From NCBI GenBank assembly GCA_902810755.1, contig CADDYT010000042.1, positions 1 to 45,071 on the forward strand: a DNA stretch of 45,071 nt, in the 5' to 3' direction. Below, one piece after another: positions 1-45,071 of the stretch. The translations under genes were made by a program, and so were the position numbers. Position 1 is the stretch's first letter. The number at the start of each line of letters is the position of its first letter. Under the pieces are notes generated by a model. The model did not search any database. It saw nothing but the letters and a program-made list of their open reading frames with translations, and was not told the DNA's origin. This DNA comes from Chloroflexota bacterium (GTDB lineage: Bacteria > Chloroflexota > Ktedonobacteria > Ktedonobacterales > Ktedonobacteraceae).

Positions 1-7
1 TTCAGAC

Positions 8-51
8 GCGCTGTGTCATGCTCAAAGACCTGTTTGAGTGTGACACAGCGC
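8..51. repeat. Long interrupted palindrome upstream of the signalling operon
   Basis: Positions 8-18 (GCGCTGTGTCA) pair perfectly with 41-51. After a 2x2 internal loop, 21-26 (CTCAAA) pairs with 33-38, leaving a 6-nt loop. No T-run follows on either strand, so it is not a classical intrinsic terminator. It lies about 40 bp before the ribosome-binding site of the first gene, so it could be an operator, a leader hairpin, or the end of an upstream unit outside the window. A second long palindrome lies at 17,927-17,976. Confidence 0.6.
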
Positions 52-104
52 ATCAATAAAGAGCGTAATGAAATTCGGCTTACGAAGCACGAAGGAGGAG
101 AACA

Positions 105-839
105 GTGCATTCTCCACACGCTCAAAACAGGGGTAACTCGTTGCTGGTGGTGGACGACAACAGCATGAATCGTATCATGCTCTCGCGTTACATCGCCCGG
201 CTTGGCTACCAGGCCACGTTAGCCGAAAACGGACGGCAGGCGTTGGATAAACTGCGGACCGAACCATTTGACGTGGTGTTGTTGGACGTGGAAATGCCCG
301 AGATGGACGGCTATCAGGTGCTGGAACAACTCAAGGCCGATGCTCGCCTGCGCGACATCCCGGTCATCATGATCTCTGCCGTCGAAGAACTGGAGAGTGT
401 TGTCAGGTGCATTGAACTGGGCGCGCAGGATTACCTGCCCAAGCCCTTCAACCCGGTGCTGCTGCGCGCCCGCCTCAATGCCTGTCTGGAACGCAAGCGC
501 CTGCGCGACCAGGAGATCGACTACTTACAACAGGTTGACCGGGTCACGGCGGCTGCCGCCGCAGTCAGGGCCGGAACCTTTCAAGCTGAAAGCCTGGATG
601 AAGTGGCCCGCAGGCCCGACGCGCTCGGACAGCTTGCCCTGGTCTTTCAAGAGATGGCGCGCCAGGTCTATGCTCGCGAACAGCAATTACAGCGAGAGGT
701 GCAGCAACTGCGCATCGAAATCGACCAGGCGCGCAAAGTGCGCGAGGTGGCCGACATCACCGAGAGCGATTACTTCCAGCAATTACTTGGCAAAGCGGAG
801 GAACTACGTAACAGGATCAAAGATGAGGAGATGTTATGA
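105..839 (+). CDS. Response regulator, receiver domain plus C-terminal coiled coil
   Basis: A receiver domain fills residues 12-130, with the acidic pair D17/D18, phosphoacceptor D61 in LLDVEMPEMDG, S91 and K113 in LPKPF. There is no DNA-binding domain. Residues 130-244 are helical and end in a segment containing VREVADITESDYFQQL, a linker type I associate with Chloroflexota and cyanobacterial signalling proteins. The start is GTG at 105, chosen because GGAGGAG lies a few bases upstream. The stop overlaps the next ATG by ATGA, implying translational coupling. It is probably a phospho-relay output or adaptor for one of the two hybrid kinases in the operon; its partner is inferred only from position. 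Confidence 0.93.
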   Translation: MHSPHAQNRGNSLLVVDDNSMNRIMLSRYIARLGYQATLAENGRQALDKLRTEPFDVVLLDVEMPEMDGYQVLEQLKADARLRDIPVIMISAVEELESVVRCIELGAQDYLPKPFNPVLLRARLNACLERKRLRDQEIDYLQQVDRVTAAAAAVRAGTFQAESLDEVARRPDALGQLALVFQEMARQVYAREQQLQREVQQLRIEIDQARKVREVADITESDYFQQLLGKAEELRNRIKDEEML

Positions 840-1957
840 AAACCGAACAAATGCGATGGACACAGGCAAACGGATGGGAGCCTGCTGCTCCAGGTAAATC
901 AGACGTTGCAGCGCAACTGGTGCTGCTCTTTGGGACTACATCGGTTCTCAAGGAACAGTGCCACCTCGACGAGATCAAGCGTGCCTATCCCAATGCTCAT
1001 CTCTTCGGTTGTTCGACCGGCGGCGAAATCTGTGATACCCGGGTCTTTGACGATTCTCTGGTCGCAACGGCGGTCCAGTTCGAAGACACGCAGATCAAGG
1101 GTGTGCATATCAAGCTCAGCGATGAGGTTGGTGGCTTTGAGGCGGGCCAGCGCCTGGCAGAGGAACTCGACAGGGCGGGGCTTGTTCACGTCTTTGTCCT
1201 TGCTGACGGGTTGCAGGTCAATGGGGGCGAACTCATCGCCGGACTGGCAGCCCATCTTCCCGCCCATGTTGCTATCACCGGCGGCCTGGCGGGTGATGGG
1301 ATGCGGTTCCAGGAAACGCTGGTTTTCTGTGATAGTGAGCCACAAAGTGGTGTCGTTGCCGCGCTCGGATTCTATGGCGACCGCTTGCGAGTGGGATATG
1401 CTGCCGTAGGTGGGTGGGATACCTTTGGACCCGAGCGATTGGTCACGCGGGTCAACGGCAATACCCTCTATGAACTGGACGGGAAGTCAGCCCTGAAACT
1501 GTATAAAACCTACCTTGGTGAGCTGCCTGTGTGGCTCATTCCACTCAGTCTGCGCGTTCCGGGACGCTCCACGCCGGTCGTCCGGGCCATTACCTCTATC
1601 AACGAAGATCAGCAGAGCCTGACAGTGGCTGGCGACGTGGCTGAGGGAGTGTATGCACGCTTCTTGAGAGGCAACTTTGACCGCCTGGTCGATGGAGCAA
1701 TCGGCGCGGCCAGGACGAGCTATGAAGCAATCGGTTCCTCCTCCCCGGACCTGGCAGTACTCGTCAGTTGTCTCGGTCGCAAGATGGTCCTCTCACAGCG
1801 TGTCGAGGAAGAGGTTGAGGGCGTGCGCGACGTGCTGGGCGAGCGAACTGCACTCATCGGCTTCTATTCATACGGCGAGATCGCTCCCCCGACACCGGGT
1901 ACTCAGTGCGATTTTCACAATCAGACAATGACGATCACGACGTTCTCGGAGAGGTAG
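836..1957 (+). CDS. FIST N/C-domain sensory protein
   Basis: The 373-residue protein has an N-terminal FIST domain (about 27-215, with FGCSTGGEI and ITGGLAGDG) and a FIST_C domain (about 220-365, ending in CDFHNQTMTITTF). FIST proteins are predicted ligand-sensing modules in signal transduction, proposed to bind small molecules such as amino acids. No membrane segment or signal peptide is visible, so it should be cytoplasmic. It overlaps the response regulator by 4 bases and precedes the hybrid kinase by 16 bases. This suggests it supplies the ligand input for a soluble kinase, which is inferred from context. Confidence 0.9.
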   Translation: MKTEQMRWTQANGWEPAAPGKSDVAAQLVLLFGTTSVLKEQCHLDEIKRAYPNAHLFGCSTGGEICDTRVFDDSLVATAVQFEDTQIKGVHIKLSDEVGGFEAGQRLAEELDRAGLVHVFVLADGLQVNGGELIAGLAAHLPAHVAITGGLAGDGMRFQETLVFCDSEPQSGVVAALGFYGDRLRVGYAAVGGWDTFGPERLVTRVNGNTLYELDGKSALKLYKTYLGELPVWLIPLSLRVPGRSTPVVRAITSINEDQQSLTVAGDVAEGVYARFLRGNFDRLVDGAIGAARTSYEAIGSSSPDLAVLVSCLGRKMVLSQRVEEEVEGVRDVLGERTALIGFYSYGEIAPPTPGTQCDFHNQTMTITTFSER

Positions 1958-1973
1958 TCAGGGAAAAAAGCTG

Positions 1974-4679
1974 ATGGAGTCGATGCACAGTTTGCTCAAA
2001 CGTCAAATCAAGCGCCATCTCGGGGATCTGGATTCTCTCCCCCGGGAGTGGCAACGTTTCATTGCGGTGGTGAACGATACGTATGTGCAATTCGATACTG
2101 ACCGTGTGATGCTGGAACACGCCATTGAGCTGAGTTCGCAAGAGTTGATCGCCGCGAACTCCAAAGTGCGGGCGGTGTATGAAAGGTTGATTGAAAGTAG
2201 CGCAGACGGCATTTTTGCTTTTGATCGCCAGTGCTGCTACACGGTCTGGAATCCTGCGATGGAAGCAATCTTCGGCATCAGCAAACTGCGCACGCTTGGC
2301 AAATGCGCCTTTGATATCTTCCCCTCTCTGAAAGAGACGGGGGAAGACCGCCTGTTTTTCGAGGCGCTGGCAGGCAAGACTGCCAGCACTGGAGAGTGGA
2401 GCAGTATCATATCCCGGACAGGCGAGCAGCAGTTCTTTGAAACGCACTATTCTCCCCTTCTGGATGAAGCAGGTGGCATTATCGGTGGGCTGGCGGTCAT
2501 ACGGGATATTACCGGACGAAAGCGTAACGAGGAGGCGCTACGCCAGGCACGCGATGAGTTAGAAATTCGCGTCCAGGAGCGAACAGCCGAGCTTGCCAGC
2601 ACCAACGCCGAGCTTGCCAGGGCCAGAGATATCGCAGAAACGGCCAACCAGGCCAAAAGCGCGTTTCTGGCCATGATGAGCCATGAAATCCGCACGCCGA
2701 TGAACGCTATCATCGGGATGACCGGCTTATTGCTCGATACGGAACTGACCGGAGAGCAGCACGAGTACGCCGAAACCGTCCGTGCCAGCAGCGAGGCCTT
2801 GCTGACCATCATCAACGATATTCTGGATTTTTCCAAAATTGAGGCCGGGAAGCTCGAACTCGAAAATCAGCCTTTTGACCTGCGGGAATGCGTGGAGTCG
2901 GCCCTTGATCTGGTGACGGCCCGAGCGACGGAGAAAGAGCTGGACCTTGCCTACCTGTTGGACGAGCAGGTGCCTCCTGTTGTGGATGGCGACTCCACCC
3001 GCCTGCGCCAGATACTCGTCAACCTGCTCTCTAACGCGGTCAAGTTTACGCAACAGGGTGAGGTTGTTCTTCTTGTCGAAGCAACACGGAGCGATGAGGC
3101 GGTTAGTGCGCCTGGCGAAGGGCATTACGAATTGCATTTCGCGGTCAGAGATACCGGCATCGGTATTTCAGAGGAGGGCAAGAATCGCCTGTTCCGCTCC
3201 TTCAGCCAGGTCGATGCCTCCACGACGCGCCGCTACGGTGGAACCGGCCTCGGCCTGGCGATCAGCAAGCGGCTGGCCGAACTGATGGGAGGAACGATGT
3301 GGGTTGATAGCCAGCCGGGAGTCGGCTCGACCTTTCATTTCACCATCCTGGCCCGTGCCGCGTCCGCGCTTTCGCAACCATACTTACAGGCCAGCCAGCC
3401 GCACTTAGCCGGGCGCCGCGTCTTGATCGTCGACGATAATGCCACCAACCGCTCCATCCTCACATTGCAGGTGCAGTCCTGGGGCATGCTGCCCACCGCC
3501 TGTTTGTCCGGGCAGGAAGCCCTGGCTCAGGTGCAGGCCGGGATACCATTCGATGTTGCCATTCTGGATATGCAGATGCCCGAAATGGACGGCGTGATGC
3601 TTGCCGGGCAGATGCGCACCCTCCCCGCCGCTGCCAGCCTGCCCCTGATCATGTTTACGTCTCTGGGACGCCGTGAAATGGACACGCAGGGTGTGGAGTT
3701 CGCGGCCTTGCTGCACAAACCGATCAAACCTTCACAACTTTACAACGCGCTGCTTGGCCTCTTTGCCGGACAGGAGCAGATTCAGCCACGCTTCAGGGCC
3801 ACAGACGCTACGCAATTTGATGCCGGGTTAGGGCAGCGTTTGCCCCTGCATGTCTTACTGGCCGAGGATAACACGGTCAATCAGAAGCTGGCGCTGCGCC
3901 TTTTAGAACGCATGGGCTACCGGGCCGATGTGGTCGCCAACGGGCTGGAAGTGCTGGAAGCTTTACAGAGGCAGCGTTATGACGTGATTTTCATGGATGT
4001 CCAGATGCCAGAGATGGATGGGCTGGAAGCCTCGCGCGCCATTCATCAGATCTGGCCCGCCGAACAGCGCCCGCGCATTATCGCCATGACGGCCAATGCT
4101 ATGCAGGGGGACCGCGAAGAGTGCCTGGCTGCCGGCATGGACGACTATCTCACCAAGCCCATTCAGGTTCAGGCGTTGCAGCAGGCCCTTGAGCGGGCCG
4201 GAGAGTGGGCCAGACGACGAACCGCTCCTCTTCAGGCTCCTCAGTCGCCATCTGAGATAGTGTCCCCATCCCTTGATGATGAAGGCCAGGAAGAGGCTAT
4301 GCCTGCCTTCGATCCGGTGGTGCTGGCTGAGTTGCGACAGCTTCAGGGAGAAGGGGAGCCGGATATCGTGCAGGAGCTGGCGGCAGCCTTCACCTTTGAG
4401 ACGCCACGCTTACTGGAGACGCTGCATCGGGCCGTGGCCGAAAAGCAGCCAGAGCTACTCAAACAGGCCGCGCACAACCTCAAGGGAAGCAGTTATAATC
4501 TAGGAGCGAGTGTGCTGGCGACGCTCAGTGCTGAACTGGAAGCCATCGGCAAGCAGGGAACCGTCGAAGGAGCCGCCGAACTGATCCCACGTGTGGATCG
4601 GGAGTACAGGCGTGTCTGCCGGGCGCTGGTCGTCGAGGGAGGAGTAGAAATGAATGGGAACTCGCCAGAACGAGTTTAG
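1974..4679 (+). CDS. Soluble hybrid histidine kinase (PAS-HisKA-HATPase-REC-REC-HPt)
   Basis: No membrane segment is visible. A helical N-terminus (1-67) precedes a PAS domain (about 68-183), a coiled coil, HisKA with phospho-accepting H237 in MMSHEIRTP, and an HATPase domain with DTGIGIS and [10 protein letters not shown] boxes. Two receiver domains follow, with D532 and D675 each in an MPEMDG context, then a C-terminal HPt domain with H834 in AAHNLKGSS. The full His-Asp-His relay is therefore in one chain. From HisKA to HPt it is strikingly similar to the kinase at 8105-11695. The ATG at 1974 or the one at 1983 could be the start; neither has a strong ribosome-binding site. Confidence 0.95.
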
Positions 4680-4717
4680 CCGGACGTAGGGGTTAGAGGA
4701 AAGTCAGGAGAAAAACG

Positions 4718-6463
4718 ATGGGAATGAGCAACAATGGCCTGTCCTGCTGGCAGGCCGAAAGTGGGGGGATCGACCTCCTCGAAATGACGATTGGCGACCT
4801 GCTCGATCGTCGTGCGGATGAACTGCCTCAGCAGGAGGCGGTTGTCTACTCCGGTCTCCCTGAATTGGAGGGAGGCCAGCAGTTGCGCTGGACCTATCGG
4901 GAGTACCGCGACCTTGCGAACCAGGTTGCTCGCGGCTTGATGGCCTTGGGACTGAACAAAGGCGAGCATATCGCGGTCTGGGCCACCAACCTGCCGGAAT
5001 GGCTCTTGCTGGAGATGGGCGCTGCCCAAGCCGGTCTGGTGCTGGTGACGGTCAATCCCGCCTACCGGGCGCAGGAACTGGAGTACGTACTCAAACAGGG
5101 TGACGCGCGCGCGCTCTTCTTGATGGCGCGCGTCCGCGACCACGACTGCCTGGCGACACTACGCTCGCTGCTGAACCCGGGCAGGCGCAACGGCGAGGTG
5201 AGCAGCGAGCGCCTGCCCCTGCTGCGGTCGGTTTGCCTGCTCGGCCCGGCCCCTGAAGACACGTTTGAGCAGGGGGAGTGGCGCCCGCTCCTCTTTCAGG
5301 AGATGGTCGCGGCTGGCTCGCAGATCGACGCGGAGTCCCTGCGCGAGCGGCAGGCCTCGGTCAGCCCGCAGGACGCGGCCCAGATTCAATACACCTCCGG
5401 CACCACCGGCTTCCCCAAAGGGGCGATGCTGCGGCATCGCAGTATTCTCAATAATGCCATGATCGTGGCGCGAGAGTGGGGACTCGGCCCCCAGGATCGC
5501 TATTGTAATCCCATGCCCTTCTTTCATACCGGCGGCTGCGTCATCAGCGTGCTGGGTCCCCTGGTTGCCGGTGCGACCGTTCACCCCCTGCTGGCCTTTC
5601 ACCCGCTGACCGCCCTGCAGGTCATCAGCCGGGAACGCTGCACCACGCTGCTTGCGGTTCCCACTATGCTGATCGCTATGCTCCAGCATCCAGACTTCGA
5701 GCAGTACGATCTCTCCTCGCTCGCGCGGATCGGTACGGGCGGCGCGTCGGTGCCGGTCTCCCTGATCGAACAGGTCACGGCGCGCATGGGAGCCAGTGTC
5801 TGCAACTTCTATGGTCAGACCGAAGCCAGCCCGTTTATTACCAGAACGCTGCCGGATGATCCGTTTGAATTGCAAGCTACGACGGTCGGGCTGCCGCTGC
5901 CGCATAGCGAGGTCAAGCTGGTCAATCCAGCGACGGGCGAAACCGTGCCGATTGGAGAGCGCGGCGAATGTTGCTGCCGGGGCTACCAGGTCATGGCCGG
6001 CTACTACCACATGGAAGAGGCGACCAGAGCGGCCATCGATGACGAAGGATGGCTGCACACGGGCGACCTGGCGACGATGGACGCGCGAGGCTATCTCAGC
6101 ATTGTGGGGCGTCTCAAAGAGATGGTTATTCGCGGCGGCGAAAACATCTTCCCCCGTGAGATCGAGGAGTTTCTGTTGCGCCATCCCCAGGTGGCCGAGG
6201 TCTACGTCGTGGGCGTACCCGATACCTACTTTGGCGAGGAGTTGCTGGCGGTGGTGCGTCTCAAGGAGGGAGCAGCAGTCACCGAGCAAGATTTGCGCGC
6301 GTTCTGCAAAGGCCAGATCAGCCACCAGAAGATCCCGCGCTACTTCCAGTTCGTGGAGAGTTATCCCATGACGGCCAGCGGCAAGGTGCAAAAATTCATT
6401 CTGCGCGAGCGGGCAATCCAGGCGCTGGGATTGCAAGGGGTTGCGACTGGTAAAAAGGTATAG
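4718..6463 (+). CDS. Acyl-CoA synthetase (AMP-forming, FadD/ACSF2-like)
   Basis: This ANL-superfamily enzyme would activate a carboxylic acid to an acyl-adenylate and then an acyl-CoA thioester. It has the nucleotide-binding loop TSGTTGFPKG from residue 226, NFYGQTEASP, GWLHTGDLA, the hinge region GRLKEMVIRGGENIFP and the catalytic lysine K556 in TASGKVQK. At 581 residues it is full length. Substrate chain length cannot be read from the sequence; the closest type is the medium/long-chain ACSF2-like group. CAGGAG lies about 8 bases before the ATG. It is placed in a signalling operon, 38 bases after a hybrid kinase and 35 bases before a crotonase-fold gene. Confidence 0.93.
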   Translation: MGMSNNGLSCWQAESGGIDLLEMTIGDLLDRRADELPQQEAVVYSGLPELEGGQQLRWTYREYRDLANQVARGLMALGLNKGEHIAVWATNLPEWLLLEMGAAQAGLVLVTVNPAYRAQELEYVLKQGDARALFLMARVRDHDCLATLRSLLNPGRRNGEVSSERLPLLRSVCLLGPAPEDTFEQGEWRPLLFQEMVAAGSQIDAESLRERQASVSPQDAAQIQYTSGTTGFPKGAMLRHRSILNNAMIVAREWGLGPQDRYCNPMPFFHTGGCVISVLGPLVAGATVHPLLAFHPLTALQVISRERCTTLLAVPTMLIAMLQHPDFEQYDLSSLARIGTGGASVPVSLIEQVTARMGASVCNFYGQTEASPFITRTLPDDPFELQATTVGLPLPHSEVKLVNPATGETVPIGERGECCCRGYQVMAGYYHMEEATRAAIDDEGWLHTGDLATMDARGYLSIVGRLKEMVIRGGENIFPREIEEFLLRHPQVAEVYVVGVPDTYFGEELLAVVRLKEGAAVTEQDLRAFCKGQISHQKIPRYFQFVESYPMTASGKVQKFILRERAIQALGLQGVATGKKV

Positions 6464-6498
6464 AAGGCAAGACTCATGCTGAAAGAGAAGGTGATGCG

Positions 6499-7281
6499 AT
6501 GTCAACGCTGGAACTAGAGACGATGCTTTGTGAAGTAGACGGCCCGCTGGCGCGGTTGCGGCTCAATCGCCCGCAGGTACTCAATGCCGCCAACCGGGCC
6601 TGGGTTCAGGACCTGGTCACTGCCACAGATTATCTGGCGCGCAGCGCCGGGACGCGGGTGGTGCTGGTGAGCGGCGAAGGACGGGCCTTCAGTAGCGGGA
6701 TGGATACGAAAGAACTGGCGCGCGAGAATATCACGGTTGACTGGTTCGAGACGTGGGAGCGCGGCGTGACTGCCCTGGCCGAGCTGAACGCTATCACCAT
6801 CGCCGCCATTCAGGGCTATTGTCTGGGCGGCGGGCTGCAACTGGCGCTGGCGTGCGACCTGCGTATCGCCAGTACCGATGCCATCTTCAGCATTCCCGCC
6901 GTCAAAGAGGGTGTGGCGGCCCTCATTGCCACCGTGCGCCTGGCACGGCTGATTGGCGCGGCAGCCGCCAAAGAGCTATGTCTGCTAGGTCGCCGTTTTA
7001 GTGCTGAGCAGGCGCTGTCGCTGCACCTCATCACGGAAGCGGTCCCTCCTGCCATGCTGGAGGAACGGGCGCTTGCTATGGCACAGGAATTGCTGAGTAT
7101 TCCCTTCCTGGCGCTCCTCTACACCAAACGCCGGATAGATCGCGCCTTTGACCCGGACATCGCCACGTTTCAGAACGAGATGACTGCCGTGTATGAGGAC
7201 TGCCTGCGCTCGCCCGAACATGCCGCTGTCAAAGCTGAATTGATGGCACGCCAGAAAAAACGGAGCGACAGGCAGCAATAA
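6499..7281 (+). CDS. Crotonase-fold (enoyl-CoA hydratase/isomerase family) protein lacking both hydratase glutamates
   Basis: The 260-residue protein has the family oxyanion-hole regions (SSGMDTKEL and CLGGGLQLALACD). In classical enoyl-CoA hydratase the two catalytic glutamates sit in GGGCELAM and GQPEI. Here the aligned residues are Q114 (GGGLQLAL) and A134 (SIPAVKEG). It should bind an acyl-CoA, but water addition by the normal mechanism looks unlikely; isomerase, hydrolase, dehalogenase-like or non-catalytic roles are possible. The alignment is by eye. Its position 35 bases after the acyl-CoA synthetase suggests it acts on that enzyme's product. Confidence 0.88.
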   Translation: MSTLELETMLCEVDGPLARLRLNRPQVLNAANRAWVQDLVTATDYLARSAGTRVVLVSGEGRAFSSGMDTKELARENITVDWFETWERGVTALAELNAITIAAIQGYCLGGGLQLALACDLRIASTDAIFSIPAVKEGVAALIATVRLARLIGAAAAKELCLLGRRFSAEQALSLHLITEAVPPAMLEERALAMAQELLSIPFLALLYTKRRIDRAFDPDIATFQNEMTAVYEDCLRSPEHAAVKAELMARQKKRSDRQQ

Positions 7282-7322
7282 AAGCTTGATTATCAGGCCA
7301 GAGCAAGAAAGGGATCTCAGAT

Positions 7323-8087
7323 ATGGCGAAGATCGTTTCGGTCCACTCGTATCGAGGCGGGACAGGCAAATCCAACCTGACCGCCAATCTGGCGTGCCAG
7401 GTTGTGCTTCAGGGGAAACGTGCTGCCGTGATCGATACCGATATTCAATCACCCGGGCTGCATGTCCTCTTCGGCATGAATGAACAGACGACAGGGCTGA
7501 CCCTCAACGATTACCTCTATGGACGCTGCCGGATCGAGCAGGCGGCACACGATGTCACGGCCACGCTTGATCTGGCAGTGTCACAGCAGGGAGGTCGACT
7601 CTACCTTGTTCCTTCCAGCATCAAGGCGGGGGAGATCACGCGCGTGCTGCGGGAAGGCTATGAGGTCAACCTGCTCACCGACGGCTTTCGCCAGTTGATC
7701 AAGACGTATCGGCTGGATTACCTGTTCATCGACACTCATCCCGGCCTGAACGAGGAAACGCTGCTGTCCCTGCTGCTCTCCGATCTCCTGGTGCTGATCC
7801 TGCGCCCCGACCAGCAGGACTTCCAGGGGACAGCCGTGACCGTCGAAGTGGCCCGCAAGCTCAAAGTCAAGCGACTGCTGCTGGTGGTCAACAAGGCGCT
7901 GCCTGCGCTGGATACGGTCTCCTTACGCCAGCAGGTGCAGGCGGCCTACGAGGCCCCTGTAGCGGGTGTCTTACCTATCTCGAATGAAATGATCGCCTTT
8001 GGCAGCGCGGGCCTTTTCAGTCTGGCGTATCCCGATCACCCCTATAGTCAGGGCGTGCGTGAGATCGCGACGCAGATCATGAAGTAG
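7323..8087 (+). CDS. MinD/ParA-family P-loop ATPase
   Basis: A 254-residue deviant Walker A ATPase: RGGTGKS at residues 11-17, an IDTD segment around 37-40, and Walker B LFIDTHPG around 135-141. Family members bind ATP as dimers and position membrane complexes, chromosomes or secretion and chemosensory machines. No partner protein (MinE, ParB, FlhF) is adjacent, and no obvious C-terminal amphipathic membrane helix is seen. It lies 41 bases after the crotonase-fold gene and 17 bases before the membrane hybrid kinase. A role in placing or regulating that kinase is an inference from the operon. Confidence 0.88.
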   Translation: MAKIVSVHSYRGGTGKSNLTANLACQVVLQGKRAAVIDTDIQSPGLHVLFGMNEQTTGLTLNDYLYGRCRIEQAAHDVTATLDLAVSQQGGRLYLVPSSIKAGEITRVLREGYEVNLLTDGFRQLIKTYRLDYLFIDTHPGLNEETLLSLLLSDLLVLILRPDQQDFQGTAVTVEVARKLKVKRLLLVVNKALPALDTVSLRQQVQAAYEAPVAGVLPISNEMIAFGSAGLFSLAYPDHPYSQGVREIATQIMK

Positions 8088-8104
8088 GAGGGACAGGTAT
8101 CACG

Positions 8105-11100
8105 ATGCACTGGCGATTTACTTTCTATCTCATCCCGGTGGTTATAGCCGCGCTGCTCTCCACCGGGCTAGCGTTCTTTGCCTGGAAACGCCGCTCGATG
8201 GCGGGCGTCATGCCGTTCAGTATCCTGATGCTGGCTGTTGCCGAGTGGTCGGCAGGATATGCGCTGGAACTGGCAGGCGCGGACATTCCCACCAAACTCT
8301 TCTGGCTCGGCTTTGAATACGTAGGGATCGGCATTGTCCCGGCGGCGTGGCTGGCCCTGGCGCTCCAGTATACCCGGCGCACAAAGTGGCTCACCCCCCG
8401 TTTGCTGCTTCTGTTGTCTATTGAGCCTGTTATTACCCTGGTTCTGGCCTGGAACAAGAATCTTCAACCTCTGCTCTATGGTAGAGCAAGTCTGGAGATC
8501 ACGAGTACCTACACTGTGCTGGTTCTCTCACGCGGCCCCTGGTACTGGATCAACGTTGGCTATGCTTACCTGTTACTTTTACTTGGCACGGCTCTGATCG
8601 TTGCATATATTCCCATGCTCAAACGTCAAGCGTCCCTCTATCGCGGACAGATCGCTGCGTTGCTCATCGCGGCGCTGGTGCCGTGGGCGAGCAACGTGCT
8701 GGTAGTCTTCGGCCTGACTCCTTTCCCTAATCTGGACCTGACCTCCTCGGCATTCACGATCACCGGCCTGGCGATGGCCTGGAACCTCTTTCGCTACCGG
8801 CTGCTGGACATCACCCCGGTGGCTCGCAACGCCGTGATTGAGAGCATGAGTGATGCCGTGATTGTCCTGGATCTGCACCACCGCATCATCGACCTTAATC
8901 CGGCAGCCGAACGCATCCTCGGTCGCTCTCTCTCCGAGCTAGTAGGTCAGACCAGTTTCCAGGCGGGAGCTGCCTGGACGGATCAGATTGAACGCTTTTA
9001 CAACCAGGCAGAGGCGCATGAAGAACTGGCCCTGACAGTCAATGGCAGGCGTCAATACTTTGATTTGCGTATCTCGCCCCTCTCCGACCAGCGCGGCTCG
9101 CCTGTCGGTCGTCTGGTGGTCTTGCGAGACATTACGGAGCGCAAGCAGGCCATGCAAGCCTTAGAGCAGGCCCGCGAGGAGCAGGCGGCCAGCGCCCGTG
9201 AAAATGCCCGGTTGTATCTGGAAGCCAGCAGCCAACAGCAGTATTTTGAGGCTCTGGTGAATATTTGCCCAATTGCTGTGGTCAGGACCGACGATGATAT
9301 CAAGATTGTGGCCTGTAACCCGGCCTTTGAGCAACTGTTCGGCTACACGCAGGCCGAGATTCTTGGACGAAACCTGGACGAACTTGTGAGTCCTCCCGAG
9401 TATCAGGGGGAAGCGATGCGCTACACTTCTCAGGCCAGGGAGGAGAAAATCGCCATTCATGCTATTACCCGGCGGTGGCGCAAGGATCACACGCTGGTCG
9501 ATGTGGAAGTCCTGGGTGCCCCGGTGGTCGTCGCAGGTCAACGGGTCGGGAATTTTGCCTTCTACCTGGATATCACCGAGCGCAAGCAAGCCATGGAAGC
9601 GATCGAGCAGGCCAGAGCCGCTGCTGAGGCCGCCAACGAAGCCAAAAGTGCCTTTCTGGCCATGATGAGCCACGAAATCCGCACACCGATGAACGCCATC
9701 ATCGGCATGACCGGCTTATTGCTCGACACGGAACTGACCGGCGAGCAGCGCGAGTACGCTGAAACGGTGCGCTCTAGCAGTGAGGCGCTGCTCACCATCA
9801 TCAACGACATTCTGGACTTTTCCAAGATCGAAGCAGGCAAACTCGAATTAGAACAACAGTCGTTTGAACTGCGCGAGTGCGTGGAATCGGCTCTGGATCT
9901 CGTGGCCGCCCGCGCCAGCGAGAAAAACCTCGACCTGGCGTACTTCCTCGATGAATCAGGAAACGATAACGAACAGGTGCCGGCGGCGGTCTACGGCGAT
10001 GTGACCCGCCTGCGCCAGGTGCTGGTCAACCTGCTCTCCAACGCTGTTAAGTTTACTCCACACGGTGAGGTCGTTCTTTCGGTGCAGGCCCGCCGCGCCG
10101 ATGATGTGAAGTTGGTGGGCGAAAAGCGGCGTTCCGGGCAACTCCCTGCCCTTTACGAGCTGCATTTTGCGGTGCGAGACACCGGTATCGGTATCTCTGA
10201 GGAGGATCAGTCGCGCCTGTTCCGCTCCTTTAGCCAGGTCGATGCTTCTACCACCCGTCGCTATGGTGGAACCGGCCTGGGTCTGGCGATCAGCAAGCGT
10301 CTGGTTGAACTGATGGGCGGCACCATGTGGGTCGAGAGCCAGCCGGGTCGCGGCTCGACCTTTCATTTTACTATGCTGGCTCAGGCTGCAACCACCGGCG
10401 TGCGTCCCTACCAGGAACCGGAGCAGCCGCATCTCGACGGCAGGCGCGTCCTGGTCGTGGATGACAACGCTACCAACTGCACCATTCTTCTCGCGCAGAC
10501 CCGGTCATGGGGCATGCTGCCCACCGCGTGTGCCTCCGGGCAGGAGGCGATTGCTCAGGTGCAGGCAGGAGCAACCTTCGATGTGGCGATCCTCGATATG
10601 CAGATGCCTGAGATGGATGGCGTGATGCTGGCCGAACACCTGGGCAAGCTGCCTTCGACGCGGAACCTGCCCATCATCCTGTTCACCTCTCTGGGCCGCC
10701 GTGAAGTGGAGACGCGGGGTGTGGAGTTCGCGGCCTTGCTGCATAAACCGATCAAACCCTCACAACTCTACAATGTGCTGCTTGCTCTCTTCACTGCACA
10801 GGAACAGGAACAGGTGGCGCGCCCGGCGCTCAAGCCAGGCGAGGTTAGAAACATGCACTTTGATGCCAGCCTGGGCCAACGCCTGCCGCTGCGCCTGCTG
10901 CTGGCGGAGGACAACACGGTCAATCAGAGGCTGGCGCTGCGCCTCTTAGAGCGCATGGGCTACCGGGCCGATGTGGCCGCCAATGGGCTGGAAGTGCTGG
11001 AGGCGGTGCAGCGCCAGCACTATGACGTCATCCTGATGGACGTCCAGATGCCCGAGATGGATGGCCTGGAAGCTACTCGTCTCATCCGCCAGAGCCAGGC

Positions 11101-11695
11101 CGCTGAGCAGCGACCGCGCATTGTCGCCATGACGGCCAATGCCATGCAGGGCGATCGCGAGGAGTGCCTGGCCGTCGGCATGGACGACTACCTCACCAAG
11201 CCAATCCAGATCAATGCCTTACAGGAGGTGTTGGAGCGGGCCGGACGCTTGACACGGGAAAGCCGACGACCAACGAATCCGCTTGCGCCGGTTGAGGCTG
11301 CTCCTCCAACTACGCCTGTACAGAGCCAGGATGCGCCCGGCCCCGCCCTCGATGGGCTGGTGCTGAACAGCCTGCGGCAGTTCCAGGTCGATGGGGAGCC
11401 GGATATCGTGCAGGAGCTGGCTGCGGCCTTCCAGTTCGAGATACCGCCCCTGCTGGAGCAGATCCGCCAGGCGGTGGCGGCGGATCACGCTCAGCAGCTC
11501 AAACAGGCGGCGCACAACATCAAGGGCAGCAGCCAGAACCTGGGCGCGGCTGCTATGGCTGCCCTCAGCGCCGAACTGGAACTACTTGGCAGGCGCGGAA
11601 CGACGGAAGGAGCGGACGAACTCGTGAGCCGCCTGGAGCAGGAATACCGGCGCGTCTGCCAGGCGCTGGCCGCCGGAGGGATAGGTGCAACATGA
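8105..11695 (+). CDS. Membrane hybrid histidine kinase (7TM-PAS-PAS-HisKA-HATPase-REC-REC-HPt)
   Basis: The 1196-residue protein begins with about seven hydrophobic helices (1-235) of the N-terminal 7TM sensor type found on bacterial histidine kinases. Two PAS domains follow (about 240-350 and 378-495), then HisKA with H523, an HATPase domain, receiver domains with D831 and D979, and an HPt domain with H1137 in AAHNIKGSS. From HisKA onward it is a close paralogue of the kinase at 1974-4679, suggesting duplication with exchange of the sensor half. The receptor part probably senses an extracellular or membrane-borne ligand, which cannot be named. The stop is followed by 81 bases before the permease-like gene. 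Confidence 0.95.
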
Positions 11696-11776
11696 GACGA
11701 CAGGCAAACATGACCAACAGCTCTGAAGCTGGTCCAGTATCAGCGCTCCCCGGTCATTCTGAAAGGGCAGTGATGT

Positions 11777-14761
11777 ATGTCAACAGATAATGAGTTCTTC
11801 ACTCCTTCGGAAGTTCGCGGAGGCTTTTCTGCGAAGCGCGCCCGCCTGCTTCTCTTTCAGATTGAGAGCCGGACGGCCAGTCTGCTCATACAATCGCGGC
11901 GCACGGTCGAGCTTTATGTGACCGAAGAGTCCGCCGAACGGCAGGACCTTGCGTTCTTTGAAGCCCTGGCCGCCGGTCGTGAATTACCTGTGCAACCGAC
12001 GATCCGCGATATCGAACGCTATGCCCCGCAGTGGGAAGAGCTTGTGCCTTCCACTGCGACCTTGCGGGCTGCTCTTGCACACCTGCTGGGGCAAAAATAT
12101 CGCTTTACGCGGCGCGATATCCCTCACATCAGAAGTGTGCTGGGACTGGAAAGCGAAGAAGTCCAGCAGGCATTCCAGCGTCAGTATCACCGCTCGCTCG
12201 ACACCATCTATAGCAAGCGAGTGAATCCGCTTGCCTGGGTGGGCTGGCAATGGAACAAACTGAGCGCGTGGCTGGAGCATTTACCTCCTTTCTGGACGGC
12301 TTATGCCCTGACATTTACCCAGCTCGTTGGCGCATCGATACTCGCTCTCCCCATTGCCATAGCCAGCATAGGACTGCTGCCCGGGCTGGTCATTCTGGTG
12401 ATCGTTGGCCTGATCAATATGCTCACCATCGCTGCTATGGCCGAGGCGGTCGTTCGCAGCGGCTCGATTCGCTACCAGGGGAACTATCTGGGGCGGCTGG
12501 TCCAGGACTACCTGGGAAGAACGGGTTCTACGCTGCTCACGGTCATGGTCATCCTTCACTGTTCTTTAGCACTGATCGTGCTGTATATCGGGTTCTCGCT
12601 GACGCTGGCCGGGATGATTCCACTCCAACCCGAGATCTGGGTCGCTATCCTTTTCTTGCCTGGCTTCTATATTGTGCGCCGCAACGCATTGAACGCTACA
12701 GTCACAAGCGCCCTGGTGGTCGGGGCTGTGAGCATTGTCCTGATTCTGTTTCTCTCCGGGCTTGCCCTGATCCATCTTCGACCGGTATATCTGCTGCATA
12801 TCCATATACCATTTCTTCAGGGAGCGCCTTTCGAGCCTGCCCTGCTGGGTTTGATCTTCGGTGTGGTATTTAGTGCCTACTTTGGTCACTTCTCGGCGAG
12901 CAGTTGTGCCAGGGCAGTCCTCCAGCGCGACCCTGGTGGACGTTCCCTCATCTGGGGCTGCATGGCCGCGCTGGCGAGTGTCATGTTCCTGTACATGCTC
13001 TGGGCCATAGCGGTTAATGGAGCCATCGCCCCACAAACCCTGGCAGGCTTTTCAGGTACGGCTCTCGTGCCACTCGCCAACCTGGTTGGCCCCGTCGCGA
13101 GTGTTTGTGGCGCGCTGCTGGCCATCCTCACAATGGGCATGGCTTCTATCCATATGAGCATGACCCTCATCTCCATGGTGCGGGAATGGCTTCCGACCTC
13201 TAGCCGCCATACGCTGCTACTTGGACGACGGCGAGGAAGCCTGATCTTTACTCCTCGCCGAACGATGCAGGTTCACCTGGCTTTGACCTATCTCGGCTTG
13301 AAAGGGTCACAGGCGCAGTTCAGCCTGGAACTGCGACAGAAGGAGGAAATACGTCACTTTGAGATTGGCGTAGATACGAACTGGGAAGCATCAGCGTTCC
13401 TGGCTGAACTCGCGCCGACCCTTCCCTCCAGGAGCATCCATCTGGCGTTGAGCGTTGTGAAGGCCAGCGCCGAGACCGTTCGCGTGCAGTGTACGACTAC
13501 CATGCGGCTAGCCTACGAGGAAAAATGGGATACTCTGGGATTCGACTTCCTGCTCATGGATGATGCTGTTGATGATGCTCAAACGGAGGTAATCAGGTGG
13601 CTGGCCGGCCGAGAGCATGCCAGTCTGGAGGAAATTACAGATTTTCTGCAAAGCGCGTGGAATGCTCAGGCCCTGGTGAATACGCTGGTGGAGCAGGGAT
13701 CCATAGTAGAGACCAGAGAGAAAGGCCAGTTGTTGTACCGGGCGCATTTTGCGGCCAGGCGCAGGCGGCAGATTCCTTCGACTCTTGAACAGGTTCTGGA
13801 TAATGCTGAGAAAGCAGCGGCCAGGGAACGAAGCGCGGCCCAACGCATGCAACACTGGATGTGGCTGAGGCGGATGAAGGAACTGGCGCAAGGGGAAGAA
13901 GTTCGTTCGTGGCTGGCGATGAGTCCACTCCTCCTCCTTTTTCTGTTCGTTGAATGGCTTCTTGTGAACAGGCTGGATTCATTTTCCCAGTTGCTGAGTT
14001 TTAGAGGAGTGGTCACGGTAGCGGTGATAGGTACCGTATTTCCCGTTCTCTTGCTGCTGGCCGGTCGTCGTAAAGGAGAGAACATACCGGGACTGGTATT
14101 GCCCTTTCTGGCCCATCCACTGCTTGCAGGCAGCATCTTTTTGATAGCGACAGGCAGCCTTTTTCTGCATGGCCTGTTGATCTGGCAGGACCCATTCCAG
14201 AAAGCGATAGCGCTCCTTGTTGGGATCATTGTCTTGATAATAACCTGGTTGATAGTGCGGCAAGGCGCTTTCACCCCGCGCCTGGTGATCGAGGTCCGGC
14301 AAGACACAGCCGGGGATGGCATGTTTGCCGTGACAGACAGCGGTCGAGCAGCACAGGCCAGCGCGAAGTTGGCCTATGCCGGTGAGGAGCGTCTGTACCG
14401 GGAGAACTCCGGCTCTATTCAGGAATTCCCCGCCCTCTACTCTGCGACATTCCATGTATCCAGCATATCTGCCCGGGAGCTCAAGGTCTGGCTGCATCGC
14501 GTAACCCCGCAGGGGTATTCGGAACGGCTACCCGCGCTCGTGACGGTATCCTGGGGGAAGGATATCCGGGAGTTTCATATGGATGGCACTGGTCAATCGA
14601 TTGTGCTTCCCCTGCAAAAGGGTGTAAGGCAAGAGCAACAGGGAAACCCGATCGAGACGAATCAACTTGTAGTCGCAGTGCAACTTGTAGCTCAACCTAC
14701 ACAGGAAACAGGTTCCAACTTACAGAGCTACAGGACTTCTTCTAACAACTCGCTGAACTGA
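11777..14761 (+). CDS. Large permease-like fusion protein with winged-helix-like middle and second membrane domain
   Basis: This 994-residue protein has about 150 hydrophilic N-terminal residues and then 10-11 membrane helices (about 170-470) resembling the amino-acid permease fold (FTQLVGASILALP at the start). A soluble part (about 480-700) includes a segment that reads like a winged helix (VIRWLAGREHASLEEITDF onward). Four more helices (about 715-830) and a C-terminal beta-rich domain with no clear relatives follow. Ordinary amino-acid permeases are 400-550 residues, so roughly half of this protein is extra. It ends the signalling operon and could be a transporter-sensor that reports substrate flux. 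The family assignment is tentative; substrate and function are unknown. Confidence 0.75.
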   Translation: MSTDNEFFTPSEVRGGFSAKRARLLLFQIESRTASLLIQSRRTVELYVTEESAERQDLAFFEALAAGRELPVQPTIRDIERYAPQWEELVPSTATLRAALAHLLGQKYRFTRRDIPHIRSVLGLESEEVQQAFQRQYHRSLDTIYSKRVNPLAWVGWQWNKLSAWLEHLPPFWTAYALTFTQLVGASILALPIAIASIGLLPGLVILVIVGLINMLTIAAMAEAVVRSGSIRYQGNYLGRLVQDYLGRTGSTLLTVMVILHCSLALIVLYIGFSLTLAGMIPLQPEIWVAILFLPGFYIVRRNALNATVTSALVVGAVSIVLILFLSGLALIHLRPVYLLHIHIPFLQGAPFEPALLGLIFGVVFSAYFGHFSASSCARAVLQRDPGGRSLIWGCMAALASVMFLYMLWAIAVNGAIAPQTLAGFSGTALVPLANLVGPVASVCGALLAILTMGMASIHMSMTLISMVREWLPTSSRHTLLLGRRRGSLIFTPRRTMQVHLALTYLGLKGSQAQFSLELRQKEEIRHFEIGVDTNWEASAFLAELAPTLPSRSIHLALSVVKASAETVRVQCTTTMRLAYEEKWDTLGFDFLLMDDAVDDAQTEVIRWLAGREHASLEEITDFLQSAWNAQALVNTLVEQGSIVETREKGQLLYRAHFAARRRRQIPSTLEQVLDNAEKAAARERSAAQRMQHWMWLRRMKELAQGEEVRSWLAMSPLLLLFLFVEWLLVNRLDSFSQLLSFRGVVTVAVIGTVFPVLLLLAGRRKGENIPGLVLPFLAHPLLAGSIFLIATGSLFLHGLLIWQDPFQKAIALLVGIIVLIITWLIVRQGAFTPRLVIEVRQDTAGDGMFAVTDSGRAAQASAKLAYAGEERLYRENSGSIQEFPALYSATFHVSSISARELKVWLHRVTPQGYSERLPALVTVSWGKDIREFHMDGTGQSIVLPLQKGVRQEQQGNPIETNQLVVAVQLVAQPTQETGSNLQSYRTSSNNSLN

Positions 14762-14827
14762 AAATCCATCCTCTAAAAAGTAGCAAAGCAGGCGTCTACA
14801 TATCTGGTAAGAATAGCAGAGATACTG

Positions 14828-14833
14828 TATAAT
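14828..14833 (+). promoter_or_regulatory. Probable -10 element (TATAAT) for the phosphoesterase
   Basis: A consensus TATAAT lies 52 bases before the ATG of the downstream gene, with a weak -35 match (TGGTAA, 14,805-14,810) at 17-bp spacing. It suggests that the phosphoesterase is transcribed separately from the long upstream operon. Confidence 0.5.
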
Positions 14834-14884
14834 GGCAGAGATTACAGCAAACGCAGAAACTGTGACCGGAAAGGAAAAGCTATC

Positions 14885-16270
14885 ATGCCGGATGGCAACC
14901 AGGATCAGACAATTTTTCCCGCCGATGACCAGAGCGGCAGCGCAAGTAGCGATCAGAATCAGGATCAACCCTTGAATGCTGGTAACGATCAGGGCGGCGA
15001 TGGTGGACAGAGCCAGTCAGCCAGCTCCGGGGAAGGTCAGCCTGCCAGCAATAGTGATAATCAAAATGTAGCATCACAGGTACCCTCTTCGCCCCCGCAA
15101 CCGCGTAGATTTGGCAATCCACTGGCGACCATAGGACATTTTGTGGCCAATATGCTGCACGGGGGGCACCCGAACCTCGCCTTTCAGCCCCTGCCAAAGC
15201 CGACGGGGCCAGCGCCATACCACCTCTCGCTCGATGATGTGTTGAACGCCGATCAGCACGCCGAGCAACTCGCGACCATTCGTGCGAGCGAGCGCATGGT
15301 ATTTCACACTGTAGGCGATACCGGAGCCATTCAACAACCTCTGATACTACAGGGAGTTGTGGAGGCTATGATAGCGGACTGCGAGGCGAGCGATGCCACA
15401 GCGCGCCCGGCTTTCTTCTACCATCTGGGCGATGTCGTCTACTACACCGGTCAGGGAGTTGATTATTACAACCAGTTCTACGACCCGTATGACCACTATC
15501 CCTTGCCCATCTTCGCCATTCCAGGCAACCATGATGGGGATGTGGATGCGGGCGGTGATGCCGTACCCTCCCTGAATGCGTTTGTGACCAATTTCTGCTC
15601 GCCAACCTATGAGATCACGAAGGATGCCGGGGATACCCACCGCGACGCCATGACGCAGCCCAATGTGTACTGGACGCTGGAAACGCCGCTGGCGACCATC
15701 GTTGGCCTGTATACCAACGTTCCCGAAGGCGGCAAGCTTGATGCCGATCAGATTGCGTGGTTCCAATCGGAACTGGCAGGCGCGCCAACCGATAAGGCGC
15801 TGCTTGTGGCAATGCACCATCCGATCTTCTCCGTCGATCAGTTTCACGCGGGCAGCCAGTACATGAAGCAGGTACTTGAGCAGGCCATTGAGAAGACGGG
15901 GCGCGTGCCGGATGCCATTTTCAGCGGCCACGTCCATAACTACCAGCGATTCACGTGCAACCTCAACGGACGCGAAGTTCCCTTTATCGTCGCGGGCGCG
16001 GGCGGCTACTTTAGCCTTCATCGCATGCAGAAAGACTCGGATGGCAGTATCCTGCAGGTTCCCCACGAGTTTCCCGAACCGGGGGCAACGCTGGAAAATT
16101 ATTGCGCCGATCATCATGGCTTCGTGCGCGTGGAGGTAACGCCTCAGACGCTCAAGGGCATGTACTACGCCGTCCCGGCCCCACACGAAAGCGGCCCTGC
16201 TCAACTTGTCGACTCGTTCACACTCGACCTCAAGGCGCATCAACTGGTTCCGGCGGCACCAGGCGCATAA
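14885..16270 (+). CDS. Metallophosphoesterase with purple-acid-phosphatase-type metal motifs
   Basis: The five metal-ligand motifs of the purple acid phosphatase group appear in order: GDTG (144-147), GDVVY (182-186), GNHD (214-217), MHH (310-312) and GHVH (348-351). It should be a dinuclear metal phosphomonoesterase or diesterase; the substrate is unknown. The first 65 or so residues are a low-complexity Q/S/D/N/G-rich tail without a signal peptide, so a cytoplasmic location is most likely. The ATG at 14,885 is preceded by AAAGGAAAAG. The gene is convergent with purA. Confidence 0.87.
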   Translation: MPDGNQDQTIFPADDQSGSASSDQNQDQPLNAGNDQGGDGGQSQSASSGEGQPASNSDNQNVASQVPSSPPQPRRFGNPLATIGHFVANMLHGGHPNLAFQPLPKPTGPAPYHLSLDDVLNADQHAEQLATIRASERMVFHTVGDTGAIQQPLILQGVVEAMIADCEASDATARPAFFYHLGDVVYYTGQGVDYYNQFYDPYDHYPLPIFAIPGNHDGDVDAGGDAVPSLNAFVTNFCSPTYEITKDAGDTHRDAMTQPNVYWTLETPLATIVGLYTNVPEGGKLDADQIAWFQSELAGAPTDKALLVAMHHPIFSVDQFHAGSQYMKQVLEQAIEKTGRVPDAIFSGHVHNYQRFTCNLNGREVPFIVAGAGGYFSLHRMQKDSDGSILQVPHEFPEPGATLENYCADHHGFVRVEVTPQTLKGMYYAVPAPHESGPAQLVDSFTLDLKAHQLVPAAPGA

Positions 16271-16463
16271 TCTCTACCACCATCTGCTCCGGCGTTTTAT
16301 CGTCGGCGGCGATCTGGATGGTAAAGGCAGGCGACTGGAAAGCGACGACGCAGCGTTCGATGCGCTCGCTGATCCAGCCGTATGCCTGTCGTGAATGCGG
16401 GCGGCTCGCAGAGGAATCAGCAGGAACCGGGTACTTTTCCGCCCTCCTGTTTGGGATGGAAAC
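16230..16463 (-). other. Protein-like open stretch directly after the purA stop, possible gene remnant
   Basis: Directly after the purA TAG, in the same reading frame, an open stretch of about 77 codons runs leftward to a TGA at 16,230-16,232. It has no ATG. Its last 50 or so codons read like real protein (for example RQAYGWISERIERCVVAFQ and TIQIAADDKTPEQMVVEIM), reminiscent of the tail of a P-loop kinase. It overlaps the end of the convergent phosphoesterase gene by 41 bases. It may be a decayed gene, a C-terminal remnant, or chance. Confidence 0.22.
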
Positions 16464-17792
16464 CTAACGCATGGCATTCCTGGGATAGCGTGCGTCGTAC
16501 TCCGGTGGAGCCAGCACATCCTGTATCTGAATGGTCTTGCCACGCTGCGGGCTGACGGAGATCATGGCAATCGGTGTTTCGAGCAACTCTTCCAGACGCT
16601 TGAGATAGTTTTTTGCCTCTACCGGGAGTTGTTCGTAGGTGCAAATGCCGGTTGTGCTGCATTGCCAGCCCGGCATCTCCTCATAGACCGGCTCGCAGGC
16701 GGCCAGATCGTTCAGGTTGGCGGGCAGGCTATGAATGGTTTTGCCGTGTAGCTGGTAGGCGGTGCAAATTTTGATGGTAGGAAAACTATCGAGTACATCG
16801 AGCTTGGTGATGACGGCGGCGTCCAGGCCATTGAGGTGGGCGACAAAACGTCCTGCCACTGCGTCGAACCAGCCGCAGCGCCGCTCCCTGCCTGTGTTGG
16901 TACCAAATTCATGCCCCACCTGGCGCATCTCCTGGCCCGCGCTGTCGAACAGTTCCGTTGGCATGGGGCCGCTGCCGACGCGAGTAATATAGGCTTTGTA
17001 GACGCCGATGACGCGATCAATTGAGCGCAGCGGTAGCCCGGCTCCGCTGGCGGCATTGCCGGCCAGCGTGGAGGAGGATGTCACATACGGGTAGGTGCCG
17101 AAATCGATGTCGAGCAGCGCCCCCTGCGCGCCCTCAAGCAGGATCGTTTTGTGTTCAAACAGGGCTTCTTGCAGCATGCCGGAGGTATCGGCGATGTACG
17201 GGCGCAGCTTCTGCCCGTAGCTGAAGTATTCCCCATGGATTTCTTCGAGCGAGAGCGGGGGATGGCCGTAGATTTGCGTTATCATGCGGTTTTTCTGCTG
17301 GAGAATCGTGGAGAGCTTGGCACGGAAGGTATCGACATCGAGGAGATCGGCCATGCGAATGCCGGTGCGGGCGTGTTTATCAACGTAGGCCGGGGTGATG
17401 CCGCGCTGCGTGCTGCCGATCTTGTCGGCTCCCCTGGCCTCTTCTTCCAGCCGGTCGAGTAAGAAATGGTAGGGCATGACCACGTGCGCTCGTTCGCTGA
17501 TGCGCAGGCGCGAGATGTCCACCCCCTGCTTTTGTAGTTCCGCCATTTCCGCCAGCAGGCCCTTCGGGTCAACCACTACCCCGTTGCCGATGACGCACGT
17601 AGTGTTTGGATAGAGAATGCCCGATGGGACAAGACGAAAGGCAAATTCACCCTTCTCATGCACCACCCGATGTCCCGCGTTGCTGCCACCCTGATAACGC
17701 ACGACGTAATCCGCGCTCATCGCCAGTTCGTCTACAATTTTCCCCTTACCTTCGTCGCCCCATTGTGCGCCGATAACTGCTACTACCACCAT
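16464..17792 (-). CDS. purA: Adenylosuccinate synthase
   Basis: PurA joins IMP and aspartate using GTP to give adenylosuccinate, the first committed step from IMP to AMP. The 442-residue length is normal. The N-terminus has the GTP-binding GAQWGDEGKGK, followed by GGSNAGH, and the C-terminal half has GRERRCGWFD. The ATG at 17,792 is preceded by AAAGGGAA. It is monocistronic, with its own promoter at 17,839-17,868. It is a housekeeping gene and supports a chromosomal location for this part of the window. Confidence 0.98.
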   Translation of the reverse strand: MVVVAVIGAQWGDEGKGKIVDELAMSADYVVRYQGGSNAGHRVVHEKGEFAFRLVPSGILYPNTTCVIGNGVVVDPKGLLAEMAELQKQGVDISRLRISERAHVVMPYHFLLDRLEEEARGADKIGSTQRGITPAYVDKHARTGIRMADLLDVDTFRAKLSTILQQKNRMITQIYGHPPLSLEEIHGEYFSYGQKLRPYIADTSGMLQEALFEHKTILLEGAQGALLDIDFGTYPYVTSSSTLAGNAASGAGLPLRSIDRVIGVYKAYITRVGSGPMPTELFDSAGQEMRQVGHEFGTNTGRERRCGWFDAVAGRFVAHLNGLDAAVITKLDVLDSFPTIKICTAYQLHGKTIHSLPANLNDLAACEPVYEEMPGWQCSTTGICTYEQLPVEAKNYLKRLEELLETPIAMISVSPQRGKTIQIQDVLAPPEYDARYPRNAMR

Positions 17793-17838
17793 AGAAATGT
17801 TCCCTTTCCCTGTTCAGGCTGCTTTCGCTCTATTTCTA

Positions 17839-17868
17839 ACCATACACGACAGATTTCCTGTCTGTCAA
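17839..17868 (-). promoter_or_regulatory. purA promoter with inverted repeat in the spacer
   Basis: On the minus strand TTGACA (17,863-17,868) and TATGGT (17,839-17,844) are 18 bp apart, about 45 bases before the purA ATG. A 6-bp inverted repeat, GACAGA and TCTGTC separated by 7 bases, begins inside the -35 box and lies mostly in the spacer, so it could be a repressor operator. Confidence 0.65.
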
Positions 17869-17889
17869 TGGCTATTTCACTTCTTATTG

Positions 17890-17908
17890 TACACTGTGGC
17901 GCAGTGTA
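17890..17908. repeat. Short hairpin followed by a T-run on the + strand
   Basis: TACACTG (17,890-17,896) pairs with CAGTGTA (17,902-17,908) around a 5-nt loop. Seven Ts follow at 17,918-17,924 on the + strand. The shape is terminator-like for a + transcript, but no + strand gene lies immediately upstream, so the role is unclear. Confidence 0.4.
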
Positions 17909-17926
17909 ATTGTACAGTTTTTTTCA

Positions 17927-17976
17927 CGCGCAACAATGCGTGTCACAGTATGTACTGTAACACGCATTGTTGCGCG
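17927..17976. repeat. Near-perfect 24-bp palindrome
   Basis: Positions 17,927-17,950 (starting CGCGCAACAATGCGTGT) are the reverse complement of 17,953-17,976 with one mismatch and a 2-nt centre. It lies between the purA promoter and the stop of the convergently placed membrane protein gene's unit. On the minus strand it is followed by an A-run rather than a T-run, so it is not a standard terminator. It could be a cruciform-forming site, a mobile palindromic repeat, or an operator. Confidence 0.75.
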
Positions 17977-18033
17977 CTGTCGCCTTTGCTAAACTCCCCA
18001 TTGCTGGTAGTTGAGCTTTCGTTGTCCTGATCC

Positions 18034-19539
18034 TCACGGCTGTGTGAGATAGTTGATCAGCAACTGATCGGTGATTTGTTCGATGGGGGCGCGGTCGTCG
18101 GTGAAGACGAGGCCGCCATCGGAATGGGCCTGTGTGACCACAGGCAGGACTTCGCTTGCCACCTGCCCCATGATGCTGGAAGGCGCAAACTGTTCCATGT
18201 TCTGACGAAACGTGTTGACAGAGGTACGTTGCACCGTTGCCATGACCTCTGTATTGATCGTCCCCGGTACGTCAAATGTGTAGACGCTGCCGAAGACCGT
18301 ACTCATCGTGTTCACAAATGCCTGCACCAGCCGGTAATCGTGCGCGGTATGCCCCGTGTTGAGGACGACCACGCCGGTGGGTGAGAGGTGCGAGCGGATA
18401 GCCGAGAAAAATTCACGGGTTGTGAGTTGAAATGGAATATATGGCTGCTGATAGGCATCGACGGCGATAACGTCGTATTGCTCATGTGTGGTATCGATAA
18501 AGGTGCGTCCATCCTGGACATAGATATGCAGGTTAGGTTCGTTCATATTGAAATATTTTTGCCCCACGCTGATGATGGAGGGGTCGATCTCCACGCCATC
18601 GATGGGAACCGGGCCGTAGACTGCCGTGAACTGGTGGGCGATGGTGCCTGCCGCCAGACCGATGATGCCGACGCGGTGCAACTGCTGTGGCTTGAAGCCG
18701 GGGTTGAAGTATGGCGCGGAAAGGAAATAATCCCAGTACCAGCCGGTCAACACCCGGTGAGGGTCGGGATAATAGACGGAGTGGATGGCATCGCCCTCGT
18801 TGAGCATCAATTCGCGTGTGCCGTCGGGGAGTTGCACGACCTGAATGTAGTTGTAGAGCGATTCCTGTTCGTAGATCAGGCCGGGAATGTCTTTTAGCGG
18901 CCCCAGCGGCAGCGCGACCGCGATCAGGACGAGCAGGAAGGCCGGTCGCCAGCGCCAGCGCAGGCCCCAGAGCGAGGCGGCAAAGAGCAACACGCCGAAG
19001 ATCAGCAGCGTGCGCCGCACCCCGAAGGTGGGGATGAGCCAGAGGACGGGCAAGAACGCGCCCAGAATGCTGCCCAGCGTCGAGATGGCGTAAAGGGAGC
19101 CGCTGACACGCCCGCTCTGCTTCACCTCCTTCGTCACCAGTCGGATGGCGAAAGGTGAGACCAGGCCGAGCAGCGTGATAGGAACGGCAAACAGCAGGAT
19201 TGTGCCGAACAGCGAACTGACGAAGACGCTGACCGAGACCTGCTCGATAGCGGTGATCGACCAGGTGAGAACGCTCTGGCTGATAAACGGCAGCAGCGAG
19301 ATAGAAAGCGCCGCGACGGCAGTAATGATGCAGAGGAGTTGTGGTGATGGATGACGGTCGGCAATGTATCCTCCCAGGAAATAGCCGACCGTGAGATAGA
19401 TCAAAATTAAGCCAATAAGACCGGCCCAGATGAAAAGCGAGGTGCCAAAAAAGGCCCCCAGCAGCCGGGAAGCACACATCTCAAGCGCGAGGCTGGTCAT
19501 CCCACTGATGAAGACCAGTATGACAAGGGAATTTTTCAC
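18034..19539 (-). CDS. Membrane-embedded spermidine-synthase-like protein
   Basis: An N-terminal block of seven to eight membrane helices (about residues 5-220) is fused to a spermidine-synthase/SAM-dependent methyltransferase-type domain. The SAM-fold glycine loop is VGIIGLAAGTIAHQ and the acidic strand end is IDGVEIDP. Such fusions are common, but their products are mostly undefined and true aminopropyltransferase activity is unproven. I prefer GTG at 19,539, because GGGAGG sits just upstream and the frame's first ATG at 19,581 would overlap the preceding gene. It lies 13 bases after that gene and probably forms an operon with it. Confidence 0.85.
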   Translation of the reverse strand: MKNSLVILVFISGMTSLALEMCASRLLGAFFGTSLFIWAGLIGLILIYLTVGYFLGGYIADRHPSPQLLCIITAVAALSISLLPFISQSVLTWSITAIEQVSVSVFVSSLFGTILLFAVPITLLGLVSPFAIRLVTKEVKQSGRVSGSLYAISTLGSILGAFLPVLWLIPTFGVRRTLLIFGVLLFAASLWGLRWRWRPAFLLVLIAVALPLGPLKDIPGLIYEQESLYNYIQVVQLPDGTRELMLNEGDAIHSVYYPDPHRVLTGWYWDYFLSAPYFNPGFKPQQLHRVGIIGLAAGTIAHQFTAVYGPVPIDGVEIDPSIISVGQKYFNMNEPNLHIYVQDGRTFIDTTHEQYDVIAVDAYQQPYIPFQLTTREFFSAIRSHLSPTGVVVLNTGHTAHDYRLVQAFVNTMSTVFGSVYTFDVPGTINTEVMATVQRTSVNTFRQNMEQFAPSSIMGQVASEVLPVVTQAHSDGGLVFTDDRAPIEQITDQLLINYLTQP

Positions 19540-19552
19540 CGCGCCTCCCTGG

Positions 19553-20887
19553 CTAGGATGTGGTCGTTGAGGCCGATTCAAACGTGAATCGGGCCAGCAT
19601 CACCATAAAGTATTGCGTATTGACGGTGCTGTACAGGCTTTGCGGGGCTTGCAGTTCAATGATGTATCCTTTGCCCTGGTGAACGGTGGCGTAGACTTCT
19701 ACCTGCTCCACCGCATTGTTCTGGTCAGGGTTCTGGTAGGTTGCGATCTCATATGTCCACGTCTCGCCGCCAATCGTGGTGGTGGTGGAAGCCGAGATAG
19801 GCGTCGTCACCTGATAGCCTGGCTTACCGGCAAAGTTTGTTTGCAGGTCGTTTTCGATCAACTGTCCAGCCGAACTGCTGGTGACGCCCTGCGTTTTGAA
19901 GGCGGCGTATTCGTCGGTCTGCGCGGGATTGGTGAACTGCACCCCGGTTGCGTCTGCCGTTTGCCCCTGCTGCCAGCTCGCCGGATATTCGACAAGGTAG
20001 CCGTTGGTGGTGCAGGCGGTATCGCACCAGGCGAAGTTGGGGTCGGGCGCGGGCGTTGGCGCGACCGTTGGTGAGGGCGTCGGCGTTGGCGCGGTTGTCG
20101 GCGTCGGGCTGGGGATGGATGTGGGCGAAGGGGCGGTCGTCGCTGCGACGGTAGGCGTGGCCACTGCTCTGGGCGATGAATGGCGTGTCAGGTAGAGCGT
20201 GCCGAAAGCAACGGCGGCCAGCAGCGCGATCACCAGAAATACGCAGGCAAGCACGAGTACCATGCTATTCTGTCTTTGTGACGGAGGCGTGAGTTTTGAC
20301 TGTGCCGTATAGCCCTGGCCGGGCGCGAAACCGGGTACCGGCGAATAGGATACGCCGCCATACGAGGTCGGCTGACCTGGCTGGAATGTTTGCCCTCCCG
20401 GCTGTCCCGTTCCCGCATAACCACCCTGCATGGGGGTGCCGGGAAAGTTCTGCTGCGGGTATGCGCCGGGGTAGCTCTGGCCGCTACCGGGCGGCACCAT
20501 CGGCATTGCTTCGGTCGCATCCTGGTAGAAGTCGCTGGCCTGCTGTGGTGGAACGGGCCATGCCGGAGAGAGCTGCTGGCTCGATCCCACGTTTGGCATC
20601 GGTACGGGCGAGCCTGCCGCAGATGGCATGCTCTGATAGGGCTGCGCGGGCGGTATGATTGCGGAACTGGCAGGCGGATACAGGCTGTTTTGCGATGGCC
20701 TGCCTGTACCTGCTGTTCCCTGCGTTCCCGCCATATTACGAGTGGAATACGTATTTGCAAAGCCGCTGCGCGGTGAAGGAGTATTCACCATCTCGGTTGG
20801 GCGTGCCGGGGGCATATTGGGGGTTCCGCATTGTCCACAGAACGCCTCATCCGGTCCGACCTCATTTCCGCACTTCGGGCATTTCAT
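19553..20887 (-). CDS. Zinc-ribbon, single-pass membrane protein with extracellular domain
   Basis: The N-terminus has two CxxC pairs (CPKC and CGQC), a zinc-ribbon. It is followed by about 200 residues rich in Pro, Gly, Gln and Ser, a single membrane helix (about 233-255), a Thr-Pro/Ser-Pro linker, and a C-terminal domain of about 160 residues. That domain has paired Cys (WCDTACTTNGY) and probably lies outside the cell. No enzyme motif is seen. The ATG at 20,887 fits the AGGA ribosome-binding site better than the in-frame GTG at 20,893. It is probably a cell-surface or stress-sensing protein and shares an operon with the membrane synthase-like gene. Confidence 0.85.
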   Translation of the reverse strand: MKCPKCGNEVGPDEAFCGQCGTPNMPPARPTEMVNTPSPRSGFANTYSTRNMAGTQGTAGTGRPSQNSLYPPASSAIIPPAQPYQSMPSAAGSPVPMPNVGSSQQLSPAWPVPPQQASDFYQDATEAMPMVPPGSGQSYPGAYPQQNFPGTPMQGGYAGTGQPGGQTFQPGQPTSYGGVSYSPVPGFAPGQGYTAQSKLTPPSQRQNSMVLVLACVFLVIALLAAVAFGTLYLTRHSSPRAVATPTVAATTAPSPTSIPSPTPTTAPTPTPSPTVAPTPAPDPNFAWCDTACTTNGYLVEYPASWQQGQTADATGVQFTNPAQTDEYAAFKTQGVTSSSAGQLIENDLQTNFAGKPGYQVTTPISASTTTTIGGETWTYEIATYQNPDQNNAVEQVEVYATVHQGKGYIIELQAPQSLYSTVNTQYFMVMLARFTFESASTTTS

Positions 20888-21006
20888 TGACACATCCTCT
20901 TCCTGGTCTATTTATTGCTTGCTGCTCTTCTACGCTCGTGATGCGCTCTCATACAGCTATCCATGCTCTGCTGATTGCATGTTTTATGGAGTGTATGTCC
21001 GCGTTT

Positions 21007-21035
21007 ATTATAACCTATCCAGGAACATATGACCA
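21007..21035 (-). promoter_or_regulatory. Promoter for the zinc-ribbon gene
   Basis: On the minus strand TGGTCA (21,030-21,035) and TATAAT (21,007-21,012) are separated by 17 bp, leaving a leader of about 115 bases before the ATG. The -10 is consensus and the -35 matches 4 of 6. Confidence 0.55.
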
Positions 21036-21053
21036 GCCTTTTGCCTGATTGTC

Positions 21054-21578
21054 TCATCTGGAATCTGGCGTGCTATCCTGCGCGGGCAGAACCCCATCAC
21101 TTTCTCTCAAAAGAACGTGTAATTGTCGTAATCCAACGGAGGCATAGTGATGATAGGCTATGAGAGAATAGCTGGCAAGCCGGTTGTTCTGTGAGGGATG
21201 CCTGCCGGAAAAGGGGCCACAGATGATGAGCCACGCCCAGGGAATCTGCTGCTCAACATTGACGCGCCTCATGTTCTGCCGGTCGGTACTGCTGGCCTCA
21301 GGATAACCGGTCGGGTGGCTGTGATAGACGCCGATAGTTTCTCCTGGATGCTCAAGCTCAAAGTTGAGCAGTTCCTCCGGCGCGAACTCAAAGTAGACCG
21401 GCGATTGGGAGATGTTATGCAGAGGATGCGCCTGCTCAACCAGCCAGTTCCCCTGCTCGTCCACCTTGCCTGTCAGCAGCCCGCACGCCTCTATCTTTGA
21501 TCGTTCCAGTACATCCTGTAGCAGCGTCTTCTGTGCGCAGGCGCTCAAAATAAGCTGCGCGCGTCCATTCTTTTCCAT
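21054..21578 (-). CDS. JAMM/MPN+ metallopeptidase-like protein (Mov34 family)
   Basis: The JAMM zinc site is complete: E30 before ACGLLTG, then H86 and H88 in VYHSHPTGYPEASSTD, with S96 and D99. Bacterial JAMM proteins cleave ubiquitin-like or sulfur-carrier proteins (such as the QbsD/CysO-processing type) from partners. No ThiS/MoaD-like gene is adjacent, so the substrate is unknown. At 174 residues it is essentially a single catalytic domain with a short tail. The ATG has no clear ribosome-binding site. It lies upstream of the zinc-ribbon gene on the same strand but is separated by 160 bases holding that gene's promoter. Confidence 0.9.
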   Translation of the reverse strand: MEKNGRAQLILSACAQKTLLQDVLERSKIEACGLLTGKVDEQGNWLVEQAHPLHNISQSPVYFEFAPEELLNFELEHPGETIGVYHSHPTGYPEASSTDRQNMRRVNVEQQIPWAWLIICGPFSGRHPSQNNRLASYSLIAYHHYASVGLRQLHVLLRESDGVLPAQDSTPDSR

Positions 21579-21679
21579 AGGTGTGTATCAATACTTTCTC
21601 TTTATATGTTTCATGGGGGCGTTGCCACCGTGCAGACAGAACCTGTACGCGCTGGCAAGGCCCGCGCGGCGCGACAGGA

Positions 21680-24394
21680 TTATGATTTGAGCAGGTCAGT
21701 CTTCTTCTGCCCGTATCTCAGCAGCTCGCCGCCGTATTCACCGCTTTCATAGAGCAGATTGGCGACGAGGCCGGTCCAGCCGGTCTGGTGGCTCGCGCCG
21801 AGGCCCGCGCCGTTGTCGCCATGAAAATACTCATAGAAGAGCAGCAGGTCACGCCAGTCCGGGTCTTGCTGGAATTTCTCTATGCCGCCATGCACGGCGC
21901 GGCGTCCCTGTTCGTCGCGCAGGAAAATGTGCGTCAGGCGGTGTGAGAGGTGGCCGGCCACCTCTTCCAGCGTATTGAGATTGCCCGACCCCGTTGGAAA
22001 CTCCACCTTGAAATCATCGCCATAGAAGTGATAGAAAGTGCGCAGGGAAGTGATGACGAGATAGTTGAGTGGGAACCAGATGGGGCCGCGCCAGTTCGAG
22101 TTGCCCCCGAACAGCCCGGTCGTCGACTCTGCCGGTTCGTAATCGATGCTGTGTTCAATGCCCGCAATGCTTATACTGTACGGGTGATCTTTATAGTAGC
22201 GCGAGAGGGCGCGCAGGCCGTAATCGGAAAGAAACTCGCTTTCATCGAGCATGATTTTCAGCACGCGCGGCAGCCGTTTATGGTTGACGATGGAGAGCAG
22301 CATGTGCTGTTTATTACCGTCTTCCGGCAGGATTTCGATATGCTCGTTGATGTCTGGCCAGTTATCGATAAACCACTGCATGCGCCGTTTGAAGGCCGGT
22401 AAACTGTCGAGCAGATCGAATTCGAGGATGGAGACGGCGAAGAGGGGGATGAGGCCAACCATCGAACGCACGCGAATAGGAATGTGTTCCTGACCTCCGT
22501 TATGCAGCACATCGTAGTAAAAACCGTCCTGCTCGTCCCAGAGTTCGATGCCTTCTGTGCCGAGATCGTTCATGGCATGGGCGATGTAGACGAAATGCTC
22601 GAAGAATTTGCTGGCGATATCGTCGTAGGCTGGCTCGGTACGGGCCAGTTCCAGGGCGATGGTCAGCATATTCAGACAATACATGCCCATCCAGCTGGTG
22701 CCGTCCGACTGTTCAAGGTGGCTGCCGTTGGGCAGAATGAGGTTGCGATCAAACACTCCTATATTGTCCAGGCCCAGGAAGCCGCCCTGGAAGACATTCT
22801 GCCCCTCGTAGTCCTTGCGGTTCACCCACCAGGTAAAGTTGAGCAGCAACTTGTGGAAGACCTTTTCCAGGAAGTCGCGGTCTCCTTTGCCGGTCATCTG
22901 TTTTTCGAGCTGATACACGCGATACGCGGCCATCGCATGCACTGGCGGATTGACATCGTTAAAGGCCCATTCGTAGGCAGGTAACTGCCCGTTGGGATGC
23001 ATGTACCACTCGCGCAGCACGAGCAGCAACTGCTCTTTGGCGAAATCGGGGTCGATCAGCGCGAAAGTCGTGCAGTGGAAAGCCCAATCCCAGGCGGCAT
23101 ACCAGGGGTATTCCCAGTTATCGGGCATGGAGATGACATCTGAGTTGTAGAGATGTGTCCACTCGTGGTTGCGCCCGTGAAGCCGCTGCGGCGGGGGCGG
23201 CGGCTGCGCCGGGTCACCTGCCAGCCAGGTTTTGACATCATAATAATAAAACTGCTTGCTCCACAGCATGCCGGCGAAAGCCTGCCGCTGCACGTTGGCC
23301 GCGTCTTCGGAAAGGCTGGGCGGAATGACGGCGGTATAAAACTCATCAGCTTCCTGCCTGCGCTGCTGGAAAATCTCCTCAAATGCTTCGCCAAACGGCA
23401 ACAGCGTATCCGGCGTGCGGTCGCTCAAACGCAACTGGATACGGCGCGTCTCACCAGCCGCCAGAGTCAGGTGATAATGGGCGGCCACCTTCGTGCCAAC
23501 CTCCGCCGGGTTTACCGCTTCACGCCTGCCATGCACAATGTAGGCTTCGATGCTGTCTTTGACGTAAGGGCTGGCGTTCGGCACGCCATAGAGCCGCTGC
23601 AGGTTGGTCTCGTTCTCTGTGAAGAGCAACGTCGGCGTTCCCTCGCAGTAAAGCCAGCGTTGGCCGTAATAATCTTGCTCGGCCTTGATGACCGTGTAAG
23701 CATAGGGAGTAGAGGGCGTTTGCTGCCTGTAGTGGCTGAGGACGGGGCGTGGCGAGTTGGCCTTCCACGACCAGGTATTGCGAAACCAGAGCGTCGGCAG
23801 CAGATCAAGCTCCGCCGCGTCCGGCCCGCGATTAATGACGGTCAGGCGGATGAGGATATCTTCGGCGCTGGCTTTGGCGTATTCGATAAAGATGTCAAAG
23901 TAGCGATTATCGTTAAAGACGCCGGTATCGATCAATTCATATTCGGGATCATTGCGCGTGCGGCGACGATTTTCCTCCACCAGTTCGCTATAAGGGTACG
24001 CGGCCTGCGGATATTTATATAAAGATTTCATATAGCTATGAGTGGGGGTGTTATCAAGATAGTAATAATATTCTTTGACATCCTCGCCGTGATTGCCCTC
24101 CTCTCCGTTGAGGCCGAAGAGTCGCTCTTTCAGAATGGGATCGTGTCCGTTCCAGAAGGCCGGAGCGAAGCAGATATACTGGTGGCGGTCACAGAGGCCG
24201 GAGATGCCGTCTTCCCCCCAGCGGTAGGCTCTGGAGCGCGCATGGTCGTGCGGAAGGTAATCCCAGGCTGTGCCATCGGGGCTATAGTCCTCACGCACCG
24301 TTCCCCACTGCCGCTCGCTCACATACGGCCCCCAGCGTTTCCAGTTGACGATCCTCCGCCGGTTCTCTTCCAGTCGCTCATGCTCAGCAGTCAT
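21680..24394 (-). CDS. GH63-like (MGH1-type) glycoside hydrolase
   Basis: The 904-residue protein belongs to the GH63/mannosylglycerate-hydrolase-like (alpha/alpha)6 group. It has the landmark stretches [14 protein letters not shown], whose Asp is the likely general acid, [15 protein letters not shown], and [15 protein letters not shown]. It has no signal peptide and should act on cytoplasmic alpha-linked sugars, perhaps mannosyl compounds. GAGGAG precedes the ATG. It is divergent from the GH38 alpha-mannosidase across 191 bases, suggesting joint use in breakdown of an alpha-mannose-containing compound. The exact substrate is not determinable. Confidence 0.88.
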
Positions 24395-24489
24395 ATGTTT
24401 GCTCTCCTCACGACATTGCTCAATGACTCAGCTAATCATACCATATTTGTCTACCGAAATTGTTCCCGGAAATTACTGCTGAGTTATAC

Positions 24490-24518
24490 TTGACCGTGTG
24501 TGAATCAGCATCTATACT
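24490..24518 (+). promoter_or_regulatory. Strong promoter for the GH38 gene
   Basis: TTGACC (24,490-24,495) and TATACT (24,513-24,518) are spaced by exactly 17 bp, giving a leader of about 60 bases for the alpha-mannosidase. Confidence 0.72.
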
Positions 24519-24533
24519 ACATAATAAGCAAAG

Positions 24534-24554
24534 ATATGGAATACGCTTCCATAT
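24534..24554. promoter_or_regulatory. Perfect 8-bp palindrome in the GH38 leader, operator candidate
   Basis: ATATGGAA and TTCCATAT are separated by 5 bases, just downstream of the predicted transcription start. The half-site and spacing resemble operators of dimeric sugar-responsive repressors that block transcription as a roadblock. No regulator gene is adjacent. Confidence 0.5.
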
Positions 24555-24585
24555 GAACATTCTATAGAAAGCGATAGAAAAATCT

Positions 24586-27500
24586 ATGCCTCTTACTGTC
24601 CAGAAACTCCGGGTACGTCTTGCCGAAATGTCCCGCTTTGTTGAAGATGCGCCCGTTGCGCTCTCCCCGATTTTTGTAGCGCCCGCCGACGGGCCGATGA
24701 CGCCTGCCCCCGCTCGCGCTGACCGGCTGTGGACGCCGCTTGAGGTGGGCCAGTTGTGGGGGTTGACGCATGGTACGGTCTGGCTGGCCGCGACGGTGCA
24801 GGTGCCGCAGCAGATGGTCGGGCAACCGTTCGTTTTGCAACTGCTCTGGGATGTGCTGCCGGAAGACAGCCTGCTGCGCCGGTTGGAAGCCACAGCCTTT
24901 CTGGATGGCCGCGCGATTGGCGGCTTCGACTGGGCGCATCGTAAATTGCTACTGCCGCCCAGCGCCTGTGATGGGCGAGCGCACGAGTTAACAATCCAGG
25001 TCTATACCCTCACGCCCATGCCTTTCGACGGCCTGACCATGCAGCTACGGCATGAGGCGGTCTGGAAACTCTATCATACGATGCAGACGGTATTAGAAGT
25101 CTGCGAAGCCTTGCAGGAGCGCGATATTGCGCATTATGTCCTGCTGGAACGCCTCAACACCGCCTATACTATGCTCGATTTGCGTGAGGGCTGGCAGAGC
25201 GAGCGTTTTCGCTGCTCCGCCGCTCAGGCGCTGCAATATTTGCAAACGCACCTGAGCGATGAACTGGTGGGCGGTCGACGCCCGCACGTGCTGGTCAGCG
25301 GACATGCCCATCTGGATGTGGCATGGCAATGGCCCTACTGGCGCACGCGGCAGAAAATTGCCCACACCATCTCCAACGTGCTGGCCTTGATGGAACGCTA
25401 CCCCTTCTACCACTACAGTCAGAGCCAGCCGCAGTTGTTGCAATGGCTGAAGGAAGACGCGCCGGAGATGTATGCGCGGGTCAAAAAGCGCGTGGCCGAG
25501 GGCCGCTTTGAGCCGGTTGGAGCCATGTGGGTCGAGGCGGATTGCAACCTGACTTCGGGCGAATCGCTGGTGCGGCAGATTTTGCACGGCACGCGCTTCA
25601 CCGAGCAGGAATTTGGCATCACGCCGAAGGTGATCTGGCTGCCGGATGTCTTTGGCTACAGCGCCGCCATGCCGCAGATTATGCGCGCCGCCGGTATTCC
25701 CACCTTTATGACCACCAAGATTAGCTGGAACCAGTTCAACCGCCTGCCCAATGATACCTTTCGCTGGCGCGGTATCGATGGTAGCGAAGTGCTGACCCAC
25801 TTCATTACCGCTCCAGACCCTCACCCGGCCTCAACCTATTACACCTACAATGGCCCCATGCGCCCGGAAGGCGTGGCGGGAACATGGACAAATTACCGGC
25901 AGAAGCAGATTAACGATCAGCTTATCTACCTCTGTGGCTGGGGCGATGGCGGCGGCGGTCCCGATGAAAGCCAGCTCGAAAGCCTGCCAACAATGGCCGA
26001 TCTGCCCGATTTTCCAACCGTGAGCATGGGACGTGCTGATACCTACTTTGAAGAACTTTACGAGCGCGTCTGGAATAATCCTCACCTGCCGACATGGGTG
26101 GGCGAACTCTACCTGGAATATCACCGGGGAACCTATACCTCACAGGCGCGCAACAAACAGGCCAACCGCCGCTCCGAATTGCTCTACCGCGACGTGGAAT
26201 TGCTCAACGCCTGGGCTACTCTCTATGGTATGCCTTCGCGCCAGCAGCAACTCAACGCGGGCTGGCGACTCATCCTGCTCAACCAGTTCCATGATGTCCT
26301 GCCCGGCTCCTCCATCCACGAAGTCTACGAAGATACTGACCGTATCTACGCTCAAATACGCGCCATTGGCGAGGAGGTGCGGGACGAGGCCCTGTCTGCG
26401 CTGCGTCGTGAACTGCATGCTGGTCGCGGACAGGTGCTACTACTCAACACATTGCCCTGGCAGCGCAGTGAGCCGCTGACGCTCGCTGCTGACATCGTGT
26501 CGGAAACGGGAAAAGGGCAGCAGGTTACAGGCTGGGATGGCGAGAAGCTTGTGCTGGTGGATGGCGTGCGGCTCCCGGCCTGCGGCGCGCTGGTGGTCGA
26601 TGGCGACGATCTGGTCGGAAGCGGGAACCGTGAGGATGGCTGCTATGCCCTGACGGGCAAGGATGGTCAGATTACCCTGCACAACGATTACTACGAACTC
26701 GCCTTTGCCGCTAACGGAGAGATCAGTCGTCTGTATGATAAGCATGCGGAGCGTGATGTACTGGCAGCCGGACAGACAGGCAATCAACTGGTGGCTTTCG
26801 AGGATCGCCCGCTGACCTACGATGCCTGGGATATTGATATCTTCTACGAGGAGAAGCCCTACCCCCTGCACGAGGCGACACAGCTACGGCTGATTGAGCA
26901 GGGGCCGGTGCGGGTCACGCTCGAAGTGGTGCGCGCGTTCCTGTCGTCGACCATTCGCCAGCGCATCTCGCTCTGGCGCAGTTCGCCGCGCATCGATTTC
27001 GCCACCGAGATTGACTGGCACGAACACCAGATATTGCTGAAATCCGCGTTCCCGCTGGCGATCAACAGCGCCCGCGCTACCTATGAGATTCAGTTCGGCA
27101 GTGTTGAACGGCCCACGCATCGCAACACGTCGTGGGATATGGCGCGCTTCGAGGTTCCCGCCCAGCGCTGGGCCGACCTGAGCGAGGGCGGCTACGGCGT
27201 AAGCCTGCTCAACGATAGCAAATATGGCTATGACATCCATGATAACGTTATGCGCCTGACGCTGCTCAAATCCGGCATCATGCCCGACCCGCAGGCCGAT
27301 CAGGGCCTGCACCGTTTTACCTACAGTCTACTGCCCCATCAGGGAGACTGGCGCGAGGCGGAGACGGTGCGCCGCGCCTATGAACTCAACGTGCCGGTAC
27401 TGGCTCTCAAGGGAGAGGGCGACAGGGAAGATAGGCAGGCGCAGGCGGCCCGGAAAACGCCGGTTTCCTTCGTCAGCGCCGATTGCCAGCATATTGTGGT

Positions 27501-27732
27501 GGAGACGGTCAAACCCGCCGAGGATGGCGACGGCCTGATTGTGCGGCTCTACGAAGCCCACAACCAGCGCGGCCCTTGCTCCATCTCCTTCGCAACCAGG
27601 GTTCTCTCGGCTCAGGAATGCGACCTGCTGGAAGAGCCGATTGGGGATGTCAAGTATGGCGGCAACCGGCTGGATTTCCATGTGCGGCCTTTCGAGATCA
27701 AAACGTTCCGTGTCCGGCTGGCTCGGGCTTGA
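24586..27732 (+). CDS. Alpha-mannosidase, glycoside hydrolase family 38
   Basis: The 1048-residue enzyme has the GH38 layout: an N-terminal extension, a catalytic domain with zinc ligands H240 and D244 in HAHLDVAW (H242 lies between them), the nucleophile D319 in MWVEADCNL, a middle helical domain with NQFHDVLPGSS, and a C-terminal beta domain. It would hydrolyse alpha-mannosyl residues. There is no signal peptide, so it acts in the cytoplasm on imported oligosaccharides or on endogenous mannosides. It has its own promoter and leader palindrome and is divergent from the GH63-like gene. Confidence 0.95.
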   Translation: MPLTVQKLRVRLAEMSRFVEDAPVALSPIFVAPADGPMTPAPARADRLWTPLEVGQLWGLTHGTVWLAATVQVPQQMVGQPFVLQLLWDVLPEDSLLRRLEATAFLDGRAIGGFDWAHRKLLLPPSACDGRAHELTIQVYTLTPMPFDGLTMQLRHEAVWKLYHTMQTVLEVCEALQERDIAHYVLLERLNTAYTMLDLREGWQSERFRCSAAQALQYLQTHLSDELVGGRRPHVLVSGHAHLDVAWQWPYWRTRQKIAHTISNVLALMERYPFYHYSQSQPQLLQWLKEDAPEMYARVKKRVAEGRFEPVGAMWVEADCNLTSGESLVRQILHGTRFTEQEFGITPKVIWLPDVFGYSAAMPQIMRAAGIPTFMTTKISWNQFNRLPNDTFRWRGIDGSEVLTHFITAPDPHPASTYYTYNGPMRPEGVAGTWTNYRQKQINDQLIYLCGWGDGGGGPDESQLESLPTMADLPDFPTVSMGRADTYFEELYERVWNNPHLPTWVGELYLEYHRGTYTSQARNKQANRRSELLYRDVELLNAWATLYGMPSRQQQLNAGWRLILLNQFHDVLPGSSIHEVYEDTDRIYAQIRAIGEEVRDEALSALRRELHAGRGQVLLLNTLPWQRSEPLTLAADIVSETGKGQQVTGWDGEKLVLVDGVRLPACGALVVDGDDLVGSGNREDGCYALTGKDGQITLHNDYYELAFAANGEISRLYDKHAERDVLAAGQTGNQLVAFEDRPLTYDAWDIDIFYEEKPYPLHEATQLRLIEQGPVRVTLEVVRAFLSSTIRQRISLWRSSPRIDFATEIDWHEHQILLKSAFPLAINSARATYEIQFGSVERPTHRNTSWDMARFEVPAQRWADLSEGGYGVSLLNDSKYGYDIHDNVMRLTLLKSGIMPDPQADQGLHRFTYSLLPHQGDWREAETVRRAYELNVPVLALKGEGDREDRQAQAARKTPVSFVSADCQHIVVETVKPAEDGDGLIVRLYEAHNQRGPCSISFATRVLSAQECDLLEEPIGDVKYGGNRLDFHVRPFEIKTFRVRLARA

Positions 27733-27765
27733 TTGAGGCAATATAGATAGCGAATGTTTCGACAG

Positions 27766-28272
27766 CTACCACCGCTCGTGATGTTCCTTCTTCTCGTGAT
27801 GCTCTTTGACCATCTCGATGACGATCGCCAGGGCCACGATAAAGGGGGCATCGACGCCAGGGGCTACGTCGACAGCGTAGCTGTCGCGGTAGAGGGAGAA
27901 CTGGCGACCGATTTGCGCGAGCAGGTTGCCATAGGCATCGGTGACGATGAAGTTCCAGCGCCAGACATCGCCTTTGACGTGGAAGACCATGCCGCCGCCT
28001 TCGACCTTAAAACTCTCACCGAAGAGCTTGAACTGTTCATGCATGCTTGCCCAGTGTTGACCATTGCGATAGATCTCATAATGGGGCAGCAACGAGAGGA
28101 CGCGCTGTTTGATCTCTACCAGCGGCTGCCCGGTATGACGATCAAACATCATGAGATCGTCGCCGACGTGGAAAAATTTGCCGCGTATCTCAAAGACCGG
28201 CCTGTTTCTTTCGTCACGCACGACGAACGCTTCCGTCAGGCTCCACGCTCGCTCGCGAATATGATAACGCAT
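27766..28272 (-). CDS. LURP-one-related (Tubby-C-like fold) protein
   Basis: The 168-residue protein matches the LURP-one/DUF567 pattern: an opening MRYHIRERAWSLTEAFVVRD, then FEIRGKFFHVGDDLMMFD, and a short hydrophobic C-terminal helix ending in His/Glu-rich residues. Family members share a 12-stranded barrel with phospholipid scramblases; the bacterial function is unknown. AAAGGAG lies 9 bases upstream of the ATG and a promoter is visible. It is convergent with the GH38 gene, with 33 bases between the stops. Confidence 0.88.
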   Translation of the reverse strand: MRYHIRERAWSLTEAFVVRDERNRPVFEIRGKFFHVGDDLMMFDRHTGQPLVEIKQRVLSLLPHYEIYRNGQHWASMHEQFKLFGESFKVEGGGMVFHVKGDVWRWNFIVTDAYGNLLAQIGRQFSLYRDSYAVDVAPGVDAPFIVALAIVIEMVKEHHEKKEHHERW

Positions 28273-28302
28273 TGTAAAAAAACTCCTTTGTCAGTGTTCT
28301 TT

Positions 28303-28330
28303 ATCATACGTAAGAGGTTATCCGTGGCAA
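28303..28330 (-). promoter_or_regulatory. Promoter for the LURP-one-related gene
   Basis: On the minus strand TTGCCA (28,325-28,330) and TATGAT (28,303-28,308) are 16 bp apart, about 31 bases before the ATG. Confidence 0.55.
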
Positions 28331-28493
28331 GTATAGCGAATTTACGCAGAGAACACAATATATGCCATGCGAGATAGAAACCTACTTTCCGCAAAACATT
28401 GCCTCTCCATTCTGCATTATAGAATAGTGGGAAACTGATTCAGTAGCTTCTGTATGCGAGAAGCTCTTCGGGTGATATATGAGGAGTATGACC

Positions 28494-29708
28494 ATGCAGG
28501 CTGTATATGCTCACTGCAACGCTATCATAGCGCATAGACGCTTTTTCTGGTGTGCCATGCTATTTGTCAGTCTTGTAGTGTTGAGCGGTTGCGGGCAGAA
28601 CGGCAGTGAAACGGGTGGCTCCGGTACTGCCACTACGACAATAGCTTCTGTGACAACAGGGCCTTCCGGCAAACCGATCCTCTTACAGAAGATTCACATG
28701 TTCAATGCCAGCGCGGGCTGGGCCGTGACGTATAACCCATCTAACGCGAGCCGCATCTTGCGTACCACGACGGGCGTTACCCACTGGCAGGATGTTACGC
28801 CTGCGATCAGCAAGCAGAATGCCATCATCGGCGGGACAGATTTCTTTGATGCGCTGACGGCCTGGGTGGCTGTAGCTATCAATCAGGATGTTTTTGTCTA
28901 CCGCACGGTCGATGGGGGAAAGAGCTGGCAGAAGACGAAGCTGCCAGATCAGAGCGTCGCGCCAGGCCAGCTCTTCTTTCTCAATGCGCGGCTGGGCTGG
29001 ATGCTGGCCGGCAAGGGCGCGGCTATGGGCAGCGAGGCAGTGGATGTGTTGCAAACCGGCGATGGCGGCGCCAGCTGGAAGATCGTTGCTGTCTCCAACA
29101 ACGGCACCGTGAACAATCCAACGGCGATCCCGTTCGGAGGCGATAAATCAGGGCTGAGCTTTGTGAACGCGACCACCGGCTGGATCGTCGGTTCCACGCC
29201 CGCCGACAACTTTGTCTGGCTCTATGTCACGCATGACGCAGGCGCGACCTGGCGGCATCAAACGCTTCCTCTGCCGCCGCAAGCCTTCCAGATTTCGGCC
29301 TTCCCGCCCGTCTTTTTCAATGCGACTGATGGCGTGTTACCCGTCATCATTCCCGGCCCGAAACGCCAGAATACCGTCATCTACATCACTCACGATGCGG
29401 GCGCAAGCTGGCAGGCCACCACTTCCGTACCCGCGTCAGCTTTTGCGGATACTATCGATTTTATCGACATAATGCACGGCTGGATTGCCGACAACACCTT
29501 CGATGCCAGCAGCAATCAATATACCAACAGCACGCTGTATAGCACCGGCGACGGGGGGAGCCACTGGACATCCCACCAGGTAAAACTGGGTACCGGTATA
29601 ATCATGCTTGATTTTGTCTCGCCCACGCAAGGCTGGGCCATTGACTCATCGCAAATGCTCTATCAGACCACAGATGGCGGCCAGAACTGGATGAAGGTTT
29701 TATCATAA
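28494..29708 (+). CDS. Lipoprotein with YCF48/BNR-type beta-propeller repeats
   Basis: The N-terminus has basic residues, a hydrophobic stretch and a lipobox LSGC, marking a membrane-anchored lipoprotein. A Thr/Ser/Gly linker and repeated propeller signatures follow (GWAVTY, DGGKSWQ, LGWMLAG, HDAGATW, DGGSHW, DGGQNWM), as in YCF48/photosystem-II-stability-factor-like and sialidase-type repeats. In non-photosynthetic bacteria these are thought to be extracytoplasmic binding scaffolds. Three in-frame ATGs (28,479, 28,488, 28,494) lie close together; the last is best spaced from GAGGAG. Confidence 0.85.
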   Translation: MQAVYAHCNAIIAHRRFFWCAMLFVSLVVLSGCGQNGSETGGSGTATTTIASVTTGPSGKPILLQKIHMFNASAGWAVTYNPSNASRILRTTTGVTHWQDVTPAISKQNAIIGGTDFFDALTAWVAVAINQDVFVYRTVDGGKSWQKTKLPDQSVAPGQLFFLNARLGWMLAGKGAAMGSEAVDVLQTGDGGASWKIVAVSNNGTVNNPTAIPFGGDKSGLSFVNATTGWIVGSTPADNFVWLYVTHDAGATWRHQTLPLPPQAFQISAFPPVFFNATDGVLPVIIPGPKRQNTVIYITHDAGASWQATTSVPASAFADTIDFIDIMHGWIADNTFDASSNQYTNSTLYSTGDGGSHWTSHQVKLGTGIIMLDFVSPTQGWAIDSSQMLYQTTDGGQNWMKVLS

Positions 29709-29761
29709 AAGAGTATCTCGTCCCGATGTGTTATGCTTCGCTACGCATGCTATGGCTGAGT

Positions 29762-30448
29762 TCAGGATGGACTGGCCTGAAGAAACTGCTCCCTTGTGTA
29801 GTGTAGCAGGTCGGCGATATGGGCGACGGCAATGTCGGGGTGAAAGTTGGGCGGCTTCTGCATGCGAGCATATTTCCCCTGCTCGACGAAGACTGTTGTC
29901 AGGCGACCATCCAGAATGGCTTTGGAATCGGCAAGAATATCGGGTTTGTCGTCGATCATGGCGTAGTGATCTGCCGGGTAAAGTTTGAGAACTTCGTCCA
30001 GGTGTTGCTGCTTGTGCGTGTAGATCAGCACGCGCCCATCGACGGCATCCGCCAGGCAACTGCGCACGATTTTCTCGGCCTGGAAGAACTTATCGCCATC
30101 GGAGACGATGACCGTTGTCCCTAGCTTGCTCAGGTAGCGCAGTGTTTTCAGGGTGCCGGGGTAGAGCGCCCGGTGGAACGGGTAGTTCTCGAAAAGGGAG
30201 ACAACATGCCGGTAGGTCTGCTCATCCATCGCGGAGAGCGGCGTTGTTTCGCGCAGCCATTTGAGGGCCAGCGGGATATCTACCACGCCTTCCTCTTTGC
30301 GCGCCTTCTCATACAGTTCCCAGTAGCGAGCCGTCAATTCTGGCCCCAGTTCCGCTTCCAGGTACTCGTTCAGATTCTCTTTCACCTCATCGTTTGCCAG
30401 CAAGGTATTATCGACATCAATCAAAAAGGTTAGTGTTTCCATCGTCAT
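29762..30448 (-). CDS. HAD-family hydrolase
   Basis: The protein begins with motif I, FLIDVDNTLL. It continues with motif II VIVSDGD, a Lys-containing stretch THKQQHLDEV and motif III/IV YAMIDDKPDI, the standard haloacid-dehalogenase phosphatase set with a helical cap. The substrate is unknown; phosphoglycolate-like small phosphates are typical. Several in-frame ATGs occur at the start (30,463, 30,448, 30,442); the two later ones place motif I nearest the N-terminus, as usual. It is divergent from the small protein/ATP-grasp pair. Confidence 0.85.
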   Translation of the reverse strand: MTMETLTFLIDVDNTLLANDEVKENLNEYLEAELGPELTARYWELYEKARKEEGVVDIPLALKWLRETTPLSAMDEQTYRHVVSLFENYPFHRALYPGTLKTLRYLSKLGTTVIVSDGDKFFQAEKIVRSCLADAVDGRVLIYTHKQQHLDEVLKLYPADHYAMIDDKPDILADSKAILDGRLTTVFVEQGKYARMQKPPNFHPDIAVAHIADLLHYTREQFLQASPS

Positions 30449-30557
30449 TTCTCTTTTCTGCAAGGCTATTCTGTCATCGCGCCTTTTCCATATTTATACC
30501 ACGTTCGGCGAAGAGGATGTAGTGGCGCAATGAGACAGATTCAGCGGTTTTTCCTGC

Positions 30558-30586
30558 TTCTCAGACTGAGGCGAGAGTGATACAAT
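30558..30586 (+). promoter_or_regulatory. Putative promoter giving a leaderless transcript
   Basis: TTCTCA (30,558-30,563) and TACAAT (30,581-30,586) are spaced by 17 bp. Only 6 bases separate the -10 from the ATG at 30,593, which has no ribosome-binding site, so the mRNA is probably leaderless. Confidence 0.45.
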
Positions 30587-30592
30587 GGCGAT

Positions 30593-30865
30593 ATGAGAGT
30601 GATCTTTCGCAGTCGGGATTTTGCCCATGTAGAGGGGGCAGGCCTGGGTTTTGTGAACCGGCGTCCGGGCAGCCAGCCCTGGCACTATCAGGGGCGCGTG
30701 CTGCACGCAAAGTGGCGCGGGACCTATGAGTGCCACTGGGAAGGGCCAGAGCTGCTCTGGACGGTGCGGGGTGATGCGCGCCTTTTTGGCCTGGCGGCTG
30801 CGCTCAAGGCCAGAGGCTTCGCAGTTGAGGTCGAGCAAGATTCATCGAATAAAAATACTGTCTGA
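30593..30865 (+). CDS. Small conserved-looking protein preceding the ATP-grasp gene
   Basis: A 90-residue protein of unknown family. It is rich in Arg, Trp and Gly with no membrane helix. Its TGA stop is immediately followed by the ATG of the ATP-grasp gene, a strong sign of co-expression. A putative promoter fits a leaderless start at this ATG. It could be a partner or carrier for the ligase, but there is no motif to prove it. Confidence 0.6.
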   Translation: MRVIFRSRDFAHVEGAGLGFVNRRPGSQPWHYQGRVLHAKWRGTYECHWEGPELLWTVRGDARLFGLAAALKARGFAVEVEQDSSNKNTV

Positions 30866-32164
30866 ATGAATGGTACTATGGAACAGAACAACGAACGCAA
30901 ACGTGTATTATTCCTGATGTCTCCCGCTACATATCGCGCAGGAGCATTTTTAAGCGCGGCAAAGCGGCTCAATCTGGATGTCGTGGTGGGTATCGATCTG
31001 CCGGAGACGCTCAGCGAATACTGGCACGTGCCGCTGGGGCTGGATTTTCTGGATGCCGAAAAATCGGTACAGACTATTGTGGACTACGCGCGGGAGCATC
31101 CGCTTCATGCCATTCTCTCTGTTGATGATAGCGCCAGCGAGATCGCGGCCCTTGCCAGCGCTGCGCTGGGCCTTGCGCATAACGCGCCGGATGCGGCAGA
31201 AGCGGCTCGCGACAAGTTTCTGATGCGCACACGTATGGCTGCCGGTGGCGCGCCCTGTCCCATCTTTCGCCCTTTCTTGCTGAGCGATGACCCGGCGTGG
31301 GTGGCGCGACAGGTGAGCTATCCCTGTGTTGTCAAGCCCTTGCGCCTCTCCGGCAGCCGGGGCGTCATTCGCGCCGATAACGAGGCCGAGTGTGTCGCGG
31401 CTATCAGTCGCCTGAAACGGCTGCTGCTCTCCGAGGGTTATTCCGAGCAGGAAACCTCTTTTCTGGTTGAGGATTTCATCCCCGGCTTCGAGGTGGCGCT
31501 GGAAGGCATTCTCACGCACGGGCAGTTGAAGGTCCTCACGCTGTTCGACAAGCCCGACCCGCTGGATGGACCGTTTTTTGAAGAGACCATCTATATCACG
31601 CCTTCGCGCCTGCCTGAACAGGTGCAGCAGGACATTGCCCGCTGCGTCTCGCTGGCGGCTGCCTCGATTGGCCTGCGCGAGGGGCCGGTACATGCCGAAC
31701 TGCGCGTCAACGAGCAGGGTCCCTGGATGCTGGAAATCGCAGGTCGCTCAATCGGCGGCCTGTGTTCAACGGTGCTGGAATTTGGTTCCGGTATCTGCCT
31801 GGAAGAACTGATTCTGCGCCATGCTATCGGCGAAGAGATCACCGCTATCGAACGCGAGCAGCGCGCCGCCGGGGTGATGATGATTCCCATTCCCGGCGCG
31901 GGCCTGCTCAAAGGCGTACACGGCGTTGAAGAGGCGAAACGGGTGCCGCTGATTACCGGCGTGGAGATTACGGCCAGACTGAACTACTCGCTGGTGCCGT
32001 TGCCAGAAGGTGCCAGCTACCTCGGCTTCATCTTTGCGCGCGGCGACACGCCCGCCGAAGTTGAGAACGCCATTCGCGAGGCCCACAAACGCCTGCGCTT
32101 CGACATCCGGCGCGAACTGCCACTTATCAATGCCTCGTCAGGGCGTGCGGTGCAGAGCAGGTAG
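30866..32164 (+). CDS. ATP-grasp carboxylate-amine ligase family protein
   Basis: The 432-residue protein has an N-terminal Rossmann-like preATP-grasp domain (LFLMSPATYRAGAF). An ATP-grasp core follows, with the lysine strand YPCVVKPLRLSGSRGV, FLVEDFIPGFEVALEG, and the metal-binding HAELRVN...MLEIAGRSIGG. It would form an amide or peptide bond between a carboxylate and an amine at the cost of ATP, as L-amino-acid ligases and carnosine-synthase-like enzymes do. Substrates are unknown. It directly abuts the upstream 90-residue gene and lies 66 bases before an esterase. Confidence 0.88.
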   Translation: MNGTMEQNNERKRVLFLMSPATYRAGAFLSAAKRLNLDVVVGIDLPETLSEYWHVPLGLDFLDAEKSVQTIVDYAREHPLHAILSVDDSASEIAALASAALGLAHNAPDAAEAARDKFLMRTRMAAGGAPCPIFRPFLLSDDPAWVARQVSYPCVVKPLRLSGSRGVIRADNEAECVAAISRLKRLLLSEGYSEQETSFLVEDFIPGFEVALEGILTHGQLKVLTLFDKPDPLDGPFFEETIYITPSRLPEQVQQDIARCVSLAAASIGLREGPVHAELRVNEQGPWMLEIAGRSIGGLCSTVLEFGSGICLEELILRHAIGEEITAIEREQRAAGVMMIPIPGAGLLKGVHGVEEAKRVPLITGVEITARLNYSLVPLPEGASYLGFIFARGDTPAEVENAIREAHKRLRFDIRRELPLINASSGRAVQSR

Positions 32165-32251
32165 CTTTTCTCTATCTGCGTCTGCGCGATGGTATTTTAA
32201 GGCGCATTTACATCCAGGTGATGAAAAACGATGATAAAGGAGATAAAAACA

Positions 32252-33283
32252 GTGTTGCCCTGGTCTACTGATTTCGCTGGACGTTTTGATGAGGTCATTT
32301 TCGAGAGCGAGGCTCTCAAGGGTAATCCGCTCGGCGACCCCTATAAGCGCCCGTTGTGGGTCTATTTGCCGCCCGGCTACGATGAGCAGAAGGAGCGACG
32401 TTATGCGAGCATTTACCTGATTCAGGGGTTGACGGGCCAGCTTGATATGTGGCGCAATCGTGATGCCTTCAGGAAGAATTTTCCTGAAATGGCCGATGAA
32501 CTTTTCGCGAAGGGCGAAGCGCCCCCGTGCATCCTCGTCTGGGTCGACTGCTGGACCTCGCTCGGCGGCAGTCAGTTCCTTGATTCGCCCGGCACCGGTC
32601 GCTATCATACCTATCTGTGTGACGAGATTGTACCCTGGGTGGATGCGCACTATCGCACGCTACCACAGCGCGAGCATCGCGGCATCGCGGGCAAATCCAG
32701 CGGCGGCTACGGCGCGATGGTCACGCCTATGCTGCGACCCGATCTGTGGGGTGGCTTTGCCACGCACGCGGGCGATGCCCTGTTCGAGGTCTGCTATCTC
32801 CCCGAATTTCGCGATTCCGTGCGCACGCTGCGCGACCACTACGAAGGCTCATTCGAGAAGTTCTGGCAGGATTTCCGCTCCCGCCCGGCCTTTGACAGGG
32901 AAAGCGACGGCTCCCTGCTCAACGACTGGTGCATGGCCGCCTGCTATTCCGCCGATATTGACGGTACCATCCACCTGCCCTACGACACAGCGACGGGTAT
33001 GCTCATTCCCGAAGTGTGGGAACGCTGGCTCGCCTGGGACCCCGTGCGCATGGTCCCCCTGCACGCTGCTGCACTCACCACGATGAAGGCCATCTACATC
33101 GACGCGGGCAAGCATGACCAGTTCTTCCTCGATCTGGGGGCCGAAGCCTTCCGCCGCGCCCTCGCCGACATCGGCGTCACCGATGTCTTCTTTGAACTCT
33201 TTGAAGGCACCCACACCGCCATCGAATACCGCTACCCCCTCAGCCTCAAATACCTGGCCGAGCGGCTCTCTCCATCGGAATGA
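32252..33283 (+). CDS. Esterase D/PF00756-type alpha/beta hydrolase
   Basis: The catalytic serine is in GKSSGGYGAM, with the acid probably in DAGKHDQF and the histidine in EGTHTAIEYR; YLPPGYDEQ and IYLIQGL are typical for this esterase family. No signal peptide is present, so it is cytoplasmic. I chose GTG at 32,252 because AAGGAG lies 9 bases upstream; the in-frame ATG at 32,231 would place that ribosome-binding site inside the gene but remains possible. It may hydrolyse an ester or peptide made by the preceding ligase, by context only. Confidence 0.85.
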   Translation: MLPWSTDFAGRFDEVIFESEALKGNPLGDPYKRPLWVYLPPGYDEQKERRYASIYLIQGLTGQLDMWRNRDAFRKNFPEMADELFAKGEAPPCILVWVDCWTSLGGSQFLDSPGTGRYHTYLCDEIVPWVDAHYRTLPQREHRGIAGKSSGGYGAMVTPMLRPDLWGGFATHAGDALFEVCYLPEFRDSVRTLRDHYEGSFEKFWQDFRSRPAFDRESDGSLLNDWCMAACYSADIDGTIHLPYDTATGMLIPEVWERWLAWDPVRMVPLHAAALTTMKAIYIDAGKHDQFFLDLGAEAFRRALADIGVTDVFFELFEGTHTAIEYRYPLSLKYLAERLSPSE

Positions 33284-33472
33284 GCGGTATGAAGAAGGCC
33301 GCCAGTCTGTCATGTTGACGATGCTCTTTCATGGTCTACATGTCATGTTCTTGTTGCTTTTCAACAGTATGGCAGGGGCAGGCAGGCAGAGCTAACTGCT
33401 TGCCTCCTGCTCGCCTTCGTTACTCTCCGTTATTCCCCCAGAGAATTCCGGTAGCGATAGCTGTGGAGGATG

Positions 33473-35785
33473 TCAGACGCCTCTTCCTGTTTTCGTTCTA
33501 TGCGTTCCGTCTATTGACAGATAGAACATACGTTCTGTATACTGGAAGCATGCTACTACAAACGCTGCCTGACACGATGACAAAGCTTGCCCTGGTGGGG
33601 GAAGCGACCGTTCTGGAGCCTGCTGGCGACCGGCCACAGCAGGAGCGGCAGCGCGTGCCATATCAGTCGCGCAGTCTGGCCGAGTGCATTGCGAATGTGG
33701 CGACGCCGACGGGGAAGAAGCCAATTCTGAAGACGATGGTGACAACCAGCCAACTTCGTTCAAAGAAAAGTTTTTAAACGTGAAACCAGCCTCCTGAAGC
33801 CAGCAGATATCACGCCAACTCAGATGGAGGTCCTCAAGCTGTCCTTTCTGGTAGCGTATTCCTTTACCGCTGCCCAGGCCTTTACCGGCTGTTAAGCCTA
33901 AGCTGTCTGCCATATTGCGAATAGCTTTCCATGATCTATCAGGAAACGCTCGCATGATGACCAATCTAAAGCGTTGTCCTGGGTACACCTTTTTTAATAG
34001 CTCAATCTCCTCCTCCGTCCATGCCTTACGTCCCCCGTCTTGCTGCATCATATACGTCTGTTCTGTCCCCCATTCCTTATATCTCCATTCCACCACAACT
34101 CGGAAAAACTTTGTTGACATTTGATCAATAACGATCCGTTTGATCAGCACCGCAAGAATGCTTTTTTTCAATTCATATGGCTTATACGGCCATAACTCCT
34201 CAAGATCTGCTAGCTCCTCCTCTAAGGTTCGTAACGCTTCATCTTCTGTAGATTGTTGCACTTCTCTCTGCTCAGCAAGTAATTCCTCTTTTCTGCTTAG
34301 AACTCTTGCCATGCTCTCTTCCGTCTGCTTTATAACAACAGGAATAGTAAGCCTTTTCAAATTGACTTCCAGGTTTGATAACTCTTCCTCAACGACTCCC
34401 AAATCTCTCTTTATCTTCTCCAGTCGTTGTGCTTTTATTTGGGATCGCTGCGAACGTGCCTCTTTCAAGTCTCCTAAATTTGTTGTTCTTAAATGCGTAA
34501 ACATTCTGTCTACGATCGCGCCCTCTAGCTGTTGCGCGTTCACACATATAAGATAATCATGGACTAATCCACGTCTCACCGAAATAGCATAGCTACCATA
34601 TTGTGTAGCTCTTCCATTGATGCCGCTTCTGATAAAGTACACTGCTCCGTTTTCGTGCGTTGTTTCCGGCCTTAAGAGAGGCTTGAGAACAAGTGATGCT
34701 CGTAAATTTCTCTGTTGCGTGAAGCGGGCAAATACCGGTTTCCCTGTTGGTGTACCGTCTGGTCGGGCTATTTTAAGATGGTCATAGACTAACCAGAACC
34801 TATCTTCATCAATGATTGGCTCGTGGTGATTGTAAATGATCTTGCCTTTGCGCTTTATTGCGCCAATGTTGACAATGTTACAAAGCATATGCTCCAGACC
34901 TCTGCGAGTTAAAGCATATCCTTTTCCCCCTGGCGCTTTTTGCAGCGCCGTCCGAATGGTATAACTATCCTTGTATACCCATTCTTCAAAGTCGGGGTAA
35001 ATGTACTCCCTATTTTCCAATTCTAAACACAAGGCATCCATGTCAAACGCTAATGCTATAAGCCGATCATATAAGGCAAGGGAAACAGCGACATGCGGTA
35101 AGTATGGTATTATCTTGCCATAGGTAGGGCTACCTTCTCGCTTGTCAACGATAAAATTCACGGGAATCGCGCCAAGTCCAGCCCACTGACCACTATCTGC
35201 TGCCAACTGGCGGCGTCTGAGCATTGTTCCCCTGACATGGTTCTCAATATAAGCGGCAGCCATTTGTACTTCCATCCTGAATAACTCAGCATGAGCGGGA
35301 TTGGCAAAATTGTATGTCATGCGCTTACTTGAGATGTGGACATAGCAATCATTCTCCTTGCAAATTTTGATAAAGATGTTGCTATCAATTCTATCCTCAT
35401 CCCTGAAGAGACGATCTACAAACTCTGCAACAACAACCCCTATTTTCCCGCTCTCTATCAAATCACAGATGGTTTTCAATCCTGGCCGTCGATCTATAGG
35501 CCATGTACCAGAAGCGTTCTTAATACTGATATTCCCTTCCGCATCAACTACCTGATTTTCAATAAAGAGCGTAACTCTTCCAGTTGTACCGTCATCCCGA
35601 AAGCCTAAATCTTTGGTGTACGCTAGAAGCATCACCGTTTGTGAGATGTGAGACTGAACATTCTTTACTACCTGATCTTTTGACGATTGCCTGCCATATA
35701 AGCAAGCATCGCGCATCAGATCTATCTGAGGATTATACAACTCCTCTACTGTGTATTCCTTTCTTGCTTTCTTGCGAGCTACCAT
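33473..35785 (-). CDS. Large serine recombinase of the mobile element
   Basis: The resolvase catalytic domain has the nucleophile S34 in LYGRQSSKDQ and downstream RLFRDEDR. It is followed by a recombinase domain, a coiled-coil region (about 470-560) and a Myb/SANT-like helix pair (WTEEEIELLKKVYP onward). ATG at 35,785 is the start, because AAGGAGAG lies just upstream. The gene is clearly more AT-rich than its surroundings up to about 33,760. The last 90 or so codons are GC-rich and antisense to the interrupted radical SAM fragment, so the protein's tail is encoded by host DNA across the junction. It likely integrated the element. Confidence 0.9.
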   Translation of the reverse strand: MVARKKARKEYTVEELYNPQIDLMRDACLYGRQSSKDQVVKNVQSHISQTVMLLAYTKDLGFRDDGTTGRVTLFIENQVVDAEGNISIKNASGTWPIDRRPGLKTICDLIESGKIGVVVAEFVDRLFRDEDRIDSNIFIKICKENDCYVHISSKRMTYNFANPAHAELFRMEVQMAAAYIENHVRGTMLRRRQLAADSGQWAGLGAIPVNFIVDKREGSPTYGKIIPYLPHVAVSLALYDRLIALAFDMDALCLELENREYIYPDFEEWVYKDSYTIRTALQKAPGGKGYALTRRGLEHMLCNIVNIGAIKRKGKIIYNHHEPIIDEDRFWLVYDHLKIARPDGTPTGKPVFARFTQQRNLRASLVLKPLLRPETTHENGAVYFIRSGINGRATQYGSYAISVRRGLVHDYLICVNAQQLEGAIVDRMFTHLRTTNLGDLKEARSQRSQIKAQRLEKIKRDLGVVEEELSNLEVNLKRLTIPVVIKQTEESMARVLSRKEELLAEQREVQQSTEDEALRTLEEELADLEELWPYKPYELKKSILAVLIKRIVIDQMSTKFFRVVVEWRYKEWGTEQTYMMQQDGGRKAWTEEEIELLKKVYPGQRFRLVIMRAFPDRSWKAIRNMADSLGLTAGKGLGSGKGIRYQKGQLEDLHLSWRDICWLQEAGFTFKNFSLNEVGWLSPSSSELASSPSASPHSQCTRPDCATDMARAAAPAVAGRQQAPERSLPPPGQALSSCQAAFVVACFQYTERMFYLSIDGTHRTKTGRGV
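33514..33543 (+). promoter_or_regulatory. Near-consensus sigma-70-type promoter of the interrupted gene
   Basis: TTGACA (33,514-33,519) and TATACT (33,538-33,543) are spaced 18 bp apart. The ATG at 33,550 begins only 6 bases after the -10, so the transcript is probably leaderless. A LexA-type box fills the spacer. Confidence 0.8.
33524..33535. promoter_or_regulatory. LexA/SOS box between -35 and -10
   Basis: GAACATACGTTC fits the Gram-positive-type SOS operator GAACRNRYGTTC perfectly and sits inside a strong promoter, where LexA would block RNA polymerase. The half-sites extend by one base each to AGAAC and GTTCT. The gene downstream should therefore be damage-inducible. Confidence 0.75.
33550..33777 (+). 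pseudogene. 5' fragment of a probable radical SAM gene, interrupted by the mobile element
   Basis: From the ATG the frame encodes about 67 residues: LPDTMTKLALVGEATVLEP, then CIANVATPTGKKPILKTMV and TTS. It then diverges into a short basic tail and a stop. The host-like part resembles the opening of radical SAM proteins, where a similar strand is followed by the iron-sulfur CxxxCxxC motif. Here the cysteines never arrive because foreign sequence begins at about 33,750. The family call is from memory of such N-termini and has moderate certainty. The rest of the gene is not found in the window. It is SOS-controlled, which fits a DNA-repair-linked enzyme. Confidence 0.55.
33750..33780. other. 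Probable left attachment junction of the integrated element
   Basis: To the left, base composition and both reading frames look like host DNA. To the right lies AT-rich recombinase coding sequence. The radical SAM-like frame loses its similarity after AGC at 33,748-33,750. The exact crossover dinucleotide cannot be set without the other junction. Confidence 0.5.
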
Positions 35786-35957
35786 CTGGACTCTCCTTTT
35801 CCGGGCCGTTACTGCTTTGCCCTTTGATGTCAATAGATGCAATATCAGGTGATCTTCCGCGATCATCATATCGGCCGGTTGTTGTCGTTTTTCTCGGACT
35901 TGCCAGGAAAAGATCGACGAGAAGACTACGAAGAAGATTCTTTTCGTTTTCGTTCAT
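35733..35957 (-). CDS. Small protein overlapping the recombinase start
   Basis: A 74-residue frame starts MNENEKNLLRSLLVDLF at an ATG 9 bases after CAGGAG. It overlaps the beginning of the recombinase gene by 53 bases in another frame. It is hydrophilic in its second half and matches no family I recognise. Its upstream position suggests co-expression with the recombinase, possibly as a directionality factor or regulator. Confidence 0.4.
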   Translation of the reverse strand: MNENEKNLLRSLLVDLFLASPRKTTTTGRYDDRGRSPDIASIDIKGQSSNGPEKESPDGSSQESKKGIHSRGVV

Positions 35958-36144
35958 GCTCATCACTCCTGCTCATAAAAGACGGCTTGCTTTTGCTGCC
36001 TTTTATTATAGCAGAAATGATTTATAAGTTTATATTGGGCGTTAGTTTTATACATAATCGTTATATAGCGGCGTTCAGCCTCATGCGAAGTACGAGGGAC
36101 GTATTACATAACAATTATGCATTTCTAACACTTTTTCTCGTGAG

Positions 36145-36243
36145 TCATTTCTCCGACAAAAATTCGTTGGAAACAGAGGCTTCCATCCTTTTTTTCCGCA
36201 GTCTCTTTGCAACCGGCCCATATTCTTCCTTGCCGTAGACCAT
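36145..36243 (-). CDS. Possible 32-residue leaderless basic peptide
   Basis: The ATG at 36,243 follows a very good promoter (36,252-36,280) with only 8 bases between, so translation would be leaderless. The peptide is Lys/Arg-rich (VAKRLRKKRMEASVS). It could be a real regulatory peptide or a decayed gene start; the promoter is better supported than the peptide. The rest of the 35,967-36,410 stretch is AT-rich, with no further gene seen. Confidence 0.3.
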   Translation of the reverse strand: MVYGKEEYGPVAKRLRKKRMEASVSNEFLSEK

Positions 36244-36251
36244 CTTTTCTA

Positions 36252-36280
36252 ACTATAGCATATAAAATCATATTTTTCAA
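36252..36280 (-). promoter_or_regulatory. Leftward promoter of the recombinase unit
   Basis: On the minus strand TTGAAA (36,275-36,280) and TATAGT (36,252-36,257) are spaced by exactly 17 bp. It points toward the small protein and the recombinase. Confidence 0.65.
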
Positions 36281-36329
36281 TGCTTCCTTCTATCTTTTTA
36301 TGCTTCTATGTGCGTAGCCACGTTTCCAT

Positions 36330-36359
36330 TTGACAATATGCACTGAACCGTGCTAAAAT
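36330..36359 (+). promoter_or_regulatory. Rightward promoter of the small HTH regulator
   Basis: TTGACA (36,330-36,335) and TAAAAT (36,354-36,359), 18 bp apart, have a TGC extension just before the -10. With the leftward promoter 50 bases away it forms a divergent pair, as in phage and conjugative-element control regions. Confidence 0.7.
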
Positions 36360-36410
36360 GGGCAAAGAGCATCTATCATTTTCTCTCCTTATATGGTCAG
36401 GAGGATAGCC

Positions 36411-36626
36411 ATGACATTAGCTGAATTAATTGAAGAGGCATTGATGACCAAAACCGAAGTGGCCTCAGAAGCTGGACTTTCGCAGGGGACTGTCTCTCGT
36501 ATGGTCAACGGTCATCCAACCTCACGGCTCTCGGTCAGAAAAGTCTTGGCGGTTCTTAATCGCAAGCTCGAACGGCATATTACGATTGATGAAATTGAGG
36601 GCTTGCAGCTTTCTTCTGACTCCTGA
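36411..36626 (+). CDS. Small Cro/CI (XRE)-type regulator
   Basis: The 71-residue protein contains a helix-turn-helix: MTKTEVASEAGLSQGTVSRM followed by VNGHPTSRLSVRKVLAVLN. The ATG at 36,411 is preceded by AGGAGG at ideal spacing; an in-frame ATG at 36,393 lacks a site. It has no extra domain, as in phage Cro-like repressors. It lies beside the divergent promoter pair and probably controls the recombinase unit and itself. The gene is convergent with the mobilization operon, with a hairpin terminator between them. Confidence 0.85.
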   Translation: MTLAELIEEALMTKTEVASEAGLSQGTVSRMVNGHPTSRLSVRKVLAVLNRKLERHITIDEIEGLQLSSDS

Positions 36627-36686
36627 GAATCTCCAGTGCGACTAGGGCAGCACGCCTGCTGGCACTTCCCATCCTGTTTGATCCCC

Positions 36687-36722
36687 ACCAGGAAGAGCAG
36701 GAATCATTGCGCTCTTCCTGGT
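36687..36722. terminator. Bidirectional hairpin terminator
   Basis: ACCAGGAAGAGC (36,687-36,698) pairs perfectly with 36,711-36,722 around a 12-nt loop. A T-rich stretch follows on the + strand. It lies between convergent genes: the HTH regulator and the coupling protein. Confidence 0.75.
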
Positions 36723-36736
36723 TTGCTTTCCTCTTC

Positions 36737-38530
36737 CTATTCATCTTCATCGAGAAAGAACTGGCGATTCCCTTGCTTAGGGGCCGGAACATCCTGATCA
36801 GCATCGACAATGATGGGGGAATGTGCGGGAGCTGGTGGAGCGGCTGGCGGTGCTGCCTGTTCGTACACGCGCACTCGATGAAACGGCAACCCGACACGAC
36901 GCTTGACGATCCGATCCTGATAATAGGGTCTGGTCTGCACGAGCAGGGGTGCAGTTTTGGCATGCAGCATGAGCATCTCGTCCTCCGCCATGGTGCGCAA
37001 TTCGTCCGGCGTTCGTAACCGTCGTCCAGTCTCGCCTTGCGTCCACGAATCCCGTGCGTCCAGGCCAGACCCTTGCCGGTGATGAGAGTCACTTCTCACC
37101 GTGGTGTTTCCGATACGCCGGCTGTAATATTCGGTTTCTTCCAGCCCTGCTCCAGGCAACAACAGGTGCGTCTGGCTGTTGGTTAAGATGCTTTCGCGTA
37201 CGGCTTTGCTATACTTCTCATCGATCTGGGCAAAACTCTGCACGGCAATGAGCATTCCCACGCCGGTATGCCGCGCGGTGCTGATATAGCCGGAGATGTT
37301 CGGGATGACGCCCAGATCGGTGAATTCATCCAGGTAACACAGGATGCGCCGGGGTAAGCGTCCATCAGGAGCCTGTTCCGCCAGTTCCTCCCAGGTGGCG
37401 AACATCTGCTGCACAAAGCACGCGATGAGCGGCTGGTAGCGTTCGGCGTAGCGGCGCGGCAGTTCCAGGTAGAGAGCCACCGCTCGCTCGGCCATGGCCC
37501 GGAAATCGATCTGGTTGTGCGCCGTCACCGCTTGCACGTTCTCGCCATCCAGTGCCTCAAAGCGCGTGGCCGCCTCGGTCATCGTGCTGCCGATCAGCCG
37601 CGGGTTGCGCTCCAGGTCGTCGAACCACGCTCGGACTTTCTCGCGAATGCTGGTGGCCGGCGTGGTGGTCAAGACTCGTTTGAGGCTCTCGTAGGGCAGT
37701 CCACACAGGATATCCGCCACGCGGCTGAAGGGAGCCTGCGGCTCGGCCACATGCAGGTGCATCATGGTCCAGGTCAGCAGGTGCCGCGCGACTTTGCTCC
37801 AATACTCTTCGGGGCTGTGTCCGGTATTGGCCACCCAGCAGCGCGCAAATTCCTGGGCATCCTCGATACCGCGAATGAAAGCCAGGGGATTGTAGCCCTC
37901 GCTGCGACCGGGATGCTGCGGATCGAAGACCCACACCTCATGCTGCTGCGCCACACCGCCGGCAGTGAGGCGCAGCAATTCGCCCTTGACATCGGGGATG
38001 ACCAGGGAGCGGCTTCCCTGTTCGCGCAAGAGGTTGGGTGTGATGATACGCGCCGTCTTGCCCGCTCCGGTGGGACCGACGAGAAAGACATTGGCCTCCT
38101 GTTGCTCCTCACTCAAAGACACTTCGCGCCCGCCCGCTGTTCCCAGCACGAAGCGAGATTCGGGCGAGCCGGCCTTCTGGCGCCCGAACAGGCGAAGCGG
38201 GTGAGGCAGATGACGGCGGCGCCGGAACTGGCGACTCTCGCGTCTGCCCGCGAGATGGGCCGTGCCATGTGTGGTCAGCTTGTGGGTGCGTGTGTCCACC
38301 TGCATCAGCAGCCACACCACCCAGGCACATCCCAAGACGACGTAGGGCAGTGGCTCGCCCAGGCGGAACGGGGAGGAGTTGACCGAGAACAGGGCGGTCA
38401 GCAGCGCCGTTAGTAATCCACCAGTGGGTGGATGGACCAGTATGGGGTGAGCCACCGGATACACGAAGATGACGAGAGACCCGATCAACGCCACGAGGAC
38501 GATGCCAACCAGGAAACGAGTCCATTTCAT
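36737..38530 (-). CDS. Type IV coupling protein (VirD4/TraG/TraD family)
   Basis: Two N-terminal membrane helices (about 5-28 and 60-77) precede an ATPase domain with Walker A GPTGAGKT (152-159), VIPDVKGELLR and Walker B ILCYLDEF (D401, E402). A VQSFAQIDEKY segment and a Pro-rich acidic tail follow. Coupling proteins recruit the relaxase-DNA complex to a conjugation channel at the membrane. The ATG overlaps the relaxase stop by ATGA. No other type IV secretion gene is in the window, so the element may be mobilizable rather than self-transmissible, or its channel genes lie beyond the right edge. Confidence 0.93.
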   Translation of the reverse strand: MKWTRFLVGIVLVALIGSLVIFVYPVAHPILVHPPTGGLLTALLTALFSVNSSPFRLGEPLPYVVLGCAWVVWLLMQVDTRTHKLTTHGTAHLAGRRESRQFRRRRHLPHPLRLFGRQKAGSPESRFVLGTAGGREVSLSEEQQEANVFLVGPTGAGKTARIITPNLLREQGSRSLVIPDVKGELLRLTAGGVAQQHEVWVFDPQHPGRSEGYNPLAFIRGIEDAQEFARCWVANTGHSPEEYWSKVARHLLTWTMMHLHVAEPQAPFSRVADILCGLPYESLKRVLTTTPATSIREKVRAWFDDLERNPRLIGSTMTEAATRFEALDGENVQAVTAHNQIDFRAMAERAVALYLELPRRYAERYQPLIACFVQQMFATWEELAEQAPDGRLPRRILCYLDEFTDLGVIPNISGYISTARHTGVGMLIAVQSFAQIDEKYSKAVRESILTNSQTHLLLPGAGLEETEYYSRRIGNTTVRSDSHHRQGSGLDARDSWTQGETGRRLRTPDELRTMAEDEMLMLHAKTAPLLVQTRPYYQDRIVKRRVGLPFHRVRVYEQAAPPAAPPAPAHSPIIVDADQDVPAPKQGNRQFFLDEDE

Positions 38531-39150
38531 AAGCTATGCTCTCCTTCGTCGATGGCCCCTGAGAGGGGGTCATGTTCCAACTCCTGATCATGCCCTGCCA
38601 ACATCAGCCCAAGTTCATCCTGCTGATCATATTCTTGCAACGCCAGCTCCAACTGGTAATGAAAGTTGAACTCACTTCGTTCATGTCCTGACTCACGCAG
38701 TTCGCGGTAATCTTGTGGGGAAAGGATCACCGCCGTGGGTTGACCGGTCTCTCGATCCTCTCCGGCCCCAGCCAGCACGACATGCACATGCTCATGGTCT
38801 GTATTGCCGTGGTGAACGGCGTACCAGTGCAACTCTGCCCCCTGGTGCGCTTCAAGATCGGCCATCACCTCGCGAGTCCATGCCTGCCAATCCAACACCA
38901 GCTCCTCTTCCGACGGGGAGAGGACGATCTGATGGTAGCTGACGCGCAGGCTGGTATGCGCCATGATGTCGCCCAGCGCCTCGCGGCGACTCACCACATC
39001 CTCCTCCTTCGAGAAGATAGCGCGGTCTTCCCTGCTCTCGTCCATGTCGCGGCTGCGGTGTTCCAGGTACTTGAAATGTGCGGACAGATGGGAGGCCGCA
39101 GCTGCGCGGTTGGCGGTTCCGCCTTTGACATAGTGGCCTTTGGCAATCAT
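38527..39150 (-). CDS. Small HUH relaxase
   Basis: The metal-binding HUH motif is HHGNTDHEHVHVVL (H114, H121, H123), typical of conjugative relaxases. A tyrosine near the N-terminus (Y28 in FKYLEHR) is the candidate nucleophile. At 207 residues it holds only the nuclease domain, without the helicase, primase or long C-terminal region of larger relaxases. It would nick the element's oriT and lead the strand to the coupling protein. It is third in a four-gene operon with overlapping or nearly touching genes. Confidence 0.85.
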   Translation of the reverse strand: MIAKGHYVKGGTANRAAAASHLSAHFKYLEHRSRDMDESREDRAIFSKEEDVVSRREALGDIMAHTSLRVSYHQIVLSPSEEELVLDWQAWTREVMADLEAHQGAELHWYAVHHGNTDHEHVHVVLAGAGEDRETGQPTAVILSPQDYRELRESGHERSEFNFHYQLELALQEYDQQDELGLMLAGHDQELEHDPLSGAIDEGEHSL

Positions 39151-39153
39151 GGC

Positions 39154-39423
39154 TTAATGCTCCAGGTCCAGGTCTTGATCCAGGTCTGGGGCCAGCTCTG
39201 GCTCGGTCAGATCAAGAGAGGGCAACCAGTCGGGATCGAGATCGGGCAGCTCCAACCAGGTCGCCTCGAGAGGCGGTTCTTCCAGCCACTGCGGGTCGAG
39301 GACGGGTTCTTCCAGCCCTTCCGGCTGCACCAGATCAGCCGGAAGGGGATCATTGACTTCGGCTTCAATCCATGGTTCCAGGTCTGCATAAGTGATCGAA
39401 GCATCCAGCGCGAAGCCGTCCAT
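39154..39423 (-). CDS. Strongly acidic small protein without Lys or Arg
   Basis: An 89-residue protein with about 27 Asp/Glu, no Lys or Arg, and one His at the end. It carries a loose repeat around Trp-Leu (DPQWLEEP, EATWLELP, DPDWLPSL). Its start overlaps the stop of the RHH gene (TAATG) and its stop is 4 bases from the relaxase gene, so it is certainly part of the operon. Charge and size resemble DNA-mimic or anti-restriction proteins, or an acidic partner of a DNA-binding protein. No family is recognised. Confidence 0.7.
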   Translation of the reverse strand: MDGFALDASITYADLEPWIEAEVNDPLPADLVQPEGLEEPVLDPQWLEEPPLEATWLELPDLDPDWLPSLDLTEPELAPDLDQDLDLEH

Positions 39424-39932
39424 TACTTAGCCTCCTTTGGCAGAAGTTCCACCTCCTGACTGGCGGTACTGCGTGCAGCCAATTCCTGACCAGCAGCGGC
39501 TTTGGCGTGTTCATACGCTTCGTGAGCAAACTCGGTTCCCAGCGTTTTCGACATCAAAGCAAACACAAGGCGGCGTGCGATACCGGTATCGCGCATGACG
39601 CGGACAATGAGCCTAGCAAGCCGGTTTTCGCTGGTGCGGGCCGTGGTTTTCATGGCCTCGACGACCTCCACACGCATATCCTCCCGCAGATCGCTGCGAA
39701 GCTGCGCCAGATACTTGCGCATCGTAGTGTCGATGCTCTCATGGATCACCGGTAACGACTGGCGCTCCACCTGCTCCCCGGCTCGCTGTGCCATGGCTTG
39801 TCGCAGAAGCGTCTCGATCAGGGTCGTGCGATCCATTCCCTCCTTCTTACATTGATCAAGAAAAGCCCGCGCCTCGGCGCTAATCCAGACGTTCAATTGA
39901 TATCTCCCATTGGATGATGACGGTTTTGGCAT
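39423..39932 (-). CDS. Ribbon-helix-helix relaxosome accessory protein
   Basis: Residues 10-55 fit a ribbon-helix-helix DNA-binding domain (YQLNVWISAEARAFLDQCK then DRTTLIETLLRQAM), followed by a helical region to residue 169. Such proteins (MobC/TraY/NikA-like) bind oriT, help the relaxase and repress their own operon. The ATG at 39,932 has an excellent AAGGAGG site. It is the first gene of the mobilization operon, downstream of the promoter at 39,981-40,009. Confidence 0.8.
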   Translation of the reverse strand: MPKPSSSNGRYQLNVWISAEARAFLDQCKKEGMDRTTLIETLLRQAMAQRAGEQVERQSLPVIHESIDTTMRKYLAQLRSDLREDMRVEVVEAMKTTARTSENRLARLIVRVMRDTGIARRLVFALMSKTLGTEFAHEAYEHAKAAAGQELAARSTASQEVELLPKEAK

Positions 39933-39980
39933 GCAACCTCCTTTCTGCCGTCTTGGTCATCTGTTCACATTCTGGTTGAT

Positions 39981-40009
39981 AGTATACCAGCAGGCATACA
40001 GCATGTCTA
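39981..40009 (-). promoter_or_regulatory. Mobilization operon promoter
   Basis: On the minus strand TAGACA (40,004-40,009) and TATACT (39,981-39,986) are 17 bp apart, about 50 bases before the RHH gene. The 39,933-40,240 interval holds no gene I can support; it is a natural place for the RHH operator and possibly oriT. Confidence 0.65.
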
Positions 40010-40197
40010 TGTATTCTTTTAAAAAGATGTAGAGAACATACATACAATGAGCAGGCTTGTCAGGGGAGATGAGCCGAGCATTACATATATTTTCTAGCAA
40101 CGTTGGCCTTTCTTTATCTTGCATTACCCCACGCAACTCGCCTGGGGTGGTGGTTAGAGGGTGGTTTATCTTGTTCTGGTGGCACTCACCTTTACTC

Positions 40198-40216
40198 GCT
40201 CACCTATGAGGTGAGC
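40198..40216. terminator. Perfect hairpin downstream of the helicase gene
   Basis: GCTCACCT and AGGTGAGC pair around a 3-nt loop, 25 bases past the helicase stop. There is no T-run, so termination is unproven. It could equally be part of an oriT-type inverted repeat beside the mobilization operon. Confidence 0.4.
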
Positions 40217-40240
40217 CAGCAGACAGCGTGTGCAGTCCAG

Positions 40241-41887
40241 CTACGGCGACGGGTTACGCAGGGTCTTTCTGAGCAAACAAAAGGTGATGGCGTCCGAGGC
40301 CATCCGTTTGGTCCAGCGGTTGGCGACAGCCTGTTGTGCAAATTTTGGGAACAGGCGCCGAAGCGTCGCGAGTTGTTTGTCCGTAGCAGGCTCATCCAAC
40401 CACGGTGCCTCTTTATTGGAGAACGTCGCGTATGCAATCTCTCTGGTAGACTCATGTACGAGCGCCACTTGCTGCCGAAGGGGCAGATACTCTTGAGCAA
40501 TCCAACAACTCTCCTCTTTCTGCCCACCTTGCTCATCTCCTCTCCTATAAAGACGAGAGCGATAGAGGCCACTCCCTTCGGGATCACGCTCAACGATCGC
40601 CGTAATCTCCCTCGTTACCCTGGCAAAATAGCCATGTCGATAGGCCACCCAGCGATAGTGGGATTGACCGATGGGATCAAGCAGAGAAAGACCAGATTCG
40701 ACATCGGCCCCAAGGATCGCTTTCAGGATGGGATCAGTCGTGCGCGCACGCTCGGTTTCTTCTGCTGTTCTTGTTTCTGCTTTGCTTATTCCTACGACAT
40801 GGGGTAAGACCACCTGGCTCGAAGTATCGGGCTGATTTCCCATCACATCAATGAGCAGGCAATCCTGTTTGCCCTCAGCCCGGCGTGTTCCTCTGCCTAG
40901 CATTTGGATGTAGAACGATGGGGAGAGCGTCGGGCGAGCAATGACCAGAGCAGCAATTTCTGGAAAGTCGAAGCCCTCGGTGAGGAGCGCGCAATTGCAC
41001 ATGACTTGAATATGACCAGTGCGCCAGCTCTCGAAGAGGTGTTCACGCTCACGCCTGCCAGTGGTAGCCGACACGAATGCCGCCTTCAGGCCACATTGAC
41101 GAAATGCTTCCGCCAGCTGTGCCGCGTGCTCCACGGTGATGGCAAACACAAGTGTCGGTCGTTGTCCTATCATGGATGTGACCTGCCGAGCGATCTCCTC
41201 GGTGATAGCGGAGTGGAGGAGTTCATTCATGAGTGCCTCTTCGACGTAATCTCGCTCACCGGCTCGACGGGTCGTCGCCACTCTTGCCAGATCGATGTTG
41301 ACATGGAGCGGCTTCCATGTGAGCGGAGCCAGCCAACCGGCGCGTGCCATATCTGGGATCTCTCTCTCATAGGCACAGGTTGGAAGCAGCGACAACATAC
41401 TCCGCGTATCGCTCCGGTAGGGCGTAGCCGTAAATCCGATCGTGACCACCGGCAGTTCCTCGTCAATGGCTTCAACACTGGTGATGATTCGTTCGTAAGC
41501 AGAACCTGGAACGGCGTGGTGAGCTTCATCTATGAGGATTGTTGCAATCGGCTCCTCGCTGGCTTCGAGAAGTGCTTGCAGATTGGCAGGAGTCAGCGAC
41601 TGTACCATAGCAACGACTGCCGGCGCTGCCAGCACTCTCCGACCTTGCATAAGCAGCCCTGCATCCACCCCCGCTTGATGCAGCGTCTCGAGTAATTTCA
41701 GAGCTACCTCCTGCAGGTGGATGAGAACGAGAACCCTGCCCGCTTCCAATTCCTGGGCAGCGAGAGCAGCAAGAATGACGCCTTTGCCCACGCCAGTTGG
41801 CAGATGGATATAGAGACGGGTTTCCCCATCCTCCATCCGGCGAGTCGTATGCTCGATGGCTAATCGTTGGTAATCTCGTAGTATCAT
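40241..41887 (-). CDS. DEAH-box superfamily 2 helicase
   Basis: The 548-residue protein has the SF2 motifs: a Q-like RDYQ, Walker A TGVGKG (31-36), ILIDEAHH with D120-E121-A122-H123, GFTATPYRSD, and motif VI QMLGRGTRRA. A C-terminal 170 residues end in ATDKQLATLRRLFP...WTKRMASDAI, a tail I associate with element- and plasmid-borne helicases. It has no HD nuclease domain and no Cas3 features, so it is not a CRISPR helicase. It probably unwinds DNA in element replication, repair or defence. Confidence 0.88.
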   Translation of the reverse strand: MILRDYQRLAIEHTTRRMEDGETRLYIHLPTGVGKGVILAALAAQELEAGRVLVLIHLQEVALKLLETLHQAGVDAGLLMQGRRVLAAPAVVAMVQSLTPANLQALLEASEEPIATILIDEAHHAVPGSAYERIITSVEAIDEELPVVTIGFTATPYRSDTRSMLSLLPTCAYEREIPDMARAGWLAPLTWKPLHVNIDLARVATTRRAGERDYVEEALMNELLHSAITEEIARQVTSMIGQRPTLVFAITVEHAAQLAEAFRQCGLKAAFVSATTGRREREHLFESWRTGHIQVMCNCALLTEGFDFPEIAALVIARPTLSPSFYIQMLGRGTRRAEGKQDCLLIDVMGNQPDTSSQVVLPHVVGISKAETRTAEETERARTTDPILKAILGADVESGLSLLDPIGQSHYRWVAYRHGYFARVTREITAIVERDPEGSGLYRSRLYRRGDEQGGQKEESCWIAQEYLPLRQQVALVHESTREIAYATFSNKEAPWLDEPATDKQLATLRRLFPKFAQQAVANRWTKRMASDAITFCLLRKTLRNPSP

Positions 41888-42452
41888 CTTCGTTCCATTC
41901 CTTTTTTAGAGAGAGCTAATAATCCAGTGCCCTACGTCTAAACAATTGGTGACGTAAATCCCGCGGGCTGCGCAACGAAATGGTAGGCAACCGGTGGGTA
42001 AATATGTCCGGCGTGGGCAACACGTCTGCTCTCAGGATAGGCGATTGCTCCTGAACCGAGCCTGAACCGAGCCTGAACCGGGCCTGAACCGGGCCTGAAC
42101 CGAGCCTGAACCGGATGCATGGTCGTGTTTCAGACAGGCATTGTTTGAACTATCTTCCTGAAAAATGCCCTGAACGAGGAGAATCTGTTCGGTGTCTCAG
42201 GCAGTTCAGAGACGACAACAAAGGAAATACGATATGTTTAGAAGGTACCCTACCCTTCTAGAACTCCTGTGAAACATCTCTTTATAGAAGCTTGTCTTCC
42301 TTCTCGTCGTGTCCAACAAGCGAATCTGGGCCTACAAGTTCAGGATCGGTTCAGGGTATGCCAGGACTATAGTTCAAGGTCACGGATGGACTATCTCTCG
42401 CAAAGTGGTCTTGTATCGCAAACACCCACGCTGTAAACGACAAGAGGAAAGT
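41888..42452. other. Gene-poor interval with iterons and hairpins
   Basis: No convincing gene lies here. Besides the tandem repeats described separately, TAGAAGG (42,239-42,245) pairs with CCTTCTA (42,254-42,260), and repeat-like sequences recur at 42,169-42,179 and, inverted, at 42,338-42,355. The layout is what one expects of an origin or partition/transfer site rather than coding DNA. Confidence 0.5.
42050..42115 (+). repeat. Six perfect-length tandem 11-bp iteron-like repeats
   Basis: The unit CCTGAACCGRG occurs at 42,050, 42,061, 42,072, 42,083, 42,094 and 42,105, with only the last two bases varying. Spacing is exactly one helical turn. An inverted copy (CCTGAACCGAT on the minus strand) lies at 42,345-42,355, followed at the same 11-bp step by a partial copy. 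Helically phased repeats of this kind are typical of plasmid replication origins or partition sites. No replication initiator gene is recognised in the window. Confidence 0.75.
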
Positions 42453-42690
42453 GGCTCTCCGGCATCTCCTGGGCAAAGCTAAGCTGATCGAGCAAGGACC
42501 CGGTGTCGTAACAGGTCAAAACCCGCTTGTCCATAGGATTGTCTCTTCAACAGCTTGAGCCGATGGATCTGGCCCTCGACTTGCCCCTGGCTCCAAGCAT
42601 AGCTGAGTGCATTAAACACAGCAGATTGGTCGCGTCGGATCCCTGAGACAAAACTGCCCAGTTCGGGCACTCCACTCAGGAAAGTGGCTC
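42445..42690. repeat. 13-bp direct repeat flanking the transposase remnant
   Basis: AGGAAAGTGGCTC occurs at 42,445-42,457 and again at 42,678-42,690. The first copy runs into GGCTCTCC at 42,453, which looks like an ISL3-type terminal repeat 26 bases past the transposase stop. The second copy marks where the remnant's frame ends, suggesting a deletion between short repeats. Confidence 0.4.
42479..42688 (-). pseudogene. C-terminal remnant of an ISL3-family transposase
   Basis: About 70 codons remain and read like the end of ISL3 transposases: SGVPELGSFVSGIRRDQSAV, the hallmark WSQGQVEGQIHRLKLLKRQ, and a final FDLLRHRVL before the stop. Upstream the frame is closed by a TGA at 42,689-42,691 and the remaining 300 or so codons are absent. 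The remnant ends 29 bases from the degenerate CRISPR repeat, so an old IS insertion and deletion probably truncated this end of the array region. Confidence 0.8.
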
Positions 42691-42717
42691 ATCCTCGAAA
42701 AGGTATTGGTGGTGAAA

Positions 42718-42754
42718 TCGGCAGTACCCTCAATCGGACCTCTATCGGTGCAAC
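42718..42754 (-). repeat. Degenerate terminal CRISPR repeat
   Basis: This copy has several substitutions relative to the consensus (for example CAATCGGACCTCTATCGGTG in place of CAACCGGGCCGCTATCGGCG). A 36-nt spacer separates it from the first intact repeat. Decayed repeats normally mark the leader-distal end, which puts the leader on the right. Confidence 0.85.
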
Positions 42755-42790
42755 GCCTATCGTCGGACTGATCTGGGTCATCCAGCACTG

Positions 42791-44809
42791 CTTGCAGTAC
42801 CCTCAACCGGGCCGCTATCGGCGCAACCCCAGTGCTGAATGACGAGGATAACAACGGTAACAACTTGCAGTACCCTCAACCGGGCCGCTATCGGCGCAAC
42901 TTGCCGGATTTTTAGGCTTCCACAGCCCTGCGGCAATCTTGCAGTACCCTCAACCGGGCCGCTATCGGCGCAACCTCTCATCCTGCTCATCATGGCTTTC
43001 GGTGTGTATGACCTTGCAGTACCCTCAACCGGGCCGCTATCGGCGCAACTGGCCTGGCCTTCCAGGCCAAGCACCTCCTCGATGACTTGCAGTACCCTCA
43101 ACCGGGCCGCTATCGGCGCAACTGTGGAAAGACTTCCGCGTGCAGCAGACGCACAAGTCTTGCAGTACCCTCAACCGGGCCGCTATCGGCGCAACGTGGA
43201 ATGAGGTGGATGGGTGAAAGGATAGCAATGATCTTGCAGTACCCTCAACCGGGCCGCTATCGGCGCAACGTCCTTGAGTTGGTTGGCGCTCATCACCCTG
43301 AAGCCTTGCAGTACCCTCAACCGGGCCGCTATCGGCGCAACTTTGGTTGCGTCGGGTTATCCGTTGCCTGTGCAAAGCTTGCAGTACCCTCAACCGGGCC
43401 GCTATCGGCGCAACTTCACCTGCGCTATGCTCATCAAGCGGAAGCGGGACCTTGCAGTACCCTCAACCGGGCCGCTATCGGCGCAACACCTGCTCGGGCG
43501 ACAGATCATAATAGAAGCTGTGCTTGCAGTACCCTCAACCGGGCCGCTATCGGCGCAACCTGGCAATTCACGGACAGATACCAGACGCCAGGAGTCTTGC
43601 AGTACCCTCAACCGGGCCGCTATCGGCGCAACTGGCAGGTAGGTATGCGATGCCGTGACATGCAAAGACTTGCAGTACCCTCAACCGGGCCGCTATCGGC
43701 GCAACCTGTGTAGTGCCTACATGCAAGATAGAAGATGTGAACTTGCAGTACCCTCAACCGGGCCGCTATCGGCGCAACGCGTTTGCAGCAAAGCCGAGGC
43801 CGAGGCCCAGATCATTCTTGCAGTACCCTCAACCGGGCCGCTATCGGCGCAACTTATATAGCGGCGCGCTCGTCTACCCCTGCGCTGATGGCTTGCAGTA
43901 CCCTCAACCGGGCCGCTATCGGCGCAACAGTGGACGCTCTACATCACGCTCACAGACGGCAATCTTGCAGTACCCTCAACCGGGCCGCTATCGGCGCAAC
44001 CTTGCCAGCGGAGCATTTTCGCCAATGGCAGCAATATCTTGCAGTACCCTCAACCGGGCCGCTATCGGCGCAACCGCTTTTTGCCCTAATGCTCTCGCAG
44101 AGACAGGCAACCTTGCAGTACCCTCAACCGGGCCGCTATCGGCGCAACATGGAGGCTACTATAGCAATTAGCGCCATCTTCAATCTTGCAGTACCCTCAA
44201 CCGGGCCGCTATCGGCGCAACTGGTTGAAACCATACACCCGGCCAGCCCAGAAAGCAAGCTTGCAGTACCCTCAACCGGGCCGCTATCGGCGCAACGCGC
44301 GGCGGCGGCGGCGCCGGAAGTCGGAGCGCTGACTTGCAGTACCCTCAACCGGGCCGCTATCGGCGCAACGCCTATCATGCGCGCCGCAAGATCTTGACGG
44401 TCAAACTTGCAGTACCCTCAACCGGGCCGCTATCGGCGCAACTGAGGAGGAAGAGGAGGAGGAGAACGTGTGGCCCCAGCTTGCAGTACCCTCAACCGGG
44501 CCGCTATCGGCGCAACTCTCAACTATTCGACTTCGACATGAGACAAGGCAGACTTGCAGTACCCTCAACCGGGCCGCTATCGGCGCAACTCACCGTCTCC
44601 GTCGCCATCACATCAATGCTTGGCGCCTTGCAGTACCCTCAACCGGGCCGCTATCGGCGCAACTCCGCTCGCAAAATGGCGAGCAGAACTTTCCTTCGAT
44701 CTTGCAGTACCCTCAACCGGGCCGCTATCGGCGCAACAAGGAACTGCTCCGCTTGCAACTGTTGCAATGCAACTTGCAGTACCCTCAACCGGGCCGCTAT
44801 CGGCGCAAC
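42791..44809 (-). CRISPR. CRISPR array, 28 identical 37-nt repeats
   Basis: Twenty-eight apparently identical 37-nt repeats begin on the + strand with CTTGCAGTACCC and end with CTATCGGCGCAAC. Spacers are 35-38 nt and all differ. A GCCG-CTAT-CGGC stem-loop lies near the centre-right of the repeat. With the decayed repeat at 42,718, transcription is inferred to run leftward, where the repeat reads GTTGCGCCGATAGCGG and onward. No cas gene is in the window, so the type cannot be assigned. The perfect repeats and unique spacers suggest the array is or recently was active. Confidence 0.98.
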
Positions 44810-45071
44810 CCGCGTATGAGCGCAATGGCAAAGAGTCGATTTATGACCTTTGGAGCAATTCAGGCCGTTTCTTGCGCTTCTCATCGCGGCGTTTGCACCT
44901 CGTTTTCATCTTATCACGCTCTGCAAGAGGTTTTCCATCGCAATAGGCTTTTTGCTGAAAAATGGGGGGTGATTTGCGAGGCTTGTTCTCTCAAAAAAGA
45001 GGGCAATCTGACAGAATCCTGTCCTCATTCTCGCTTTTCTGATGCTTTGCTGTCGCTTACCTGAGCGATTT
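44810..45071 (-). promoter_or_regulatory. Probable CRISPR leader region
   Basis: The 262 bases right of the last intact repeat contain no gene I can support. Read leftward, they include A-rich stretches and a TAAGAT element within the GATAAGATG at about 44,912. Leader assignment rests mainly on the degenerate repeat being at the opposite end. The window ends here, so cas genes could begin immediately beyond. Confidence 0.5.

Follow-up and report, generated by a model that had tools for sequence, protein, structure and literature searches.

Does the CRISPR array at the right end of this locus belong to the integrated element that begins some 11 kb to its left, or to the chromosome? In our reading, the window (the whole stretch of 45,071 nucleotides that was analyzed) would take in about 11 kb at the left end of an integrative element of Ktedonobacteria that a serine integrase placed in a conserved radical SAM gene. 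The element is supported by a junction with a host gene whose remainder is missing, by an integrase that ends at that junction and by a mobilization module found at nine related loci. The view of the array as type I-A-like cargo draws on the family of the array, the cas operons of its relatives and a leader at the window edge. That the array lies inside the element is, in our judgement, somewhat probable, and we favour this reading because no right junction (attR) appears before the array and because a 67-kb relative carries other defence cargo.

Results

The left junction and the interrupted gene

The host side of the left junction consists of the start of a radical SAM gene, about 66-67 codons at positions 33550-33750 on the forward strand. 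By BLAST, this segment matches the N-terminus of radical SAM proteins in seven of 47 genomes of the Ktedonobacteria, the class of Dictyobacter vulcani, at 55-76% identity over 61-67 amino acids. The relatives are uninterrupted at the junction point: five of the seven run for 384-387 residues without a stop, and the other two, near contig ends, for 351 and 380 residues, their reading beginning at fragment residue 6 or 7. After two threonines the window has serine where all seven relatives have alanine, which sets the break at about 33745-33752; this end of the coding match, located by comparison with the seven uninterrupted genes, is the left junction, attL. The TIGR03916 family (putative DNA modification/repair radical SAM protein) is matched by one full-length relative, P0084, at 1.9e-76, which falls short of the curated cut-off.

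The earlier note had described a serine recombinase at a clear left junction inside a host gene, and the 67-codon fragment does meet the C-terminus of the recombinase. It had also stated that the missing half of the gene is not found before the window ends, and this too was borne out: apart from the N-terminal match, tblastn with the seven proteins gave chance-level matches only (best E 0.054), which rules out a 3' part hidden inside the window. Neither that 3' part nor an attR appeared between 36 and 42.7 kb, the interval where the earlier note had thought that either would speak against an array inside the element. A second junction, to the missing remainder of the host gene, was not found within the window, which may stop short of it, and a search for the att core to the right of 39.9 kb gave a single 9-mer only. 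Looking in the protein collection for radical SAM proteins derived from an attR yielded none among the best 120 of 7990, all of which cover 98-100% of the query, and comparing the gene neighbourhoods of the seven relatives (synteny) gave nothing useful.

The serine integrase

The large serine recombinase occupies 33473-35869 on the reverse strand and contains a Resolvase domain (3e-6). Its relatives P0001-P0012 are 66-83% identical, and two more, P0016 and P0019, share 74 and 69% identity over part of the length. The ten full-length proteins, P0001-P0010 (684-709 aa, 66-81% identity), stop at or shortly past the junction point, and the C-terminus of the window's recombinase lies on the strand opposite the radical SAM fragment. 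Because the relatives end there, the last ~91 codons of the open reading frame are probably read-through into host DNA, antisense to the fragment, leaving an element-coded part of approximately 33752-35869. The left junction itself can be read directly from the alignment; the activity of the integrase is predicted. The pairing seen here, of a site-specific recombinase with the junction to a host gene that it interrupts, is a mark of integrative mobilizable and conjugative elements (IMEs and ICEs). Integrase patterns had zero matches in IMG/VR, and scanning the genome contigs with the integrase recovered only two distant loci.

The mobilization module

To the right follow a small Cro/C1-like HTH regulator at 36393-36626 on the forward strand (HTH_3, 6.4e-7) and then, between 36737 and 39932, four reverse-strand genes transcribed back towards the integrase. 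The first is a VirD4-like coupling protein (T4CP) at 36737-38530, which matches T4SS-DNA_transf at 4.2e-53 and is 35-48% identical to its counterparts at nine Ktedonobacteria mobilization loci. It is joined by a compact MOBP-like relaxase at 38527-39150, an uncharacterized 89-aa protein at 39154-39423 and a MobC-like accessory protein at 39423-39932. The relaxase matches the Relaxase profile at 1.5e-4 and RlxS at 5.8e-10, both under the curated cut-offs; we uphold the call because its H, N-T and H-x-H residues are invariant across eight aligned sequences and because it keeps the same company at the nine loci, where its relatives are 46-57% identical. The name MobC-like follows from position and conservation (28-42% identity at all nine loci), no family match exceeding its cut-off. 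A relative of the 89-aa protein (42% identity) adjoins the relaxase at one of the nine, in G021. A relaxase and a coupling protein, another mark of an IME or ICE, are both present.

The nine strong loci lie in six genomes (G002, G021, G026 twice, G028 twice, G033 and G036 twice); a tenth, weaker relaxase locus, G005:C8 (39%, E 3.8e-26), was kept outside this set. Matches to MobC, relaxase and T4CP occur together at all nine, the T4CP match being split in two at G026a, and the distance from MobC to the relaxase is at most 0.6 kb at seven loci, and 2.6 and 8.5 kb at the other two. Across the phylum, 13 of 400 Chloroflexota genomes have relatives of the relaxase. PrgI/VirB4 relatives are found near the module at three of the nine loci (G002, G033, G036b), and two of the nine sit on short contigs (3.4 and 8.1 kb), where a type IV secretion system (T4SS) could be out of view. 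The Dictyobacter aurantiacus PrgI and VirB4 proteins had no match in the window, which may stop before such genes. The earlier statement that the element has only a mobilization set is therefore not established: given VirB4/PrgI at three of nine related loci and a relative of ~67 kb, a T4SS could lie past the edge.

A known plasmid was considered as a description of this stretch and is not supported, since a megablast of positions 33000-45071 against 72,556 plasmid records gave zero matches. The T4CP matched 3670 plasmid records, every one at less than 60% identity, and IMG/VR, searched with a T4CP alignment, gave one weak partial locus among the candidates listed.

Between the module and the array

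A RadD-like SF2 helicase is encoded at 40241-41887 on the reverse strand (ResIII 6.9e-23; NF053632 2.3e-49, below cut-off), and no relatives of it were matched at the nine mobilization loci. Beyond it lie 11-bp direct repeats (iterons) at 42050-42114 on the forward strand: the 10-mer GCCTGAACCG occurs in five copies at 11-bp spacing against 0.15 expected, and none of 100 shuffles reached five. The iteron pair, sought in 171 loci, gave no result. What ties helicase, iterons and array to the element is their position. Trinucleotide composition gives no clear answer: against 80 chromosomal segments, the integrase ranks 79, relaxase-MobC 80, the helicase 68 and the T4CP 51.

The order that the earlier note gave to the right of the junction, with a regulator, a mobilization operon, a helicase, iterons and then a CRISPR array, is found in full. 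Two further features were absent from it, an ISL3 transposase remnant at 42479-42688 and a CRISPR leader to the right of the array.

The CRISPR array, its leader and its spacers

The array comprises 28 perfect 37-nt repeats at 42791-44809 on the forward strand, preceded by a degenerate terminal copy at 42718-42754 with seven mismatches. The 28 spacers, the first starting at 42755, are 35-38 nt long and show no similarity among one another; identical regular repeats, unique spacers and a degenerate end together identify a CRISPR array. The degenerate copy places the trailer on the left and the leader on the right. The leader, at 44810-45071 on the reverse strand and cut by the window end, resembles the leaders of G032; leftward transcription of the array is predicted. 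Its best blastn match in the loci compared covers 26 of 30 bases just beyond a G032 array (E 0.002). Against two of seven leaders the local scores, 20.0 and 14.5, were higher than in any of 500 block-shuffles, whose maxima were 12.5 and 13.5, and two further leaders beat 491 and 495 of 500, so that nine and five shuffles reached their scores. The remaining leaders, G036_b, G035_a and G035_b, showed no excess, 130, 281 and 291 of 500 shuffles reaching the score.

Searching the phage collection with the array returned zero matches, and its plasmid matches were at chance level (best E 0.05); the 20 that were listed, of 36 records, fall at about 44273-44320, within or next to spacer 22, which is rich in GC. 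The exact repeat was not found in IMG/VR, and allowing up to three mismatches gave no result in the 47 class and 400 phylum genomes, two sets that overlap. Compared with the window and 39 loci, no spacer had a match with E <0.005 among the matches listed. In the 47 genomes one spacer of the 28 was matched: spacer 23 (44370-44405, forward strand) agrees at 31 of 36 bases with a multi-copy gene of G033, with an E of 3.5e-4 for G033 alone, which makes it the best protospacer candidate. Four weaker copies in the same genome match at 83%, and, by eye, spacer and gene differ in four codons, two of them silently. No Pfam family reaches its gathering score on this gene, and calling it a transposase would be guesswork.

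Relatives of the array and their cas genes

Repeats of the window's type, starting CTTGCAG-A-CCT, occur at the Cas1 loci of G032, G035 and G028, where 20-25 of 37 ungapped positions are identical, and arrays of the same look are found in G036, a genome without a Cas1 match. The operon beside the array of G028 gave matches to Cas3, Cas8a (PADLOC 3.1e-61), Cas7/Csa2, Cas5a (2.4e-55), Cas6, Cas1, Cas4 and a WYL regulator; this operon was scanned against the libraries, and those of G032, G035 and others were recognised through their similarity to it. By kinship of repeat and leader to arrays beside Cas8a, Cas7, Cas5a, Cas6 and Cas3, the CRISPR-Cas system of this repeat family is, at the level of sequence similarity, I-A-like.

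The loci G032:C6, G035:C1 and G028:C670 resemble the window's in their 37-nt CTTGCAG-A-CCT repeats and in having the leader on the same side, most clearly in G032. They differ in that cas genes are adjacent and that no relatives of the window's integrase, relaxase, T4CP, MobC or helicase were matched in the stretches examined; the sole hit in stretches with same-family arrays was a short HTH match, in L169 (4.6e-4). Cas genes, which the earlier note proposed to look for to the right of the window, stand beside the related arrays of G032, G035 and G028, and the window itself has no match to the eight cas/WYL proteins of L135, its leader side being cut at 45071. With the leader facing the edge, cas genes may begin just beyond: in G032, cas1 starts ~540 bp past one array and a WYL frame ~450 bp past another, and the window offers 262 bp.

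The joint between the mobilization half and the array

The ISL3 transposase remnant, a C-terminal piece on the reverse strand (DDE_Tnp_ISL3, PF01610, 1e-5), is 46% identical over 65 aa to a full-length frame in L001. It is cut ~30 bp ahead of the oldest repeat of the array and lies between the array and the mobilization half, which marks the joint of the two as a rearrangement scar. At this scar an insertion sequence (IS) may have fused the element to chromosomal DNA. An IS-mediated deletion or inversion would then have removed the element's right part, with attR and the 3' part of the radical SAM gene, and joined what was left to the trailer end of an array that belongs to the chromosome. The place where the remnant ends fits such an event, as do arrays of the same family without element genes, whether cas genes are present (G032, G035, G028) or absent (G036), and so do the 601 transposase genes reported for Ktedonobacter racemifer (PMC3236041). 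Against this, a deletion or inversion of unspecified length must be postulated, and transposase genes accompany related integrases too: the D. aurantiacus element contains one (L060:5873-7285, DDE_Tnp_1), and the D. vulcani integrase has an ISL3-like frame at a distance of 2.5 kb. An IS remnant is thus no proof of a deletion, and we regard a chromosomal origin as a real but doubtful alternative.

A second possibility is that two unrelated pieces were joined near 42.7 kb in a metagenomic or draft assembly. In its favour, no further sequence confirming the joint was found: IMG/VR matches neither integrase nor repeat, and the contig scan for the integrase gave only its two distant loci. Against it, the remnant at the joint is short and divergent, and the repeats shared by the two sides are at most 40 nt long among those listed (20 direct families out of 60 or more, and 25 inverted pairs out of 128); the evidence is weak either way. 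We hold such a chimera to be improbable.

For the reading that we favour, with the array inside the element, the outcome of the comparison is mixed. The absence of an attR before the array speaks for what the earlier note had claimed; the far junction beyond view, the ISL3 scar in between, the lack of matches to cas proteins in the window, the arrays missing from the related mobilization loci and the D. aurantiacus element in the stretches examined, and same-family arrays elsewhere without relatives of the integrase or the mobilization genes speak against it. As to whether relatives lacking the element have the same CRISPR locus, the repeat family does recur in them, with different spacers.

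An element of known size

The size that such an element can reach is illustrated by D. aurantiacus (G002), the one element that serves as our size model. Its integrase, 45% identical to the window's, ends inside ureC: the ureC 5' fragment joins the integrase at about C2:2056956 and the 3' fragment begins at 1989464, giving an element of ~67 kb. Between the fragments lie the integrase, GmrSD, MobC-relaxase-T4CP, VirB4 and PrgI, and an intact ureC frame of 589 codons (L082:4704-6473) stands ~240 bp from the far junction. This element (L060, L061, L082) is like the window's in its related integrase, its MobC-relaxase-T4CP module and its conserved target gene; it differs in that the target is ureC, in having VirB4/PrgI, GmrSD and the intact ureC frame, and in that no CRISPR array was found. 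Such elements can thus far exceed 11 kb and carry defence cargo, here the GmrSD restriction gene. If the window's element is also ~67 kb long, the 11.3 kb in view are not expected to reach attR; they may be no more than its left sixth, and the whole could be conjugative.

A test that detects the window's array found none in the stretches examined of the nine related mobilization loci and the D. aurantiacus element (456,203 bases in 25 loci). A three-copy repeat in L088 has a 46-bp period without the form of a CRISPR.

Discussion

If the array lies inside, the steps would be as follows. The integrated T4CP-relaxase-MobC element would, by analogy with its relatives, be mobilizable, or self-conjugating if a T4SS lies further right, and the leader-bearing I-A-like array would most likely be its cargo, as the absent right junction suggests. 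Judging from the related systems, transcription from the leader would run leftward and yield crRNAs, which a Cas6 would trim and an effector of Cas8a, Cas7, Cas5a and Cas3 would use, this effector being encoded just past the edge or supplied in trans by the host. Element and host would both be protected against other mobile DNA. In its fullest form, a serine-integrase ICE in a DNA-repair-type radical SAM gene would carry a complete I-A-like CRISPR-Cas locus, its cas genes just past the edge, and move immunity between hosts, within an element family able to supply an intact version of the gene that it disrupts; all of this together we consider rather unlikely.

The comparison outlines a family of Ktedonobacteria elements with an integrase and MobC-relaxase-T4CP, at times with T4SS genes, able to enter conserved genes. 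With the array inside, Chloroflexota and an I-A-like system would join the conjugative and mobilizable carriers of CRISPR, a possible route for the exchange of immunity among these transposon-rich bacteria.

No literature joining Ktedonobacteria with integrative and conjugative elements was found in the library searched. Serine recombinases, integrative and mobilizable elements and CRISPR arrays are mentioned jointly in PMC8627217, where the CRISPR phrase stands in a reference only, and in PMC6563490, on Thaumarchaeota. To call an array on an element of this kind unusual, as the earlier note did, goes too far: PMC8743540 and PMC9841420 describe CRISPR on ICEs and IMEs. As far as the literature was searched, the present case, if confirmed, is new in host group and subtype.

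Among known systems, CampyICE1, an ICE of 70-129 kb with a degenerated type II-C CRISPR-Cas9, is integrated, conjugative and equipped with CRISPR arrays, as the window's element may be, and according to PMC8743540 similar ICEs of other Campylobacter species are without CRISPR. It differs in being complete and in having Cas9, with 63.7% of its spacers predicted to target plasmids, whereas the window's array family is I-A-like and its element is in view at the left end. The ICEs and IMEs of ESKAPE pathogens likewise have CRISPR spacers on islands with integrase and relaxase, which PMC9841420 reads as a means of conflict between mobile elements; the hosts are others, and the subtypes named there as preferring mobile elements are I-C and IV-A3. 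Arrays without adjacent cas genes are also found on plasmids: the survey of PMC9071438 counts 207 such orphans and proposes that host Cas serves them in trans. The window's array may not be an orphan, the view ending 262 bp after the last repeat.

Composition and junction of the element

The element looks like a mosaic, because the part carrying the serine integrase and HTH genes (window 33751-36740) has a GC content of 43-45%, compared with 60% in the mobilization operon; the 33.5 kb to the left of the integrase-HTH part has 58%. On the host side of the junction (33473-33750) the integrated integrase ORF gains about 91 codons, which run antisense to the radical SAM fragment, and once the element is excised a different integrase C-terminus would be encoded.

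We compared the C-termini of ten close relatives of the integrase. In seven the tails show no clear fit, by eye, to the radical SAM junction read antisense. The tails of the other three, beyond a conserved GW, are SSP, SSPSSSK and SSPSSSVLEG... (P0005, P0006 and P0007) and by eye do resemble it, which suggests that these 3/10 use the same insertion site in different hosts.

Related element and arrays in other genomes

Dictyobacter aurantiacus has ureC-related stretches at L061 11865-13127, L082 3679-6473 and L078 1762-1931. Its ureC-integrated element seems to carry an intact ureC of its own, about 240 bp inward of the far junction, so that the host would retain a urease alpha gene despite the disruption of its own. 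A 170-bp piece of ureC, the third, lies about 9.8 kb toward the other side and terminates at the same crossover point; this suggests that a second element sits there in tandem.

The Ktedonobacteria genome G036, where no Cas1 match was found, has two apparent orphan CRISPR arrays (L168 11517-12583 and L169 9404-10590), with leader-like sequence on the right and repeats resembling those of the window's array.
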